From Thermosynechococcus sp. (GTDB lineage: Bacteria > Cyanobacteriota > Cyanobacteriia > Thermosynechococcales > Thermosynechococcaceae), in NCBI RefSeq assembly GCF_025999095.1, contig NZ_AP024678.1, forward strand, positions 434,001 through 498,000: 64,000 nt of DNA, given 5' to 3'. Shown here one piece after another: positions 1-64,000 of the stretch; the stretch's first letter is position 1, and the number at the start of each line of letters is the position of its first letter. The notes below the pieces were generated by a model. That model saw only the letters and a program-made list of their open reading frames with translations, was not told the origin of the DNA and did not search any database. The position numbers were made by a program, and so were the translations under genes.

Positions 1-78
1 AGAAACCAGCTTACAGCGCATCCGGGCCGACGCCGGCATTAGATCAAGCAGACGACGAATCTCAGCTTCTGGGGTCAT
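1..78 (-). CDS. DUF3318-like protein, N-terminal fragment
   Basis: Only the first 26 codons are inside the window; the gene runs off the left edge. The start is the ATG complementary to 76-78, and the peptide begins MTPEAEIRRLLDLMPASARM. This opening resembles a small cyanobacterial family (DUF3318) whose members start with a similar acidic, leucine-rich helix followed by a methionine- and basic-rich turn. That assignment rests on memory of the N-terminus alone. The family has no known biochemical role. The gene is divergent from the FAD monooxygenase at 193, so the 114 bases between them should carry both promoters. Confidence 0.4.
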   Translation of the reverse strand, partial: MTPEAEIRRLLDLMPASARMRCKLVS

Positions 79-192
79 AGGAATAGTGATGCAATCAATG
101 CTCTGCCCCTAGTCTGCCATTGCTGTACGTTTCCGGCAATCTAGCAGATTCCTTAGAATAAAGGGGCATGTCTTTTTTGTGTCCAAATCAAA

Positions 193-1470
193 ATGGTGAT
201 GACATCGGCCTTTGCCCCCTCAGAACAGTCGCTGGTTGCTTCTGCTCAGGAGCTGCCCGCCGTGGATGTGGCGATTGTGGGTGCCGGGATTGTGGGTCTG
301 AGTCTGGCCTGTGCGCTACGCAACAGTGGCCTAGCGATCGCCCTCATTGAGGCAACTCCCTACAGGCGGGAAAACACCAGGGGTCAAGCCTACGCCCTCC
401 ACCAAGGGTCTCGCTACTTCTTTGAGGGAATAGGGGTGTGGGATAAGCTCATGCCCCATGTGCAGCCCTTTGAGGTGGTACAGCTGTCCGATGCTGATTG
501 CCCGTTGATGGTTGACTTTTATCCCCAGGATTTGGGCACAGCGGCAGTTGGCTATGTTGCTGAACATGCAGCGATCGCCGAGACCCTTCAGGGCATTTTA
601 GAGTCTGCCAGCAATGTCACACTCTACTGCCCGTGGCGGGTAGTGACCAACGAAGTGCAGGGCGATCGCGCTCAGTTGACCCTCGTTTCTGGTGACCCTA
701 CCGAAGCCAAGGTGGCTCACTTGGCAGCCCGTTTAGTGGTCGCCGCAGATGGTGGCAAGTCTCCCCTACGGCAGCAGATGGGCATTGAACCCAAGGGATG
801 GAAATATCCTCAGTCCTGTGTGGTTGCCACCCTCGATGTTGCCCATCCCCAACCTGTGATGGCCTATGAGCGCTTTTGGCCGACGGGACCCATGGGGGTA
901 TTACCGCTACCGGAAAATCGCTATCGCGTGGTTTGGACCTTACCCCACCCAGAGGCGGAAGCCGTTGCCGCCCTCGACGATCGCGCCTTTCTTGCCAAAC
1001 TGCAGCCCTATCTTGATCCCCAGATGGGAGAGATTACGGCTGTGAGCGATCGCTTTGTCTTTCCAGCCCAATTCATGCAAGTCAACTCCTACGCGGCGGA
1101 TCGCTTTGTGGTCATTGGCGATGCAGCCCACCGCTGCCATCCCGTGGGGGGACAAGGACTCAATTTGGGACTGCGGGATGTGTGGAATCTGGCACAGCAG
1201 ATTTTGGCTACCCCCCTTGAGGAAATTGGCGATCGCCACCACCTCATGCAATTTCACCGCCAACGCTGGTGGCAAAATCTCCTGACCCTTGCTTTCACCG
1301 ACTTCCTTAACCGCCTGTTTTCCAATACATGGTGGCCTTTGGTGGCGGGGCGCCGCTGCGGGCTGTGGCTGTTGCGAACCGTTTCCCCCCTCAAGCGTCT
1401 GGTGCTACGGTTTATGGCAGGTCTCCTACTCCCCCTGCCGACCAATTGTCAATTCCCCAGAAGGCGTTAA
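193..1470 (+). CDS. UbiH/VisC-type FAD-dependent monooxygenase
   Basis: A 425-residue flavoprotein hydroxylase of the UbiH/Coq6 class. The N-terminal dinucleotide-binding fold carries GAGIVG near residues 31-36. The second FAD motif, GDAAHRCHPVGGQGLNLG, lies near residues 309-326 and is diagnostic of the family. Relatives hydroxylate aromatic rings of quinone precursors. The cyanobacterial members are usually annotated as ubiquinone-type hydroxylases although cyanobacteria make plastoquinone, so the substrate is not settled. The C-terminal 60 residues are hydrophobic and basic, fitting membrane association. It stands alone, and the methyltransferase downstream could be functionally linked only by inference. 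Confidence 0.85.
   Translation: MVMTSAFAPSEQSLVASAQELPAVDVAIVGAGIVGLSLACALRNSGLAIALIEATPYRRENTRGQAYALHQGSRYFFEGIGVWDKLMPHVQPFEVVQLSDADCPLMVDFYPQDLGTAAVGYVAEHAAIAETLQGILESASNVTLYCPWRVVTNEVQGDRAQLTLVSGDPTEAKVAHLAARLVVAADGGKSPLRQQMGIEPKGWKYPQSCVVATLDVAHPQPVMAYERFWPTGPMGVLPLPENRYRVVWTLPHPEAEAVAALDDRAFLAKLQPYLDPQMGEITAVSDRFVFPAQFMQVNSYAADRFVVIGDAAHRCHPVGGQGLNLGLRDVWNLAQQILATPLEEIGDRHHLMQFHRQRWWQNLLTLAFTDFLNRLFSNTWWPLVAGRRCGLWLLRTVSPLKRLVLRFMAGLLLPLPTNCQFPRRR
334..341. repeat. HIP1 octamers (GCGATCGC), representative copy
   Basis: GCGATCGC occurs many times across the window, in genes and intergenic regions, for example at 334-341, 571-578, 662-669 and a fused pair at 30510-30523. Over-representation of this highly iterated palindrome is a known hallmark of many cyanobacterial genomes. 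Only one copy is annotated by coordinate. Confidence 0.9.
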
Positions 1471-1551
1471 AACTTTCTACGCAAGTCTCTCCAGTGCCAG
1501 CACTCTTGTAGGATCAATTTGACAGAGAAACCAACTGCTTGGGAGACAGGG

Positions 1552-2871
1552 ATGGCTGCTACGGATGATCTAGAGAAAATTCGCCGCCAGTTCGACTATG
1601 GTCCCTATCCCCGTGTGGCCATTGACAAAACTCCCAAGGATGACCCCAACGTTCTTTTTGTCCACGATTTAGTGACCCCCTTTTATCTGCGGGATCATCG
1701 GGTACCAGAGACCAAGGGTAAGCGGATTCTCGATGCCGGCTGTGGCACGGGCTATAAGTCCTTAGTGCTGGCGATCGCCAACCCCGGCGCGGAAATTGTG
1801 GGTATTGATCTATCCCCTGAATCTGTGAAGTTGGCGGCGGAGCGGCTCAAGTTCCATCACGTTGATAACGTTTACTTTGAGGCGCGCTCGATTTTGGATT
1901 TGCCCAGTTGGGGCGAGCAATTTGACTACATCAATTGCGATGAGGTGCTGTATCTGTTGCCCGACCCCATCGAGGGCCTCAAGGCGCTCAAAAGTGTCCT
2001 CAAGCCCGATGGTATTTTGCGCGCCAACCTCCATAGTGCGCTGCAACGCTTCCCCTTCTTTCGGGCCCAAAATCTCTTTAAGCTGATGGGCTTGATGGAC
2101 GAGAATCCCGAAGAAATGGAAATGGATATCGTCCGCGAGATCATGAAAGAACTCAAGGATGGTGTGGACCTCAAAGCCCGCACCTGGCACCCCCACTACG
2201 AACAGCAAGAGAGCAATGAGACCCTCTTGGCAAATCATCTCCTGGTGGCAGATAAAGGCAGCACCATGCCCCAACTGTTTCAATACCTAGCGGCGGCGGG
2301 TTTGGAATTTATTTCCATGGTCAACTGGCGCCACTGGAATCTGGTGGATCTCTTCAAAGACCCAGACAACCTGCCCACCTTTTTGGCCTTGAGCCTACCG
2401 GATGTGCCGCAGTCCGTGCAGTTGGAGATGTATGAGCTGCTGCATCCAGTGCATCGCCTCTTGGATTTTTGGTGTAGTCCGCAACCCCGTGCCACCGTAG
2501 CCGACTTGGGGGAATGGTCTGAGGAGCAGTGGGATCAAAGTACGGTTCATCTACATCCGCAACTGTGTACGGAGGCAATCAAGGAAAAATGGCTGGGGTA
2601 CCTCAATGATCGGATGATTGTTGATCTGGGTACATTTATGTCCTTCCCAAGTCCCACCCCTGTCTATGTGGATGCCCTCGGTCTGGCAACCCTATTGCCC
2701 CTGTTTGATCACCCCTTGGCGTTTCCAGACTTGTGCGATCGCTATCAACGCTTAGCACCCCTTGACCCCGTCACACTTGAACCCCTTGAACCAAGGGTGG
2801 CACGGCAACAACTGCAAGCCCTCTTGAGCCGCTTGGAAGTCAATTTGTTTGTTCTCGTCAGCCTACCCTAG
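1552..2871 (+). CDS. SAM-dependent methyltransferase with long C-terminal region
   Basis: The N-terminal third is a class I methyltransferase. It has the motif I glycine loop LDAGCGTGYKS, an acidic motif II (VGIDLSP) and a motif IV region NCDEVLYLLPDP. The C-terminal 200 residues are less recognisable and rich in Leu, Pro and Trp, as in other long cyanobacterial methyltransferases of unknown substrate. I prefer the ATG at 1552, which has GGGAG six bases upstream, over the in-frame TTG at 1519. It converges with the DUF819 gene, overlapping it by nine bases. The substrate cannot be inferred. Confidence 0.8.
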   Translation: MAATDDLEKIRRQFDYGPYPRVAIDKTPKDDPNVLFVHDLVTPFYLRDHRVPETKGKRILDAGCGTGYKSLVLAIANPGAEIVGIDLSPESVKLAAERLKFHHVDNVYFEARSILDLPSWGEQFDYINCDEVLYLLPDPIEGLKALKSVLKPDGILRANLHSALQRFPFFRAQNLFKLMGLMDENPEEMEMDIVREIMKELKDGVDLKARTWHPHYEQQESNETLLANHLLVADKGSTMPQLFQYLAAAGLEFISMVNWRHWNLVDLFKDPDNLPTFLALSLPDVPQSVQLEMYELLHPVHRLLDFWCSPQPRATVADLGEWSEEQWDQSTVHLHPQLCTEAIKEKWLGYLNDRMIVDLGTFMSFPSPTPVYVDALGLATLLPLFDHPLAFPDLCDRYQRLAPLDPVTLEPLEPRVARQQLQALLSRLEVNLFVLVSLP

Positions 2872-3978
2872 GCCAATCCAGGCCAGAACTTGGGCAAGCG
2901 CCAATCCCAAATAGTTGGCGATCGCGTATCCCAGCAATCCCAACGTCATCCCTACACCCAGCAGTTGGGGCTGATGCCGACCAGTGGCTTGGGCAACGGC
3001 GGTGGTCGGTCCGCCAATGGCCGCTTGGGAGGCAAGAGCCAACAGTTCTACATCCAACTTCAGGAGGACCCCAAGGCCAAAGGTGACGAGACCATGGGTA
3101 AAGACAATCACAGTGGTAAAGAGAATCATTTCCATTCCCACCGGAATTAGGGATGGCACATGGGTACCAGCACCAATCACCGTAAAAAAAAGATTCAGGC
3201 CAAACATCCCCAAAGCACCTGTGCCCCGCAGATAGCGCATCCACTGAAATTGCGCCAATGCCAAGCTGAGGGTGGTGAGCCAGACAATGGTGGGAATGAG
3301 CGGCCAAAACTGATGCAGTGCCCTTGACAGTACCAAGACAGCCACGGCCATGCTGAGGAGAATCGCTAAATCGAGGGGAGCGATCGCCGAAGCGGTGGGT
3401 AGGGAGGTTACGGTAACCGCTTCCCCCTCCTCCTGGGGTGGATAAAAGCGGGCCAACAGCGAAGGCAGACTCAGGGTGGTTGCCAGCCAAATAGCCGTGA
3501 GCAGGTTATCTGCTGTCGTGGCCGCACTAAAGAGCAAATCCGAAAGCTTAAGGGCACGCCCAACCCCCACAAAGTTAAGGCTGCCGCCAATATAGCTGGC
3601 TGCCAAACTTCCCGCCAAGCGGGGGGTATCCGCCAAAAACCGACTATGGAACAGTACACTGGCAAGGAGCGCACCCACCAAGGTTCCAAAACTGGCAAGG
3701 CCAAAGGCCAACAGGGCCGATCGCCCCAAGCGCCGCACATCCTGTAAATTCACCAGCAGCAGTAGCCAGACAATCGCCAAGGAGGTAATGGTGTCGTAGA
3801 TCGTGTCGTAGACGGCAGATTGCTGGGGGATAATACCAACATTGGCACAGATCGCCGCCAAAATCAAAATGATCAGCGAAGACCCCAACCGTGCTGCCCA
3901 GCGAAAGCGATGCTCTAGCCATAGTCCTAGAGCCGTCAGTGTCAATAGAATGCCCCAAAGGATCAAGGATTCATCCAT
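2863..3978 (-). CDS. DUF819 family multi-pass membrane protein
   Basis: A 371-residue, very hydrophobic protein with about ten predicted membrane segments. The N-terminus (LWGILLTLTALGLWLEHRF) and glycine/serine-rich segments such as ASYIGGSLNFVGVGRAL are typical of DUF819, a transporter-like family of unknown substrate. It is the last gene of a leftward chain: its start overlaps the stop of the metalloprotease gene by eight bases, suggesting translational coupling. The 3' end converges on and overlaps the methyltransferase gene by nine bases. Role unknown; transport is inference from topology. Confidence 0.8.
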   Translation of the reverse strand: MDESLILWGILLTLTALGLWLEHRFRWAARLGSSLIILILAAICANVGIIPQQSAVYDTIYDTITSLAIVWLLLLVNLQDVRRLGRSALLAFGLASFGTLVGALLASVLFHSRFLADTPRLAGSLAASYIGGSLNFVGVGRALKLSDLLFSAATTADNLLTAIWLATTLSLPSLLARFYPPQEEGEAVTVTSLPTASAIAPLDLAILLSMAVAVLVLSRALHQFWPLIPTIVWLTTLSLALAQFQWMRYLRGTGALGMFGLNLFFTVIGAGTHVPSLIPVGMEMILFTTVIVFTHGLVTFGLGVLLKLDVELLALASQAAIGGPTTAVAQATGRHQPQLLGVGMTLGLLGYAIANYLGLALAQVLAWIGLG

Positions 3979-4690
3979 GGGGCGTCAATTCTGGTAGCCG
4001 CTGTCCCAAGCGGGTGGGTTGCTCATAGACCCGCCGCAGGGTATTCACATCCCGCTGCGAAATCGGGGGCGGATCCGCCACCTGGGCAAAATAGAGGGCA
4101 TCCGTGGGTAGGGGGCTATGACCCCAAATGCCAAGGGCATGACCCAGTTCATGGCGCAGCGCCGCCAGGACAAACTTAGGGGCCTGGGTAGGACGCACCA
4201 CCACCCGGCAGCGATGGCGCAGCACCCCTTGGCTATCCACAAAGAGTTCATAGGTGGTTTCGGCGGAGCGGACGCGCCGCTTGTTTTGATCCGTGGGTCG
4301 TTGAGAAAGAAGACGGATGTCAGCGGGACGGCTGGGATCAACAATTTCTAAGGGCAAATAGGCTGACCACTCCGCTACTGCCTGTGCCGCGGCTGCTTGC
4401 CAGACATGGTTCGGATCCCACTGGGGGGGTTCAATGGCAACGGTAACTGGGAACTGAGTCCACAGTAAATAGCCCACTTCCACCGGTTGGACGTTATCAA
4501 AATAATCTTCGCCTTTCCTAGGAATCTCAGCTAGGGAGGGGGGCAACGGATAGTGAACCGCTGGTGGTAATTGGATATTCTGGCGCCTCAGGTTTGGGGT
4601 GCCCGCCAAGGACTGCCAATTGCCTTGGGTACCGCCCAACATCAGTCCTAGGGCAACCATACACACCAAGAACCACCACCAACGCTTCAT
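3971..4690 (-). CDS. Secreted matrixin-like (M10-type) zinc metalloprotease
   Basis: A protein of about 239 residues with an N-terminal signal sequence (MKRWWWFLVCMVALGLMLGG). It carries the extended zinc site HELGHALGIWGHS, which fits the metzincin pattern HExxHxxGxxH with Glu as general base. This predicts a secreted or periplasmic peptidase of the matrixin type. The ATG at 4690 is preferred because it is preceded by GGAGGAG and gives a proper signal peptide. An upstream in-frame start at 4726 would overlap the previous gene. It lies between a vWA protein and a DUF819 membrane protein in one transcription direction. The substrate is unknown. Confidence 0.82.
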   Translation of the reverse strand: MKRWWWFLVCMVALGLMLGGTQGNWQSLAGTPNLRRQNIQLPPAVHYPLPPSLAEIPRKGEDYFDNVQPVEVGYLLWTQFPVTVAIEPPQWDPNHVWQAAAAQAVAEWSAYLPLEIVDPSRPADIRLLSQRPTDQNKRRVRSAETTYELFVDSQGVLRHRCRVVVRPTQAPKFVLAALRHELGHALGIWGHSPLPTDALYFAQVADPPPISQRDVNTLRRVYEQPTRLGQRLPELTPHG

Positions 4691-4709
4691 ACTGGCTCCT
4701 CCTTGCTCC

Positions 4710-5612
4710 TCAACAGGTTGGCACAAAGGGCCAGCCCGGAAATTGCCAGAGAATCATGGGAATCGCCACCGTCCAGAAAAAGGCATTGAGCAAGGCAATT
4801 TGACCCGCCAGATTCATGGGTAAATGTAACCACCCCTGCAACACCCAGCGATCCAAGGGCAAGACCAACAGCCACATGAAACAGACGATGGCCATTCCAC
4901 CCCAAAAGATTGGCCAGCGGGTGTTGCGATTGAAGCTTTCAAAAAAGGTTTGACCCACCAGTTCCTCAAGAAGGGCGACGGGAGCGGAGCGGTATTGCCC
5001 ACCCGTGGCTGCGGTGGCCGCAGCCAGTTCTGGAGCATGATCACCCACGACAATGGCATTGATTCTCACCCGTTGCTGACGGGCATTGGCAACCACACCC
5101 GCGTCCACAGGGGCTGCACCATCGGTAATGAGGAGCACTTCGCGGCAGCGATTGGGCACCTGTTGCAGTTGTTGGGTGGCCATGGCGATCGCCCCCGCCA
5201 GATTTTTGGCCGTCGGATCCACCTGCGCTAACAAATCACTGCGATTGAGGGCTTGATCGAGTTGGGTGAGGAGCAGATCGCTATTGGTCTCAAACCGGGG
5301 CGTAAGAAACACTACATTGCGGCCAAAGCCCTGGATCATGACTTCATTGGGGTTGGTGAGATGCCGTTGGTTGCGTTGTAAGTAGAGCTTGGCCGCGAGC
5401 ACCTGTTGGGCCATGACAGTTTGTGGTTGATTAAATTGCAATGGATTATTGCCAAACGTACTGCCGCTGAGATCAAGGGAGAGAACAACGGCAACACTGG
5501 GGCGTCCCCAATTCAACAGCGAAAAGAGCAGCGCCAGGAGGAGACAGCTTATTAAGAGAAGGAGGGGAATCTGAAAAAGAGGGTAATACCACAGTGGTCG
5601 CCGACGGGTCAT
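4710..5612 (-). CDS. Membrane-anchored vWA-domain protein
   Basis: A 300-residue protein with an N-terminal membrane segment (residues about 10-33). A von Willebrand factor A domain follows, whose MIDAS motif reads DLSGS near residues 47-51. Two further hydrophobic segments lie near the C-terminus. This layout resembles BatA/BatB-type membrane vWA proteins, which act as metal-dependent protein-interaction platforms in the envelope. It starts eight bases after the dapF stop and is followed 19 bases later by the metalloprotease, so these genes are probably co-transcribed. A shared role with the protease is inference. Confidence 0.75.
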   Translation of the reverse strand: MTRRRPLWYYPLFQIPLLLLISCLLLALLFSLLNWGRPSVAVVLSLDLSGSTFGNNPLQFNQPQTVMAQQVLAAKLYLQRNQRHLTNPNEVMIQGFGRNVVFLTPRFETNSDLLLTQLDQALNRSDLLAQVDPTAKNLAGAIAMATQQLQQVPNRCREVLLITDGAAPVDAGVVANARQQRVRINAIVVGDHAPELAAATAATGGQYRSAPVALLEELVGQTFFESFNRNTRWPIFWGGMAIVCFMWLLVLPLDRWVLQGWLHLPMNLAGQIALLNAFFWTVAIPMILWQFPGWPFVPTC

Positions 5613-5619
5613 AGCTCAC

Positions 5620-6480
5620 CTAGGGCAAGGTACCGCTAAAGACGGCAAGGGCAGGTCCGGTCATATACAGATGTTGGCTAGGCAAATCCCAGCGAATCTG
5701 GAGATCGCCCCCTGGCAGTTCAACCGTGGCTTGGGCTTGATCGCCCCCAGGACTCAGGCAACCAGTCAAAACAGCAGCGACTAGGGTGGCACAGGCTCCC
5801 GTTCCACAGGCAAGGGTCATACCGGCTCCCCGTTCCCAGACGCGCATCCGCAGGCGATCGCTTCCTAGGACTTGCACAAACTCAGTATTGGTGCGCTGCG
5901 GGAAGGCTGGGTGATGCTCAAACTGGGGACCAATCACAGCTAAATCCAGGGCAGCTACATCCTCCACAAAGGTGACACAGTGGGGATTGCCCATACTCAC
6001 GCATGTCACCAACCACTGGCGATCGCCCACCGTGAGGGGGACATCAATCACTTTTTGATCTGCAGCTGCCAAGGTGGTGGGAATCTGCTGCGCCAAAAGT
6101 TGGGGTTTGCCCATATCCACCGTGACCTGACCATCCGCTTGTACCTCCGGTACGATGAGGCCGGCAAGGGTGTCAATGCGGTAGCGCACAATTTCACCGC
6201 CAGAGCGACCCTCAAGGGCAAAAATGAACTTGGCCAAACAGCGAATGCCATTGCCGCACATTTCCGCCACTGAGCCATCAGCATTGTACATCCGCATGCG
6301 GTAATCACTTTCCCCAGTTCCCTGCAGTAAAAAAATGACACCATCGGCACCGACCCCAAAGTGGCGATCGCACCAGTATTGGGCTTGTTCCGGGGTTAAG
6401 AGCAGCTCTTCCTGATGGCGATTATCAATGAGGAGGAAATCGTTACCTAATCCTTGGTACTTCTGAAAAAATAGGCTCAT
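5620..6480 (-). CDS. dapF: Diaminopimelate epimerase
   Basis: Interconverts LL- and meso-diaminopimelate for lysine and peptidoglycan synthesis. The two catalytic cysteines are visible in MCGNGIRCLAKF and ACGTGACATLVAA, and the N-terminus has the characteristic KYQGLGNDF. With the ATG at 6480 the protein is 286 residues, the usual length. The reading frame is open 65 codons further upstream, but that extension lacks family resemblance and would run across the divergent hfq start. hfq begins 30 bases away on the other strand, so the two share a promoter region. Confidence 0.95.
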   Translation of the reverse strand: MSLFFQKYQGLGNDFLLIDNRHQEELLLTPEQAQYWCDRHFGVGADGVIFLLQGTGESDYRMRMYNADGSVAEMCGNGIRCLAKFIFALEGRSGGEIVRYRIDTLAGLIVPEVQADGQVTVDMGKPQLLAQQIPTTLAAADQKVIDVPLTVGDRQWLVTCVSMGNPHCVTFVEDVAALDLAVIGPQFEHHPAFPQRTNTEFVQVLGSDRLRMRVWERGAGMTLACGTGACATLVAAVLTGCLSPGGDQAQATVELPGGDLQIRWDLPSQHLYMTGPALAVFSGTLP

Positions 6481-6510
6481 AGAATTGAAAAAGTAAGGGA
6501 GGGGAAACCA

Positions 6511-6729
6511 ATGACAGATGAATTTGACACGGCACTGCCTAGCATTCGCCAAGTACAGACCTTCATTAAAGATAGCACCGAGGTTGAAGTCAAGCTCAGC
6601 ACCAGCGATCTTGTGGTTGGTAAAGTGCGCTGGCAGGATACGAATTGCCTCTGCGTTGTCGATCACTATGATCAACCCACAATTATTTGGAAGCAGGCCA
6701 TTGTCTTTATTAAACCGAAGCTAGCCTAA
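6511..6729 (+). CDS. hfq: Hfq-like Sm-fold protein (cyanobacterial type)
   Basis: A 72-residue protein starting [20 protein letters not shown]. It matches the divergent cyanobacterial Hfq, which keeps the Sm1 core (a VEVKL...G(K/T)VRWQDT pattern) but lacks the canonical proximal RNA-binding residues of enterobacterial Hfq. In Synechocystis, Hfq is needed for type IV pilus-dependent motility through the pilus motor rather than for classical sRNA pairing. The start is preceded by GGGAGGGG. It is divergent from dapF, and its 3' end overlaps the convergent larC by nine bases. Confidence 0.85.
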
Positions 6730-7920
6730 GGGCCACAGTTGCAGTGCCACTGCCAAAGCCTCTTGATAGACCATCTGCCAAGGGTGCTGATGTTGACGAG
6801 CAAGGGCGGCACAGTCTTCGTATTCCGGCTGGACATTGATCCGCTTTCCTTGGTGCTCCGCTACTTTCACCCGCACTTTGCCAAAGGGGGTTGGGATTTC
6901 CTGCATTTGCCGCTCTAGAATATAGCGCTCCTGTACCTGACGCCGTAGCCCCAGGGTTGTGGTTTCACGGAAGAGCGTCTGCACACAGGCGGCCTCAGCA
7001 CTAGGGGGACACAGTACCGTCACCAACACCCCCAAGCGCGATTTTTTCATCGTTATCGGCTGACAAAAGACCTCAATGGCCCCGACGGCATAGAGTTGTT
7101 CGCAGGCATAGCTAAGGGCTTGGGGGGGCATGTCATCCAGTTGGGTTTGCAGTTCCACAACTGTTTTTGCGGTTCCTGTTTCTGCTGAATTCAGCGGCGT
7201 TCCCAACCAGAGCCGCAGTAGATTGGGTAGGGGCAGCTCTTGAGTACCGGCGCCCAAGCCCACCCGTTTCAATGTCATTGCTGGCGGCGCACCAAATCCC
7301 TCACTGAGGGCACAAACAAGAGCAGCTCCCGTAGGCGTGACTAATTCTTTTTCAATGCCGTTGCTGTAGAGGGGCACTTGATAGCTTTGGTACAGTTGCA
7401 AAACAGCGGGAACAGGAACTGGCAGTTGACCATGGGCCGCTTTGACCATTCCGCCCCCAGTGGGTAGAGCCGAGCAGTAAATGTGACTCACATCGAGGTA
7501 ATCCAACCCCAAGCAGGTGCCGACAATATCCACCAGGGCGTCCACCGCCCCCACTTCATGGAAGTGCACTTTTTCGGGCGCAATGCCGTGCACGGCACCC
7601 TCAGCAATGGCCAAGGCTTCAAAAACCTTAAGACTCCAGTCGCGGGCGCGATCGGGGAGATGGGCGGCCCGGATTTGGTCGGCAATCTCCGGCCAATGGC
7701 GATGGTGATGGGACTCGCGATCGCGCAGATGTACCTGTGCTTTTAACCCCCGCTGTCCCTTGCGCTGTACCGTTTCTGTAGTCAACTCAAACTCATCGGC
7801 AATCCCTAACTTTGCTAATTGGCTTTGGAGATAGTCAAGGGGAACCCCCAGATCAAGGAGGGCACCTAAGCACATATCCCCAGCCACACCAGCAGGGCAA
7901 TCAAAATAGGCAACAGTCAT
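6721..7920 (-). CDS. larC: LarC-like nickel-pincer cofactor protein (DUF111)
   Basis: A 399-residue protein starting [20 protein letters not shown], the hallmark of the LarC/DUF111 family. A histidine-rich stretch ([14 protein letters not shown]) lies near residues 69-82 and the motif [16 protein letters not shown] near residues 120-135. In lactobacilli LarC is a CTP-dependent cyclometallase that inserts nickel into the lactate racemase cofactor. Many bacteria carry larC without a recognised LarA, so the target enzyme here is uncertain. No larA, larB or larE is visible in the window. The last residues overlap the hfq 3' end. Confidence 0.85.
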
Positions 7921-8038
7921 GGCAGATTACAGGCGCAGCACTAAGGGATATGGTAACAAGGGACAATTGATTGATATGCTGCCTATTCTTATCCCACTTT
8001 TGCTTTTGCAGAGTCTGTTGCTGCCCCCTCTGACCAAA

Positions 8039-8389
8039 TCAACTGTTGATACACCATTGGGGGGGCTGCCATTGGTAGCGCCTCAAGTTAATGCGATCGC
8101 CCCCCTCAAAGATAATCCCCTCTACCTCTAGGCGCCAGCGCTGCAATTCATCTGTCCCGCGGCGTTGGGGCCCATAGGAAATTTTGCCTTGAGCATTGAC
8201 CACGCGGTGCCATGGAATGTCAGAATGGGGTGCCACCCGATAGAGGGCATAGCCCACATAGCGCCCATGGCGAGGCCAGCCACACAGGGCGGCAACTTGG
8301 CCATAGGTAGCCACACGCCCTAGGGGGATTTGCTGCACTAGCCAATAAATTTTTTGTTGAAACGTTAGTGCCCCTGTGTCCATCTTCAT
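8039..8389 (-). CDS. Alkyltransferase-like protein (ATL), MGMT family without the cysteine
   Basis: A 116-residue protein matching the C-terminal DNA-binding domain of O6-alkylguanine-DNA alkyltransferase, with the winged-helix stretch GRVATYGQVAALCGWP. The active-site segment reads PWHRVVNAQGKISY: tryptophan replaces the cysteine of the PCHRV motif. By family knowledge, such ATL proteins bind O6-alkylguanine and flag it for nucleotide excision repair instead of removing the alkyl group. The start is one of two nearby ATGs (8389 or 8383). It is a single gene with no obvious partner nearby. Confidence 0.88.
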   Translation of the reverse strand: MKMDTGALTFQQKIYWLVQQIPLGRVATYGQVAALCGWPRHGRYVGYALYRVAPHSDIPWHRVVNAQGKISYGPQRRGTDELQRWRLEVEGIIFEGGDRINLRRYQWQPPQWCINS

Positions 8390-8747
8390 AGGACTTTATA
8401 CTTTTTTTATACTTGCTTGTTTTTATGCTTGTCGGTCAGAGTCAGCCCTTCTAAATCCGTATTTCTACGGAAGCAAGCCTCAAAACGACCCACCTAGATT
8501 AAACATTAAGGGTAGTAACAGGATTACTAAGTTCAATTAAGAACAACTGCCCCCAAAAAGATAGATCGGTCATGATCTAAGCAGCAGCAATGCGGAGGCA
8601 GGGGAGGGTGGAATTCGTAGCTTGTTTTGAACCATTACGTATGTCTCATCTAATTGCTTTTTGCTCAATGATTGCTTCTATGCCTTTTTGACTTGACTTT
8701 TCCAGTGTCTTTGTCAATATTCCTGACGCTATTGGATGGAGTCCCCT
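8390..8747. other. Divergent intergenic region before the V4R cluster
   Basis: About 360 bases without a convincing gene, between the leftward ATL gene and the rightward V4R cluster. It is AT-richer than its surroundings with short T-tracts. It should contain the promoter of the seven-gene cluster. I could not identify a confident -10/-35 pair, a perfect NtcA site or an RNA gene in it. Confidence 0.5.
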
Positions 8748-9485
8748 ATGACCATGACCAGTTCCCGACCCCAAGCCGCCGCTGGCGATCGCTACGGTGT
8801 TCACCATCTCCTGCGCAAAAAATACCCGAAACGCCACCATCACTATGCTTTTTGGGACTTCTTTCACTTCGATAGCGATAGCGGTACCTACACGGATTGG
8901 AACAATGCCCGCAACCTCCTAGTGACCGAAGATTTTATCATTGGTCTCATTGAAGGTCTGGAAGAGGAAGTGGGACCTGCTTCCAGCGTGGTTATGTACA
9001 AAATTGGCCAAGAATGGGGCCGGCGCGATGCCCAGTTTTTTGCAGAGTGGTTTCCCAGTGAATATGGCTATGAGCAGGGGATCAAGCAAATGCGGCTTCC
9101 CTATGTCCTCGAAGCGTGGTGGTGGCCCTGCACGACCCAAGGCTGGGGGAACTGGGAAGTGGATCTCAGCGAGCAAAAACACGGCTTCATGTTCATCAAT
9201 ATCTTTGATTCGGCAGTGGCGCGCACCCTAGGCGACGTGGGACGGCCAGTTTGCCACCTCTATGCAGGACTGTTTGCTGGTTTCTTTAGTGGCTTGGTTC
9301 AAAAAGAACTCGGTTGTATTGAAATCCAGTGCTACGCCATGGGCGAAACCTACTGCAAATTTGTCTTGGGCAGGCAGGATCGCATTGACGCGGTTGCCTT
9401 TTGGCAGAACGAAGGCGCCTCCGCCAAAGATATCGAAAAACGGCTCCGCAGTGGAGAATTGGTTTATGGGGAACCTAAACGATAG
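8748..9485 (+). CDS. V4R-domain protein, Slr0144-like
   Basis: A protein of about 245 residues with a C-terminal V4R (4-vinyl-reductase-type) domain, seen in the closing pattern CYAMGETYCKFVLG. V4R domains bind small hydrophobic ligands and occur in BchJ-type and sensory proteins. This one is the first gene of a cluster that matches Synechocystis slr0144-slr0152, reported to help photosystem II assembly. I chose the ATG at 8748, with GGATGGAG upstream, over 8736. The gene overlaps the next by 20 bases. The ligand is unknown; binding of a chlorophyll intermediate is only a family-based guess. Confidence 0.8.
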   Translation: MTMTSSRPQAAAGDRYGVHHLLRKKYPKRHHHYAFWDFFHFDSDSGTYTDWNNARNLLVTEDFIIGLIEGLEEEVGPASSVVMYKIGQEWGRRDAQFFAEWFPSEYGYEQGIKQMRLPYVLEAWWWPCTTQGWGNWEVDLSEQKHGFMFINIFDSAVARTLGDVGRPVCHLYAGLFAGFFSGLVQKELGCIEIQCYAMGETYCKFVLGRQDRIDAVAFWQNEGASAKDIEKRLRSGELVYGEPKR

Positions 9486-10035
9486 TTGGCAGCAGCAAAC
9501 CGTTGCGGCATTCTTTGAGGAGCTGAACTGGCTCGGCTTGATCCGCCAGCAGCCAGTGACAGAAACGGTGGTTCTCAACTGGCAATCACTGAAGGTGGGA
9601 GAATTTTGGCAGCGCGTCAATTGGCTAGGTCTTGAGGTGAAAGGGGCGATCGCCCCCCCTAGCCCCCAGCAATGGCCGAACTACCGCGTTAGGGACTTCT
9701 TTGGGCGCATGAATTGGGAAGGGGTAGGCGTGATCTTGCCCACCGCCTCGCCGGTCGCCGCCGCGGAAATGACACCGCCGCCTACCCTAGCCAGCTCTTG
9801 GGCTGCTTGGTCAGTTGAAACCTTTTTCCGCCAACTCAACTGGGAGGGCCATCGCGATCAAACCATCTCCCTAGAGCCAAGTTTGTCCCTGTGGCACCTA
9901 TCAGTCAAAGACTTCTGTGCCAGTCTGCCTTGGGCAGGCCAGCCCCTGATCGCCCAAGTGAGTAAGGTGGCAGAACCGCCCCCTGTCCCCGTAGAGCCCG
10001 AAGTCACCCTCTCACACTTAGCAAACCTGTTTTAG
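9466..10035 (+). CDS. NWxG-repeat protein of the V4R cluster (Slr0145 position)
   Basis: A 189-residue protein built of five degenerate repeats, each a Trp followed by V-x-x-F-(F/W/C)-x3-(N/P)-W-x-G. The cores read VAAFFEELNWLG, VGEFWQRVNWLG, VRDFFGRMNWEG, VETFFRQLNWEG and VKDFCASLPWAG, joined by proline-rich linkers. No catalytic motif, signal peptide or membrane segment is seen. The start at ATG 9466 lies inside the end of the upstream V4R gene; the frame is open further upstream only as an overlap shadow. It occupies the place of slr0145 in the Synechocystis cluster. A scaffold or multivalent binding role is inference. Confidence 0.72.
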   Translation: MGNLNDSWQQQTVAAFFEELNWLGLIRQQPVTETVVLNWQSLKVGEFWQRVNWLGLEVKGAIAPPSPQQWPNYRVRDFFGRMNWEGVGVILPTASPVAAAEMTPPPTLASSWAAWSVETFFRQLNWEGHRDQTISLEPSLSLWHLSVKDFCASLPWAGQPLIAQVSKVAEPPPVPVEPEVTLSHLANLF

Positions 10036-10044
10036 GAGACCCCT

Positions 10045-10530
10045 ATGCACACCGAATTGCTGAATCTCTACTACAAAGCTGAAGAAAATTACCTCAGCAA
10101 TGTGGACATCAAAGTCTTTCGCCACCACATCGAGTCGCTTCAGCAGCGGTTGAGCACCTATGAATTTCTGCGGGATCATGAAATTGCAATCTTCCAGCCA
10201 GTAGCTGACGCCCTGCAAAAGAAATATCCCACCGAACCCCCCCAAACCCTTGAGCAGGTGTTGCGGCAGGCGATCGCCCTCCTGCGCTATGCTGCCATGG
10301 CCATGCTCCTCAATAATCCAGAGTTTTTGCAGCACCGGCTCCTCGAATGGCTCACGGAAGTGGTCAAGGCCCACCAAACCCAAACCCTATGGAGCAGTTG
10401 CCATGAGCTTCTCAGTGCCCGCCTCAAGGAAATGCTCACTGACGCTCAGCAGGACTTGATTTTGCCGCTATTGGATCAGGCGCAAGCGACCCTTGTGGGC
10501 GTGCCAGCGGTGGTCTCTGTCCACGCCTAG
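10045..10530 (+). CDS. Helical protein of the V4R cluster (Slr0146 position), possible phycobilisome fold
   Basis: A 161-residue all-helical protein. The N-terminal region (YKAEENYLSNVDIKVFRHHI) and the middle (RQAIALLRYAAMAMLLNN) vaguely recall the globin-like phycobiliprotein fold. I see no conserved bilin-attachment cysteine context. An AGGAG lies just upstream of the ATG, and the gene follows the NWxG protein by nine bases, so co-translation is likely. It corresponds in position to slr0146, of unknown biochemical role. A link to phycobilisome or photosystem assembly is inferred from context only. Confidence 0.7.
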   Translation: MHTELLNLYYKAEENYLSNVDIKVFRHHIESLQQRLSTYEFLRDHEIAIFQPVADALQKKYPTEPPQTLEQVLRQAIALLRYAAMAMLLNNPEFLQHRLLEWLTEVVKAHQTQTLWSSCHELLSARLKEMLTDAQQDLILPLLDQAQATLVGVPAVVSVHA

Positions 10531-10575
10531 ATGACTGTTGAAATTGTTTGTCAGGCCTACGAATGAGGATGTCCT

Positions 10576-11247
10576 ATGATCTCCGTTGCTGATTTGGTCA
10601 AAGATGCCGCCATCCCCGGCAATTACTACGCTGCCGATGCCTATGTGCAGGGGGATTTTGAAACCGGTCTCATTGAAAACCGCAAAGGTGCCCGTCTGAT
10701 TGCCCTGCCGGATATTTTGCTGCAAGCCATCTATGCGGGCCTCCATCAAGAAGTAGGGCAGGCCTCTGGGGTTGTGCTTTTTAACTGTGGTCGCTGGTGG
10801 GGCAAAAACTTTTATCGCCGCTTTGTGGCTGAGGTGAGCGAGTACTATGGCCGTCCCCTTGCGGAGATGGAAATGGTGGAGTTTCTCCAATGCCTCAAGG
10901 AATGCTGGAAGACCCACGGTTGGGGCAGGATTGATCTCGATGTCAGCTTTTACCAGCAGGGCTTTTTGGTGGTGAAAACGTGGGACTCTCCCTTTGCGGC
11001 GGCAGCTCCCCAAAATACGGGCCAGCCCCAATGCGCTGCGGAAGCAGGGATTTTAGAATCCTTCTTTAGCCAATTGACCGGTCGCGATCTCCACTGTGTG
11101 CAAACCGCCTGTGAAACCCTAGGAGCAGCCAATAATTGCTTTGTTTTGGGGTTGCGCGAGCGCGTTGAACCGGCCAAGGCTTGGCTCCAGGAAGGACAGG
11201 GTCATGACACAATTATGGAGCGGCTATGTCGTGCTCAGGCCCCTTGA
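10576..11247 (+). CDS. Second V4R-domain protein, Slr0147-like
   Basis: A 223-residue paralogue-like partner of the V4R protein at 8748. It shares the overall plan: an N-terminal helical region, a central segment with GLHQEVGQASGVVLFNCGRWWG, and a C-terminal V4R ending CETLGAANNCFVLG. A GAGGA box precedes the ATG. Two V4R proteins in one cluster suggest a heteromeric ligand-binding unit, but that is inference. Position and order match slr0147, immediately before the ferredoxin gene, as here. Confidence 0.8.
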   Translation: MISVADLVKDAAIPGNYYAADAYVQGDFETGLIENRKGARLIALPDILLQAIYAGLHQEVGQASGVVLFNCGRWWGKNFYRRFVAEVSEYYGRPLAEMEMVEFLQCLKECWKTHGWGRIDLDVSFYQQGFLVVKTWDSPFAAAAPQNTGQPQCAAEAGILESFFSQLTGRDLHCVQTACETLGAANNCFVLGLRERVEPAKAWLQEGQGHDTIMERLCRAQAP

Positions 11248-11303
11248 GTATGATCCTAAAGTAACTCCCTATGCGTCATTAATAATGTAAGGAGAAAAGA
11301 GCA

Positions 11304-11786
11304 GTGGCCAAAGTTGTCAAGCTTGAACCCATCTCGCGGGAAACCACGGTTAACACCAACGACAATTTGCTGTCTGCTCTATTGGACTCTGAACTCCATG
11401 TGCTCAAGGAGTGTGGCGGGCGCGGAATGTGTGCTACCTGCCATGTCTATATCAAAGAGGGGATGGAGAGCCTTTCCCCGATCACTAAGCGGGAGCAACG
11501 CACCCTTGAGGTGATTACGACGGCAAACGCAACTTCCCGCCTCGCCTGTCAGGCACGAGTTCTGGGGCCGGGGGTAGTGGTAGAGCTTCCCTCAGGGATG
11601 TATATCAATGCAGTAGAAGATATTGAGTCTTTGATTGGGCGGCGGGCAGAGCAGGATATTTTGCACCCCCTCGACGGTCGTGTGTTAGTGGAGGCAGGCA
11701 AGCTGATTACGCGCACGATGATTACCCAGTTGAAAGATACCCAAGTTAAGGTGAGTGAATACCTCGCCAATACGTCGGATGCTTAA
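11304..11786 (+). CDS. 2Fe-2S ferredoxin-like protein, Slr0148-like
   Basis: A 160-residue protein with an N-terminal 2Fe-2S ferredoxin domain. Three cluster ligands lie in CGGRGMCATC (near residues 38-47), and a fourth is the distal cysteine in SRLACQARV (near residue 84). The spacing differs from plant-type photosynthetic PetF. The C-terminal 70 residues are an extra domain (from INAVEDIESLIG onward) not found in short ferredoxins. Translation starts at GTG 11304, with AAGGAG about eight bases upstream. In the matched Synechocystis cluster this is slr0148. It probably provides electron transfer to a partner in the cluster. Confidence 0.85.
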   Translation: MAKVVKLEPISRETTVNTNDNLLSALLDSELHVLKECGGRGMCATCHVYIKEGMESLSPITKREQRTLEVITTANATSRLACQARVLGPGVVVELPSGMYINAVEDIESLIGRRAEQDILHPLDGRVLVEAGKLITRTMITQLKDTQVKVSEYLANTSDA

Positions 11787-11824
11787 CAACCACTTCATTT
11801 TTATCCTCAGGGAGGCACTGTAGT

Positions 11825-12625
11825 ATGGAAGACCGTAGTTTGAACTCCCATGACGCGCCATCGCCCAGAGGGCTCGAACCCGTAGAATGGGGCGCAACAG
11901 GTTTAACGGTTGTGTTGTCTGTGGCCGCTGCTGCAACCCAACAAACAATTTTGAGCGCGATCGCCCCCTTGCCCCTTTCGTTGGCGGTGGGCTTAAACTT
12001 AGTGAGCCGTAAAAAACTGGCTGACCAGCTCCAAGCCTTCGGCCAGCAACAGGAGGCCAAAATGGCTGAACTGGTAGCATCCCAAGGGCAACAGCAGTCA
12101 GAGTTGGCTAACCTCACCCTTGCCCTTGGTCGGGTGCGCGATCGCCTGGAGGACCTCCAGCAACAGGTGGAAAAACTAAGTCAAGGCACCCAGCATCTCC
12201 ATGACTATACCCGCATTCTCGACACGGAGCAAAAAGAACTTGAACAGGTTCTTGACTGCCTGCGGGAAATTGAGAAAAATACCCAAGTTATCCAGGTGAA
12301 TCCCAGCCATGCCAAGGCCTACTACAACCGCGGTCTGACCCATCAGCGGCTAGGAGACGTGGAAGCAGCCATTCTCGATTACACAGAAGCGATTCGCCTC
12401 AACGATACCTATGCCAAGGCCTATCATAATCGCGGTGTGGCGCGCTCAACGGTGGGCGATCGCAAGGGAGCAGTAGAGGATCTGCGTACAGCAGCGAAGC
12501 TGTTCTTTGAACAGGGGGATATTAGCAGTTATCAGCGAGCACGGGATCTGGCCAAGCGCATCCATGAAGTAGGGAGTATTGAACAGGACAATAAAGAACT
12601 CCCCTTAGAAATTCTCTTCTCTTAG
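11825..12625 (+). CDS. Membrane-anchored TPR protein, Slr0151-like
   Basis: A 266-residue protein in three parts. Two hydrophobic segments (about residues 23-62) should anchor it in a membrane. A coiled coil follows (about 65-150, rich in Gln, Leu and Glu). Two tetratricopeptide repeats follow, the first starting AKAYYNRGLTHQRLGDVEAA and the second AKAYHNRGVARS. TPR domains dock partner proteins. Slr0151 of Synechocystis is a thylakoid/plasma-membrane protein implicated in photosystem II assembly and repair. AGGGAGG lies upstream of the ATG. The kinase gene follows after about 90 bases. Confidence 0.83.
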   Translation: MEDRSLNSHDAPSPRGLEPVEWGATGLTVVLSVAAAATQQTILSAIAPLPLSLAVGLNLVSRKKLADQLQAFGQQQEAKMAELVASQGQQQSELANLTLALGRVRDRLEDLQQQVEKLSQGTQHLHDYTRILDTEQKELEQVLDCLREIEKNTQVIQVNPSHAKAYYNRGLTHQRLGDVEAAILDYTEAIRLNDTYAKAYHNRGVARSTVGDRKGAVEDLRTAAKLFFEQGDISSYQRARDLAKRIHEVGSIEQDNKELPLEILFS

Positions 12626-12716
12626 GGAGCAGTTCATTTTGTTCCTGACCCTGCATTGACAGGGGCGCGATCGCGAATCATATTGAGAGCTGTTTTTGAC
12701 AGATAGTTGAGGCTGG

Positions 12717-14510
12717 TTGTTGGCCACAGCGCATGCTGCTCTAAGTTCGCGTTACCGGCTGGTGGATCTTGCAGGTCAGGGCCAGTACGGACAGGTCTAC
12801 TTGGCAGTCCATCGCCAGTCGGGGGAACTGGTCGCAATTAAGGTACTCAATGAGCAGCAATTGTTGACCCGTGGCTTTTTACGGGAGTTGAATTTTCTCC
12901 TGACCCTTCAGCATCCCCATGTAGTGGGCTGCCAGGCCATCGACTACATTTGCTTACCCACGAGCCCCCGAACTCGTCGTAGTTTGGTGATGGATTATTG
13001 TGTGGGGGGCACATTGCGATCCCTCCTTGATCAAGAGCAGGCGTTGCCTTTGGCTACCGCTTTGCGCCTAGCGCTGGATATTCTCTCTGCCTTAGCCTAC
13101 GCCCATCACCGCGGCATTCTCCACTGCGATCTCAAACCCGAAAATATCCTCCTGGAGGTAACTGCTACGGGCTGGCAGGCAAAGGTGTCCGATTTTGGCG
13201 TGGCACGGCTAATTGAGGATGTCAAGGGCAGCGGTCAGACCGGTTCCCCGGCCTACATGGCGCCGGAGCGCTTTTATGGTCAAACGCTGCCCGCTTCAGA
13301 TCTCTATGCAGTGGGAATCCTCCTGTACGAGATGATTGTTGGCGATCGCCCCTTCCACGGTACACCTGCTGAACTCATGGCTGCCCACCTCAGCCGCCCC
13401 TATACCCTTCCCGAGGGACTGCCCTTTCTGGTGCGGAGCCTTATTGCTAAGGCATTGGATAAATTACCGCAGCGCCGCTATAAAAGTGCAGGGGCAATGA
13501 CGATGGCTGTGCAACTCGCTCTCGAGGTTATCGAAGCAGAGTGTCATGGGCAGCCTCTATTGTTTTCTAGGTCACCGGCGACGGTTTGGCTGGGGGAACC
13601 CCAAGGTTTTTCTTTGCCGCGACCGCCCCAACAGCTTGCCAGCACGGCCACAAGGTTCTATGGGGTGGTGGGCGATCGCCTGTGGGCTTGGCAAAGCAGG
13701 GATTCTCAGCCTGAAGTGATCGGTCAATGGCCGCTGCCACCCCTACCGCTACAACTCTATGGTGGTGAGTTCAGGGCTTGGCTGCGGCTTCAGGGGCTGC
13801 CCCCACGGCTTTACTGCATTGATGAGCAGCAGATTCCCCTAGGATGTCGTCTGCTGTCCACCCACAACAGCTTAGCCATTGATACCAGTGGTTACTGGTG
13901 TGCAGAAACCGAGATTGATCCTGATGTCGGAACATTGACGCTGCATATCCAACGGCTGCATGGTCAAGGAGAGCGCACCCTTCGCTGTGCGTGGCAGGGA
14001 CGGGTGTGGGTCGATACACTCCTGCTCAATCGTCGCTATGGCGCGGTGATTAGTCGCTCCCAAGATCCTGAAACGGCGCATCCCATCACCCATTTTCAAC
14101 TCTTTGACCGCCGAGGACACTGGCGACTATCCACCCAACTGCCTGCCCACTTGACGTTGTTCACCCCTGCCCATCACCAACCATGGCAAGTAGCGGCGTT
14201 TGAGGATCATCCGCAGCAACCTCTATTGATGCTTCTACATTTGCGGCCTTGGCGGATTCAACGCTTGGGGCTGCGGTTTCGTCCCCAATTTCTCTGTGCC
14301 ACCCCCTGGGGCTATGTGGTGGCGGGTCGCCATAGTTTGAATTTAGTGACCCACAGGGGCGAAATTGTCGGTACGGCGGACAGTGAACAGGAGATTGAGG
14401 GCCTTGGCTTTACGGGCGATCGCCACCTTTGGTTGATTCGCCGGCAGGGAGGTGGGTGTCTGATACAAACGTGGGACATTACCACGTGGGACATTAACCT
14501 CATCCTCTAG
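12717..14510 (+). CDS. Ser/Thr protein kinase, SpkG/Slr0152-like
   Basis: The N-terminal 270 residues are an eukaryotic-type kinase: glycine loop GQGQYGQ, Lys42 in VAIKVL, catalytic loop HCDLKPEN (Asp138, Asn143), DFG at 159-161 and APE at 182-184. The usual HRD arginine is cysteine, making it a non-RD kinase. Residues about 290-597 are not a PASTA, WD or TPR domain I recognise; they contain many short beta-like segments with Trp. The start is uncertain: TTG at 12717 or 12720, with no good ribosome site. In Synechocystis the last gene of this cluster is slr0152 (spkG). Confidence 0.8.
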   Translation: MLATAHAALSSRYRLVDLAGQGQYGQVYLAVHRQSGELVAIKVLNEQQLLTRGFLRELNFLLTLQHPHVVGCQAIDYICLPTSPRTRRSLVMDYCVGGTLRSLLDQEQALPLATALRLALDILSALAYAHHRGILHCDLKPENILLEVTATGWQAKVSDFGVARLIEDVKGSGQTGSPAYMAPERFYGQTLPASDLYAVGILLYEMIVGDRPFHGTPAELMAAHLSRPYTLPEGLPFLVRSLIAKALDKLPQRRYKSAGAMTMAVQLALEVIEAECHGQPLLFSRSPATVWLGEPQGFSLPRPPQQLASTATRFYGVVGDRLWAWQSRDSQPEVIGQWPLPPLPLQLYGGEFRAWLRLQGLPPRLYCIDEQQIPLGCRLLSTHNSLAIDTSGYWCAETEIDPDVGTLTLHIQRLHGQGERTLRCAWQGRVWVDTLLLNRRYGAVISRSQDPETAHPITHFQLFDRRGHWRLSTQLPAHLTLFTPAHHQPWQVAAFEDHPQQPLLMLLHLRPWRIQRLGLRFRPQFLCATPWGYVVAGRHSLNLVTHRGEIVGTADSEQEIEGLGFTGDRHLWLIRRQGGGCLIQTWDITTWDINLIL

Positions 14511-14553
14511 GCCAGCAACCTATGATAGAAAGAATAGCCGTGGGATATGACCC

Positions 14554-15510
14554 ATGAAACAGCCGCAGATTCTCAAAATTACCCGCAAAGCTGCCAGTCT
14601 TAAACAAAAGCAAAAACAGCAGTCATCTCCTGTGGCGCTTGATGTAACAGCAACAACGGTGGCCTCTGAACCCGTTGTTGAGGTAACAGCGGGCGATCGC
14701 GACAGTGCCCAGGGGCGTCAACATTGGTGGAGTGAACGCTGGATAGGTGTGCTGGAGTCCTTTGGCTGGCGACGGCGCCTAGAGCGGGCACGCAATTATG
14801 TGCGGGAGGGGCGAGTCCTAACCTTAGAGTTCAAGGGCAACCAAGTCCATGCCCAGGTTCAGGGCACGGCTGCCGACCCCTATCACGTCAAACTGCATTT
14901 GGATGCCTTTAGTGAAGAGCAGTGGCAATATGCCATTGACGGCATGGCCCAAAAAGCCTTCTATGCCGCAAAGCTCCTGGCGGGTGAACTGCCCCCCAGT
15001 ATTGAAGAAGTCTTTACCCAAGCTGGACTGAGTTTATTTCCCTTTACGAAATTTGACATCCATAGCCGCTGCAATTGTCCTGACCCAGTCAATCCCTGCA
15101 AACATATTGGCGCCGTCTATTACTTGTTGGGGCAGTACTTCAACGAAGATCCCTTTCTGCTCTTTCAATTGCGGGGCAAAACCAAAGAAGAGATTCTCCA
15201 ACGCCTGCGCCACTATCGGGCAACAGCTACCACCCCCTCTATGGCGCCTACCCCCCCACCCCTCTATGAGCCGCCGAAAACCGATGCTCACTTTTGCCAA
15301 TATCGCCAGCCCCTACCTCCAGAGTTAGTGGTGCTTGTCCCCAGTGGCCAACCCCATGGCGTGCTTTCAGTCTTACCCCCCTTTCCCCACGAAGTTTCCA
15401 GTGAAGTGGCACAGTTAATGGCCACCCTAGAGCAGATGTACAGCAGTGCTAGTCTTGCCGCCTGTCGGTTGGCCATGAGTGAACCCCCTGGCGTAGAAAG
15501 TAACCAATGA
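14554..15510 (+). CDS. SWIM zinc-finger protein
   Basis: A 318-residue protein with a SWIM motif, CNCPDPVNPCKHIGAVYY, in the CxC...CxH arrangement near residues 175-192. SWIM fingers bind DNA or proteins and often accompany Snf2 helicases. Here the finger stands in a free protein with a basic N-terminus (KITRKAASLKQKQKQQ) and a proline-rich C-terminal half. It starts 43 bases after the kinase stop, so it may be transcribed with the V4R cluster, though it is not part of the Synechocystis set. Function unknown. Confidence 0.78.
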   Translation: MKQPQILKITRKAASLKQKQKQQSSPVALDVTATTVASEPVVEVTAGDRDSAQGRQHWWSERWIGVLESFGWRRRLERARNYVREGRVLTLEFKGNQVHAQVQGTAADPYHVKLHLDAFSEEQWQYAIDGMAQKAFYAAKLLAGELPPSIEEVFTQAGLSLFPFTKFDIHSRCNCPDPVNPCKHIGAVYYLLGQYFNEDPFLLFQLRGKTKEEILQRLRHYRATATTPSMAPTPPPLYEPPKTDAHFCQYRQPLPPELVVLVPSGQPHGVLSVLPPFPHEVSSEVAQLMATLEQMYSSASLAACRLAMSEPPGVESNQ

Positions 15511-15590
15511 GACCAAACCAGTATGACGGTTACAGCGAAAGTCTTAAACACGGTCTCAAAGTAGAGGACGTCTTCCTCCAAAGGCCCTAA
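15507..15590 (+). CDS. Possible 27-residue ORF overlapping the SWIM gene stop
   Basis: An ATG at 15507 overlaps the SWIM gene stop as ATGA and opens a 27-codon frame starting MRPNQYDGYSESLKHGLKVE. The overlap is typical of translational coupling, but no ribosome site, relative or other evidence supports it. It may equally be the eroded remnant of a longer gene. The rest of the interval up to 15701 shows nothing recognisable. Confidence 0.2.
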   Translation: MRPNQYDGYSESLKHGLKVEDVFLQRP

Positions 15591-15701
15591 AAAATATCAG
15601 GGATCCTGCTCTCCTGGTCAAAACCCATATTCTCCGTGCAAGCAATGTCGAGTGGCTCAACCCCCAGCAGATTCGCCCTTTGGCCAAATGAATTCAAGTG
15701 G

Positions 15702-16802
15702 TTACATCCCCTTAGCCCAGCGATCGCCCAACCTGTCAACAATATCCACCATTTCTGAATTGCTCCAACCCGCCAGGAGATGGCCAGCAATGGCACAGCC
15801 CCCCGCACCAACGCCTTCCTTGACAAATCCCTGTTCATAGGCCCGCAGGGCAGGATGACGGGATAAGCTGAAGTCAAGTTGCGTGTAAATGAGCGGACAC
15901 TGGACACGCTCGGCCAAGCGGTGAATCTGAGCCGTTTGATCTTCAATCAGCCAACGAGTTGTGCCCACCACAATTTGTTCTGGCTGCCAAGGAAGCTGAC
16001 GCCACTGGGCGATCGCCCGCCCAAACGCATAGACCGCGATCATTTGGGATCCCCCCGCCAGCAAAACGCTACAGGTTTGACTGGCCCGCAGGGCCATAGC
16101 AGCGACCACCACCTGCATTGGATCGCCAATGGCCGCTACACAGGTGAAGGGATTTGCCTTAGGAGGGAGATGGGCCAGCCCCTTTTGAACGAGCGACCAC
16201 TTTTGGGCGTGGTTGCTTTGGCGATGGCTACTGCCTACACAATCGCGAGCGGCGATGCCCAGACTTTCACAGAGGGCAAGGGCCGTGGTTGTGCCCCCCA
16301 CGACGCATTCAGCAATGATCAGCCATGGATATTGGCTGCTGAGCTTAGCACCCCAAGACCATCCCTGTTCCCAGAGGTGCGCTACCATGGGCGGTGTCAT
16401 CGCCTGACCCGTGGTTAGGCAGCGAGCTGGGGTGCCCCCTAAATCAATCATCTCGGGCAAACGCGGTAGGGGTAAACCCGCATCAAAGACGTAAAGGGGC
16501 AACGCCAAAGCCTCAATGAGGGCACGAGTAATTAGGGCAGGGGAAGCACCCGCCGTCAGGGGTGGTAGGGGATAGTGGTAGTGGGGTTGAATGCCTCGCA
16601 GCAGGAACTCACCATCGGCCAAGGCGGTAATTTGGCGATCGCTGGCGGTTTGACCTGCCGCTGAGATACCCGGAATCAAGGCTGTTTCTGTAAAACCTAG
16701 GACACAGACCAGCGCAGGCAGTTGGTGGTTCTGATCGAGCAGGGGTAACAGGCGATCGCGCCACGATCGCGCCATGGCTTCACCCGCGGCAATGCCAATC
16801 AT
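15702..16802 (-). CDS. cobT: CobT-type nicotinate-nucleotide phosphoribosyltransferase (UPF0284)
   Basis: A 366-residue protein of the cyanobacterial/archaeal UPF0284 branch of CobT-like enzymes. It is recognised by a central glycine/threonine-rich stretch (AECVVGGTTTALALCESLG) and the segment AIGDPMQVVVAAMALRASQT. CobT enzymes activate the lower-ligand base during cobamide synthesis; cyanobacteria mostly make pseudocobalamin. The ATG at 16802 overlaps the pgeF stop as ATGA, so the two are translationally coupled. The function in cobamide assembly is family-level inference. Confidence 0.78.
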   Translation of the reverse strand: MIGIAAGEAMARSWRDRLLPLLDQNHQLPALVCVLGFTETALIPGISAAGQTASDRQITALADGEFLLRGIQPHYHYPLPPLTAGASPALITRALIEALALPLYVFDAGLPLPRLPEMIDLGGTPARCLTTGQAMTPPMVAHLWEQGWSWGAKLSSQYPWLIIAECVVGGTTTALALCESLGIAARDCVGSSHRQSNHAQKWSLVQKGLAHLPPKANPFTCVAAIGDPMQVVVAAMALRASQTCSVLLAGGSQMIAVYAFGRAIAQWRQLPWQPEQIVVGTTRWLIEDQTAQIHRLAERVQCPLIYTQLDFSLSRHPALRAYEQGFVKEGVGAGGCAIAGHLLAGWSNSEMVDIVDRLGDRWAKGM

Positions 16803-17569
16803 AGCAGCCGACTCACAATTCCTGACCACTGCACCTGCTTGAGGTGTTCACGGCGATAGGAGAAAAAGCACTCAGCATCGCGAAACGTACAGTGGGGTGA
16901 TAGAGCAATTTGCTCATCCCGGAGTCCCCATTGCAGCAACTGCAGACGATTGATCCGTGCCACATCCACTCGCAGTCGCTCAGGATGCGGATCGAGAAAA
17001 ACCACCTCTGGATCGAGGGCAGCTAAACGCTCGTAGAGCACTTCACGATCCATGGTGTCAGTCACTCCCTCAAGAATCGTCTGCGCCAAAGCACGGGCAA
17101 CATTTAGCCCCACCTGATACACCTCACCACCGATCGCTGGCCCCATAGCAACCCGTAAATTGGCCAGATCACTCCCTAGGGCCGCCATCTGCTGCAGGGT
17201 GGCCCGAGTCACGCCTAGGGCTGTCCCCCGCCAGCCGGCATGAATGGCTGCGACCCGGCCACTGACGACATCAGCAACCAGCAGTGGCACACAATCGGCA
17301 CTACAGACCCAGAGCGCTTGGTCAGACCCTGTGGCCACGAGGGCATCCGCCGCGAGACGTTCATCAGTGTCTAAGATCTCTGGGGCCAGAGCAACCCGAT
17401 TGCCATGGACCTGTTGAGTCTGCAGGGGCTTGGCGGACGTTGTCAAAGCAGCGGTGAGGGTGCTGAGGTCTTGTCCTTGCCAATCGCGAGTAAAAAAACC
17501 ATGGGGAAACCTCTGCAAGAGATCGCAGGTGAGAAAACGTCCAAGGTCAGTGGTTTGCCAGTGCCACAT
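16799..17569 (-). CDS. pgeF: Laccase-domain protein, PgeF/YfiH family
   Basis: A 256-residue protein of the multicopper polyphenol oxidase-like (YfiH) family. The metal-site features are visible in QQVHGNRVALAP, ADCVPLLVAD and AIHAGWRGTALG, and near the end in SPHCTFRDAECFFSYRR. E. coli YfiH acts as a peptidoglycan editing factor, and relatives also show purine nucleoside phosphorylase activity, so the role in cyanobacteria is unsettled. It is the upstream member of a coupled pair with cobT. Its promoter should lie in the 124 bases up to pcyA. Confidence 0.88.
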   Translation of the reverse strand: MWHWQTTDLGRFLTCDLLQRFPHGFFTRDWQGQDLSTLTAALTTSAKPLQTQQVHGNRVALAPEILDTDERLAADALVATGSDQALWVCSADCVPLLVADVVSGRVAAIHAGWRGTALGVTRATLQQMAALGSDLANLRVAMGPAIGGEVYQVGLNVARALAQTILEGVTDTMDREVLYERLAALDPEVVFLDPHPERLRVDVARINRLQLLQWGLRDEQIALSPHCTFRDAECFFSYRREHLKQVQWSGIVSRLL

Positions 17570-17693
17570 TGTCAGATTGGATCAATGGTTTTCTAAGGTA
17601 TTGATAACTCACTGGCGACTCACCATTCCAATGTATCCTTGTTTTCTGAATCTGACTGATGCAGTTTATGGAGGAGAAAGCCCGCAATGGGAT

Positions 17694-18407
17694 CTAAGCA
17701 GCGGGGGGCAAGTCAAAGAGAACTGTGGTCATATAACGTTCTGCCCAAGCGCTGCCAAAGGCTTTCTCAAGAACACGGCGCGTTTTATCGTTTTGCTGCT
17801 GCTGATGGCAGTACTGCCGTTGCCCGGCAATGACAGCTTCTAGGTGATCCGTGGGTACAGCCTGCTGGCTAAGTTGACAGTGGAGGGTGAGGTACTCACC
17901 AATGCGATTTAGAAATTGCTGTTCCTCCGTTTCTCCCTGTGGCCGAATAAAAATGCAAAAAGGCGAGAAGATATGCCCCCAAGGGGGCAACTCACGCGGT
18001 TGACTAAAGGTGAGCTTCGGCAAAGCATTTAAGGCAGCGGTGTAGGCAGCGGGTAACTGACCCGTCACAGGGGAAAGATCCACAATCGCAGCACTAATTT
18101 GCCCCCGGCCACCGACCAGATCGCAGCCAAACATGGGTAGGTCGTAGCGTGGCTCTGGAAACATGACGCAGTGCAAAATGTCCAAACTCTCCCCTACCCG
18201 TGCCAATTCAAGGTGGAGCTTGCGAAAGGGAGGGGCTTGGTAGCAGCGGTTCTCAATGGTGAGCCGTTCCCCTTCCAGTTTACCCTCGACATAACCGAGA
18301 TCTTCAGGCAGGGCGTAGGGTGCCAAGGGCAGGAAAGCCTGCCAAATCGCCTCAATGCGATCGGCGAGCCGCTGAATCAGAGGATGCTGGTGTTGACGCA
18401 CAGACAT
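17694..18407 (-). CDS. pcyA: Phycocyanobilin:ferredoxin oxidoreductase
   Basis: Reduces biliverdin IXalpha to phycocyanobilin in two ferredoxin-dependent two-electron steps, supplying the chromophore for phycobilisomes and phytochromes. The 237-residue length fits. The catalytic residues corresponding to Glu76, His88 and Asp105 of the Synechocystis enzyme appear as Glu67 (LHLELA), His79 (DILHC) and Asp96 (FGCDLVGG), with the expected spacing. It is divergent from shc across 87 bases. Its substrate carrier ApcF is encoded at 27025 in this window. Confidence 0.95.
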
Positions 18408-18494
18408 AGCCTTGATCGTAACCTAAGTCTGGGCCGCTTGCGAGGGAGCGATCGCCCCCGCTAAACTAACCAAGAGTCTAACAGCCGAGAGATT

Positions 18495-20423
18495 ATGCCA
18501 ACTCCACTTGCGACGGCCACTGACCCAAAGCAACTTCAACGGGCAATTCGCGCCAGCCAAGACTTTCTCTTTTCGCAACAATATGCCGAGGGCTACTGGT
18601 GGGCGGAATTGGAGTCCAATGTAACCATGACCGCAGAGGTAATCCTGCTCCACAAAATCTGGGGCACCCAAGAGCGACTCCCCTTGGCCAAAGCGGAACA
18701 GTATTTGCGCAACCATCAGCGGGATCACGGCGGTTGGGAACTGTTTTATGGCGATGGGGGTGATCTCAGCACCAGTGTTGAGGCCTACATGGCACTACGA
18801 CTGTTGGGGGTCCCCGCCGATGATCCGGCCTTGGTCAGGGCACGGCAATTTATCCTTGCCCGCGGTGGCATTAGCAAAACGCGCATCTTTACCAAACTGC
18901 ACCTTGCCCTCATTGGTTGCTACGACTGGCGGGGGATTCCCTCCCTGCCTTCTTGGATCATGCTGCTGCCAGAAGGTAGCCCCTTCACGATTTATGAAAT
19001 GTCCAGTTGGGCGCGCAGTAGCACGGTGCCGCTGTTGATCGTCATGGATCGCAAGCCTGTTTATGGGATGGACCCGCCCATTACCCTCGATGAACTCTAT
19101 GCCGAAGGACGGGCAAACGTGGTCTGGGAACTGCCCCGCCAAGGCGACTGGAGTGATGTTTTTATTGGCCTCGATCGCGTCTTCAAGCTCTTTGAAACGC
19201 TGAACATGCATCCCTTGAGAGAACAGGGGCTAAGGGCTGCTGAGGAATGGGTGCTGGCGCATCAAGAACCCAGTGGCGATTGGGGCGGCATTATTCCGGC
19301 AATGCTCAACTCCCTATTGGCCTTGCGTGCCCTTGACTATGCTGTTGATGACCCCATTGTGCAGCGGGGGATGGCAGCAGTGGATCGTTTTGCCATTGAA
19401 ACAGAGACTGAATATCGCGTGCAGCCCTGTGTCTCTCCAGTTTGGGATACGGCCTTAGTGATGCGGGCCATGGTGGATTCAGGTGTGGCTCCCGATCACC
19501 CGGGCCTTGTCAAAGCTGGCGAATGGCTGCTCTCCAAGCAAATCCTTGACTATGGGGACTGGCACGTAAAAAACAAAAAAGGGCAGCCGGGGGGCTGGGC
19601 CTTTGAATTTGAAAATCGCTTCTACCCCGATGTGGATGATACCGCAGTAGTGGTGATGGCGCTCCATGCTGTGACCCTGCCCAATGAAAACCTGAAACGG
19701 CAAGCCCTTGAGCGGGCAGTCGCTTGGATTGCCTCAATGCAGTGTCGGCCGGGGGGCTGGGCGGCCTTTGATGTGGACAACGACCAAGATTGGCTAAACG
19801 CCATTCCCTACGGCGATCTCAAGGCAATGATTGACCCGAATACTGCTGATGTCACGGCCCGGGTGCTGGAGATGGTGGGGCGGTGTCAGGTGGCCTTTGA
19901 CAGTGGTGCCCGCGATCGCGCCCTTGCCTACTTGCGCAATGAGCAGGAACCGGAAGGCTGTTGGTTTGGCCGCTGGGGGGTGAACTACCTCTATGGCACA
20001 AGCGGCGTGCTGGTTGCCCTCTCCCTTGTGGCTCCTCCCTACGATCGCTGGCGTATTCGCCGTGCCGCAGAGTGGTTGGTGCAGTGTCAAAATGCCGATG
20101 GCGGTTGGGGGGAAACCTGCTGGAGCTACAATGACCCTTCCCTCAAGGGCAAAGGAGACAGCACCGCTTCCCAAACGGCTTGGGCAATTATTGGCCTTTT
20201 GGCCGCTGGCGATGCCACGGGGGACTATGCCACAGAAGCCATTGAAAAGGGAATTGCCTATCTTCTCAAAACGCAGCGCCCAGATGGCACATGGCACGAG
20301 GATTACTTCACCGGTACTGGCTTTCCCTGCCACTTTTACTTGAAGTACCACTACTACCAGCAGCACTTTCCGCTGACAGCTTTGGGCCGTTATGCCCGCT
20401 GGCGCCATTTTTTGGCCAGTTAG
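18495..20423 (+). CDS. shc: Squalene-hopene cyclase
   Basis: A 642-residue class II triterpene cyclase that folds squalene into hopene for membrane hopanoids. The protonating motif DVDD is at residues 379-382. Several QW repeats are visible, including RPGGWAAFDVDNDQDW and NADGGWGETCW. The length and both alpha-barrel domains are complete. The protein is peripheral on membranes. It begins 87 bases from the divergent pcyA and ends six bases before the convergent M48 peptidase gene. Confidence 0.95.
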   Translation: MPTPLATATDPKQLQRAIRASQDFLFSQQYAEGYWWAELESNVTMTAEVILLHKIWGTQERLPLAKAEQYLRNHQRDHGGWELFYGDGGDLSTSVEAYMALRLLGVPADDPALVRARQFILARGGISKTRIFTKLHLALIGCYDWRGIPSLPSWIMLLPEGSPFTIYEMSSWARSSTVPLLIVMDRKPVYGMDPPITLDELYAEGRANVVWELPRQGDWSDVFIGLDRVFKLFETLNMHPLREQGLRAAEEWVLAHQEPSGDWGGIIPAMLNSLLALRALDYAVDDPIVQRGMAAVDRFAIETETEYRVQPCVSPVWDTALVMRAMVDSGVAPDHPGLVKAGEWLLSKQILDYGDWHVKNKKGQPGGWAFEFENRFYPDVDDTAVVVMALHAVTLPNENLKRQALERAVAWIASMQCRPGGWAAFDVDNDQDWLNAIPYGDLKAMIDPNTADVTARVLEMVGRCQVAFDSGARDRALAYLRNEQEPEGCWFGRWGVNYLYGTSGVLVALSLVAPPYDRWRIRRAAEWLVQCQNADGGWGETCWSYNDPSLKGKGDSTASQTAWAIIGLLAAGDATGDYATEAIEKGIAYLLKTQRPDGTWHEDYFTGTGFPCHFYLKYHYYQQHFPLTALGRYARWRHFLAS

Positions 20424-20429
20424 TTGAAA

Positions 20430-21269
20430 CTAGAAGGAACGCAGTTGTTGCTGATAGGCCAAGGTATCGGTGCCACAGAGGGGTTGGGGGCTAACCACGC
20501 ATTCATTGCTGAGGCCAGAGCGGATTAAATTTTCGGCAGTTAGCTGGCGATCGCGGGGCGCAGGGTGTGTACTCAAAATTGTCGGCGGTGCCCCTCCCTC
20601 CCCTTGTAATTTCTGGAGAAAGGTCACCATTGCCCGTGGATCGTAGTTGCTGCGAGCCAATAGCCCCAACCCATAGCGATCGGCTTCTAGTTCCTGTTCA
20701 CGACTGCGGGGACGGCGAAAGGCCAGTTCCATGGCAAGTTGGACGCCGCGATCGCGATCTAGGCCGGCTGCGGTCATTAACCCCTGGGCGATCGCCATTT
20801 GTTGCAGTTGCCGAATCACATGGCGCCGGTCAATATGGCCAATTTCGTGGGCAAGGACACTGGCTAATTCCGCCTCATTTTCTGCCCGCAGCATTAGCCC
20901 TGTCGTGACATAGACAAAGCCCCCCATCGTCGCATAGGCATTCACTTGCCGGTCTTGAATGATGTGAAACTGATAGGGCAGCCCTCGACGTTCACCGACA
21001 TTAACCAAGCGGGTACCAATGCTATTCACATAGTTTTGAGCGGCGGGATTCCGAACCAGGCGCATTCCTTGCCGTAGCATCTGCTCGTGGATCTGTTCCC
21101 CCAAAGCCACCTCTTGGCGGGGTGAGATATTTGATAGTTGGATGACCTGAATTCCCTGCCACAGCAACCGCTGCCAGAGATTTTGTGCCTGTACCGCAAC
21201 AGGATGGCAGGCGATCGCCATCCCCCAGACCAAGCTGGCAAAGAGGAGAAACCAACGTTGTTTTTTCAC
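20430..21269 (-). CDS. Secreted M48-family metalloprotease
   Basis: A protein of about 279 residues with an N-terminal signal sequence (KKQRWFLLFASLVWGMAIA) followed by an M48 peptidase domain. The zinc site is HEIGHIDRRH, with the third ligand Glu in EQELEADRYG, as in BepA/YfgC-type periplasmic proteases that clear misfolded outer-membrane proteins. The GTG at 21269 gives a normal short signal-peptide N-region; another GTG at 21296 would add nine residues. Neither has a clear ribosome site. It converges on shc. Confidence 0.85.
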   Translation of the reverse strand: MKKQRWFLLFASLVWGMAIACHPVAVQAQNLWQRLLWQGIQVIQLSNISPRQEVALGEQIHEQMLRQGMRLVRNPAAQNYVNSIGTRLVNVGERRGLPYQFHIIQDRQVNAYATMGGFVYVTTGLMLRAENEAELASVLAHEIGHIDRRHVIRQLQQMAIAQGLMTAAGLDRDRGVQLAMELAFRRPRSREQELEADRYGLGLLARSNYDPRAMVTFLQKLQGEGGAPPTILSTHPAPRDRQLTAENLIRSGLSNECVVSPQPLCGTDTLAYQQQLRSF

Positions 21270-21357
21270 GACCCATGCTTCGCGTAAAATCCACACCCAC
21301 GCCTAGCGGCTACTTGCCCGCTTCTGACTCCTCTATTTTAGACATTGTTCCCAAGGC

Positions 21358-22347
21358 TTAATGTTTTTTAATCTCTGGCACCCGTAGCCCTTTACTGGCC
21401 AGCCACTGTGGGTTGAACAGCCGCGATTGGTAGCGGGAACCCCCGTCGCACAGCACGGTGACAATGGTGTGGCCGGGGCCGAGTTCCTTGGCGAGGCGTA
21501 CCGCTGCCGCCACATTAATGCCCACGGAGCCCCCCATGAAAAGGCCATCGTAGTACAGCAGTTGATAAATGATCTCCAGGCACTCTTGATCCTCAATTTG
21601 AATCGCATCATCAATGGGAGCGCCTGCTAAGTTTGCTGTAATGCGGCTATTGCCAATGCCTTCAGTGATTGAACTCCCTGTGCTACTGAGGGTACCCGTT
21701 TTTACATAGCTATAGATGGCACTGCCCATAGGGTCGGCAATCACAGTGCGAATGGCAGGATTTTTTTCCTTGAGAAACAGGGCGACACCTGCATAGGTGC
21801 CCCCAGTGCCAGTTGCTGCTACCCACGCATCAATTCGGCCATCGGTCTGCTCCCAGATTTCAGGGCCAGTGGTTTCGTAGTGGGCTTGGCGATTGGCAAG
21901 GTTATCGAACTGGTTCGCCCAGATGGCATTCTCCATCGCAGCAGCAATTCGACCAGAGAGCTTCACATAGTTATTGGGGTCTTTGTAGGGCACGGCAGGA
22001 ACGGGGCGCACCTCGGCACCAAGGGTGCGCAACAGGTCAATTTTTTCCTGGGATTGGGTATTGGGAATCACAATCAGGCACTTGTAGCCCTTGGCATTGC
22101 AGATGTGGGCTAGGCCAATGCCGGTATTGCCAGCTGTGCCCTCGACCACTGTGCCGCCGGGTTTGAGAAGGCCTTTTCTTTCAGCATCTTCAACAATGTA
22201 GAGGGCAGCTCGATCCTTGACGGAGCCACCGGGGTTGAGGAACTCCGCTTTACCGAGAATTTCACAGCCTGTGAGGTCACTAAAGGAATTGAGGCGAATC
22301 AGCGGCGTCTGCCCGACGGTGCCGACAAAACCCTGTTTAATATTCAT
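21358..22347 (-). CDS. cysK: Cysteine synthase A
   Basis: A 329-residue O-acetylserine sulfhydrylase. The PLP lysine is Lys44 in NPGGSVKDRAAL, and the phosphate loop VEGTAGNTGIG and the segment GTGGTYAGV are typical. It makes cysteine from O-acetylserine and sulfide. It is monocistronic: its promoter lies in the 126 bases up to tRNA-Ser. The C-terminal residues carry the usual CDGGSRYQSRLF stretch. The fold and length show no anomaly. Confidence 0.95.
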   Translation of the reverse strand: MNIKQGFVGTVGQTPLIRLNSFSDLTGCEILGKAEFLNPGGSVKDRAALYIVEDAERKGLLKPGGTVVEGTAGNTGIGLAHICNAKGYKCLIVIPNTQSQEKIDLLRTLGAEVRPVPAVPYKDPNNYVKLSGRIAAAMENAIWANQFDNLANRQAHYETTGPEIWEQTDGRIDAWVAATGTGGTYAGVALFLKEKNPAIRTVIADPMGSAIYSYVKTGTLSSTGSSITEGIGNSRITANLAGAPIDDAIQIEDQECLEIIYQLLYYDGLFMGGSVGINVAAAVRLAKELGPGHTIVTVLCDGGSRYQSRLFNPQWLASKGLRVPEIKKH

Positions 22348-22473
22348 GCCGTCGTTGTTTTAAGTTGACTGAATACTTTTATGGTAAAAGGCTTTGCCGC
22401 TAGAATTCCCTTCAGAGAGAGCGATCGCCCAGTGTCCCTTTAGCATTCACCTTTGCTATGATTGGAGATCCGT

Positions 22474-22560
22474 GGAGAGGTGGCAGAGTGGTTGAATGCG
22501 CTTGACTCGAAATCAAGTTTAGGGTAACACCTAACGGGGGTTCGAATCCCCCCCTCTCCG
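22474..22560 (+). tRNA. tRNA-Ser, anticodon CGA
   Basis: An 87-base class II tRNA. The acceptor arm pairs GGAGAGG (22474-22480) with CCTCTCC (22553-22559) and the discriminator base is G. The anticodon stem is CTTGA/TCAAG around the loop CTCGAAA, so the anticodon at 22508-22510 is CGA and reads UCG. A long variable arm follows, then the T loop in GGGTTCGAATCCC. No CCA is encoded. A decayed restriction-modification locus begins directly downstream. Confidence 0.95.
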
Positions 22561-22564
22561 TTGA

Positions 22565-22845
22565 TAGCCGCGATCAAATGGGATTTGCTGTCGTCCATAA
22601 GTGGGCGATCGCGCGTCACCCGAATTGACCGCGCTGGAATTTCCGGCGTAATGCATTCATAGACAATACATTGGTAGAGAATAATTAAAGCCGCGTTTTT
22701 GGGCAATAGACACCACCTCGAAAGCGTGACCGTCAATCTCCAAGGGCGGTGTCAGGCGATCGACCATATCCCAGCCCAGTTCTTCAATAAACAGAGACTC
22801 AAACTTTTAGAGATACTTTGGGGCGCGTTAGCGATTCAGTGGCAT
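22565..22845 (-). pseudogene. Remnant of an Eco57I-like restriction/methylase gene, N-terminus
   Basis: On the minus strand from the ATG at 22845 the frame reads as the start of a large class I DNA methyltransferase/restriction protein. It reads KFESLFIEELGWD, then PPLEIDGHAFEVVSIAQKRG. It is interrupted by two in-frame TAA codons near the start and then a frameshift. After the shift the family-like sequence continues in another frame (CIVYECITPEIPARS, then MDDSKSHLIA) and stops at the tRNA-Ser. Only the first 90 or so codons survive. The identification is by remembered family resemblance. Confidence 0.6.
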
Positions 22846-22856
22846 CTTAGATTAAC

Positions 22857-23297
22857 TCAAACAGCGTTCAAATCAGTGGGAAAGTCAGGATCAAGCTCGG
22901 ACGTATAGGGGCAATTCTCGGGCAAGTCTGAATACTCTAAAGGTGTTTCCTGCATCACCAAATCTAGTCCAGCTTCATAGGCATCGGCGATCGCCTCTGA
23001 TAGATAGGGCTGGAGGCTGGGGCTTTCCTTCAGGAGTTGCAAAATTTCTCGCCGCTGCTCACGAATGGTTACTCGCCAGCTTTTACTACGCTTTTCGGGT
23101 TGATAGTCCCACTTCAGCAGGTGCCCAATCAAAACACCGAGTCTATTTCTCAGTTCTTGACGCTGTTGTTTTCCCAATGACTCAATTTCCTCCACTAAAT
23201 TAGGAATATCTAAATGCTTAAAATCTCCCTCCTTGAGCAACTTTGACTGCTCTAACGTCCAGGCGTAAAAATCGGTTTCATAGAGATTGGATTGCAT
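22857..23297 (-). CDS. DUF29 family protein
   Basis: An intact 146-residue DUF29 protein: it begins MQSNLYETDFYAWTLEQSKL and has the family-typical NLVEEIESLGKQQRQELRNR and WRVTIREQRREIL. The start at 23297 is fixed by the strong AAAGGAGG nine bases upstream. DUF29 proteins are common in cyanobacteria, often near mobile or restriction genes; the function is unknown. It lies between two decayed genes in the same orientation and is the only open survivor of that locus, so it may be recently stranded or retained under selection. Confidence 0.8.
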   Translation of the reverse strand: MQSNLYETDFYAWTLEQSKLLKEGDFKHLDIPNLVEEIESLGKQQRQELRNRLGVLIGHLLKWDYQPEKRSKSWRVTIREQRREILQLLKESPSLQPYLSEAIADAYEAGLDLVMQETPLEYSDLPENCPYTSELDPDFPTDLNAV

Positions 23298-23323
23298 CGT
23301 GTCCTCCTTTGTTCTACTTGCTC

Positions 23324-23815
23324 CTAATCTAATAAACCCATCGAACAGATAATCTGCACTCCATCTTGCCGTTCTTCCAGGTTGATCACACACAGGGCAT
23401 CATGCTCCCGCAGAAATGTCACCAGTTTTGCTAACTGCTCATTGCTAATTCCTGCTTTGATCTCTCGATTCAGGTGCTTGATCGCATTCTGCTTCAGTGG
23501 CTACTAGTTAATCTCCTCGATCGCCCCTTCCAGGTTCTGCCACTCCGTGCCCATTGCCAATAGGGGGGTGGTTTCGCGACTGGGTTGAGTGTCGGCCATC
23601 AGGCGATCGTAAGTTCGTGCCGCCGCACTACGCTTATTGCCCAGGGTACCCGCCACCGTTTTGGTTTGCTCCGCGATCAGTTCTGCCCCCCGTTTCACGA
23701 GTTCATGATGTTGGGGATGGGGAGGCAACCACGGGGTATCAAGGCTGCATCGCGCCATGCGTAAAATTCGCATCTGAGACGGGGTAACCTTGTTGCCGTC
23801 TTTGTCTACCCATGC
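23324..23815 (-). pseudogene. Remnant of an SNF2-type helicase gene, C-terminus
   Basis: Two minus-strand frames join to give what looks like the last 150 residues of a large helicase. The upstream part reads WVDKDGNKVTPSQMRI and LGNKRSAAARTYDRLM. After a stop at 23504 and a frame change it continues as NAIKHLNREIKAG, REHDALCVINLEE and the terminal ICSMGLLD. The helicase motifs themselves are missing, so the 5' part has been lost. It lies 26 bases upstream of the DUF29 gene. The family call is from memory and not certain. Confidence 0.5.
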
Positions 23816-23956
23816 AAAGCATCGGTGCCGCTATCTGTTTCGAAATAGCTATAACTGAATCAAGGCTATTGGCATTGAATAGCCATGTATCCTTCATTTG
23901 CAAGAATGCTTTTTTGAGATGAAGGGCATTGACTGTCCTGTATGGTCTTCCCAAGA

Positions 23957-24499
23957 TTAAAAGGGTTTCCATAGCTCTACGCCATCTCGCTGATCAATCC
24001 CCTGCACGAGGACCTTGACCACTTCATCGCGAGCTGTGGGCAGCACTTTACCAGTAAAGTCAGGGTGAATCGGCAATTCTCGGTGCCCGCGATCGATGAG
24101 TACCAATAACCAAATGGCATTGGGGCGACCGTAATCATGGACGGCATTGAGGGCGGAGCGAATCGTGCGACCACTAAAGATCACATCATCCACCAAGACC
24201 ACAATCCGCCCGCAGAGATCGACTGGAATCAGGGTCTGACGGGGGGTACGCGGGCCAATGCGATCCAAGTCATCGCGATAAAACGTGATATCCAACTCAC
24301 CAATGGGGAGGCTCACGCCTTCCAGTTGTTCAACTTGTTGTCCTAGGAGCTTGGCAAGGGGAACCCCACGGGTATGAATCCCCAGCAACACTAACTTGTC
24401 GAGGGCATCGCGAGCCTTTTCCACCACTTGGGAAGCTAAGCGCGTTACAGTGCGCCGTAAATCATCGGCACTTAAAATCTCAACAACTTCGCCAGCCAT
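23957..24499 (-). CDS. pyrR: PyrR bifunctional regulator / uracil phosphoribosyltransferase
   Basis: A 180-residue phosphoribosyltransferase-fold protein with the PRPP loop [18 protein letters not shown] and the PyrR-typical N-terminus starting [18 protein letters not shown]. In Bacillus, PyrR binds pyr mRNA and UMP and attenuates pyrimidine genes, and it has weak uracil phosphoribosyltransferase activity. The ATG at 24499 gives the usual length; the frame is open 50 codons further but without family resemblance. A terminator-like hairpin sits 41 bases upstream of this start (see 24548-24575). Confidence 0.9.
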
Positions 24500-24859
24500 G
24501 GCCGTCACGGTAGGGAATTCCAAGATTCTAGCGAAATTCCCGCAAAAAGAGACCCTACGCCAAGCGGGTAGGGCCAAAGACGCAGTTAGGAGGTATCTTG
24601 CTTCCCTACGATACTGCCCATATTTTGAGGTGGCTAACGCTTTTACCAATTCTTTAGATTTAGCGCAATTAACTGTTACAATACATGAGAAACTGTTATT
24701 TAGAATACCAAACTTTACGGCTGCTTTCTAGAATGGGCGGGGAAATGGTTTTGACTGTTGCCAGCCTGTGCAACTCTCCTGAAAAAGACTGCGGCTGGCT
24801 CGCTCCACTGTTGCTCCGTTACCCTAAAAGCTAGGAAAGAATTCTTGAGAAATTGGGCA
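24500..24859. other. Divergent intergenic region between pyrR and uvrB
   Basis: About 360 bases carry the promoters of pyrR (leftward) and uvrB (rightward). It holds the pyrR leader hairpin described separately. On the plus strand there is a possible -10 box TACAAT at 24677-24682. I see no LexA-type palindrome in front of uvrB. Confidence 0.4.
24548..24575 (-). terminator. Terminator-like hairpin in the pyrR leader (possible attenuator)
   Basis: Read on the minus strand, CCCTAC pairs with GTAGGG (24573-24568 with 24558-24553) around a nine-base loop. It is followed directly by TCTCTTTTT, the layout of an intrinsic terminator. It lies in the leader, upstream of the pyrR start codon, not after a gene. 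The loop contains CCCGC, which could instead pair with GCGGG just downstream (24543-24539), giving a mutually exclusive fold. Attenuation is inference. Confidence 0.45.
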
Positions 24860-26866
24860 ATGACCAGCACTCCCTTCCGTATCCATGCTCCCTTTGAACC
24901 CACGGGGGATCAACCCCAAGCCATTCAAAAACTGGTTGCCGGGGTACAGGCAGGACATCGCTTCCAAACGCTGCTAGGGGCAACGGGTACAGGCAAAACC
25001 CACACGATCGCTCGCGTTATCGAGGCCCTTGGCCGCCCCACCCTTGTTTTGGCGCACAACAAAACCCTGGCGGCGCAACTGTGCAATGAACTGCGCTCAT
25101 TCTTTCCCCAAAATGCCGTTGAGTACTTTATCTCCTACTACGACTACTATCAACCGGAGGCCTACATTCCCGTTACCGATACCTACATCGAAAAAAGTGC
25201 CTCTATCAATGAGGAAATTGATATGTTGCGCCACTCCGCCACCCGCTCCCTCTTTGAACGGCGGGATGTGATTGTGGTGGCCTCGATTAGCTGCATCTAC
25301 GGTTTGGGAATTCCCGCAGAGTACCTGAAGGCCGCGATTCCCCTCGAGGTGGGCAGAGAAACAGATCTGCGGCAACTGTTGCGACAGCTCGCAACCATTC
25401 AATATACTCGCAACGATGTCGAACTAGGGCGGGGGCGTTTCCGCGTCAAGGGGGATGTGCTTGAGATTGGTCCTGCCTATGAGGATCGCCTCATTCGCGT
25501 TGAGTTCTTTGGGGATGAAATTGAAGCGATTCGCTATGTCGATCCGCTGACGGGGGAAACCTTGCAAAGTTTGGAACGCCTGAATATCTATCCCGCGAAG
25601 CACTTTGTCACCCCTGCCGAACGCCTGGAAGCAGCCTGCCTTGCCATTGAAGCAGAACTCCAAGCCCAGGTGGCTAACTTGGAAGCCCAAAATAAACTCC
25701 TTGAGGCACAACGTCTGAGCCAACGGACCCGCTATGACTTGGAAATGCTGCGGCAAGTGGGCTACTGCAACGGTGTGGAAAACTACTCACGCCATCTCGC
25801 AGGTCGGGCAGCGGGGGAACCGCCAGAGTGTTTAATTGATTATTTTCCTGCGGATTGGCTCTTGGTGGTGGATGAGTCCCATGTAACGGTGCCGCAGATT
25901 CGCGGCATGTACAATGGCGACCAAGCCCGCAAAAAAGTGCTGATTGATCACGGCTTTCGCTTGCCCAGTGCGGCGGATAATCGCCCCCTAAAGCCGGAGG
26001 AATTCTGGCAGAAGGTGCAGCAGTGCATCTTTGTTTCGGCTACGCCTGGGGATTGGGAATTGGCGGTGTCCACACAGGTCGTGGAGCAAATTATTCGTCC
26101 CACGGGAGTCGTGGATCCAGAAATTTTTGTCCGCCCCACCCAAGGGCAAGTGGATGATCTCTATGGGGAGATTCGCTTGCGGTGCGATCGCCACGAGCGG
26201 GTGCTGGTGACCACCCTCACGAAGCGGATGGCGGAGGATCTAACGGAGTACTTCCAAGAGCGGGGGGTACGGGTGCGCTATCTGCACTCAGAAATCAATG
26301 CCATTGAGCGCATTGAGATTCTCGAAGCCCTACGCCAAGGGGACTTTGATGTCCTGATTGGGGTAAACCTGCTGCGGGAGGGATTAGATTTGCCGGAGGT
26401 GTCTTTGGTGGCAATCCTTGACGCGGATAAAGAAGGCTTCCTGCGGGCGGAGCGATCGCTCATTCAAACCATTGGCCGCGCTGCGCGGCATGTGCGCGGA
26501 CAGGCTATTCTCTATGCGGACACCCTCACAGAGAGTATGCAAAAAGCCATCCAAGAAACTGAGCGCCGCCGCGCCATTCAACTGGCCTACAACCAAGCCC
26601 ACGGCATTACCCCCCAGCCCATTGTCAAGAAAACCAGTAACGCTATCTTGGCCTTTTTGGATGTGTCTCGCCGCCTCAACGCTGAGTCAGCACCCGTCTT
26701 ATCTTCCCAAACCCTACAGGAACTGAGCCTAGAGGACATTCCCCAACTGATCCAAGACCTTGAGGCAAAAATGAAGGCAGCTGCCCAAGAATTGGCCTTT
26801 GAGGAGGCCGCCCGCTACCGCGATCAAATTAAGCGTTTGCGCGATCGCCTTGTGGGGCACCCCTAA
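24860..26866 (+). CDS. uvrB: UvrABC excinuclease subunit B
   Basis: The damage-verifying helicase-like subunit of nucleotide excision repair. The 668 residues include Walker A GATGTGKT, the beta-hairpin region ([11 protein letters not shown]), the DEAD-like box VVDESHVT, helicase motif VI ([10 protein letters not shown]) and a C-terminal UVR domain ([13 protein letters not shown]) that contacts UvrC. I chose the ATG at 24860, giving the usual length; upstream codons lack conservation. The ATL protein at 8039 may feed lesions into this pathway. Confidence 0.96.
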
Positions 26867-27024
26867 AATTATGAACTTTTGTAATAGTTCGCAACAGTCC
26901 GTAAACGGGAGCGAAGGCAGGGAAGCCCTAGCGTGGTAAGCTAAGTACGATTTTAGATCCGCACAATTTCGGCTGGCGTTCGGGTTGACGCTAGTTTTAC
27001 CAGTTCTAGGAGTAAGAAAAACCT

Positions 27025-27534
27025 ATGCGTGATGCCGTCACCACACTAATTAAAAACTACGACTCCACCGGTCGCTACCTCGATCGCGATGCTGTTGACA
27101 GGTTGCGCTCCTACTTTAATTCCGGTGCGGCACGGGTGAAAGCGGCAGCAGTGATCAATGCCAATGCCGCCGCCATCGTTAAGGAAGCAGCTTCTGCCCT
27201 CTTTACAGAGCAGCCGGAACTGATTCAACCCGGCGGTAATGCCTACACCACCCGCCGCTACGCCACCTGCCTACGGGATATGGACTACTACCTGCGCTAT
27301 GCCAGCTATGCCATTGTGGCCGGGGATGTGGATGTCCTCAACGAGCGTGTCCTCGAAGGTTTACGGGAAACCTACAACTCCCTTGGCGTGCCCATTGGAC
27401 CAACGGTGCGCGGCATTCAAATTATGAAAGAGATTGTGCGCGATCGCGTGGCTGCGGCTGGCATCGAAGACACCCGTATTGTTGAACAGCCCTTTGACTA
27501 CATGTGCCGCCAACTTAGTGAAGTGAATATCTGA
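27025..27534 (+). CDS. apcF: Allophycocyanin beta-18 subunit
   Basis: A phycobilisome core subunit of 169 residues. Cys82 in YATCLRDMDYYLRYA is the phycocyanobilin attachment site, and Asn72 in GGNAYTTRR is the conserved beta-subunit asparagine that is usually methylated. It differs from ApcB by its longer C-terminus and sequence, fitting ApcF, which replaces one ApcB next to the core-membrane linker ApcE. AGGAGT lies upstream of the ATG. The 158-base leader after uvrB probably contains its promoter. Confidence 0.93.
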   Translation: MRDAVTTLIKNYDSTGRYLDRDAVDRLRSYFNSGAARVKAAAVINANAAAIVKEAASALFTEQPELIQPGGNAYTTRRYATCLRDMDYYLRYASYAIVAGDVDVLNERVLEGLRETYNSLGVPIGPTVRGIQIMKEIVRDRVAAAGIEDTRIVEQPFDYMCRQLSEVNI

Positions 27535-27633
27535 ATATCCTAGGTTAGCCAAGGTAGAGGACTCTGCAACATCTGCAACAATAGAGAGCAGTGGCGCCGG
27601 CGATCGCCCCTCTCTATTTTCTAGGCAGCAGTC

Positions 27634-28128
27634 ATGAAGATTCGCATTGGCAATGGTTACGACATTCACCGGCTGGTGCCGGAGCGTCCCTTGATTTTGG
27701 GTGGCGTCAAACTAGAGCATTCCCTAGGACTGCTAGGACACAGCGATGCCGATGTCCTCACCCACGCAATTATGGATGCCCTCTTGGGTGCCCTCAGCCT
27801 TGGCGATATTGGTCATTACTTTCCCCCCAGCGATCCGCAGTGGGCAGGGGCAGATAGTCAAGTGCTGCTGGCAAAAGTGGCGGCACTCATTGCCGAGCGG
27901 GGCTGGCAGGTGGGCAATATCGATGCTGTTGTGGTGGCAGAGCGTCCCAAGTTGAAACCTTACCTCGATCAGATGCGCGATCGCCTAGCAACCACCCTCG
28001 GAATTGATCGCGACCAAATTAGTATCAAAGCCACCACCAATGAAAAACTAGGCCCTGTGGGACGTGAAGAGGGCATTGCTGCCTATGCGGTGGCGCTCCT
28101 GCAGTCAGAAATGGAGGATACCCCCTAG
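27634..28128 (+). CDS. ispF: 2-C-methyl-D-erythritol 2,4-cyclodiphosphate synthase
   Basis: A 164-residue MEP-pathway enzyme that closes the cyclodiphosphate ring on the way to isoprenoids, which also feed the squalene-hopene cyclase in this window. The metal ligands are in GYDIHRL and [11 protein letters not shown], and the C-terminal [20 protein letters not shown] is family-typical. It converges on the pentapeptide gene, and both end on the shared palindrome CTAG at 28125-28128. It lies about 100 bases after apcF, but a joint transcript is unproven. Confidence 0.95.
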
Positions 28129-28871
28129 GTAACATACAGGCTGTAGTGAAAGTCCGTTTGCTCACACTGGCTTTGCTGGAGATTGGCATGGCGAAAATTT
28201 GCCCAGCGACAGATGGCATGACTGAGGTTGGCACGCACAAAAAGGGCGTGGGCAAAATACCCCCGCGTCAGCCCCGCATAGGCTAAGTTGGCGGCATAGA
28301 AGTTGCAGCGATAGGCCTGAACCCCCTCAAGGGAAGCCTGCACCAATTGCGCAAACCGCAGCGTTGCTTCATTGAGGCTAGCACCCATCAACAGGGCAAA
28401 GGAAAAATCGCTAGTTGCCGCGCGGACATGGCTGAGATCCGCTTCGCACCAATTGCTGTGGCGACAATCCGCCTGCTCAAGGGTGGCCCAGGCAAAATCG
28501 GCATAGGTAAAACGGGCGTACTGCAAGTTAGCCAGTTGAAAATTTGCCCGCTGGGCAGTGGCGCGATCGCCCACAGTTTTTAAGAACAACGCCCCTCGGC
28601 AATCCGCATCGTCGAGGTTAGCCGCCGTCAGATCCGCCTCGTACAGGTTGGCAAAGCGCAAATCCCCCTGGGCAAGGTTCACCTCCCGCAGACAGGCACG
28701 GCTGAGATTACAGCCCCGCAGGTCATAGCCCCGCAAATCCATGCCCGTAAGATTCATTTCGCTAAAATCTACAGTAAGCTGAGGGTAAATTCGCCGCCAT
28801 TCGTTCCAAAGGTGTTTTCCCCCCCGCAGGCGATCCTTCACTACCGGATTTAAGTGCCCTTTGATCATCAT
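28125..28871 (-). CDS. Pentapeptide-repeat protein
   Basis: A protein of about 248 residues made almost entirely of A(D/N)LxX pentapeptide repeats after an N-terminal 40-residue leader. Examples are [18 protein letters not shown] and [18 protein letters not shown]. Such repeats form a right-handed quadrilateral beta helix. There is no signal peptide. Functions in cyanobacteria are mostly unknown; the gyrase-mimic role of Qnr-type proteins should not be assumed. I prefer the ATG at 28871 over an upstream GTG at 28892. It is divergent from the LysR gene across about 90 bases. Confidence 0.85.
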
Positions 28872-28909
28872 TCTTGCCTTGAGATTCCTCACATTTCATT
28901 ATCGAGGCG

Positions 28910-28929
28910 CGAAATTTGATAGAATTTCG
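28910..28929. promoter_or_regulatory. Inverted repeat, probable LysR-type operator
   Basis: The 20-base sequence CGAAATTTGATAGAATTTCG is a perfect 7-base inverted repeat with a 6-base spacer. It lies between a leftward pentapeptide gene and the rightward LysR regulator, 31 bases before the regulator's ATG. LysR-type proteins typically bind such dyads at their own divergent promoters. That this one is the binding site is inference. Confidence 0.45.
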
Positions 28930-28960
28930 TCTATGTAGCCCTATCGCTGACGAAAGGAGA

Positions 28961-29923
28961 ATGGGTTTGAAACAAGCAACCCTACATCAGCTTAAGGTTT
29001 TTGAGGTCACTGCTCGCCACGGCAGTTTTACCCGTGCTGCCGAGGAACTCTTTCTGACGCAGCCCACCGTCTCGATTCAAATGAAGCAGTTGACCCGTGC
29101 CGTTGGTATGCCCCTCTTTGAGCAAGTGGGCAAACGGCTCTATCTTACGGAAGCTGGCAAGGAACTGCTGGCCACCTGCCAAGACATCTTTGAACGCCTT
29201 GAGCGCTTTGAAATGGCCATTGCCAACCTCAAGGGTCTCAAGCAGGGACACCTGCGGCTGTGTGTCATTACCACGGCCAAATATGTGATTCCGCGGCTGC
29301 TGGGGCCCTTTTGCCAGCGCTATCCAGGTATTGATGTGGCGTTGACCGTCACCAACCACGAGCAGGTGGTGGAGCGTATCCGAGGGAATATGGACGATCT
29401 CTATATCCCCAGTTGCCCGCCAGACAATGTGGATGTGGAGTGCCACCGCTTTTTGGATAATCCCCTAGTGGTGGTTGCCCCCAGTCACCATCGCCTCAGG
29501 GGCCGCAGTAAAATCCCGATCCAAGAGCTGGCGGGGGAACCCTTTATTATGCGGGAGCAGGGATCGGGCACCCGCCAAGCTGTGGAGAAGCTCTTTGCGG
29601 AGCACGGTGTGCCGATTAATATCCGCCTTGAACTGGGGAGTAACGAGTCCATTAAGCAGGCGATCGCCGGTGGCTTGGGAATTTCTGTCCTGTCTCACCA
29701 CTGCTTAGCCCTGGATCGCGAGTCCAGCCAGTTGACGATTCTCGATGTCGAACATTTCCCGATTCAGCGGCACTGGCATCTGGTCTATCCTGCTGGCAAA
29801 CAACTGTCGGTGGTGGCCCAGGCCTTCTTTGACTATGTGTGTACCGAGGGACGGGAGATGATTGAATCGAGTCTCACCTATCCCGGTGGGGCGGCGCCGG
29901 CCAAGGAACTCAACCCTGTCTAG
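28961..29923 (+). CDS. LysR-type regulator of the CbbR/RbcR-CmpR class
   Basis: A 320-residue regulator with an N-terminal winged helix-turn-helix (FTRAAEELFLTQPTVSIQMK) and a periplasmic-binding-like effector domain (VITTAKYVIPRLLGPF, VTNHEQVVERIRGN). This sequence class comprises the cyanobacterial carbon regulators RbcR, NdhR and CmpR, which sense 2-phosphoglycolate, ribulose bisphosphate or related metabolites. I cannot tell which one it is. The ATG at 28961 follows GAAAGGAGA; an earlier in-frame start at 28916 lies inside the operator-like repeat. Autoregulation is likely. Confidence 0.88.
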   Translation: MGLKQATLHQLKVFEVTARHGSFTRAAEELFLTQPTVSIQMKQLTRAVGMPLFEQVGKRLYLTEAGKELLATCQDIFERLERFEMAIANLKGLKQGHLRLCVITTAKYVIPRLLGPFCQRYPGIDVALTVTNHEQVVERIRGNMDDLYIPSCPPDNVDVECHRFLDNPLVVVAPSHHRLRGRSKIPIQELAGEPFIMREQGSGTRQAVEKLFAEHGVPINIRLELGSNESIKQAIAGGLGISVLSHHCLALDRESSQLTILDVEHFPIQRHWHLVYPAGKQLSVVAQAFFDYVCTEGREMIESSLTYPGGAAPAKELNPV

Positions 29924-29924
29924 C

Positions 29925-30569
29925 ATGGTAACCCTCGAATTTCTTACCTTGCCCGATCCACCGATCGCGACAGATCACAGCCTCCTGTTGCTCCACGGCT
30001 GGGGGGCCAATGCCAGAGACCTGATTTCCCTTGGTCCCTTGCTGGCTCCCCAAGCCCAAACCTATGCGGCGGAAGCCCCCTTTCCCCACCCCTATGTGAC
30101 GCAAGGGCGGATGTGGTATGACCTGAATCAGCACAATGCCCTCAGTGGCTCATTACTGCTCGATGAGCGAGCCACGGATCTAGCCACCAATGAGGCGGCA
30201 CTGCGGGCGTGGATTGCCAGCTTGCCCATTGATCTCAGTCGCACTATTTTAGGGGGATTCTCCCAAGGGGGAGCCCTGACATTGGCGGTGGGCTTAACGT
30301 TGCCCTTGGCGGGGTTATTAGTCTTTAGCGGCTATTTAGTCCGCCCACCAAGGGTGACAGCCACCTCGCCGCCGGTGCTGATGATCCATGGCACAGCGGA
30401 TCCAGTGGTGCCCTTTGCCAGTGCCCAAGCCAGTTGGCAGGCCCTGCAAACCGCGGGAGTGAAGGGAGCATTTCATGCCCTACCGATGGCCCATGAAATT
30501 AACGGGGAGGCGATCGCGATCGCTCGCCAGTTTATCGAGAAGACCCTGCTTAAAGTCAACTCAGATTGA
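29925..30569 (+). CDS. Alpha/beta-hydrolase esterase (phospholipase/carboxylesterase family)
   Basis: A 214-residue serine hydrolase. The nucleophile motif is GGFSQGGAL. The oxyanion region HGWGANARDL, acid-bearing HGTADPVVPF and terminal histidine in PMAHEINGE complete the triad. This is the YpfH/acyl-protein-thioesterase-like group with broad ester specificity. It starts two bases after the LysR stop, so it is probably in the regulator's transcript. The 3' end overlaps the convergent kinase-like gene by 14 bases. Confidence 0.82.
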   Translation: MVTLEFLTLPDPPIATDHSLLLLHGWGANARDLISLGPLLAPQAQTYAAEAPFPHPYVTQGRMWYDLNQHNALSGSLLLDERATDLATNEAALRAWIASLPIDLSRTILGGFSQGGALTLAVGLTLPLAGLLVFSGYLVRPPRVTATSPPVLMIHGTADPVVPFASAQASWQALQTAGVKGAFHALPMAHEINGEAIAIARQFIEKTLLKVNSD

Positions 30570-31206
30570 GTAACCCATAGGCAAGCAAAGCGCTACCGAT
30601 TGGGACCGTCAGATTATCAATCCCTCGCCAAGCAATCAGTTCCAAGAGGGTTGCACCCACACCCACTAAAGGAGCAACCCAGAGCGACGCCAAGGGGGCA
30701 ATGGGGGTCAGGGAGAGGGCCGCCACTAGAGTACTCACCCAAAACATCGTCAGGGTTCCTTCCCAGCTTTTACTGGTTCCCGGCAAGGGATGGCGTCCCC
30801 AGTTAATTCCCACCAGGGCAGCCAAGCCATCTCCCCAAGCCATCACTAAAATTCCCAGAACCGCCAGTTCCGGCAGCGTCTTCCAAAAGAGCGCCATTAA
30901 TGTGCCAATACTCACCGCATAAAAAAAGGTACCCCAGCTTTGGCGCCCCACGCCACTAATACTGCGAAAGATCGGCACGCGGTACGAAACCAGTGTGACC
31001 ATACCAGCGATCGCCGCAGCTACAATTCCCCAGCTCGTGGGTACCCCGAGGGCGTAGGCAATCAGGATGACTTGACCTGCACCAATGTGAACCACTTTCC
31101 GTGACCATTCCTTGGCGTTGGGAAACCAAGCGTGGATCAGTTCTGCAACTAACAGCACCAAGCCCAGCCAAGCTGTGACCCAAATTCCTGCCCAGAACAT
31201 TCTCAT
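30556..31206 (-). CDS. Phytol/polyprenol kinase-like membrane protein (CTP-transferase fold)
   Basis: A 216-residue integral membrane protein with about six hydrophobic segments. The motif SRKVVHIGAGQ and the loop AWGDGLAALVG with GTSKSWEGT are characteristic of the CDP-diglyceride synthase/dolichol-kinase/phytol-kinase fold. In Synechocystis, VTE5-type phytol kinase recycles phytol from chlorophyll into tocopherol. I cannot separate phytol kinase from a polyprenol kinase. It starts 26 bases after the wecB stop, in the same direction. Confidence 0.75.
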   Translation of the reverse strand: MRMFWAGIWVTAWLGLVLLVAELIHAWFPNAKEWSRKVVHIGAGQVILIAYALGVPTSWGIVAAAIAGMVTLVSYRVPIFRSISGVGRQSWGTFFYAVSIGTLMALFWKTLPELAVLGILVMAWGDGLAALVGINWGRHPLPGTSKSWEGTLTMFWVSTLVAALSLTPIAPLASLWVAPLVGVGATLLELIAWRGIDNLTVPIGSALLAYGLLNLS

Positions 31207-31232
31207 TGCTATCCTCAGTGAACGGCCACTCC

Positions 31233-32366
31233 TTACTTTGTCTGCTGGGGCTGCTGGGCAAAAAACTGGGTCACAATCTCAAGGATGCGATCGCTAGCAT
31301 GACCATCGCCAAAGGGATTAATCGCCGTTGCCATACGGTTGTAGGCCACTGGATCTGTCAGCAGTTCAATTGCTGCTGCGGCAATCCTATCCGCAAAGGT
31401 ACCCACTAGTTTAGCAGTGCCAGCAGTGACCGCTTCCGGCCGTTCAGTGGTTTCCCGCAACACCAAGACTGGTTTGCCGAGGCTAGGGGCTTCCTCTTGT
31501 AGGCCCCCGGAATCCGTGAGTAGGAGGGTTGATCCCTTAATCGCCGCCACCAGGGTGGGATAGTCTAGGGGCTCCGTAAGAAAAACGCGGGGATGGTGTT
31601 CCAAATAGGCTTTGAGGGGTTCACGCACCGTGGGATTGCGGTGCAGGGGCAAGAGTAAGGCAGTATCGGGAAGGGTGTTTAAGATCTTCAGGAAGCCATT
31701 GGCAATGTCTTCTAGGGGGGCACCCCAGTTTTCACGACGGTGAACGGTGGCGAGGAGGACACGGTACTGTTGCCAGTCAAGGCCGGGAACCTCACAGACG
31801 GGCTGGCGATCGGCCACTTGCAGCAGCGCATCAATGACAGTATTGCCCGTCAGGTGAATGGTACCTGTGACGCCGGCGGCCTGAAGATTCTTGACAGCTT
31901 GTGCCGTGGGGGCAAAGTGCAACTGCGCCAATTGGGAAATGAGACGGCGGTTTGCTTCTTCTGGATAGGGATTATAGAGATCGTTGGTGCGCAAACCCGC
32001 TTCCACATGACCGACGGGGATTTGCTGATAAAAGGCGGCAAGGGTAGCGGCAAAGGCTGTTGTCGTATCCCCCTGTACCAAAACAAGACGGGGGAGGAGT
32101 TCTTGGTAGAGTTCCTCAAGGCCTTGGAGAGCGCGGCAGGTAATTTCAGTCAGGGTTTGCTTTGGCTGCATAATGGCCAAGTCCCGATCTGCCCGTAGGT
32201 CAAACAGTGCCATCACTTGATCTACCATCTCGCGGTGCTGTCCAGTGAGGACAACGCACGGGGCAAAGAGGGGCGATCGCTGCAAGACTTGAATAACCGG
32301 TGCCAACTTGATTGCCTCCGGGCGCGTACCCAACGTAATGCAGATCGGGATTGGGGAAGCAATCAT
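31233..32366 (-). CDS. wecB: UDP-N-acetylglucosamine 2-epimerase (non-hydrolysing)
   Basis: A 377-residue GT-B fold enzyme converting UDP-GlcNAc to UDP-ManNAc for envelope polysaccharides. It is marked by the N-terminal TLGTRPEAIKLAPVI, the segment HRRENWG, and the substrate-site stretch LLTDSGGLQEEAPSLGKPVLVLRETTERPE. It is complete and lies upstream of the phytol-kinase-like gene. The 261 bases to the divergent nuclease gene hold its promoter, plus an A-rich stretch with a repeated GTCAAAAAG near 32415-32443. Confidence 0.92.
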   Translation of the reverse strand: MIASPIPICITLGTRPEAIKLAPVIQVLQRSPLFAPCVVLTGQHREMVDQVMALFDLRADRDLAIMQPKQTLTEITCRALQGLEELYQELLPRLVLVQGDTTTAFAATLAAFYQQIPVGHVEAGLRTNDLYNPYPEEANRRLISQLAQLHFAPTAQAVKNLQAAGVTGTIHLTGNTVIDALLQVADRQPVCEVPGLDWQQYRVLLATVHRRENWGAPLEDIANGFLKILNTLPDTALLLPLHRNPTVREPLKAYLEHHPRVFLTEPLDYPTLVAAIKGSTLLLTDSGGLQEEAPSLGKPVLVLRETTERPEAVTAGTAKLVGTFADRIAAAAIELLTDPVAYNRMATAINPFGDGHASDRILEIVTQFFAQQPQQTK

Positions 32367-32627
32367 AGCCGTCTAAATACCAAAAATAGTACTTTTAGTG
32401 TACCGAGAAGGGAGTGTCAAAAAGGCAAAACAAAAAGTCAAAAAGTGTCTAGTTGCCACTGCCCATGGACAGTTGTCTGTCAGGCCTTTGCCAACCTGTG
32501 GAGTCTCGCGGCGCCCCGCCAGGACTTCTTCCATAGGCAGTCGGGTGGGGGTGTGCCATCTTTGTAAGAAGAACTGTATGTTAATAATAGAAGGGAATGC
32601 ACCGCCATTGCGCTCGCTGAGGTGGCC

Positions 32628-33143
32628 ATGATTGAAATGACTGTTGCTGGGATTGCCCTTGATGCCACTAACCGCCGCACACCAATTGTGTTGCTCAAAG
32701 ACGGTGCTGGACGGCGAGCACTGCCCATCTGGATTGGTGATAATGAGGCGCGGGCAATTTTAATGGCCTTGGAAAATCAACGGGCACCGCGACCGATGAC
32801 CCATGATCTGATGGCAGATATTCTCAACGAATGGAATATCACCCTAGAGCGGGTGGTCATCCACTCCCTCGAAGACAACACCTACTATGCGGTGCTGACG
32901 CTGCGCCAAGGAGAAACGCGTAAAGACATTGATGCTCGTCCTAGCGATGCAATCGCGCTTGCCCTGCGCTGTGATTGCCCGATTTGGGTGATGGAAGCCG
33001 TTGTTGCCGATGCCTCGATTCCCGTCGATCGCGATGCAGACGAGGAAGAACGCCAAGCCTTTCGCCGCTTTTTAGATTCGATTCGCCCTGAGGATTTTGT
33101 GCAGCAGGGACGGGGAATGGAGGAGGATTCCTCCGCAGGTTAG
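32628..33143 (+). CDS. Bifunctional nuclease family protein (DUF151)
   Basis: A 171-residue DUF151/BFN protein starting MIEMTVAGIALDATNRRTPI. The core VLLKDGAGRRALPIWIGDNEA and a later RPSDAIALALR are strongly conserved. Plant and Mycobacterium relatives are reported as nucleases, but the role in cyanobacteria is uncertain. I chose the ATG at 32628, with GAGG five bases upstream, over the GTG at 32622. The aldo/keto reductase starts one base after its stop, so they form a tight pair. Confidence 0.85.
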   Translation: MIEMTVAGIALDATNRRTPIVLLKDGAGRRALPIWIGDNEARAILMALENQRAPRPMTHDLMADILNEWNITLERVVIHSLEDNTYYAVLTLRQGETRKDIDARPSDAIALALRCDCPIWVMEAVVADASIPVDRDADEEERQAFRRFLDSIRPEDFVQQGRGMEEDSSAG

Positions 33144-33144
33144 G

Positions 33145-34266
33145 ATGCGTTACCGCCCGTTTGGTCGCACCGGGTTAGAGCTCTCGGTGTTTTCCCTGGG
33201 AACGATGCGGGCCTTGGGCAGTCCAGAGGTGATGCAAGCGGTGATTGAGGGGGCGATCGCCCACGGCATTAACCATATTGAGACCGCCGCCGCCTACGGT
33301 GCCAGCGAAGCCTACATTGGCCGTGCCCTGAAGGCATTGGGGCAGCCCGCCGTCTTTATCACCACCAAACTATTGCCCCAAGGGGATGCGGATCACGTCC
33401 AGCGACAAATTGAGCAATCCCTTGAACGTCTCCAAGTCCCCCGCTTAGACGGTGTCGCCCTCCATGGAGTGAATACCCCTGAGCATCTGGCGTGGCTGAG
33501 CAGTGAAGGGATGGCCATGCTACGGCAATTGCAGGCAAAGGGGGTGATTGGCGCCCTAGGCTTTTCCAGTCATGGTCCCTTAGAGATCATTTTGTCGGCG
33601 ATCGCCAGCAATCAATTTGACTTTGTGAATCTCCATTACACCTACTTTCAGCAACGCAATGCCCCAGCGATCGCTGCTGCCGCTGAGCAGAATCTAGGCA
33701 TTTTCATCATCTCCCCAGCCGACAAAGGGGGAAAACTCTACCAACCTTCCCAACGGCTGCAAGATCTCTGTGCCCCTTTTCACCCGCTCCATTGGAGCTA
33801 TCGTTGGTTGCTCAGCCAGCCTGCCATCACAACCTTGAGCATTGGGCCTGCCACCGTTGCCGAGTTGGCCTTTCCCTTGGCCGTGGCCGATCAGGTGGGT
33901 CCCCTCAGCCCCGAAGAGCAAGCCGTGGGCGATCGCCTCCAAGCGGTGATGCAGGCCGCCCTAGGCAGCGATCTCTGTCGCCAATGCTATGCCTGTCTGC
34001 CCTGCCCGCAGGAGATTCACATTCCCGAGGTGTTGCGACTCCACAACTTGGCTGTCGCCTACGACATGACCGAGTTTGGCAAATATCGCTATGGGATGTT
34101 TGGCCGCGCTGGGCATTGGTTTCCCGGACAACCCGCCAACCGCTGTACTGAATGTGGCGATTGTTTGCCTCGCTGTCCCAGTCGCTTAGAGATTCCGCGG
34201 CTATTGCGGGAAACCCATGAGCAGTTGCAGGGCAGCTCGCGATCGCGCCTTTGGCAGACGATCTAG
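33145..34266 (+). CDS. Aldo/keto reductase with C-terminal 4Fe-4S domain
   Basis: A 373-residue oxidoreductase. The N-terminal 250 residues form the aldo/keto reductase barrel (GRTGLELSVFSLGTM, catalytic region IETAAAYGASEAYIG). The C-terminal part has two cysteine clusters, CRQCYACLPC near residue 275 and CTECGDCLPRCPSRL near residue 333, which should bind iron-sulfur clusters. This fused architecture is widespread in cyanobacteria; the substrate is unknown. It ends on a CTAG shared with the convergent aminotransferase gene. Confidence 0.85.
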   Translation: MRYRPFGRTGLELSVFSLGTMRALGSPEVMQAVIEGAIAHGINHIETAAAYGASEAYIGRALKALGQPAVFITTKLLPQGDADHVQRQIEQSLERLQVPRLDGVALHGVNTPEHLAWLSSEGMAMLRQLQAKGVIGALGFSSHGPLEIILSAIASNQFDFVNLHYTYFQQRNAPAIAAAAEQNLGIFIISPADKGGKLYQPSQRLQDLCAPFHPLHWSYRWLLSQPAITTLSIGPATVAELAFPLAVADQVGPLSPEEQAVGDRLQAVMQAALGSDLCRQCYACLPCPQEIHIPEVLRLHNLAVAYDMTEFGKYRYGMFGRAGHWFPGQPANRCTECGDCLPRCPSRLEIPRLLRETHEQLQGSSRSRLWQTI

Positions 34267-35117
34267 GCCGCCGCCTTTGCCATCACTGCTAATAATTCTC
34301 GCCATAGCCGTTGGGTCACAGGTCCTGGGCAAACCGGAAAGATAACCTCATGCACTTGGCGAATCGGCATTAGCAGGCGCACCGAGGAACTGAGAAAGCC
34401 CTCACTGGCTCCTGCTAGATCCTGTGGGGTGAGAATCACTTCCCGATGGGGAATACCCAAGTCTGCAACGATCTGCAACAGCGTCGCGCGCGTAATTCCG
34501 TGGAGGATGCCAACGGCGGTGGGGGGTGTCTCGACCACACCATCACGGACAATCCAGAAGTTACTGGTCGTGGCCTCCGTAATCTGCCCTTGGGCATTGA
34601 GAAGAAGGGCGTCCTCAAAACCCGCCTGCTGCGCCTCCAATAGCGCCAAGATATTGTTGAGGTAATTGCCCGTTTTAGCTGCCGGATCAAGGGCAGCAGT
34701 GCTTGTGCGTTGCCGCTTTGCAATGGCAAGGCGAATGCCCTGTTCACTCAATGTTGGTTCGGGGGCGATCGCCATCAACACAATCAATAGCCGCGGTTGG
34801 GTGGTCGGTTCTGGCAATAGGCCAATGCGGCGATCGCCACCACGGGTCACCACAATCCGAATGTAGTATTCTCCTGTGGGGGCAGCCGCTAACGTGCGTT
34901 GAACTTCTTGGGTAATGTACTCATCAGACCAGGGCACACTCATGTAGAGATAGGCGGCTGAGGCGCGCAATCGTGCTAGGTGCTCTGGCAGGGCAAAGGG
35001 AATCCCCCGGTACGTACGAATCACCTCATAAACACTGTCACCGTAGAGAAACCCCCGATCAAAAACAGAAATGGAGGCCTCTGGCGTAATCACCCCATCC
35101 AAGTTGCACAGCAGCAC
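34263..35117 (-). CDS. Class IV aminotransferase (BCAT / aminodeoxychorismate lyase type)
   Basis: A 284-residue fold-type IV PLP enzyme. The PLP lysine is in PAAKTGNYLNNI, and the conserved SVFDRGFLYGDSVYE begins near residue 17. The segment TEATTSNFWIV is characteristic. Members include branched-chain aminotransferase, D-amino-acid aminotransferase and 4-amino-4-deoxychorismate lyase (PabC); the sequence alone does not decide. The start is GTG at 35117, preceded by GGGGAGAGGG. It starts 12 bases after the DUF1825 gene stop, in the same direction. Confidence 0.85.
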   Translation of the reverse strand: MLLCNLDGVITPEASISVFDRGFLYGDSVYEVIRTYRGIPFALPEHLARLRASAAYLYMSVPWSDEYITQEVQRTLAAAPTGEYYIRIVVTRGGDRRIGLLPEPTTQPRLLIVLMAIAPEPTLSEQGIRLAIAKRQRTSTAALDPAAKTGNYLNNILALLEAQQAGFEDALLLNAQGQITEATTSNFWIVRDGVVETPPTAVGILHGITRATLLQIVADLGIPHREVILTPQDLAGASEGFLSSSVRLLMPIRQVHEVIFPVCPGPVTQRLWRELLAVMAKAAA

Positions 35118-35129
35118 CCGCCCTCTCCC

Positions 35130-35453
35130 CTAGGGTTGGCGTTCCACTTCGGCTTTCATGCGCTCAAGGGTTTGATGCATTTGATCAAACATGGTTTGGG
35201 GAGACATCCCAAACTGGCTCAGTTGAGTTTCCAGTTGTTTGATGGTCATCTGCGCCATAAAGTCATCGGACAACTCAAACCGCTTCATAAAAATACGGTA
35301 GCGGTCCATGAGTTCTTCCATTTTCTCGATATAAATTTTTTTACCTTCGCGGTCAAATTTGCCGTACTCGGAGCCAAGCTGCATCAACTGCTGGTAGTCC
35401 TGAAACAGACGTTGCGCTTCCTGTTGAACAATTTCTGAATCAAAGAATCCCAT
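35130..35453 (-). CDS. DUF1825 family protein
   Basis: A 107-residue, all-helical and highly charged protein starting MGFFDSEIVQQEAQRLFQDY. It belongs to DUF1825, a family restricted to cyanobacteria and related plastids. No catalytic motif, signal or membrane segment is present; the heptad-like pattern suggests helical packing. It is the first gene of a pair with the class IV aminotransferase. The function is unknown. Confidence 0.85.
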   Translation of the reverse strand: MGFFDSEIVQQEAQRLFQDYQQLMQLGSEYGKFDREGKKIYIEKMEELMDRYRIFMKRFELSDDFMAQMTIKQLETQLSQFGMSPQTMFDQMHQTLERMKAEVERQP

Positions 35454-35538
35454 ACGACCCTGCCCGATACAGCAACAACCAAAATGGCAACGCTTGACTC
35501 TTTGGTTTGTTATCTAATGGCATTTTATCAAAGGCACT

Positions 35539-36564
35539 TTAGGCGGGGGTGAGAGGGAAAACCGATCCTTTACTCAAAGTTTGGGCCCAAGCGATCGCCG
35601 CCAGAAAACTCTGGGGGTCTGCTACCCCTGTACCCGCGATATCAAAGGCCGTGCCGTGATCGGGAGAGGTGCGAATAAAAGGCAAGCCAATGGTTGTATT
35701 CACCGCCTGCCGAAAGGCGAGCATCTTCACGGGAATCAATCCCTGATCATGGTAAAGAGCGAGGTAGGCATCGTAGGCGGTGGCGGGGGCAGGACGTCCC
35801 CACCACGCATCGGCAGCCCCAATCCAGAGGGTATCGGCGGGCACAGGGCCAATCAGTTCAACTTCGGGATACTGCTGCTGGGCTGCTGCGAGCCATGGAA
35901 TCAGCCAAGTCACTTCCTCTTGGCCTAAGTGTCCCTGCTCACCACTGTGGGGATTCAATCCAGCAATGGCAATGCGAGGCCGCTCTAGATGTCGCCGCTC
36001 CTTCAGGAACTGCACCAGCAGTGCCAGTTTTTCGCTTAGGCATTGCGGCGTCAGGGCTTTGGGAACGGCCTGGAGGGGGATATGGGTAGTCGCTAGCAGT
36101 GTAGTCAGAACCCAGCCGCTCACCGGCGATCGCCCCAGAAACAACATGCCCACATGGGCAGTTCCTGTGAAGTGAGCCAGCACTTCCGTTTGACCAGGAA
36201 AGGTATAACCGACCGCTTGCCAGCTGGCCTTAGAAATCGGTGCCGTTACAATTCCGGCCACCTCGCCGGCGATCGCCCGCTGAATGGCGGTTTTGAGATA
36301 GGCAAAGCTGGCAGCCCCACTGGCAACACTGGGATGCCCTGGCACAATCACCGCGTCGAGGGGATGCTCCCATATCTGAAGCTGGGCGGGATCAATGGCC
36401 ACCTGTCCCTGTTGACATAGGCGAGCATAGGTCTCCTCTAATACTTGGCCTGTACCCGCAATAAAAAACTGCCCTAACATTTCTGAGGGCAGATGAGCTA
36501 GGGCTTTCAGGAGAATTTCTGGGCCAATACCCGCCGGATCCCCAAGGGTGAGGGCAAGGGACAT
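35539..36564 (-). CDS. pdxA: 4-hydroxythreonine-4-phosphate dehydrogenase
   Basis: Catalyses an NAD-dependent oxidation in the DXP-dependent pyridoxal phosphate pathway. The 341-residue length is usual. Family features are the N-terminal LTLGDPAGIGPEILLKAL, GIVTAPISKASWQ and, near the end, YHDQGLIPVKML with TSPDHGTAFDIAG. The ATG at 36564 sits one base after the ribosomal S1 stop (TAGGATG), so it is translated from the S1 message. An upstream open stretch is a shadow of that gene. Confidence 0.93.
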   Translation of the reverse strand: MSLALTLGDPAGIGPEILLKALAHLPSEMLGQFFIAGTGQVLEETYARLCQQGQVAIDPAQLQIWEHPLDAVIVPGHPSVASGAASFAYLKTAIQRAIAGEVAGIVTAPISKASWQAVGYTFPGQTEVLAHFTGTAHVGMLFLGRSPVSGWVLTTLLATTHIPLQAVPKALTPQCLSEKLALLVQFLKERRHLERPRIAIAGLNPHSGEQGHLGQEEVTWLIPWLAAAQQQYPEVELIGPVPADTLWIGAADAWWGRPAPATAYDAYLALYHDQGLIPVKMLAFRQAVNTTIGLPFIRTSPDHGTAFDIAGTGVADPQSFLAAIAWAQTLSKGSVFPLTPA

Positions 36565-36565
36565 C

Positions 36566-37558
36566 CTAGGCTTCTTGAAGAATCGGTGCCGCCGAATCGT
36601 CTTCGGTGGCCTCGGGAATATCCTCCATCCCTTCCTCAGTGGTCTCTCCTGCGGCCTGCTGCTGTTGTTGCAGGAGCTGCTGCCGATAGCGCTCTGCCAT
36701 CTCTTCAGCTTTTTCATAGACCAGCTGGCGATTTTTCACCATATCACCGGGTTCTGGCTCCAGTTGCTTCGTGGAAAGGGAAATCCGACCCCGCTCCGCA
36801 TCCAGGTCAATAATCATCACCTTGACCTGGTCATTGACATTGAAAACACTGTGGGGGGTATCAATGTGATCGTGGGAAATCTCAGAAATGTGCAGCAGCC
36901 CACTGACACCACCAATGTCAATGAAGGCACCGTAGGGCTTAATCCCACGCACCGTTCCAACCACCACTTCGCCCACCTCCAGTTTGTTCATCTTGCGCTC
37001 GACAAGGGCACGGCGGTGGCTGAGTACGAGGCGGTTGCGCTCTTCATCAACCTCTAAAAACTTCAGGGGGAGTTCCTCACCCACCAACTCTTCTTTGTTG
37101 ACACGGGTGCTGATGTGGGAACCGGGAATAAAGCCCCGCAGCCCTTCAATGCGGACAAGGGCACCCCCACGGTTGGTGGCAAAGACCTGGGAGCGAACCG
37201 TGGCATCTTCGGCTTGGAGTTGGCGAACGCGCTCCCAAGCCCGCATGTACTCAATGCGACGAATTGAGAGGGTAAGCTGCCCTTCCTCGTTTTCATCCGC
37301 CAGGATAAAGAACTCGCGGGTTTCGTTAGGTTGCAGTACCTCTTCCGGACTCTCAATCCGGTTGATAGACATTTCTTGAATGGGGATATAGGCGGCGGTT
37401 TTCGCACCGATGTCAATCAGGGCACCCTTTGGTTCGATGCTAAAGACGGTGCCAGCAACAATGTCGCCGGGGTTGAAGTGGTAATCGTACCGGTCCAGTA
37501 AGGCTGCAAAATCAGCATGCGTAAAGCCCACGTCTAACGTTTTTTCCTGATTGACCAT
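36566..37558 (-). CDS. rpsA: 30S ribosomal protein S1 homologue
   Basis: A 330-residue S1 protein with three S1 OB-fold repeats, beginning near DIVAGTVFSIEPKGALIDIG, the middle repeat, and VVVGTVRGIKPYGAFIDIGG. It is shorter than the six-repeat E. coli S1, as usual in cyanobacteria. The C-terminal tail is glutamine- and glutamate-rich. It binds mRNA leaders on the ribosome. It is the first gene of a two-gene unit with pdxA. Its promoter lies in the 223 bases up to mscL. Confidence 0.93.
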   Translation of the reverse strand: MVNQEKTLDVGFTHADFAALLDRYDYHFNPGDIVAGTVFSIEPKGALIDIGAKTAAYIPIQEMSINRIESPEEVLQPNETREFFILADENEEGQLTLSIRRIEYMRAWERVRQLQAEDATVRSQVFATNRGGALVRIEGLRGFIPGSHISTRVNKEELVGEELPLKFLEVDEERNRLVLSHRRALVERKMNKLEVGEVVVGTVRGIKPYGAFIDIGGVSGLLHISEISHDHIDTPHSVFNVNDQVKVMIIDLDAERGRISLSTKQLEPEPGDMVKNRQLVYEKAEEMAERYRQQLLQQQQQAAGETTEEGMEDIPEATEDDSAAPILQEA

Positions 37559-37781
37559 GCGAGTGTTTTCCTAGCTCCTTTAACGAAAATGGGGGTGTAT
37601 AGTGAGTTATCAAGCGGGCAGAAGTGGGTGCCATACGCAATCATACCAGCGATCGCTCGAACACTTTCTGACTGGATCTACAATGTTAGCCTAGAGTTTG
37701 CCCGTTGGCTAGCGGAATCGATAAAATTTTGGTCACTGATGAAGATAAATGTTAATTTTTGTGTACTACTGAGGAGTGGGC

Positions 37782-38198
37782 ATGGCGCGACTAAACCGCC
37801 GACAGCTCAAGCAATTTTGGCAGGAGTTCCGCGAATTTGCCCTGAGGGGGAATGTCATTGAGCTGGCGATCGCTGTTGTCGTCGGTGGGGCCTTTGGCCG
37901 CATGGTGACTTCCCTTGTTGAAGACTTGATCATGCCTTTGGTCAATCCCCTGATTCCCGGGGGCGACTGGCGCGACCTCACCGTCGGGTCAGGGCTTAGA
38001 ATTGGCAAGTTCTTGGGCAGTTTCCTTGACTTTGGGGTAATTGCCCTGAGCCTGTTTATTCTCCTGAAGCTGATTTTACCTTTTCTGCCTAAGAAGCCCC
38101 CTGCCCCCGAACAACGGGAGTGTCCCTATTGCTTGGAGTGGGTACCCCTCAAAGCAACTCGCTGCCGTGCCTGCACTGCTGAACTGCCACCGCTTTAG
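37782..38198 (+). CDS. mscL: Large-conductance mechanosensitive channel with C-terminal zinc ribbon
   Basis: A 138-residue MscL with the two transmembrane helices (about 24-44 and 80-100) and the N-terminal FREFALRGNVIELAIAVVVG. The pore releases osmolytes on hypo-osmotic shock. Unlike E. coli MscL, the cytoplasmic tail carries CPYCLEW...TRCRAC, two CxxC pairs typical of a zinc ribbon. The start at 37782 follows GAGGAG; a GTG at 37776 lies within that site. The binding protein gene starts 11 bases downstream. Confidence 0.92.
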   Translation: MARLNRRQLKQFWQEFREFALRGNVIELAIAVVVGGAFGRMVTSLVEDLIMPLVNPLIPGGDWRDLTVGSGLRIGKFLGSFLDFGVIALSLFILLKLILPFLPKKPPAPEQRECPYCLEWVPLKATRCRACTAELPPL

Positions 38199-38209
38199 GA
38201 GTCCTGGCA

Positions 38210-39481
38210 ATGCAACGGTGGCAACGCTGGTTCTCTGGGCTATGGGTGGGGCTATGGCTGAGCATCCTAATCAGTTGCGCAACAGCACCGCCTCCCCCAG
38301 GCACCCAGATTGAGTTCTGGACGATGCAACTGCAACCGAAATTTACTGATTACTTCAATCGCCTGATTGCGGCATTTGAAGCCCAACATCCCGATGTCCA
38401 CGTGCGCTGGGTGGATATTCCTTGGACGGCAATGCAGACCAAAATTCTCATGGCGGTGTTAGCGGGCACGGCTCCCGATGTGGTGAACCTCAATCCCGAC
38501 TTTGCGGCGTTGTTGGCAGGACGCAATGCTTGGCTAAATCTCAATGACTATGTACCCCCCGCTGTCCGTGAGCGCTATCTACCGAATATCTGGCAGGCTA
38601 CGACGTTAGAGGGCAAGAGCTTTGCCGTGCCGTGGTACCTCACCTCACGGGTAACGATTTATAACAAGGCGATTCTTGCCGCCGCTGGGGTCGATCGCCC
38701 CCCCCAAACCTTTGCCGAACTGGCCAGTGTAGCTAAAGCGGTGAAGGAAAAAACAGGCAAATATGCCTTCTTTATCACCATGGTACCCGAGGACTCTGCC
38801 GAACTGATGCAGGCCATGGTGCAGATGGGGGTGAAGTTAGTAGATGAGCAAGGCCGTGCTGCCTTTAATTCCGCCGCGGGCAAAGCTGTTTTCCAGTATT
38901 GGCTGGATCTCTATCGTCAGGGACTCTTGCCACCGCAGGTGCTCACCGAAGGCCACCGTCAAGGCATTGAGCTGTATCAATCGGGACAAACAGCTCTATT
39001 GATGACCAGTCCGGAATTTTTGAACGCGATCGCCACCAATGCCCCCGGTATTGCAGCGGTTTCAGCCCCCGCTCCCCAGTTGACGGGCGAGACTGGCAAA
39101 AAAAATGTTGCTGTGATGAATTTACTGGTGCCCCGCCAGAGTCGCCATCCTGAACTGGCCGTAGAATTTGCCCTCTTTGTTACCAATGATCACAACCAAC
39201 TTGCCTTTGCTAAGGAAGCAAATGTCCTGCCTTCTACACAAGCAGCCTTAGCGGATCCCTACTTTCGTACCATTGGCGCAAATGCCACTCCTGTAGACAT
39301 TGCCCGCTCCGTCAGTGCTGCTCAAATGGGCCAAGCAGAGGTTCTCATTCCCCCGCTGCGGGATATTAAGGAGCTACAACGACTCCTCTATGAGAATTTG
39401 CAGGCAGTTCTCTTAGGACAAAAGACAATTGATCAGGCACTCGCGGATGCAGAAAGCGCATGGAATAGCCGCTTAGGATAA
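38210..39481 (+). CDS. ABC sugar-binding lipoprotein (solute-binding family 1)
   Basis: A 423-residue extracytoplasmic binding protein with a lipoprotein signal ending in LISC near residue 23. The MalE-type fold is seen in IEFWTMQLQPKFTDYFNRLI and PDVVNLNPDFAALLAG. It should deliver a sugar or oligosaccharide to an ABC importer. No permease or ATPase is adjacent: kup follows in convergent orientation. The ligand is unknown. It probably shares a transcript with mscL (11-base gap), though a functional connection is not evident. Confidence 0.85.
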   Translation: MQRWQRWFSGLWVGLWLSILISCATAPPPPGTQIEFWTMQLQPKFTDYFNRLIAAFEAQHPDVHVRWVDIPWTAMQTKILMAVLAGTAPDVVNLNPDFAALLAGRNAWLNLNDYVPPAVRERYLPNIWQATTLEGKSFAVPWYLTSRVTIYNKAILAAAGVDRPPQTFAELASVAKAVKEKTGKYAFFITMVPEDSAELMQAMVQMGVKLVDEQGRAAFNSAAGKAVFQYWLDLYRQGLLPPQVLTEGHRQGIELYQSGQTALLMTSPEFLNAIATNAPGIAAVSAPAPQLTGETGKKNVAVMNLLVPRQSRHPELAVEFALFVTNDHNQLAFAKEANVLPSTQAALADPYFRTIGANATPVDIARSVSAAQMGQAEVLIPPLRDIKELQRLLYENLQAVLLGQKTIDQALADAESAWNSRLG

Positions 39482-39494
39482 ATTTCCCCAGGTC

Positions 39495-41372
39495 TCAAAT
39501 CTCTACCTGCATACCAAGCTCCACCACCTGTTCAGATGGCAGGCGGAAGTAGGTCATGGCATCCTCGGCGTTGCGGTATAGCCAAGCAAATACAACCTTT
39601 TGCCAATAGGTCATGCCGGGGGAGTGGGTTGGGATGATTGTCCGACGGCCTAAGAAAAAACTCATGGGTTGGCCCTTGAGGGGGAGATTGAGGGCATGTT
39701 GGCAAGTTTCAAGGGCAAGTAGCAGATCCGGGCGATCGCGAAACCCCGAGGTAAGGATGATTTCATAAATACCGACATCTGTGACCCTATAGGCCAATTG
39801 TTCCGATAGGGGCACATGGGGTGAATTCGCAGTTGCTAAATGGATAAAAATCGTCTGCTGATGCAACACATGGTTGTGCTGAAGGTTTTGAATAAAGCTG
39901 GGTGGAATCGTGTGGGGAAGGGGTGAGAAGAAAACAGCAATCCCCGGCACACGGGCAACCCCTTGACTGAGCAGCTCCTTGAGGGAGAAACGCGCATTCG
40001 CTTGCAGGAGTTGCTGACGCAGCAGAACCTGCCCTTGTCGCCACGTCCCTAAGAGCATATAGACAACCCCACCGAAAGCGAGGGGATACCACCCACCGTG
40101 GGGAATCTTGAGAGCGTTGCCGATTAGGAAAGCAATTTCAATAACTAAAATACTGACCCAAACAAGGCCAATTTGCAGAATAGACCACCGCCATAGGTGC
40201 CGCGCCACCAGAATCAAGCAGAGGGTTGTAACCACCATGGTTAGGTTAACCGCCAAACCATAGGCACCTGCAAGTTCCGATGACTTTCTAAAGGTCATGA
40301 CCAACAGCACAACCGTCACCAGTAACAACCAGTTGATCACAGGAATATAAATCTGACCACGGTGATGATCATCCGTAGCATCAATGCGCAGGCGAGGCAG
40401 ATAGCCTAACTTTATGGCCGCCGCCGTCATTGAAAAAGCGCCTGAGATCACTGCTTGAGACGCAATGACGGTGGCCAATGTACTGAGGATGACTAGGGGC
40501 AATACGCTCCACTCAGGTACAAGTTGAAAAAAGAGATTATGGGTGGCTGTTGGATGCTTGAGAATGAACGCACCCTGCCCCAGATAATTCAAGGCAAGGG
40601 CGGGAAAGACCAGACGATACCACGCCAAGCGAATTGGCTGGATGCCAAAGTGTCCCATATCGGCATACATGGCCTCGGCACCCGTCAGTGCCAAAATCAC
40701 TACTCCCAAGAGGAAAAACACTTGGGGAGGATGGCTGTAAAGCAGTTGTACTCCCCACCAAGGATTGAGGGCATTCAGAATTCGGGGCTGCTCGAAGATG
40801 TGGATGGCCCCAAGGATGCCTAGGGTCATAAACCAGAGGAACATGATAGGGCCAAAGACCTGCCCCACTTGGGTGGTACCCCGATGTTGAAACCAAAACA
40901 ACCCCACTAAAATAACCACCGTCAGTGGAACTGTCCAAGCCCCAAGCTGAGGACTGAGTACCTCTAACCCCTCAACGGCAGAGAGGACACTAATTGCAGG
41001 GGTAATCGTGCTATCTCCATAAAACATGGCCGCCCCCACCAGGCCGAAAATGATCACCCAGCGCCGCCATTGGGAACTGAGGCGAATTCGCGAGAGGACA
41101 AGGGCCATCAGGGGAAAAATGCCCCCTTCACCACCGTTGTCAGCACGCAGGGCAAAGGTTGCGTATTTCAGGGTTGGAATAAGGACAAGCGCCCAGAGGA
41201 TCAAAGAGAGAATGCCGTAGATATTGGCAGGGGTAACTGCTAGGAGGTGGAGAGGGTTAAAGGTTTCCTCAAAGGCATAGAGGGGACTTGTCCCGAGATC
41301 ACCATAGACGACGCCGAGGGCACCCAGAATAAGCAACCTTGAGGGTTGATGGTCAGCATTCGTTTTAGTCAT
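39495..41372 (-). CDS. kup: Kup-type potassium transporter
   Basis: A 625-residue K+ uptake protein with 12 predicted membrane helices followed by a cytoplasmic C-terminal domain of about 170 residues. The start has the family signature [18 protein letters not shown], and [14 protein letters not shown] follows near residue 80. Members are proton-coupled K+ symporters. The ATG at 41372 is the first in the frame. It converges on the binding lipoprotein gene and starts 16 bases after the aminotransferase gene, in the same direction. Confidence 0.94.
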
Positions 41373-41388
41373 GGCTGGATGGAGTGAG

Positions 41389-42585
41389 TTAGTGACTTAA
41401 GCTATCGAAGCGGATATTCGCTTGAGCCATGCGTTTAAGGGCTTCACCTAGGCGATCGCAATCGGCAATGAGACTGATCCGCACGTATCCTTCACCGCCT
41501 TCGCCAAAGGCATTGCCGGGGGTCACAACAATACCCGTTTCCTGAAGCAGCTTGAGGGCAAAATCTGTCGAACTCATGCCCAGGGGGACGGGCACCCAGA
41601 GATACATGGTTGCTTGGGTTGGGGTGAGTTGCCAGCCAAGTTCATTCAAGCCTTGAATCAGAAAATCTCGCCGCTGACGATAGCGATCGCACACGGAGGC
41701 AATGTAGCTATCGGGCAGGCTCAGGGCGACCTCTGCGGCTTTCTGTAAAACCGAAAAAACCCCATAGTCCAAGTTGGTTTTCAGGGTACGCAAGCCCTGG
41801 ATAATGTGGCGGTTGCCCACGACAAACCCAACCCGCCAACCCGCCATGTTATAGGTTTTTGAGAGGGTATGGAACTCAACGCCGATTTCCTTGGCACCGG
41901 GGATTTCGAGTAAGCTGGTGGGTTGATAGCCATCAAAGGCCAGTTCGGCGTAGCAAAGGTCATGCACTAAAAGGATTTGATATTCGCGGGCAAAGGCAAC
42001 CACTTCTTCAAAAAAGGAGCGGGGGGCGATCGCCGCCGTGGGGTTGCTGGGATAGTTGAAGTACAAAACCTTGGCTTGGCGGGCAATGTCGCTGGGAATC
42101 TCACTGAGATCAATGAGCCAACCCTTTTCCCGTTTGAGAAGGAGGGAATAGATGTTGGCACCGGCGATCGCCGGCCCCCGAAAATGGGCAGGATAGGCCG
42201 GGCTAGGCACAAGGACGACATCCCCCGGATTCACGTAGGCAAGGGCAAGGTGCGTCAGTCCCTCCTTTGATCCCAAAAGGGGTAGGGCTTCACCCTCGGG
42301 ATCCAGGAAAACATTATAGCGGCGCTGATACCAGCGAGTAATGGCCTGCCGGAAAACGGCTGTGCCTTCAAAGGGGGGATAACCGTGGTAGCTGGGTTCC
42401 TCAAAGGCAGCAATAGCGGCTTCAATCACTGGCCGCGGTGCTGAGCCATCGGGATTACCCATGCCCAAGTCAATGAGGTCGAGTCCCTGCTGCCGCGCTT
42501 TCAGCTTGAGTTCATCAAGGCGAGCAAAAACGTAGGGGGGCAATGCCCCAAGGCGATCGGCTGGCTGAATCCACTCTAACCCCAT
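41389..42585 (-). CDS. Class I/II aminotransferase (aspartate aminotransferase / DapL-like)
   Basis: A 398-residue fold-type I PLP aminotransferase. The PLP lysine is in [15 protein letters not shown], and the substrate stretch [12 protein letters not shown] is typical. The N-terminal [19 protein letters not shown] matches the bacterial AspC/AlaA/LL-diaminopimelate aminotransferase group. With dapF elsewhere in the window, a role in the lysine branch is possible but not shown. It begins directly after the GldA-like gene stop, so they form a pair. Confidence 0.85.
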
Positions 42586-43704
42586 CTAGCGGGCACTCCC
42601 ATCCAAGACTTTGGCGCTGTAGCCGACCACGGTGGACACCATTGCTTCTAGGACTAGGTCAGGGGTCACGGGAAACGGCAGATAGTGAATATCGGAATGG
42701 GGTGCACAGGCAACCGTAGCTGCGTGCTGGAGTTGCGCCAAGCTGGCCTCTCGGAAGCCCAAATCCTCTAAACTCAGGGGCAGACCCACCTGTTCATAAA
42801 ACTGGCAAAGTTGATGGCGAGCACTGGTGGCCAGTTGACTGCCTTGGACAATCTCTTCCAAGCGTAGTTGGACAAGAATACCGTAGGCCACTTTTTCACC
42901 GTGGAGGGTGCCCTTACTTTGGGGCAGTTGGGTCAAACCGTTGTGGATGGCATGGGCTGCTACTGTGCGGCATTGGGCACCCCCCAATCCACCGATCATT
43001 CCTGCCATCAGGACACTGGCATCAACCACATTTTCCCAAGCGGGACTGCCCACATTCGCCAGGGCTTCGGCAGACTGCTGTAGGAGAATATCGCGCAATA
43101 CCCGCGCTTGCTGTACAGCAGCGACAATCAGGGTTTCTTGGCGGTGGCCACTACTCACCGAAGCCTCATACCACTTGGCCAGGGCATCACCAATGCCGGC
43201 AAGCAGGGTTCGCTTCGGAGCTGTTTGAATCAGGGCGTAGTCCAACAGCAGCAGATCTGGGCAACGGTGGAGTGCCACATCATAGGCAAAAGCACCGGCC
43301 TCTGTATAAACATTGGAAAGGGCTGTCCAAGCAGCGCAGGTGGCTGCCGACGTGGGGATGGTCACCACGGGCAAGTGAAGTTGGTGCCCCAAGAGCTTAG
43401 CGGTATCCAACGCTTTGCCACCGCCAATGCCGATGATCAGATCACTGCCTTGAGCCTCTTGGCGGAGTTGGGCAAGGATAGACTCACTGCACTCCCCGTG
43501 GAATGTTCCTACGGTGAAGCTAAGATCATAGCAGTGGGCGATCGCCTGCCACTCCTGCTCAAGCAGCTGATACCGCTGCGGTGAAACCACTAAAAGGGGA
43601 TGATGCCCCAATTGTGCAATAGCTTCCCCGGCTGGGGAGAGAATTGACCAACCGCGATAGACGTGGGTAGGCGCGATGCAAAGGGATGAAAAAGCAGCAG
43701 TCAC
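42586..43704 (-). CDS. GldA-like iron-containing dehydrogenase
   Basis: A metal-dependent alcohol/polyol dehydrogenase of about 372 residues. The glycine motif IIGIGGGKALDTAKLLG and metal-site histidines in VAAHAIHNGL and GTLHGEKVAYG are those of glycerol dehydrogenase-like enzymes. The substrate could be glycerol, a sugar phosphate or another polyol; sequence alone is not decisive. The GTG at 43704 is my start; TTG at 43719 also fits, and neither has a ribosome site. psbM ends 78 bases upstream. Confidence 0.8.
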   Translation of the reverse strand: MTAAFSSLCIAPTHVYRGWSILSPAGEAIAQLGHHPLLVVSPQRYQLLEQEWQAIAHCYDLSFTVGTFHGECSESILAQLRQEAQGSDLIIGIGGGKALDTAKLLGHQLHLPVVTIPTSAATCAAWTALSNVYTEAGAFAYDVALHRCPDLLLLDYALIQTAPKRTLLAGIGDALAKWYEASVSSGHRQETLIVAAVQQARVLRDILLQQSAEALANVGSPAWENVVDASVLMAGMIGGLGGAQCRTVAAHAIHNGLTQLPQSKGTLHGEKVAYGILVQLRLEEIVQGSQLATSARHQLCQFYEQVGLPLSLEDLGFREASLAQLQHAATVACAPHSDIHYLPFPVTPDLVLEAMVSTVVGYSAKVLDGSAR

Positions 43705-43782
43705 AGGCTGTACAAACAAACGGCAGGAGCTTCTCGCAGCATAGAGCGGTTTTCGCTCTTGCCATAGAGATTTTCCACTATC

Positions 43783-43893
43783 TTAACTACTTTTCTGCTG
43801 ACTTTCCGTTTGCACGTACAAAATAATCAAAAACACGCTTGGCACCAGCACAAACAGGGCAGTTGCAATCAAGCCGAGTTGGTTGACTTCCAT
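43783..43893 (-). CDS. psbM: Photosystem II reaction centre protein M
   Basis: A 36-residue, single-helix thylakoid membrane subunit at the PSII dimer interface. It begins [20 protein letters not shown] and ends QTESQQKSS, which I recognise as the Thermosynechococcus PsbM sequence. The start ATG is at 43893; the frame is open far upstream but only as a shadow of the oxidase. It starts 26 bases after the ThiO-like stop, in the same direction, so it may be on that transcript, unusual for a photosystem gene. Confidence 0.95.
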
Positions 43894-43919
43894 GGTATCT
43901 GTCCCAATAACGCTGAATT

Positions 43920-45038
43920 TTATTTTATCAATGCTGTGCGCCCCTGGGGGCGATCGCTCCCAGCCAAGGTGGTGATCACAGATTCGGCAATGTTTTGGGC
44001 GGTTACGGGAGCCAGCAAAATACCGTTGCGGTAGTGCCCGGTGGCAAGCCAAGTGTGGTCGTCTATTTTTTCGATGATTGGTGCTGGGCGATCGCTCGGA
44101 CGCGGTCGCACTCCCTGCCACTGTTGCGTTAAGGGAGCTGTTTGCAAAACCGGCCAAAGCTCGCTGGCTCGTCTATGGAGTTGAGCAAGGGTTTGGGGAT
44201 TCCCAATTAAAGTGTTGCCCTCCACAGTGGCACCCACCCAGACCTGCCCCCAAGGCAAAGGGACAAAATGAATCCCTTCAGCGGTCATCACTGGTGTATT
44301 CGCCTCAACCTGACAGGCGAACTCTAGGGCTTGTCCTAAAACCGGTTCCAGAGTAACAGGGCGATCCAGGGCTTGAGTGAGGGGCGTTGTCCCGAGACCC
44401 GCCGCTAAAATTAGGCATTCGGTCTCAACCGAGCCCTGATCCAATTCCAGAACCCACCCCCGCGATCGCTGTAAAGACCTGACGGGGCTTTGATAGCGGA
44501 ATTGCACCCCCCGTTGACGAGCGGCTTGGCGCAAGGCTTGAGTGAAGGGTTTCGGTGCGACCTGGCGATCGCCCGTTGCCCACAGGGCGCCGTGAACAAG
44601 CTGAGGATTCACAAGGGAAAATTGATCCTGCACCGCCTGGGCCGAGAGCCACTGCGCGCCTTGGGGGGCCTGTTCTTGCAGCCATGCTTGGGTAGCGATC
44701 GCCGCCGCTTCTGTGGTGCAAATTTCCAGAATGCCTTGGCGTTGGTAGGGGATCTGGATCCCAGTTTGCGCCTCCAGTTCTGGAATCAGGGTTTCGTAGC
44801 GTGCCAAGCTGGCCTGGCGCAGTTGAAAGTTGCGTCCGCGCCGCCGCCGACTGAGATGGACAATGAGAACCCCTAGGGCGGCGCCTGTCGCTTGCCAATC
44901 TTCCTCCCCCTGGGCTTCAAGGACAAGAATCGGTGTTGCCGCTGCATCAAGAACCCGACTCAGTTCATAGGCGATCGCCGAACCCACCACGCCGGCGCCC
45001 ACAATCGTCACCGTTGCATTTGCTGGCAGCACCGTCAC
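43920..45038 (-). CDS. ThiO/DadA-type FAD-dependent oxidase
   Basis: A 372-residue flavoprotein amine oxidase. The FAD loop [18 protein letters not shown] is at the N-terminus, and the closing region [18 protein letters not shown] is typical of glycine oxidase ThiO, which supplies dehydroglycine for the thiazole of thiamine. Other D-amino-acid oxidases look alike. Start is GTG 45038, overlapping the previous stop as GTGA, so it is translationally coupled to the unknown gene at 45035-45388. Confidence 0.8.
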
Positions 45039-45388
45039 AGCGTGGCAACTGTATTCACTAATTCCCAGTTTTCATTTTCGGCGATGGCGCGACTCACACG
45101 GTCAAACCATTCAAAGCAGTGATTATTTTTCTTGAGGGTCAGTTCCTTGTTCTTGAGCACCAGATCAAACTTGGTGACATCCTTTTGGGGTGTGGTTTTA
45201 TCAATCAGGACTTCAACGGTAACCAGTTGGGACATTGAAATAGTATCGACCGTCCTCTCCCGTGCCACCACGTAATCATCCCCGACATGGGTCACTGTCA
45301 AATCGCAGGCCTCTAGGGTTTGCACCAGCTCTTCCTTTAGCCGTGCCCGGGGGAGTGCAATCGTAACAACACGAGCATATCGAGCCAT
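45035..45388 (-). CDS. Conserved small protein of unknown function
   Basis: A 117-residue protein starting MARYARVVTIALPRARLKEE, with alternating charged and beta-prone stretches and a Trp-containing terminal region (NENWELVNTV). No signal or membrane segment is present, and I recognise no domain. The ATG at 45388 is preferred over 45448, since the upstream stretch looks like leader. The gene is overlapped by ThiO, suggesting a shared task, and psbM follows. The tmk gene diverges from 45583. Confidence 0.7.
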   Translation of the reverse strand: MARYARVVTIALPRARLKEELVQTLEACDLTVTHVGDDYVVARERTVDTISMSQLVTVEVLIDKTTPQKDVTKFDLVLKNKELTLKKNNHCFEWFDRVSRAIAENENWELVNTVATL

Positions 45389-45582
45389 AACCGCCAAGTG
45401 GTAAACTAATAATCTGCAAATAATGGTTCTGGTGTGATCACGGCGCAAATGGAGTGCTGTCGCTGCTAGGGCGTCTAGGACATCACAGGGAATTAAGCAT
45501 TACGCCCATTGTATGGGTTCCTTGCATCGTACCGGCCGCCTGCCGCGATTATATCAAACCTTTTCTTGAAATTGCTGGATTC

Positions 45583-46308
45583 ATGCATTCTGCTACCCAT
45601 CCCTATGCGGGTTTATTTATTGTCCTAGAGGGGGGAGAGGGCGCCGGCAAAACCACCCAAATGGGGGCGATCGCCACCTGGCTCGAAGAAAGTGGCTGGT
45701 TGGCAAAATTACGAGCCTCTGATATTGATCCCCCCTTGCTTTTGACCCGTGAACCGGGGGGGACGCCCCTTGGCCAAGGCCTACGGCAATTGCTGCTCCA
45801 TAGTGATTTAGAGATTGATCCCCTAGCGGAGCTGCTCCTCTATGCCGCCGATCGCGCCCAACATGTGGCCACCTGTATCCGTCCGCAACTGCAACGGGGG
45901 GGCATTGTCCTGTGCGATCGCTATACGGCTTCTACCGTTGCCTACCAAGGCTATGGGCGGGGGCTGGACTTGCAGATCATTGAGCACATCAACCGGATTG
46001 CTACGGGGGGTTTAGGAGCGGATGTAGTTCTCTGGTTAGATCTTCCCGTCGGTGTTGGTCTTGCCCGTACCCAACAGCGGGGCATAGCGGATCGCTTCGA
46101 GCAGACTGCGGTGGCCTTTCACGAGCGGGTTCGGCAGGGATTTATGGCCCTAGCTCAGCAAGGGAGCGATCGCTGGCAGCGGATTGACGCCCACCAACCC
46201 CTAGATCAGGTGAGTAAAGCTATTCAAGATTGCCTAGCAGCTCATCTGCACCGCTGGTTTGAGACCTTGAAGAAGCGCCTGACTGGGGGCGATCGCGACT
46301 TGCCATAG
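45583..46308 (+). CDS. tmk: Thymidylate kinase
   Basis: A 241-residue dTMP kinase. Walker A is [12 protein letters not shown] near residue 15, the DRX motif is [16 protein letters not shown], and the lid region is RGIADRFEQ. It makes dTDP for DNA synthesis. The ATG at 45583 gives normal N-terminal length; the frame continues upstream in non-conserved codons. The 3' end overlaps the convergent dnaE-N gene by 75 bases, which is long for this window. Confidence 0.94.
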
Positions 46309-48852
46309 CTCTAGTCCTTCCCGAAAAATTTGCTCCATGGGCAGCATCTGGCCCCTGGTGGTCATAAAGCGGTGATCCGGTGTTGCACAAATGGTCGAGC
46401 CATCCTCCAATTGATACTCATACACGGGACGGAAGCCCTGAAAATGCCACTGGGCAATGGGCTGCGTGTAAAGATGACCTTGGGCATCAAGACTATACAC
46501 GTGACAGGTCAACCGCTCCTGCACCAAGCGCCGAATGGGAACCGCACCATATTCCACGGTCATCACCGCAGTCTCACCACTCAGGCAGTATTCAGCGAAA
46601 TCCAGCATCTGCTTAAAAAGTTCTTGGGCTACGGCACTGGGCACCCCATTTTTAGCTGCTCCCTCGATGAAGAGGGCTTCATGTTTTTCCATTTCCTCTT
46701 TTTTCTTTTTGCCCATCGCCCGGCGGAGGAGATCCGCTTGACCCAGGGAATAGCCCGCCAAGTCCTGTGCCATCCGCATGATCTGCTCCTGATAACACAG
46801 GACGCCGTAGGTTTCGCTTAATATCGGCTTCAAACGCTCATGTTGATACTGAATGGGCTCGCGGCCGTGCTTGCGGTTAATGAATTTCGGGATCAGCCCA
46901 GCATCCAAAGGCCCCGGTCGATAGAGTGCCAGCACCGAGGAAATGTCCTCCAGATTCGAGGGCCTCAGTTCACGGACAATTTGGCGCATCCCCGAGGATT
47001 CCAGTTGAAAAATTCCCTCCAGTTTACCTTCCGCTAACAGTTGATAGGTTTTGGCATCATCGAGGGGTAAAGCATCAAGGTCAATCCGCTGACCATGGTT
47101 TTTTTCGATCAGTTCTTGGGTTTTTTGGATCATGGTCAGATTTTTCAGACCCAGAAAGTCCATCTTCAGAAGGCCGAGGGATTCTAAATCCTCCATGAAG
47201 TACTGGGTAATCACGGCGCCATCGTTGTTGCGCTGCAGCGGCACCAGTTGATCCAAGGGTTCTGAGGCAATGACGACGCCAGCCGCATGGACACCATAGG
47301 TTTTGTTGGTGCCCTCAATGCGCATGGCCATATCAATCCAGCGGCGCACGAGCGGATCAGTGTCGTACTTTTCCTTGAACTCCGGCGCAGGGGTTTCCTC
47401 GGAGATCATGACTGCCAATTTGACGGGTTTGCCCCGCACCACGGGAATCAGTTTCGCCATTTGATCGGCTTGGCTATAGGGAATATCCAGCACCCGTGCC
47501 ACATCCTTGAGCACCGCCTTGGAGGTCATGCGGTTGAAGGTGATGATCTGGGCGACGCGATCGCTGCCGTATTTTTGGGTCACGTACTGGATGACTTCCT
47601 CGCGGCGGTCAATACAAAAGTCCGTGTCAATGTCGGGCATGGACTTGCGCTCAGGATTCAAAAAGCGCTCAAAGAGCAAGCCATGGTGAACCGGATCAAT
47701 GTTGGTAATGCGCAGGGCATAGGCCACCAGGGAACCCGCTGCCGATCCCCGCCCCGGACCTACGGGGATGTTGTGGTCGCGGGCATATTTGATGTAGTCC
47801 CAAACGACTAGGAAATAGTTGGAGAACCCCATCTGCTGGAGCATTTTGAGTTCGTATTCCAAACGCTGCCGATAGGTGGCCTCCAACTGCTGGCGATTGC
47901 TGAGGTGAAATCGCTCTAGCAGTCCTTGCCATGCCACTTGCTCTAGGTAGGTATCTGCTGTATGGCCAGGCGGCACCGGAAACTCTGGACTTTGGGGTTC
48001 ACGAAAGATGTTATAGGCTTCAATCTTGGCGGCTACTTCGAGGGTATTCGCCAAGGCCTCTTGAATGACCTGATCGGGCAAATGATCCCGAAACAGCCGA
48101 GCCATTTCAGCGGCGGATTTCAGGTACTCTGTACCGCTATAGCGCATCCGCTTCTCATCGCTGAGCAGCTTGTTGGTTTGGATACAAAGCAGGGCGTCGT
48201 GGGCTTCAACGTCATGACAGGAAATAAAGTGGGAGTCATTGGTGGCAATAATTTTGATCCCCAACTCACGACCAATGCGCACCAGTTCAACGTTGACCAC
48301 CCGATCCTCTTGACTGCCGTGGTCTTGGATCTCAAGGTAAAAATCCTCACCAAAGGTCTCTTGATACCAAGCAGCAACACTGCGTGCTAAATCCGGTTTG
48401 CCCTGCAAAATAGCTTGGGGAATTTCCCCTCCCAAACAGGCACTGGTGACGATCAGCCCTTCGCGGTATTGGGCGAGGAGTTCCTTGTTGATACAGGGGC
48501 GGGCAAAAATCCCCTTTCCCTGAAAGCCCTGAAGGTGAGAGATGGTGGTGAGTTTGCAGAGGTTGTGGTAGCCTTGCTTATTTTTGGCCAGCACCACTTG
48601 GTGAAAGCGGGGTTTGCGCTCCTGTTTGGTGATGTCGCCATTGATGACGTACATCTCATTGCCAATAATTGGCTTTAGGGGCTTGCCGCGACAGAGCTTT
48701 AGCAGTTCAATGGCACCATACATTACCCCATGGTCCGTGAGGGCGATCGCCGGCATTCCCAATTCCATTGCCCGTGCCACTAGGTCGGGAAGCTGACTAG
48801 CACCATCAAGCAGACTGTAATCACTGTGAATATGCAGACCGACAAAGGACAT
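46234..48852 (-). CDS. dnaE: DNA polymerase III alpha subunit, N-terminal part fused to split-intein N half
   Basis: An 872-residue product with the PHP exonuclease-like domain ([14 protein letters not shown]), the catalytic polymerase motif in [14 protein letters not shown], and an extein junction at FAEY. From residue 756 it is the intein N half, beginning CLSGETAV and including the block-B-like ATPDHRFM. After protein trans-splicing with the C half (59496-60854) it gives the full replicative polymerase. The ATG at 48852 is preferred over TTG 48858. psbQ lies 36 bases upstream in the same direction. Confidence 0.97.
46237..46587 (-). other. DnaE split intein, N-terminal half
   Basis: 117 codons from the catalytic Cys1 (46585-46587), directly after the extein residues FAEY, to the stop. 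Block A is CLSGETAVM and block B holds ATPDHRFM, with the His that assists the N-S acyl shift. The last dozen residues ([13 protein letters not shown]) form a tail beyond the core fold. The complementary half lies at 60750-60854. Confidence 0.95.
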
Positions 48853-48888
48853 GGGCAACGGCTACCAACTTAGGAGAAAGGCAGGAGA

Positions 48889-49347
48889 CTAGGACAACTC
48901 AGGCAAGCTGTTGAGATAGGCCTTGAAATCCGCTTCAGCCTCGCGGAAGCTCTCTTGAGCTACGGGAATACTATCGAGATCGGCGCCTTGATCAATTTTC
49001 AGGAAGTCATCGGTCAGGGCACGGGTCAAGGCCGTGGGGGTGGGTTGGTCCTTTGCCAAAAGGTTGCGGTTGAGGGCTCGCATATCCATCAACATTTCAC
49101 CGAGGGGGCCGCGCATAATGTTGCGGGCTTCCTGCCAATCGCCTTTGGCGATGCTGACCTCTAAATCAGCAAAGCGTTCGGCATTTTTCTCAATGTCGCT
49201 CAGGTAGTCTTGAATGCGAGTAATTTGCAACTCACTATAGGTGGGTGGGGGTGAGGTTGTGGCACTGGGGCCGCCACAGCCGACTAAAATAATAGCAACA
49301 ATGCTTAATAGGATTGAAATTAAGGACTTTTGATTTAGACGCAGCAT
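48889..49347 (-). CDS. psbQ: PsbQ-like photosystem II lipoprotein (CyanoQ)
   Basis: A 152-residue lipoprotein with lipobox LVGC near residue 24, followed by a four-helix bundle characteristic of CyanoQ. It sits on the lumenal side of photosystem II and stabilises the oxygen-evolving complex. The segment [20 protein letters not shown] is family-typical. It starts 39 bases after the NFACT stop and precedes dnaE-N by 36 bases. A transcript joining the three genes is likely from spacing but untested. Confidence 0.92.
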
Positions 49348-49386
49348 AGAACCTCAGCAGTCAATAGTGTCTTCAAAAACACGGTT

Positions 49387-51162
49387 CTATTCTGCCATGA
49401 TCCCGTCGCGATCGCCCGCCGTGCAGCGAAGCTGTTTGCTCCTTGAGGGTATCTCTGCGGGGCAATCCCTGACCCTGAGGGGATGCCCCCACACCACGGT
49501 TGCCTGATCGTAGATCACCATTCCCGGATTAGCACCCTTCGGTTTTTGCACATACTTGCGGCGGGTATAGACGACGGGCACTTGGGCACTGGCTCGCGCT
49601 TGACTATGGTAGGCCGCCAAATCCGCCACGTATTGAATATCTTTGTCACTGGGGACATCCCCCGCTTCAAGGCGGAGAATGACATGACTGCCGGGAATCT
49701 CTTGGGTGTGAAACCACCAATCGTAGGGACTGGCAACGCGAAAGGTGAGATCGTCGTTCTGACGGTTGTTGCGCCCCACAAGAACCGTAAAGCCACTCGG
49801 TGTTGTATAGCGTAGGTAGGGACTAGGGGTGGTTGGCGGACAATAGTAATCGGGGGCTATCAGGTATCCCTGTTGAATCAGTTCAGCCCGAATCTCCTCA
49901 AGGACATCTAAGGATGTGGCCGCAGCCAGGGTGACCGCCACCTGATCCAAATAGGCAAGTTCCCCTTCAGCAGCCGTGAGGAGTGGCGTAATGTGCTGCT
50001 GGGCACGTTTCAGTTTTTGGTGTTGCCTGTATAACTCCTGAGCCGTTTGGATGGCACTTTTTTCTGGGGAGAGGGCAATGGCGAGGGGTTCTTGGGTGGT
50101 AAAGTCCGTCACGATCAGTTCGGTCATGCCGGGTTGCCACAGGTGGGCATGGGCCATGAGTAAATCTGCGAGGTACCGTGGGCGATCGCCCCCCACCGCT
50201 GCCGCCAATCGTTCCCGAAAGCCCTCAATCTTGGCGATGAGTTTTTGCCGTTGTGCCTGTAGGCTCTGGTGCAACTGTTGCTGAAGTTGCTGTGTTTGCT
50301 GTTGCTGGAGTTGGTCTTGGTAATAGGTGGCCAGGATCTCGTGGATGCTGCCGGTGGAGGAGGTCTGCACTCCAAGCGGGGGAATGACGCGATAGCCCGT
50401 TGCTGTGAATTGAGGCACAAAATGCCCCCTCTCTAAACACTTCAGCCAGTGCTGCCAATGGTCAAACAGCCGCCGCCACTCTGCAGCGCTTAGATCTGTA
50501 GTGCGACACTCTGGGGGCAAAGCGGCATCGGCCAGTAATTGCTGTACCAACGCAGGACTCAAGCCCCGATAGGCCTTCAGGAGTTGCTGCCGCAGCAGTC
50601 CGGGGATCACACTCACCTGTTGTTGCCATTGCTCAAAGGGAATCTCGCTACTGGGCAGCGCTGCCGTCAGGGGGGGTGGGGGCACATAGGGCTGACCGGT
50701 GAGAATTGGCCGCAAGCGGGACTGCTGGGGGCTGACTTGGTGGGCGGCGGTAACAATTTCCCCCTCAGCGTTTACCAGGATCACGTTGCTGTACTTGCCC
50801 ATGATCTCGGCATAGAGACGCCACTGCGTTGCTTCCTGCAGACGGGGTGCAAATTCCAAAACCACAACGCGCTCCCAGGGGTTGATTAAACCAACCCGCA
50901 CAAGGGCAAGGCGATTGAGTTGGGCATGAAGCTGCTGACTAAAGGTAAAGGTGTCTGGCTGGCGGGGGGGCGGTGGTTCAAAGGCAACGCGTGCCGCTTG
51001 GGGATGCCAACTGAGGGTCAGCCAACCCTGTTTTTTGAGTGTGCGTAGAGCCAAGGCAATCGTGTGGCGATCGCGCTGGTAAACCGTTTCGAGCCGTGCT
51101 GGTAGCCAATGTTGGAGATCGGCACAAACAGCACGCAGAGTAGTTAAATCAACGGGTTGCAC
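49387..51162 (-). CDS. NFACT/RqcH-type ribosome quality-control protein
   Basis: A 591-residue protein of the Rqc2/RqcH/FbpA family: an N-terminal NFACT-N domain (from DLTTLRAVCADLQHWLPARL), a middle coiled coil (long Gln/Leu-rich stretch about 280-430), and the NFACT-R domain with DWWFHTQEIPGSHVIL. RqcH binds stalled 50S subunits with peptidyl-tRNA and adds alanine tails in Bacillus. Older annotations call such proteins fibronectin-binding. Start is GTG at 51162. It is divergent from the RDD gene. Confidence 0.9.
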   Translation of the reverse strand: MQPVDLTTLRAVCADLQHWLPARLETVYQRDRHTIALALRTLKKQGWLTLSWHPQAARVAFEPPPPRQPDTFTFSQQLHAQLNRLALVRVGLINPWERVVVLEFAPRLQEATQWRLYAEIMGKYSNVILVNAEGEIVTAAHQVSPQQSRLRPILTGQPYVPPPPLTAALPSSEIPFEQWQQQVSVIPGLLRQQLLKAYRGLSPALVQQLLADAALPPECRTTDLSAAEWRRLFDHWQHWLKCLERGHFVPQFTATGYRVIPPLGVQTSSTGSIHEILATYYQDQLQQQQTQQLQQQLHQSLQAQRQKLIAKIEGFRERLAAAVGGDRPRYLADLLMAHAHLWQPGMTELIVTDFTTQEPLAIALSPEKSAIQTAQELYRQHQKLKRAQQHITPLLTAAEGELAYLDQVAVTLAAATSLDVLEEIRAELIQQGYLIAPDYYCPPTTPSPYLRYTTPSGFTVLVGRNNRQNDDLTFRVASPYDWWFHTQEIPGSHVILRLEAGDVPSDKDIQYVADLAAYHSQARASAQVPVVYTRRKYVQKPKGANPGMVIYDQATVVWGHPLRVRDCPAEIPSRSKQLRCTAGDRDGIMAE

Positions 51163-51252
51163 CGTCCAAACTCCGCAGGATTTTTTGAGGGAATCGGCAT
51201 CAAGCTATACTAGTCTAGCCACTCTCTGGCCTTTTGCCACCCTGTGCTCGCT

Positions 51253-51789
51253 ATGGCACTTTCCCGTCAATATCCACCCCCCTTACCCCTGGCTCAGCCT
51301 TGGCGACGGGCGATCGCCAGCAGCATTGACTTTATCCTAATCTGGCTGACGAGCGTTGTCGGTATCACACCGGGAGCGGCGATTCAGTGGGGGCAACTCT
51401 TTGTCTTTGCCATCGTTTGGTGGTTACTGCGGGTGGCGATGGTCAACCGCAATAAGGGTCAAAGCCCCGGCCATTGGTTGATGAATGTGCGACTGTTGGA
51501 TCAGCGGCAGCGGACACCGGATCTGCTCTCCCTCAGCAAGCGAGAACTGGTGATTGGCATCGGGGCACTGCTGACATTGGCGGGCTTGGAATCCTATGGC
51601 CCTAGTATGGCCCTCATTATTTTGGCGCTGCCCTTAGCCGTTGACTGCAGTCTGGCCTGGATTGATGAAGAACACCGCACGCTCCACGATCGCCTAGGCG
51701 GCACAAAGGTGTATCGTTGTCGGCGGGGCTTTGCCCTCGATCGCAAGCTGATTGAATTGGTCAGCAAAATCCGCAAAGATCTGCCATAA
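51253..51789 (+). CDS. RDD-domain membrane protein
   Basis: A 178-residue protein with RDD-type membrane helices: the Arg is in WRRAIASSIDFILIWLTS and the aspartates are in that and later segments. The QSPGHWLMNVRLLDQR stretch is typical of the domain. RDD proteins have unclear roles, some in sodium or proton exchange. The ATG at 51253 is preferred over the GTG at 51244. rpmG starts 35 bases downstream. Confidence 0.8.
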   Translation: MALSRQYPPPLPLAQPWRRAIASSIDFILIWLTSVVGITPGAAIQWGQLFVFAIVWWLLRVAMVNRNKGQSPGHWLMNVRLLDQRQRTPDLLSLSKRELVIGIGALLTLAGLESYGPSMALIILALPLAVDCSLAWIDEEHRTLHDRLGGTKVYRCRRGFALDRKLIELVSKIRKDLP

Positions 51790-51824
51790 TTAGAGATCGG
51801 CTCACTGGATAGATAGGCAAGACC

Positions 51825-52019
51825 ATGGCTAAAGCAAAAGGCGCCAGAATTATTATCACCCTAGAGTGCACAGAGTGCCGTACTAATCCGGCACAGCGAT
51901 CGCCCGGTGTCTCTCGCTACACCACCACCAAAAATCGTCGCACCACCACAGGGCGGTTGGAACTGAAGAAATTTTGCCGCTACTGCAACAAGCACACCGT
52001 TCACAAAGAAATCAAGTAA
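51825..52019 (+). CDS. rpmG: 50S ribosomal protein L33
   Basis: A 64-residue L33 with four cysteines, CTEC and CRYC, forming a zinc-ribbon type site, and the basic, beta-rich pattern [18 protein letters not shown]. The zinc-containing form may be replaced by a cysteine-free paralogue under zinc limitation in some bacteria. It is immediately followed by rpsR in one unit. Confidence 0.96.
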
Positions 52020-52033
52020 TTTAGAGGACAGCT

Positions 52034-52249
52034 ATGGCATTTTATCGGCGACGCATTTCCCCCATTCCCCCTGGCCAACCCATTGACTACAAAGACGTGG
52101 ATTTACTGCGACGTTTTATCACGGAGCGGGGAAAAATCTTGCCGCGACGGGTGACCGGTCTCACTGCCAAGCAACAGCGGCAACTGGCAGTAGCCATTAA
52201 GCGGGCACGGATCATGGCCCTCTTGCCCTTCTTGAATCTCGAAGGCTAG
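52034..52249 (+). CDS. rpsR: 30S ribosomal protein S18
   Basis: A 71-residue S18 with the conserved [20 protein letters not shown] and a terminal basic helix. It sits on the small-subunit platform and contacts S6 and mRNA. The gene is 14 bases after rpmG and preceded by GAGGA. A hairpin without a strong T-tract follows at 52279. Confidence 0.96.
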
Positions 52250-52278
52250 GAACTCGCGCTCGCCAATTGGTTTTTGTG

Positions 52279-52304
52279 AAGGGGTAGGTTGAAGCTTACC
52301 CCTT
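52279..52304 (+). terminator. Hairpin downstream of rpmG-rpsR
   Basis: AAGGGGTA (52279-52286) pairs perfectly with TACCCCTT (52297-52304) around a ten-base loop. It lies about 30 bases after the rpsR stop, fitting an end of the ribosomal unit. Only a short TC stretch follows, so it may act as a processing or factor-aided terminator. Confidence 0.5.
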
Positions 52305-52355
52305 TCTAAATATGCCAATAAAGAACAAAACACTATCCAGCATCACCATCGCCAA

Positions 52356-52646
52356 TCACCTCATGGAACTCATCTGTTTTTTTCCGCTGAGGCCCCTCTC
52401 GTCGAGGAGGTAACTAATCCTGGAAACTTCCACCCCAACTTCCTGGGCCTGATCGATTAAACGGTCATCGGGGTTGGCAGCAACATCTAGCACTAAGGCC
52501 GCCCCCTCAAGTTTCCAAGGACGAAGGGGACCACCTTGGGCACTCAGTGGTCTCGTTTCAGCCAGCGATGGAGGGTGGCGCGACTTACCTGAAAGATTAT
52601 TAGGTGGCCTCATTGATTTTGCCACCTTGCTTGACATAGGAGACAA
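52356..52646 (-). mobile_element. Degraded IS630-type transposase fragment (OrfA-like)
   Basis: A minus-strand frame ends in a stretch that resembles the helix-turn-helix C-terminus of IS630-family OrfA: ANPDDRLIDQAQEVGVEVSR followed by ISYLLDERGLSGKK. The catalytic DDE half is absent, so this is a stub rather than a mobile element. No terminal repeats were identified with confidence. The family call is by pattern and could be wrong. The flanks to 52790 show nothing else except the Zur box. Confidence 0.35.
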
Positions 52647-52780
52647 CTCCTCATGTTCTTTAAGGAGCCTTTGAGGATATTCGGGATGCGGCAGGGGTAA
52701 TCTATTTCCCTTTGCAATATATCACTCCCTTTCGAAATAGCTATATTTTTGCTTGCTCTCCCTACCTAGCTGTGTAAACA

Positions 52781-52796
52781 TGAGAATGGTTATCAT
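52781..52796 (+). promoter_or_regulatory. Zur/Fur-type operator before znuA
   Basis: GAGAATGGTTATC at 52782-52794 matches the Fur/Zur core GATAATGATTATC at 11 of 13 positions, within an overall palindromic context. It lies 15 bases before the znuA start, where repressor binding would block translation or transcription initiation. Zur is the likely protein given the downstream zinc genes. Inferred, not tested. Confidence 0.6.
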
Positions 52797-52810
52797 TCAT
52801 CTGTTTCTCT

Positions 52811-53857
52811 ATGGCTATTCAAGCGCACCTTAAACGCTGGGGGCTGCTGCTAATTCTGGGGGTATTTTTGGGCAGTTGTGCCCCCCCAGCCCAGTCGCCA
52901 CAGGAGCGGGAGACCTCACAGACCTCACAGACAGCAGGGCAATTCACGATTGTGACGACTTTTTTACCCATCACTGCCTTTACAAAAGCGGTCGTGGGCG
53001 ATCGCGCCACTGTCGAGCAACTGTTGCCCCCTAATGTTGATGCCCACGACTTCCAAGCCCGTCCTGAGGATGTGCGGCTTTTGGGGACGGCAAGGGTCTT
53101 GGTCAAAAACGGCCTTGGGTTGGAAACGTTCCTTGACCCCTTAATCAAGAATGCCGCCAATACAGACCTTAAAGTCATTGATACCAGTGCTGGAGTAACC
53201 CCAATTGCCAGCGCAAAGGGTGATCCCGACCACACCCATGATTACGACGACCATAGCCACAGTCATAGCCATGGTGAATTCAATCCCCACATTTGGCTAG
53301 ATCCCCAGCGTGCTGTCCAGCAGGTAAAAAATATTCGTGATGGTTTGATTGCCGTGGATCCTGAAGGGGCTGCCATCTATGAAGAAAATAGTGCTGCCTT
53401 TATTCAAAAGTTAGAAGCACTCGATGCCCTGGCACGGGAAAAGCTCACTCCCTTTGCCGGCAAAACATTTGTGATCTATCACGATGTGGCCCCCTATTTT
53501 GCCGAGAGGTATAACCTGAAAGCGATCTATCTCGTGGGCAATCCCGCCGTTAACCCCTCACCAGCGGACGTGCAACGGGTGATGCAGGCGGTGCAGCAAA
53601 GTGACCTGAAAACGCTCTTGACTGAACCGGGGCAAGAACAGGCCTTTGAAAGTTTAGCGCGGGATTCGGGGGCAAAAGTGAGTGTGTTTGATCCCCTAGA
53701 GCGTGCCCCTTCCGCAGCAGATCTCACCCCTGCCTATTTCCTGGGCAAGATGGAGCAGAACATTCTCAACCTTGCTGAAGCGTTTGGGGCGCAACGGCAA
53801 GCCCATCGTTCCCCTTATTCCTTGGCGGTTTTGGAGTTGGCGTGGATACCCCTGTGA
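52811..53857 (+). CDS. znuA: Zinc ABC transporter substrate-binding lipoprotein
   Basis: A 348-residue cluster 9 binding protein with lipobox LGSC near residue 23 and metal-site histidines in NVDAHDFQAR. A histidine/aspartate-rich loop (HTHDYDDHSHSHSHG) near residues 141-155 is typical of zinc-specific ZnuA and absent from manganese MntC. It captures zinc in the periplasm. It overlaps znuC by 16 bases. The serine-threonine linker after the lipobox contains the short repeated codons SQTSQT. Confidence 0.93.
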   Translation: MAIQAHLKRWGLLLILGVFLGSCAPPAQSPQERETSQTSQTAGQFTIVTTFLPITAFTKAVVGDRATVEQLLPPNVDAHDFQARPEDVRLLGTARVLVKNGLGLETFLDPLIKNAANTDLKVIDTSAGVTPIASAKGDPDHTHDYDDHSHSHSHGEFNPHIWLDPQRAVQQVKNIRDGLIAVDPEGAAIYEENSAAFIQKLEALDALAREKLTPFAGKTFVIYHDVAPYFAERYNLKAIYLVGNPAVNPSPADVQRVMQAVQQSDLKTLLTEPGQEQAFESLARDSGAKVSVFDPLERAPSAADLTPAYFLGKMEQNILNLAEAFGAQRQAHRSPYSLAVLELAWIPL

Positions 53858-54570
53858 AGGAATACCTACTGGAGGTGGAAAACCTCTCCGTGCGGCGGGG
53901 CGATCGCTGGGTGGTGGAAAATGTCTCCTTTACCCTCGCAGCCAATACGAATATGGCCATTATTGGTCCCAATGGGGCAGGCAAAAGTAGCCTGATTCAA
54001 GCCATTTTGGGAATTATTCCCTACCAGCAGGGACGGGTGACGCTCCTAGGGTATGGCATGACCTATCGCCGCACACTCCCCTATGTCCGCCAACAGGTGG
54101 CTTATTTGCCACAGAACTTCCAGTGCGATCCCCGCATTCCGATCACAGTGGCTGAATTTGTGGGTTTGGGCTGGGGGCAACCGACATGGCAGTGGCCTTG
54201 GCAGTACCGCCAGCAGCGCGATCGCGCCATCTTTGAGAGTCTCCAACGCCTGAACATAGAGCATCTTGCGGCGCAACCCATGAGTTCCCTTTCCGGCGGC
54301 GAAACAAAACGCGCCCTCTTGGCCTATTGCTTGGTGCAACCCCGTCGTCTCCTGATTTTGGATGAAGCTCCCGCTGGCTTAGATTGCCGAGGTGAGCAAC
54401 AGTTTTACGATCTCCTCGAGACCCTCAAGGTGAGCGAGGGCTGGGGGATTTTACAAATTTCCCATCACTTGGAGCGGGTCAGGGCAACCTGCGATCAGGT
54501 GCTGTATCTTGATCGCTCTGTCCAAGGACTAGGAACTCCCGAAGGGGTGCTGCAACAATTTGCGGCCTAG
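53842..54570 (+). CDS. znuC: Zinc ABC transporter ATPase
   Basis: A 242-residue ATPase with Walker A GPNGAGKSS, signature LSGGETKRA and Walker B LLILDEAPAGLD. The usual signature is LSGGQ; here the fifth residue is Glu, as in several ZnuC-like proteins. Start is GTG at 53842, inside znuA. It should pair with a ZnuB permease, but none follows: the next gene is a convergent Nudix hydrolase ending on the same CTAG. The permease must be elsewhere. Confidence 0.9.
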   Translation: MDTPVKEYLLEVENLSVRRGDRWVVENVSFTLAANTNMAIIGPNGAGKSSLIQAILGIIPYQQGRVTLLGYGMTYRRTLPYVRQQVAYLPQNFQCDPRIPITVAEFVGLGWGQPTWQWPWQYRQQRDRAIFESLQRLNIEHLAAQPMSSLSGGETKRALLAYCLVQPRRLLILDEAPAGLDCRGEQQFYDLLETLKVSEGWGILQISHHLERVRATCDQVLYLDRSVQGLGTPEGVLQQFAA

Positions 54571-55016
54571 GGGGCTGATTCTCTCCTGAATTGAGCAAAG
54601 AAATCAAGCAGAATCCGCTGGTGGATGGCTCCTAAGGGGCGATCCTCCCCGAGGGCTTGGGCATAGTGAACGCCAGCCACCACAGAAGCGTAGGGTACTA
54701 AGTCCATCCCCTGTCCTTCGTTGAGTACCAAGCTGCCCAATTCACAGGTTAAAGGGCCTGTGAAAATATAGCGATGTACTTGGGGATCGCTGTACTCGCC
54801 AAAAAAGGTGAGCTGGGGTGGGCAGTAGCCAATCTCCTCATAGACTTCCCGCTGAACGCCCGCGAGCGGTGCTTCTTCAGGTTCAAGGTGGCCGCCAAAA
54901 AGTCCCCAGTGGCCAGGATACAAGATATGGGCATAATCATCTCGCAGTTGCATAAGAACGCGATCGCCTTGGTAGAGAATGGCAAGGGCAACGGGAACAG
55001 TCGTAGTTGCTGGCAT
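54567..55016 (-). CDS. Nudix hydrolase
   Basis: A 149-residue Nudix protein. The Nudix box reads GGHLEPEEAPLAGVQREVYEEIGY, slightly irregular against the GX5EX7REUXEEXGU consensus. It should hydrolyse a nucleoside diphosphate-linked substrate, which the sequence does not identify. It converges on znuC, sharing CTAG at 54567-54570. Downstream of its start lies a 341-base gap to DUF1815. Confidence 0.85.
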   Translation of the reverse strand: MPATTTVPVALAILYQGDRVLMQLRDDYAHILYPGHWGLFGGHLEPEEAPLAGVQREVYEEIGYCPPQLTFFGEYSDPQVHRYIFTGPLTCELGSLVLNEGQGMDLVPYASVVAGVHYAQALGEDRPLGAIHQRILLDFFAQFRRESAP

Positions 55017-55357
55017 CGTCTTGCAGAATGTGTCCTTAGGGCTAGGTTACCCTAGAAACGGGAATCTTAAAGTAAAATGAAAAACATAGCCCTTGAGAGA
55101 TATGGCAGGCTGCTATTGCGACGGTAATCAAAACGGTAGGCAACGGTGAACTAGACATAAAGCTACGCCTTTAGAGGGTATTGCCGTTCCATCTGAGCAA
55201 AATCAACGCTGCCCATACCCATAGCAAATTTTAGATTTTTACATCTTTTTTATAAGATTTTACAAATTGGTATACGGTGGCACATTCTTAAGATTGTCTT
55301 AATATTTCTCTTGGGGTTGCGCTATTCATTTACTCGTTTTCTGGAGTTAATTGTCCT
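55017..55357. other. Intergenic region between Nudix and DUF1815
   Basis: About 340 bases, AT-rich toward the right. It holds the HLR1-like element described separately and, at 55288-55302, a perfect short inverted repeat TTAAGA-TTG-TCTTAA about 55 bases before the DUF1815 start. I see no ORF or tRNA. It should carry promoters for both divergent neighbours. Confidence 0.4.
55249..55266 (+). promoter_or_regulatory. HLR1-like element (possible RpaB site)
   Basis: TTTATAAG and TTTACAAA are spaced by two bases, matching the high-light regulatory HLR1 layout of two (G/T)TTACA(A/T)(A/T) octamers. The first octamer differs at two positions. A further TTTACAT at 55238-55244 extends the near-ten-base periodicity. 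RpaB binds such sites in cyanobacteria. The match is imperfect and in an AT-rich region, so chance is possible. Confidence 0.35.
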
Positions 55358-55678
55358 ATGTTTTACCGCTTAGCCGAACAACACCGCCAGTTTATTCGCG
55401 ACTTGGTGCTGAACCTGCAAGCCCTAGCGATCGCCCTCGAAAATCGAGGCTACATGGCCTCCTGCTACACCTGTGGCGGTGAACTCAACAGTGCCTCCTT
55501 CATGGTCAGCTTGGCCGACAACCACCTAATTCGCTTTTTGGTCTCTGATTATGGAATTACTTGGACTGAAATGCGGGACGACCGCGAACTGATGAAACTA
55601 GAAGGGGCAGAGGCCATCAACCAACTGCAAGAACTGGCCAATCTCCTCAAGGAAGTACGGGTCCCCACTGCGGTTTAA
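55358..55678 (+). CDS. DUF1815 family protein
   Basis: A 106-residue protein starting MFYRLAEQHRQFIRDLVLNL, of DUF1815, known only from cyanobacteria. A CYTCGGEL motif with two cysteines lies near residues 41-48. No signal or membrane segment is present. A TCTGGAGT ribosome site precedes the ATG. The function is unknown. Light-linked control is possible from the upstream HLR1-like element. Confidence 0.85.
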   Translation: MFYRLAEQHRQFIRDLVLNLQALAIALENRGYMASCYTCGGELNSASFMVSLADNHLIRFLVSDYGITWTEMRDDRELMKLEGAEAINQLQELANLLKEVRVPTAV

Positions 55679-55762
55679 CCCTGGCGGGGCTACCCTCGCC
55701 GCTTTTGTCGGTGCTAGCTTAAAAGTAGCTGGGCTTCCCTTCTGCTTTAATCCTCACCCTCA

Positions 55763-56638
55763 ATGACTGAAGTTTCCCTTAGTTGGCAACACCAGTACCG
55801 CAGCGTTAACCAAGTGCGCCTGCACTACGTCACCCAAGGCAGCGGTGATCTAGTGATTTTGTTGCATGGCTTTCCAGAGTTTTGGTACTCTTGGCGATTT
55901 CAAATTCCCGTTTTGGCTCGTCATTTCAAGGTCGTAGTGCCAGATCTGCGGGGCTACAATGACTCCGAGAAGCCTGCCCACGGCTATGATCTCGATACCC
56001 TCAGCCAAGATGTAACGGCGCTCATTCAAGAGCTGGGCTATGAACGAGCACACATTGTCGGCCATGATTGCGGTGGCCTCATAGCTTGGCATGTGGCGGC
56101 ACGCTTTCCGCAGAGGGTGCAGCATTTAGCGGTTTTGAATACCCCGCACCTCTACCCTGTGGGACTGGAACTCTGGCAGCAGTTGGAGCATTTTTGGCGC
56201 AACTGGCCGCTATTGGCTTGCCACATCCCCGGCTTAGCGGAATACTGGCTAGGGCACAATCTGCGGAGTTTTTTGCAGGATTTCTTTCAGCGCTACTCCA
56301 TCCGCAAGGCGGCCTTTTCAGCAGAAACTGTGCAACTCTATCAAGCGGCTCTTGAAAAAGCGGGAGCGATCGCGGCTGTCCTCAAAAGTTATCGCCATCT
56401 TTTTTCACCCCAACAGTGGTGGCACCTACTGCAACAGCACACGGAAGCCATTACCAGCCCCACCCTGATCCTCTGGGGTGCCGATGATCCCCTCGCCCCG
56501 CCCCGCCTTGCCAATGGTATTGAAGCGTTGATCCGTGCACCGTGGCGGCTGAAATACCTGCCTGAGTGTGGCCATTGGGCCCAACAGGAAGTGCCAGGGC
56601 TCGTCAATCGCGAACTCCTTGCCTTTTTGCGGGCATAA
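55763..56638 (+). CDS. Alpha/beta hydrolase, epoxide-hydrolase-like
   Basis: A 291-residue alpha/beta hydrolase. The oxyanion motif is LLHGFPEFWYSWR, the nucleophile elbow is VGHDCGGL with Asp as nucleophile, and the acid/His pair are in LWGADDPLAP and CGHWAQQE. An aspartate nucleophile puts it with soluble epoxide hydrolases and haloalkane dehalogenases. The substrate is unknown. It stands alone between DUF1815 and DUF4912. Confidence 0.85.
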   Translation: MTEVSLSWQHQYRSVNQVRLHYVTQGSGDLVILLHGFPEFWYSWRFQIPVLARHFKVVVPDLRGYNDSEKPAHGYDLDTLSQDVTALIQELGYERAHIVGHDCGGLIAWHVAARFPQRVQHLAVLNTPHLYPVGLELWQQLEHFWRNWPLLACHIPGLAEYWLGHNLRSFLQDFFQRYSIRKAAFSAETVQLYQAALEKAGAIAAVLKSYRHLFSPQQWWHLLQQHTEAITSPTLILWGADDPLAPPRLANGIEALIRAPWRLKYLPECGHWAQQEVPGLVNRELLAFLRA

Positions 56639-56712
56639 AAAATCCCCCCACCCCTGAGGCAGAGGGAAAGGTATTTAATTTAATAAGGCATTTACTGAGC
56701 CAATCAACGTCC

Positions 56713-57951
56713 TTAGGCGAGCCACTCCAGCACCGCTTCTTCCTTGGTATTGGTGCGGCGTTCGGGGGTTTCGCGAGTGAACTTCATGTGAATGGCGCGG
56801 TTTTGTTCCCCATCTGCGGCCACTGCTAAGATCGGGAAGTCGATGAGGCCATCTTGGAAGGACATTTGGAAGCGGAACGTGCCATCGGGATTGAGTTTGA
56901 TGGGGCGCCCACCAATGGTGACGGTGGCATCTGGCTCCGTAGCCCCATAGACAATGAGTTCAGCATCCGCCACTAACCAGAATTTGCGCGGACGAATGGG
57001 AGCCGCCGAAGCTGAGAAGCCAACGCCCGACATCGTCAGACCCGAAACCGTCGGCACCGCCCATAGCCCAACTCCAGAGGGGAAGACATAGGAACTGATG
57101 GCCATTTCTGGCAACTGGGAGATGGAGCCGGGGACTTGGTGCATAGAACCAAAGAGGGAACCCGCCACCCGTTGCGCTTCTGCCCCTTCGGCCATGGCAA
57201 AGATGCCCTCATAAATGGGATTGGGTTCGGCAGTGCCTGCCAAGGGTGCCCCCAGATCAAAGAGGGTTTTGCCCCGCAGATCCATATCCCAATCCACGGT
57301 AATGAATTGATCCCAAACCCAATCTGAGGGGTAGGCGGGGGGAATATGAATGGGGGCAGAACGAGCTAGAACTAACCAGCGGCCATCGGCACAGCGATAA
57401 CCAATTTCCACTACATAGTCGCGATCGCTCACGGGGATGGGCAGATACCACTCCCGCGCCAACTCATCGCAGGGGTACTCCTGAACACTGTGGGGAATTT
57501 GGCTATCGAGGTTGATATTGGTGGCATCGTAGAGGCGTAAAGCCAGTTGCTGCCCCCCTTGCCGCCGCAATTGTTCGCGGTGCTCGTTGGGCACATCCCA
57601 ATAGGCGTAGGCCCACTGGGGATCACGGGGCATGAGGACAATGCGGCTTTCACCATAGCCACCCGGCAAATCCCCAAGGCCTTCATCCACTGCGGCCAAG
57701 AGAACATCATCTTGAGCAGGACCGAGGTCAAACTTTGCGGCTTCCACTTTTTCTTGTGACTCCAGACTAGAGGGGACAGGTTGGATAGAAATGGTGGTGG
57801 TTGATCCGTTGGCTTGCGCCTGTTTTTCACGGATGGCAGCGAGGAGCTCATCTTTGCGCATACGGCTATAGCGGGATACTTGCAGTTCACTGGCAACACG
57901 CCGCAACTGCCGCAATGTCATTTCTTCTAACGGGGGGCGATCTTTTGGCAT
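56713..57951 (-). CDS. SAP/Rho-N and DUF4912 domain protein
   Basis: A 412-residue protein. The N-terminal 45 residues form a Rho-N/SAP-like helix-extended-loop-helix motif (LRQLRRVASELQVSRYSRMR), usually nucleic-acid binding. A DUF4912 region follows (MPRDPQWAYAYWDVPNEHRE). The C-terminal part is beta-rich with LWAVPTVSG and an acidic end. No catalytic motif is evident. The ATG at 57951 follows GGAGG; the frame upstream is unconserved. Function unknown; nucleic-acid binding is inferred. Confidence 0.78.
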   Translation of the reverse strand: MPKDRPPLEEMTLRQLRRVASELQVSRYSRMRKDELLAAIREKQAQANGSTTTISIQPVPSSLESQEKVEAAKFDLGPAQDDVLLAAVDEGLGDLPGGYGESRIVLMPRDPQWAYAYWDVPNEHREQLRRQGGQQLALRLYDATNINLDSQIPHSVQEYPCDELAREWYLPIPVSDRDYVVEIGYRCADGRWLVLARSAPIHIPPAYPSDWVWDQFITVDWDMDLRGKTLFDLGAPLAGTAEPNPIYEGIFAMAEGAEAQRVAGSLFGSMHQVPGSISQLPEMAISSYVFPSGVGLWAVPTVSGLTMSGVGFSASAAPIRPRKFWLVADAELIVYGATEPDATVTIGGRPIKLNPDGTFRFQMSFQDGLIDFPILAVAADGEQNRAIHMKFTRETPERRTNTKEEAVLEWLA

Positions 57952-58248
57952 GGGTGCCTCCTTCGTAGGTTGATAGACGAAGCTATCGTTTGCCCTTGAT
58001 CTTTGGCAAAAAACTCGTGGGGCGTCAAGGGAATTGCCAAACATCCCTAGGGATTTATACGCAGTTTATCCCTTTGTGGGGATCAAATGTTAGAGTTTCG
58101 TGACAATTCTGCGGTGTGGGGATCAAGGGAGTGGCTGCCATTCCCTCTCTAGGCCGCCTTCTGTAGGGGGCAAGGGAGTATAGTTAAAGATGTATGCCTG
58201 CAATCTCCCTAGGCGTTGGATCACGTAACCAAGATCATTCCAAGTGCT

Positions 58249-59499
58249 ATGACGATCGCCCCGAGCCGCTCCCTTGCTGACCTGTGCCGTGCTGACTTTC
58301 CGATTTTGGCGCGACAGGTCCACGATCGCCCCTTGATTTACTTTGACAATGCGGCCACCTCCCAGAAGCCCTTGGCAGTTCTCAATACCCTTGAGGACTA
58401 CTATCGGCGCTATAACTCTAATGTCCATCGGGGGGTACACACCCTCAGTGCTGAGGCCACGGCCGCCTATGAAGGGGCACGGGAAAAGGTGGCGCGTTTT
58501 GTCAATGCTGCCCATGCCGAGGAAATTATCTATACGCGCAATGCCAGTGAGGCGATTAACCTCGTGGCCTATAGTTGGGGCATGAATACGCTGCGGGACG
58601 GGGATGAAATTATCCTGACGGTGATGGAGCACCACAGTAATTTGATTCCGTGGCAGTTTGTGGCCCAAAAAACCGGTGCTCGCCTCAAGTTTGTCGAACT
58701 GACGCCAGAGCAAACCTTTGACCTCAACCACTACGAAAGCCTTTTGAGCGATCGCACGCGCTTAGTGGCCGTGGCCCATGTATCTAACACGCTGGGGTGC
58801 CTCAACCCGATTCCCGAGATTGCCCGTCTTGCCCATGCCAAGGGGGCGCGGGTATTGGTGGATGCCTGCCAAAGTGTGCCTCACCTCCCCATTGATGTGC
58901 AGCAGTTGGGGTGCGATTGGCTGGTGGCCTCCGGTCATAAAATGTGTGCCCCCACGGGCATCGGCTTCCTCTGGGGACGCTCGGAACTCCTGCGGCAAAT
59001 GCCGCCTTTTTTGGGGGGGGGCGAAATGATTGCCGATGTCTTTCTTGACCATGCCACCTACGCCGATATTCCCCATCGGTTTGAAGCGGGAACGCCGGCC
59101 ATTGCGGAGGCGATCGCTCTGGGGGCCGCGGTGGATTACCTGAGTCAGTGGGGGATGGCACGCATCCATGCCTACGAGCAGGAACTCACGGCCTACCTCT
59201 TTGAACGCCTCCCAGAGCTTCCTGGTGTCACGGTCTATGGCCCTACGTCGGGCGATCGCGCTGCCTTGGCCAGCTTTACCGTGGGTGAGGTGCACCCCCA
59301 CGATCTCTCGACCATCCTGGATCAGGCGGGAATTGCGATTCGGGCAGGACACCACTGCACTCAGCCTTTGCACCGCTATTTAGGGGTTCAATCCACGGCA
59401 CGGGCTAGCCTTTACTTCTACAACACCCGCGCTGAAATTGATCAGTTTATTGCTGCCCTGGGGGAAGCGATTGCCTTCTTTAGCGACGTCTTGGCCTAG
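58249..59499 (+). CDS. sufS: Cysteine desulfurase SufS
   Basis: A 416-residue class V PLP enzyme that transfers sulfur from cysteine for Fe-S cluster assembly. The PLP lysine is in [16 protein letters not shown], and the reactive cysteine is in [11 protein letters not shown], the position used by SufS rather than the longer IscS loop. No sufBCD or sufE is adjacent. The ATG at 58249 gives a normal N-terminus. It ends on CTAG at 59496-59499, shared with the dnaE-C stop. Confidence 0.93.
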
Positions 59500-60854
59500 G
59501 GCTTGAGGCTGAGCAGTTCACTGGCTTGCGCCTGAAAGCCGGCACTAGTGAGGGCATGGCGGGCGCGATCGGCATCCTCAACGCGAAACTGTGGCCCTAG
59601 GCGTACGTACTGGGCATGGTAGCCATCGGTTACTTTAATCACCACCGGCACCTTGGGCATTTCTCCCGCCTGTTGCTTGAGCACTTCCGAGAGACGACTT
59701 TGGGCCTGAATGTCCCCCGCCTGCTCTACGGGCAAATCCACAAGCACCAGTTTCACCGCTTCAAGGGGCTCGGCATCTTCAATCAGGAGTTGGGGGCGAT
59801 CGTCACGCATTTCTAGGGTGCCCCACAGCAATAGGCGGTGATCAAGCTGCAATTGCCCCTGAATTCGCTCATAGGCCTTGGGAAAAACCACCGCTTCCGC
59901 CTGACCTGTGAGGTCTTCCAACTGGACAATGGCCATTCGCTCGCCGCGCTTGGTGGTAATGGGCTTGAGTGCCGTCAGCAGGGCAATCACACTCACCACC
60001 CCTTGACCCGTGTGCTGCTCGAGATCCGCCAAGCTAATGGGGGCAATCATGGCCGCTGGCCGGTGAATATCCTTGAGGGGATGGTTCGATACATAAAATC
60101 CCAGCAGGTCTTTTTCTTGGCGGAGCTTTTCGGCATCGGGTAAATCATCAACCGGGGGCGCACTGGGGGCTGGGTCATAGCTGCCGCTGGATTCATTGCT
60201 GGAGCCCCCTGCCAACATGTCAAAGAGATTTACTTGCCCCACCGCCCGATCTTTGGCGCGCGCCTGTGCCCACTCCAGCACGAGGGGGAGATCCTGCAGT
60301 AGTTGGTTGCGGTTGCGCTGGGGATGGAGACTATCCATGGCACCACAGGCAATCAGGGATTCAAGGGCGCGACGGTTGAGAATGCGACTATCGCCCCCCG
60401 CACGGGGAACTCGTTCGCAAAAATCCGCCAAACTTTGAAAGGCGCCCCCCTCTGCCCGCGCCTGCAAAATGGCCTCAATCATCCCTTGGCCAACGTTGCG
60501 TACTGCCGACAGACCAAAAAGAATTTTTTCGCCCACGGGGGTAAAGTCAATATCTGAGTGATTCACATCGGGGGGTAACACCTCAATCCCCATACTCAGG
60601 CAGGTGGCAATATAGCGCTGTACCTTGTCTTGGTCGCCACTATTGGCCGTGAGCAAAGCTGCCATATACTCGACGGGAAAGTTGGCCTTGAGAAATGCCG
60701 TTTGATAGGTAACGTAGCCGTAGGCCGTCGAGTGGGACTTGTTGAAACAATTAGCGGCGATCGCCCCATTGGCCAAAAGAAAGTTGTGATCCCTGGCTAA
60801 ACCAATGTCATAGACCGCTTGCCAACCCACCAACCGCCGGCCGACAATCTTCAC
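59496..60854 (-). CDS. dnaE: DNA polymerase III alpha subunit, C-terminal part with split-intein C half
   Basis: A 452-residue product starting with 35 intein residues ([18 protein letters not shown] read from a GTG, ending at Asn35). The C-extein follows, starting with Cys at [17 protein letters not shown]. The C-extein supplies the remaining polymerase fingers, the OB domain ([20 protein letters not shown]) and tau-binding region. Trans-splicing to the 46234-48852 product restores the full polymerase. It starts 27 bases after the unknown gene at 60882. It lies upstream of the N half on the same strand. Confidence 0.97.
60750..60854 (-). other. DnaE split intein, C-terminal half
   Basis: 35 codons from the GTG start (60852-60854) to the penultimate-junction Asn (60750-60752). 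The next codon (60747-60749) is the +1 Cys that begins the extein with CFNKSHS. Blocks F and G are seen in [16 protein letters not shown] and AIAAN. The pairing N half is at 46237-46587. Confidence 0.95.
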
Positions 60855-60881
60855 GCTTCACCTTTCCAAACGCTGCGCTCC

Positions 60882-61547
60882 CTATTCTAATCGTCGCACT
60901 GTGTCGCGAGCGGGAATTCGCACATCTCGCAGGGGTATCCCCCTGAGACACTGGTAATGGGCGGTGAACCAGTCGGGGGTTTGCACCCCTATACTGGCTA
61001 AGGCGGCTGTGGTGGGAAAAGGCCACAGTTGCTCAAAGATCACTTCCCCCTGCCAGTCAAATTGCAGAAAATAACAGCCCACGGGGGCCTGCAAGTGATC
61101 TAGGAGTCGTCGTCCAAGGGCATAGAGGGTTTGTCGCTGGCGATCGCTGGCATGGATGGGTAACTGCCATGTCCCTTCGATGCAGCCAATAATTTCGCCA
61201 AAGAGCGTCCCCTTTGCCGTTTGGGCCAGGGGCAACTGATAGAGACCCCCGGTGCCGGTTCCTATTCCCCACCGGGAAACCAAGGCACTCAAAGCTTGAC
61301 ACTGCTGCCAAAGGTGGGATGATGCCCAATGGGTAAGGCTATAGTCCAGTACCGCTGCTTGGGGAGCGATCGCGATCGGGGCATCGAGGGGACAAACCAC
61401 AATCTCAGCACTCCTGTGACATTGTTGCAGCACGGGTACCACGTTTGTCACTACTTGCTCCGCAGACACTTCGGCCTGCCTTGGCTGTGCTGCACACCAG
61501 ATCCGTAGTTTCAATCCTCCAACCCTCCTGCTGCCAGGGCAGCTCAC
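60882..61547 (-). CDS. Conserved protein of unknown function upstream of dnaE-C
   Basis: A protein of about 221 residues, Trp-, Gln- and Leu-rich, with internal stretches such as LPLAQTAKGTLFGEIIGCIE and CYFLQFDWQGEVIFEQLWP. No signal, transmembrane segment or recognised domain. The start is uncertain: the ATG at 61547 adds a leader that looks unconserved, and internal starts after VGG are possible. It ends 27 bases before dnaE-C in the same direction and could share its promoter. Confidence 0.55.
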   Translation of the reverse strand: MSCPGSRRVGGLKLRIWCAAQPRQAEVSAEQVVTNVVPVLQQCHRSAEIVVCPLDAPIAIAPQAAVLDYSLTHWASSHLWQQCQALSALVSRWGIGTGTGGLYQLPLAQTAKGTLFGEIIGCIEGTWQLPIHASDRQRQTLYALGRRLLDHLQAPVGCYFLQFDWQGEVIFEQLWPFPTTAALASIGVQTPDWFTAHYQCLRGIPLRDVRIPARDTVRRLE

Positions 61548-61962
61548 CAGCGCTCCATGAGCATCGCCTGCTGAGCTCAGAAAATCACATCCGCCAAAGT
61601 TTCATTGTAGGTGTGGGCGGTCAAATTGCCATCCTCTGCCCTTGGCAGTACTAAGCGGACTGGCTCTTAAGCACTTCCTGCAAAGCTGCCTGTGCCCTTG
61701 GGGCGATCGCTCATCCTTCCCTAAACCGATCTACTCAATGCCGGCTGCGATCACCGGCGATCAAAAGTTGGCGGACACTTCTGACAAATCCACCCCAGCT
61801 GCTGCATCGCTCAAGTTAGACATCTCTAGGCGCATCCGCAACTCACCTAAAAGCCCCACGGCTAGCCGAGCCGAATCGCTGGACCTTGACGGGAAGCCCT
61901 ACCAAAAGTCTTCTAGGATGTTTTTGAGTTCCCGCGGAGGTCACCCCTTGATTTCTGCTCAC
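61548..61962. other. Intergenic region without a clear gene
   Basis: About 415 bases between two leftward genes. The plus strand has an open stretch (61642-62007) of basic, Ser/Lys/Pro-rich composition that runs into the neighbouring gene in antisense and resembles no family; I do not call it a gene. No rRNA, tRNA, RNase P or tmRNA signature is recognised. Confidence 0.4.
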
Positions 61963-62508
61963 CTAAGTATTAAAGCTGGGAATCAGGCCAATCCGCGCAG
62001 GTTGTAATGAGGCTAATCCCTGCTGTTGCTGCTGGCGGGCCTGGGCAGCCAAGAGGGTTTGCAGATTCCGCAATTCGGCACGCAGTTGAGCGTTTTCTTT
62101 TTCGAGGCTTTCAATCTTCAGTTTCACTTGAGTGAGTCGCTCACTAAATTTTTGCCGATAGACTTCGGGCATTTCTTGGATGACGCGCTCCAGCATCTCA
62201 TTGCGGTCGCTCAATGCAATCACTTGAGCCTTCAAGTCGTTCATTTCCGCTTCGCGGTTTTGTGCCTGCTGTTGGTAGGCAAGAATCTGCTCTTGATAGG
62301 CTGCGATTTGCGCCTCCACCTGTTGCACCTGTGCTTGCAACAACCTCAGGGCTTCGGCATTGGCGGCCTCAGTCTTGCGGGCTTGGTAAAAGCGCACAAA
62401 TAACTCAGGATGCTGCACCATGAGTTGATAGAGTTCCTCTGAGAGTTGCTGCACGAGTTGATCCCGTATCAGCAGTTCATCGGCGAAGTTGAGGGAAGTC
62501 TCGTTCAC
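61963..62508 (-). CDS. Coiled-coil protein beside rsmH
   Basis: A protein of about 181 residues, almost entirely alpha-helical coiled coil from about residue 40 to 165, with long Gln/Leu/Glu heptads such as [20 protein letters not shown]. The start is GTG 62508, beginning (V)[20 protein letters not shown]. No signal or membrane segment. It diverges from rsmH across 59 bases. The longer frame to 62772 would overlap rsmH and is unlikely. Function unknown. Confidence 0.65.
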
Positions 62509-62567
62509 GGCGGCGGCTCTCCAAGGGATTGTGCTGTGGCCAATTTTACGTTGATTCTGATCCACCC

Positions 62568-63440
62568 ATGCAAGATTTAGAATTTTCCACCTACCATCGG
62601 CCGGTGTTGGCCACGGCGGTGCTTGAGGCCCTCCAGCCCAAATCGGGCGGCTTCTACTTGGATGCCACAGTGGGCGGGGGCGGCCACACAGCACTGCTAT
62701 TGCGGCGTGAACCCACCTGTCGGGTGCTGGCGGTCGATCAGGATCCGATGGCTCTAGCGGCAGCTCAAGCATTCCTTGCCCCTTTTGGCGATCGCGTCCA
62801 GTTTTGGCAGGGCAACTTTGCTGATCTGCCTGTGGCTGAAGCGATGTTTGATGGCATTCTCGCCGATTTAGGCGTGAGTTCTGCCCAGTTGGATCGCCCA
62901 GAGCGAGGGTTTAGTTTTCGCTTTGATGCCCCCCTCGATATGCGCATGGATCCCGCTAACCCTTTGACAGCTGCAACGGTGATCAATCACTACAGCGAGC
63001 GAGAACTGGCGGATATTTTCTATGAATATGGGGAAGAACGGTTTGCCCGCCGCATTGCCCACCAAATTGTGGCCCGTCGCCCCCTCAACAGCACCCAAGA
63101 ATTAGCGCAGTTGGTTGCCCGTTGCCTCAAGGCTGCCCCCCGACAACGCATTCATCCAGCCACACGGGTTTTTCAGGCCTTGCGTATCTATGTCAACCAA
63201 GAGTTAGCGGTGCTCGACCAATTTTTGGCGCGATCGCCCCACTGGTTAAAGCCCACAGGGCGCATTGCCGTTATTAGTTTCCATAGCTTGGAGGATCGGC
63301 GGGTGAAGCAGGCGTGGCGTGCCAATCCCCTCTTGGAAGTCCTGACGCGTAAACCAATTGTGGCGGATGCCGTGGAGGTGAGCCTTAACCCGCGGTCGCG
63401 ATCGGCAAAGCTACGAATTGCGGCGCGTACTTGTGCATGA
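62568..63440 (+). CDS. rsmH: 16S rRNA (cytosine-1402-N4)-methyltransferase
   Basis: A 290-residue RsmH/MraW enzyme, fine-tuning the ribosomal P site. The N-terminus [16 protein letters not shown] is typical, followed by motif [33 protein letters not shown], and C-terminal [13 protein letters not shown]. The ATG at 62568 gives the usual length. In many bacteria this gene heads the division cell wall cluster; here the FtsL-like gene follows after 88 bases. Confidence 0.95.
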
Positions 63441-63528
63441 ATTGTTCGAATGATGGTTTATTTATGGGTATCTTTACAGTGCGTCCTAATCTTTTAGGGC
63501 AATCCATTCCTGAGGAGTGCTGGAGTTT

Positions 63529-63969
63529 ATGGTTGCTGCCCCTAAATTCAAATCCCGATTTATTCCCCAATCCTCGCCAAGGCTGACGGAAATTCGGCCC
63601 CTCCCCCAGCCGCCGGTGCCCCTTTGGCAAAAAACTTTGCTGGGGATTCAATGGGTTTCTGGGGTGGCCGCCACCGGTGCCCTCGTCGCTGTGCTGCCTC
63701 TCTATGGTTGGTCAGCCCTCTCTCAGCAGCAGTGGAGCCAAGCCTATGAGCGCTTGGAAACCCTAAAACGGCAGGAGCGGGAGCTCCTGGTGAGCAATGA
63801 AACCCGCCGCTATCGGGTGACGCAGCAAGTGCAACGGGCGCCCCAAGGTCTTGTGCCCCAAACACCACAACATGTTCTTTTTGTCACTAATGAAAGCAAG
63901 ATTGCTGCCAAGACTCATTTTGAAGGGCTCCCCGTGATGCCACCGCCTCGGCGCACTGTCAATTACTGA
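63529..63969 (+). CDS. Single-pass membrane protein, FtsL-like by position
   Basis: A 146-residue protein with a cytoplasmic basic segment, one membrane helix (WVSGVAATGALVAVLPLYGW, about residues 38-58) and an extracytoplasmic coiled coil (residues 65-100). This topology and its place directly after rsmH match FtsL in the division and cell wall cluster of other bacteria. Sequence similarity to FtsL is not detectable by eye, as often for this divergent family. The start follows TGAGGAG. FtsL identity is inference. Confidence 0.6.
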   Translation: MVAAPKFKSRFIPQSSPRLTEIRPLPQPPVPLWQKTLLGIQWVSGVAATGALVAVLPLYGWSALSQQQWSQAYERLETLKRQERELLVSNETRRYRVTQQVQRAPQGLVPQTPQHVLFVTNESKIAAKTHFEGLPVMPPPRRTVNY

Positions 63970-63978
63970 CCGCTATCC

Positions 63979-64000
63979 ATGAAAACTGCCCGCCCCCAAA
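63979..64000 (+). CDS. N-terminal fragment of the next gene
   Basis: An ATG at 63979, nine bases after the FtsL-like stop, opens MKTARPQ and runs off the right edge. By analogy with the rsmH-ftsL-ftsI order it could be a division penicillin-binding protein, but seven residues cannot confirm this. Confidence 0.35.

Follow-up and report, generated by a model that had tools for sequence, protein, structure and literature searches.

The seven-gene cluster at positions 8748-14510 of the window (the entire 64,000-nucleotide stretch of Thermosynechococcus DNA that was analyzed) is, with near certainty as to gene identity, the known slr0144-slr0152 'pap' cluster in its Thermosynechococcus form, and comparison of its genes with those of relatives suggests that this cluster originated in bacteria lacking photosystem II (PSII), as a pigment-handling module linked to a kinase. 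Control of PSII assembly, the role proposed in the initial annotation, is unlikely to have been the original job because two genomes from a class in which 18 genomes gave no PSII reaction-centre match carry the core genes together with a SpkG-like kinase. The presence of the pap cluster in a Thermosynechococcus-like genome is not new in itself. Reportedly, Wegener et al. tied the cluster to PSII assembly in 2008; we know of no review to date that gives its mechanism.

All seven genes noticed initially are present, six of them with Pfam matches, on one strand and closely packed (intergenic distances of -20, 9, 45, 56, 38 and 91 bp), and their order is indeed like that of Synechocystis slr0144-slr0152, with two V4R genes and the NWxG-position and globin-fold genes followed by Fd5, TPR and SpkG. 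These genes and the one next to them are:

8748..9485, + strand: V4R-A, V4R protein of the Slr0144 type (Pfam V4R, 80.8 bits; cut-off 31)
9466..10035, + strand: NWxG repeat protein at the slr0145 position (five FFxxLNWxG-type units, no known domain)
10045..10530, + strand: Cys-less phycobiliprotein-fold protein at the slr0146 position (Pfam Phycobilisome, 46 bits; cut-off 22.2)
10576..11247, + strand: V4R-B, V4R protein of the Slr0147 type (Pfam V4R, 62.1 bits; cut-off 31)
11304..11786, + strand: [2Fe-2S] ferredoxin Fd5, slr0148 type, GTG start (Pfam Fer2, 42.8 bits; cut-off 21)
11825..12625, + strand: TPR protein, slr0151 type (Pfam TPR_1/TPR_11)
12717..14510, + strand: SpkG-type Ser/Thr kinase, slr0152 type (Pfam Pkinase, 157.7 bits; cut-off 31.7; TTG start uncertain)
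14554..15510, + strand: SWIM zinc-finger-like protein (SWIM below cut-off), 43 bp downstream of the kinase gene

The gene spacing is compatible with one transcript, and slr0144-slr0151 of Synechocystis is reported to be an octacistronic operon (PMC4284462); promoter-like sites are at chance level (4 found, 3.9 expected). Genes of the slr0149 and slr0150 types are absent between the Fd5 and TPR genes, as originally stated, but the slr0149 type is not lost: it has been moved and duplicated elsewhere on the contig. Because the published pap cluster itself varies, this absence is counted as variation and does not exclude the locus from the pap cluster. The SWIM-like protein is probably outside the pap system; among 102 stretches, a gene for it is labeled at the place downstream of the kinase only in the window, L042, L062 and L063, and all carriers are Thermosynechococcus-type loci. 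A 'V4R-B' label upstream in L062 proved to be an artefact.

The conserved arrangement of the cluster exceeds chance. A globin-fold gene is labeled in all 58 named loci whose two V4R genes lie at most 7 kb from the ferredoxin gene and an NWxG gene in 56 of the 58 (NWxG labels come from weak BLAST matches or motif counts), so that gene content compared across loci bears out conserved synteny. The Synechocystis-like order is found in L046 and L073. Of the named loci, 23 have the two V4R genes and coverage of at least 7 kb on either side; in 21 of these, which span three gene orders, SpkG lies no more than 7 kb from the ferredoxin. The same holds for 10 of 17 such loci drawn evenly, L060, from a genome without a PSII match, among the ten; in the remaining seven of these 17, no SpkG was seen within the 7 kb. 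This persistence through three gene orders was not found in the available excerpts of the literature. A TPR gene less stable than the kinase gene is apparent in the named loci (8 versus 21 of 23) but not in the even sample, where the two are about equally frequent (11 versus 10 of 17). Some loci are split or partial, with a lone ferredoxin gene or a ferredoxin accompanied by a globin only, as would be expected of co-transcribed neighbors with no joint function. This explanation is highly improbable considering that the linkage is maintained across the three gene orders and is found in genomes without a PSII match as well, and that interactions among Slr0144-Slr0149 were validated by affinity purification in Synechocystis, according to the available part of PMC9880817. 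The joint system originally proposed is likely.

The evidence from relatives without detected PSII consists of two clusters, one of which ends at a contig end. Among 18 genomes of the sister class searched for PSII reaction-centre genes, none (0/18) gave a match, and only two gave a V4R match; both of these carry related clusters with a SpkG-like kinase. Of 512 kinase candidates from the 18 genomes, the two that score highest against the kinase domain from the window (137 and 120 bits, followed by 110) are precisely the V4R-linked kinases of these two genomes, and they branch with the 21 chosen SpkG sequences (support 100/99). We found no description of such clusters and kinases in relatives without detected PSII in the accessible portions of the literature. 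The L060 cluster includes Fe_bilin_red and Heme_oxygenase genes and, between V4R-A and a globin, an NWxG-type protein with a score reached by none of 1108 control ORFs and none of 2000 shuffles; the protein at the NWxG position in L061 is not recognizable and does not score as NWxG. At 336 aa, the L060 kinase is short. Comparison of the C-terminal domain of the G119 kinase with that of SpkG gave no support for kinship (hhalign probability 1). Spread of the cluster between lineages by transfer is possible. Since related clusters occur in members of the phylum without detected PSII, one of them near heme oxygenase and bilin reductase genes, the core of V4R, ferredoxin, globin, NWxG and kinase genes would be older than its use at PSII.

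A PSII-specific role is possible because PSII phenotypes have been published for the Synechocystis cluster. The corresponding explanation, a PSII-specific chlorophyll chaperone with the V4R pair as carrier of chlorophyll or a precursor, the TPR protein as dock to D1/CP43, tuning by the ferredoxin and the kinase, and all other uses incidental, appears rather unlikely. It is favored by the available reports that an slr0151 deletion reduces PSII and disturbs the replacement of D1 (PMC9145668) and that Slr0151 contacts CP43 and D1 (PMC4853703, PMC9145668), as well as by the suggestion of the authors of PMC9175036 that the V4R pair binds pigment. Against it stand the related clusters with a SpkG-like kinase in the two genomes without a PSII match, the presence of the TPR gene in just 8 of the 23 fully covered named loci (though 11 of 17 in the even sample), and the increase of pap proteins while PSII subunits fall in light-activated heterotrophy (PMC9175036).

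The window kinase combines an HCD catalytic loop with a C-terminal domain, and the SpkG C-terminal profile is weakly similar to WD40 proteins (best E 0.005). Kinases encoded at the loci are the best matches to the window kinase among the kinases of each genome and form one clade in the tree; the SpkG assignment of the window kinase is by sequence kinship, with the Synechocystis protein itself outside the comparison by name. A Cys in the catalytic loop (HCD) is found in 67 of 72 SpkG-type kinases, compared with HRD in 35/35 other kinases at these loci, and could be a redox handle. Together with the kinase linkage and the bilin binding reported for related globins (PMC10151467), this Cys might point to a bilin-based light or redox sensor, in which SpkG responds to the state of the bilin-globin by phosphorylating Fd5 among other targets and the complex does not act as a carrier. 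Such a sensor seems improbable: three cyanobacterial SpkG have HRD instead of HCD, the anchoring Cys of the globins is often replaced by Trp, no sensor domain was found, and the bilin-loaded relatives of the cluster globins show no photoconversion according to the available text of PMC10151467. The activity of SpkG itself is described as unverified to date in the accessible part of PMC11863333. The TPR protein has an N-terminal hydrophobic stretch (recognized by inspection of the translation), a probable coiled coil and TPRs.

Fd5 is a ferredoxin of the adrenodoxin/Isc type with a conserved C-terminal extension; its best PDB sequence matches are ferredoxin 1i7h and putidaredoxins, and its best NCBIfam match, below cut-off, is the ISC 2Fe-2S ferredoxin. 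Cys 37, 43, 46 and 82 are conserved in 101/101 homologs, and Thr18 and Thr72, which we take to be phosphosites, in 99/101 each. Conservation of these two residues does not mark them as special sites, given that Thr45, Thr67 and Thr136 are equally conserved. SpkG-dependent phosphorylation of Fd5 was shown by others. The best match to the slr0150 type in the genome, a possible ortholog, is 59% identical, contains the motif CRAGACVNC and is unlinked to the cluster. At the pap locus, a plant-type ferredoxin ORF is present in 16 of 24 loci examined, 13 of these 16 with CFDC.

The globin at 10045-10530 has the phycobilisome fold supposed initially, but it is not a light-harvesting subunit. It contains Val at the bilin-Cys column, where only 6 of 79 homologs have Cys, and no CxRD anchoring motif. 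In the tree, this protein and the slr0149-type globins are separated (support 100/99) from the six light-harvesting subunits of the genome (L031-L036, which we take to be such from their scores and sequence features); a place among the light-harvesting phycobiliproteins is accordingly rejected. With this fold outside the light-harvesting clade, it is, judging from sequence, a Cys-less paralog of the bilin biosynthesis-associated globins (BBAG), only some of which have the CxRD motif in cyanobacteria (PMC10151467, in the part available). A second locus (G000:C1:1949360-1951129), 1.5 Mb away along the contig, encodes a V4R-A copy of the slr0144 type followed by two tandem slr0149-type globins, both with CRRD, bilin-anchoring Cys included. 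The same V4R-A2/globin/globin locus is found in 13 of 29 genomes of the order, and a fourteenth genome (G133, Aphanocapsa) has a single V4R-A together with one globin away from the main cluster; V4R-A and the slr0149-type globin therefore travel as a pair. The slr0149-type globins have repeatedly exchanged the anchoring Cys and Trp, a switch not found in the excerpts of the literature available. The usual Cys for bilin is lacking in the main-locus globin and in 45 of 85 slr0149-type globins, which, on the sequence evidence, counts against bilin handling.

V4R-A is 65.8% identical to its second genomic copy and 30% identical to V4R-B, and its C169, C195 and C203 are kept in 77/77 aligned homologs. 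The best start of the NWxG gene is the ATG at 9466, with a 20 bp overlap with the upstream V4R gene. The protein contains five F[FWC]xx[LVM][NP]WxG units, and searches of Pfam and NCBIfam at E 0.1 gave no family for it; by the same strict motif, 4 of the 75 other NWxG ORFs also have five units and the others 0-3.

A reading to which we give slightly less than an even chance is that the cluster encodes a ferredoxin-V4R-globin complex that handles bilin or another tetrapyrrole, is tuned by SpkG via Fd5 and was later used at PSII. The whole would be a membrane-docked complex, with V4R-A and V4R-B binding a ligand that is hydrophobic or a tetrapyrrole; the Cys-less globin would pair with V4R-B at the main locus and the bilin-type globins of the second locus with V4R-A. 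Fd5 would supply electrons, SpkG might act as a switch by phosphorylating Fd5 or the complex, and in clusters that encode it the TPR protein would dock the complex to assembling or repairing PSII. More tentatively, the pap cluster may not primarily be a PSII factor but a descendant of a kinase-controlled bilin/tetrapyrrole complex (V4R pair, adrenodoxin-type ferredoxin, globins, NWxG linker and SpkG-like kinase) of PSII-less relatives, retargeted to PSII in cyanobacteria, in some lineages by an added TPR dock, with globins in which a one-base change has repeatedly turned the site of covalent bilin attachment into Trp or back. Of the initial interpretation, the pap counterpart, the conserved synteny and a likely joint system stand, whereas the absence of slr0149 holds for the window locus only and PSII assembly control is an unlikely original job. 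Because of the kinship of the kinases and their linkage in organisms without detected PSII, the SpkG-Fd5 pair gains a defined, testable place, in which the kinase would control an electron carrier by phosphorylation within a complex of the bilin type. The split cluster of Thermosynechococcus sets the V4R-A/bilin-globin unit apart from the rest and makes each half separately addressable in a thermophile, and the Cys/Trp switch offers natural variants for the question whether covalent bilin attachment matters.

Compared with known systems, the window cluster shares with the pap cluster of Synechocystis sp. PCC 6803 (gene names from papers) the order of V4R, slr0145-position protein, slr0146-position globin fold, V4R, Fd5, TPR and kinase, but differs in the lack of slr0149- and slr0150-type genes between Fd5 and TPR, in the slr0149 type being doubled and relocated beside a second V4R-A, and in the five units of its NWxG protein. 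SpkG (slr0152) resembles the window kinase, by sequence kinship, in being the last gene of the cluster and in joining a kinase to a C-terminal domain. With the BchJ bacteriochlorophyll 4-vinyl reductase family the window proteins have the V4R domain in common, but identification as BchJ is rejected by a score far under the equivalog cut-off (20.6 versus 74.3 bits). The pre-PcyA clusters with BBAGs (Rockwell et al., 2023; PMC10151467), from which the cyanobacterial cluster is derived according to the same paper, likewise combine two V4R proteins, an Fe-S protein and globin(s); in contrast to them, the window locus encodes neither heme oxygenase nor bilin reductase, and among the members of the pre-PcyA core cluster named in the available text there is no kinase and no NWxG protein.

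As the initial annotation had it, the cluster is a tandem array: seven genes between 8748 and 14510, all on the same strand and spaced by -20 to 91 bp, encode a V4R protein of the Slr0144 type (V4R-A), an NWxG repeat protein, a phycobilisome-fold protein, a V4R protein of the Slr0147 type (V4R-B), a 2Fe-2S ferredoxin (Fd5), a TPR protein and a Ser/Thr kinase of the Slr0152 type (SpkG). The host genome is a single contig of 2.50 Mb. The ferredoxin is 94-96% identical to three Thermosynechococcus records, its closest named relatives.

The cyanobacterial locus kinases assigned to SpkG are cleanly separated: they reach 223 bits or more with the window SpkG, but no more than 100 bits with the ten remaining kinases of its genome. 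The 80 named ferredoxin loci (L062-L141) are the best 80 of 546 and lean to close relatives; 31 have 7 kb or more of sequence on each side of the ferredoxin, and 23 of these contain both V4R genes. Within 7 kb, SpkG is encoded in 21 of the 23, the slr0149 type in 21 and the TPR gene in 8; SpkG is found in one of the seven covered loci that have no V4R gene in the vicinity. In an even sample of 20 stretches, 17 contain both V4R genes and, among these, SpkG is present in 10 (including L060, discussed below), the TPR gene in 11 and the slr0149 type in 15. The kinase is thus not universal at loci of this type and, in the even sample, is no commoner than the TPR gene. The kinase persists through three gene arrangements, compared with one for the TPR gene. 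Another type of kinase, whose best match, own_L152, is unlinked in the window's own genome, is encoded in the ferredoxin stretch of 24 of the 80 named loci, often about 3-4 kb upstream on the opposite strand.

Related clusters are found in two genomes, G010 (locus L060) and G119, of a sister class in which PF00124, the photosystem II (PSII) reaction centre family, has no match in any of 18 genomes, nine of which, G010 but not G119 among them, reach 90% completeness with no more than 5% contamination:

L060 (G010), one strand: bilin reductase, longer phycobilisome-fold protein, kinase
L060 (G010), other strand, in order: ferredoxin, V4R-A, NWxG-type protein, globin, V4R-B (assigned by BLAST, without a Pfam match), heme oxygenase
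G119: kinase 1 bp downstream of the V4R-B gene

The G119 contig ends about 0.25 kb upstream of this pair, in a piece that looks globin-like. With the window kinase domain as the query, the V4R-linked kinases of G010 and G119 are the two top matches among 512 scored candidates. In a tree rooted at the midpoint only, they join 21 SpkG rows (100/99), the G119 kinase (L199) being represented by its identical copy L212. Transfer of the cluster between lineages is possible. L060 encodes two more Ser/Thr kinases (12338-13852 and 14247-15455; rows L207 and L217), both outside the SpkG group. Another stretch, L061, contains at 6666-11493 a cluster with two Fd5-like ferredoxins and one CKGD globin, and shares the L060 order of ferredoxin, V4R-A, a further ORF, globin and V4R-B; its 20 kb contain no kinase ORF.

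A nine-residue matrix made from cyanobacterial NWxG units gives the NWxG-type protein of L060 a score of 47.9, which none of 2000 shuffles reached; the 1108 control ORFs (150-350 aa) all scored 19 or less. The NWxG gene is therefore probably an old member of the cluster, fixed between V4R-A and the globin. The L061 protein in the same position does not score with this matrix.

Among ORFs with an HxDxK motif, some from contigs counted twice, the catalytic loop reads HCD in 67 of 72 SpkG-type kinases and HRD in all 35 other kinases at the same loci. The exceptions are the G010 and G119 kinases and three cyanobacterial ones. The cysteine looks like a cyanobacterial addition and might be a redox handle.

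The phycobilisome-fold protein (10045-10530) has Val in the bilin-Cys column, where 6 of 79 homologs have Cys. Together with 13 homologs it forms one group (94/98) next to the slr0149 type; the two are separate from six light-harvesting subunits of the same genome (100/99). The window contains a further phycobilisome-family gene at 27046-27516 (203.8 bits). In 85 slr0149-type globins, a sample with many near relatives and some contigs present twice, the anchoring residue is Cys (40), Trp (43) or Ser (2). Trp is invariably encoded by TGG (43/43), and Cys by TGT (22) or TGC (18); a quick tree requires 10 changes, at least five of them forced by starred branches. An extra cysteine is present at alignment column 121 in 23, and at column 146 in 19, of the 43 Trp-type globins, versus one of the 40 Cys-type globins at each column, a difference confounded by kinship.

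The slr0149 counterpart, previously recorded as missing, is indeed absent from the window locus but not from the genome: a third V4R gene, 65.8% identical to V4R-A, precedes a tandem pair of globin genes whose products have CRRD. Among 29 genomes searched within the order, 13 have such a second locus: 11 belong to the genus, and the others are G137 and G139. Both globins carry a CxRD motif in all 13 (L165 included). In an Aphanocapsa genome (G133), V4R-A and the globin are absent from the main cluster, and a lone V4R-A lies together with a CLRD globin on a different contig. The second loci and this separate pair indicate that the bilin-type globin and V4R-A relocate jointly.

In a profile comparison, V4R-A shows weak similarity to the V4R portion of regulators that sense phenol (5fru, MopR; E 0.005 and 0.04). 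Considering this match and the heme oxygenase and bilin reductase genes in G010, the simplest guess is that the predicted complex would bind a tetrapyrrole or bilin, with Fd5 as the putative electron donor and SpkG as the putative switch.

In titles, abstract openings and passages of open-licence papers on the locus, on SpkG and Fd5, on V4R proteins with bilin, kinases or globins and on bilin biosynthesis-associated globins, we found no description of an ancient membership of the kinase or of the NWxG protein, of the Cys/Trp switch in slr0149-type globins or of the Thermosynechococcus second locus. The globin residues may already be visible in the supplementary trees of Rockwell et al. (2023). 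That paper traces the cyanobacterial cluster back to pre-PcyA clusters, shows bilin binding for related globins and states that genes neighbouring in Synechocystis are frequently missing elsewhere (PMC10151467). For Synechocystis, published papers name the products Pap, with a role of Slr0151 in PSII assembly and repair (PMC4853703), and report Slr0144-0149 interactions validated by affinity purification (PMC9880817). They also describe an octacistronic operon that includes fed4/slr0150 and fed5/slr0148, both dispensable for photoautotrophic growth (PMC4284462), and a spkG mutant without Fd5 phosphorylation, the activity of SpkG itself not being verified (PMC11863333). Slr0147, of the V4R-B type, is listed by RAPDOR among proteins with RNA-dependent sedimentation (PMC12475003). 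In Acaryochloris RCC1774, an slr0149 homolog is reported to adjoin homologs of slr0144-0148 and slr0151-0152 (PMC6002478). The window Fd5 is adrenodoxin/Isc-like, a term likewise applied to Synechocystis fed5 (PMC4284462), and the window gene set as a whole agrees with the published descriptions of Synechocystis slr0144-slr0152, the counterpart originally proposed for this cluster.
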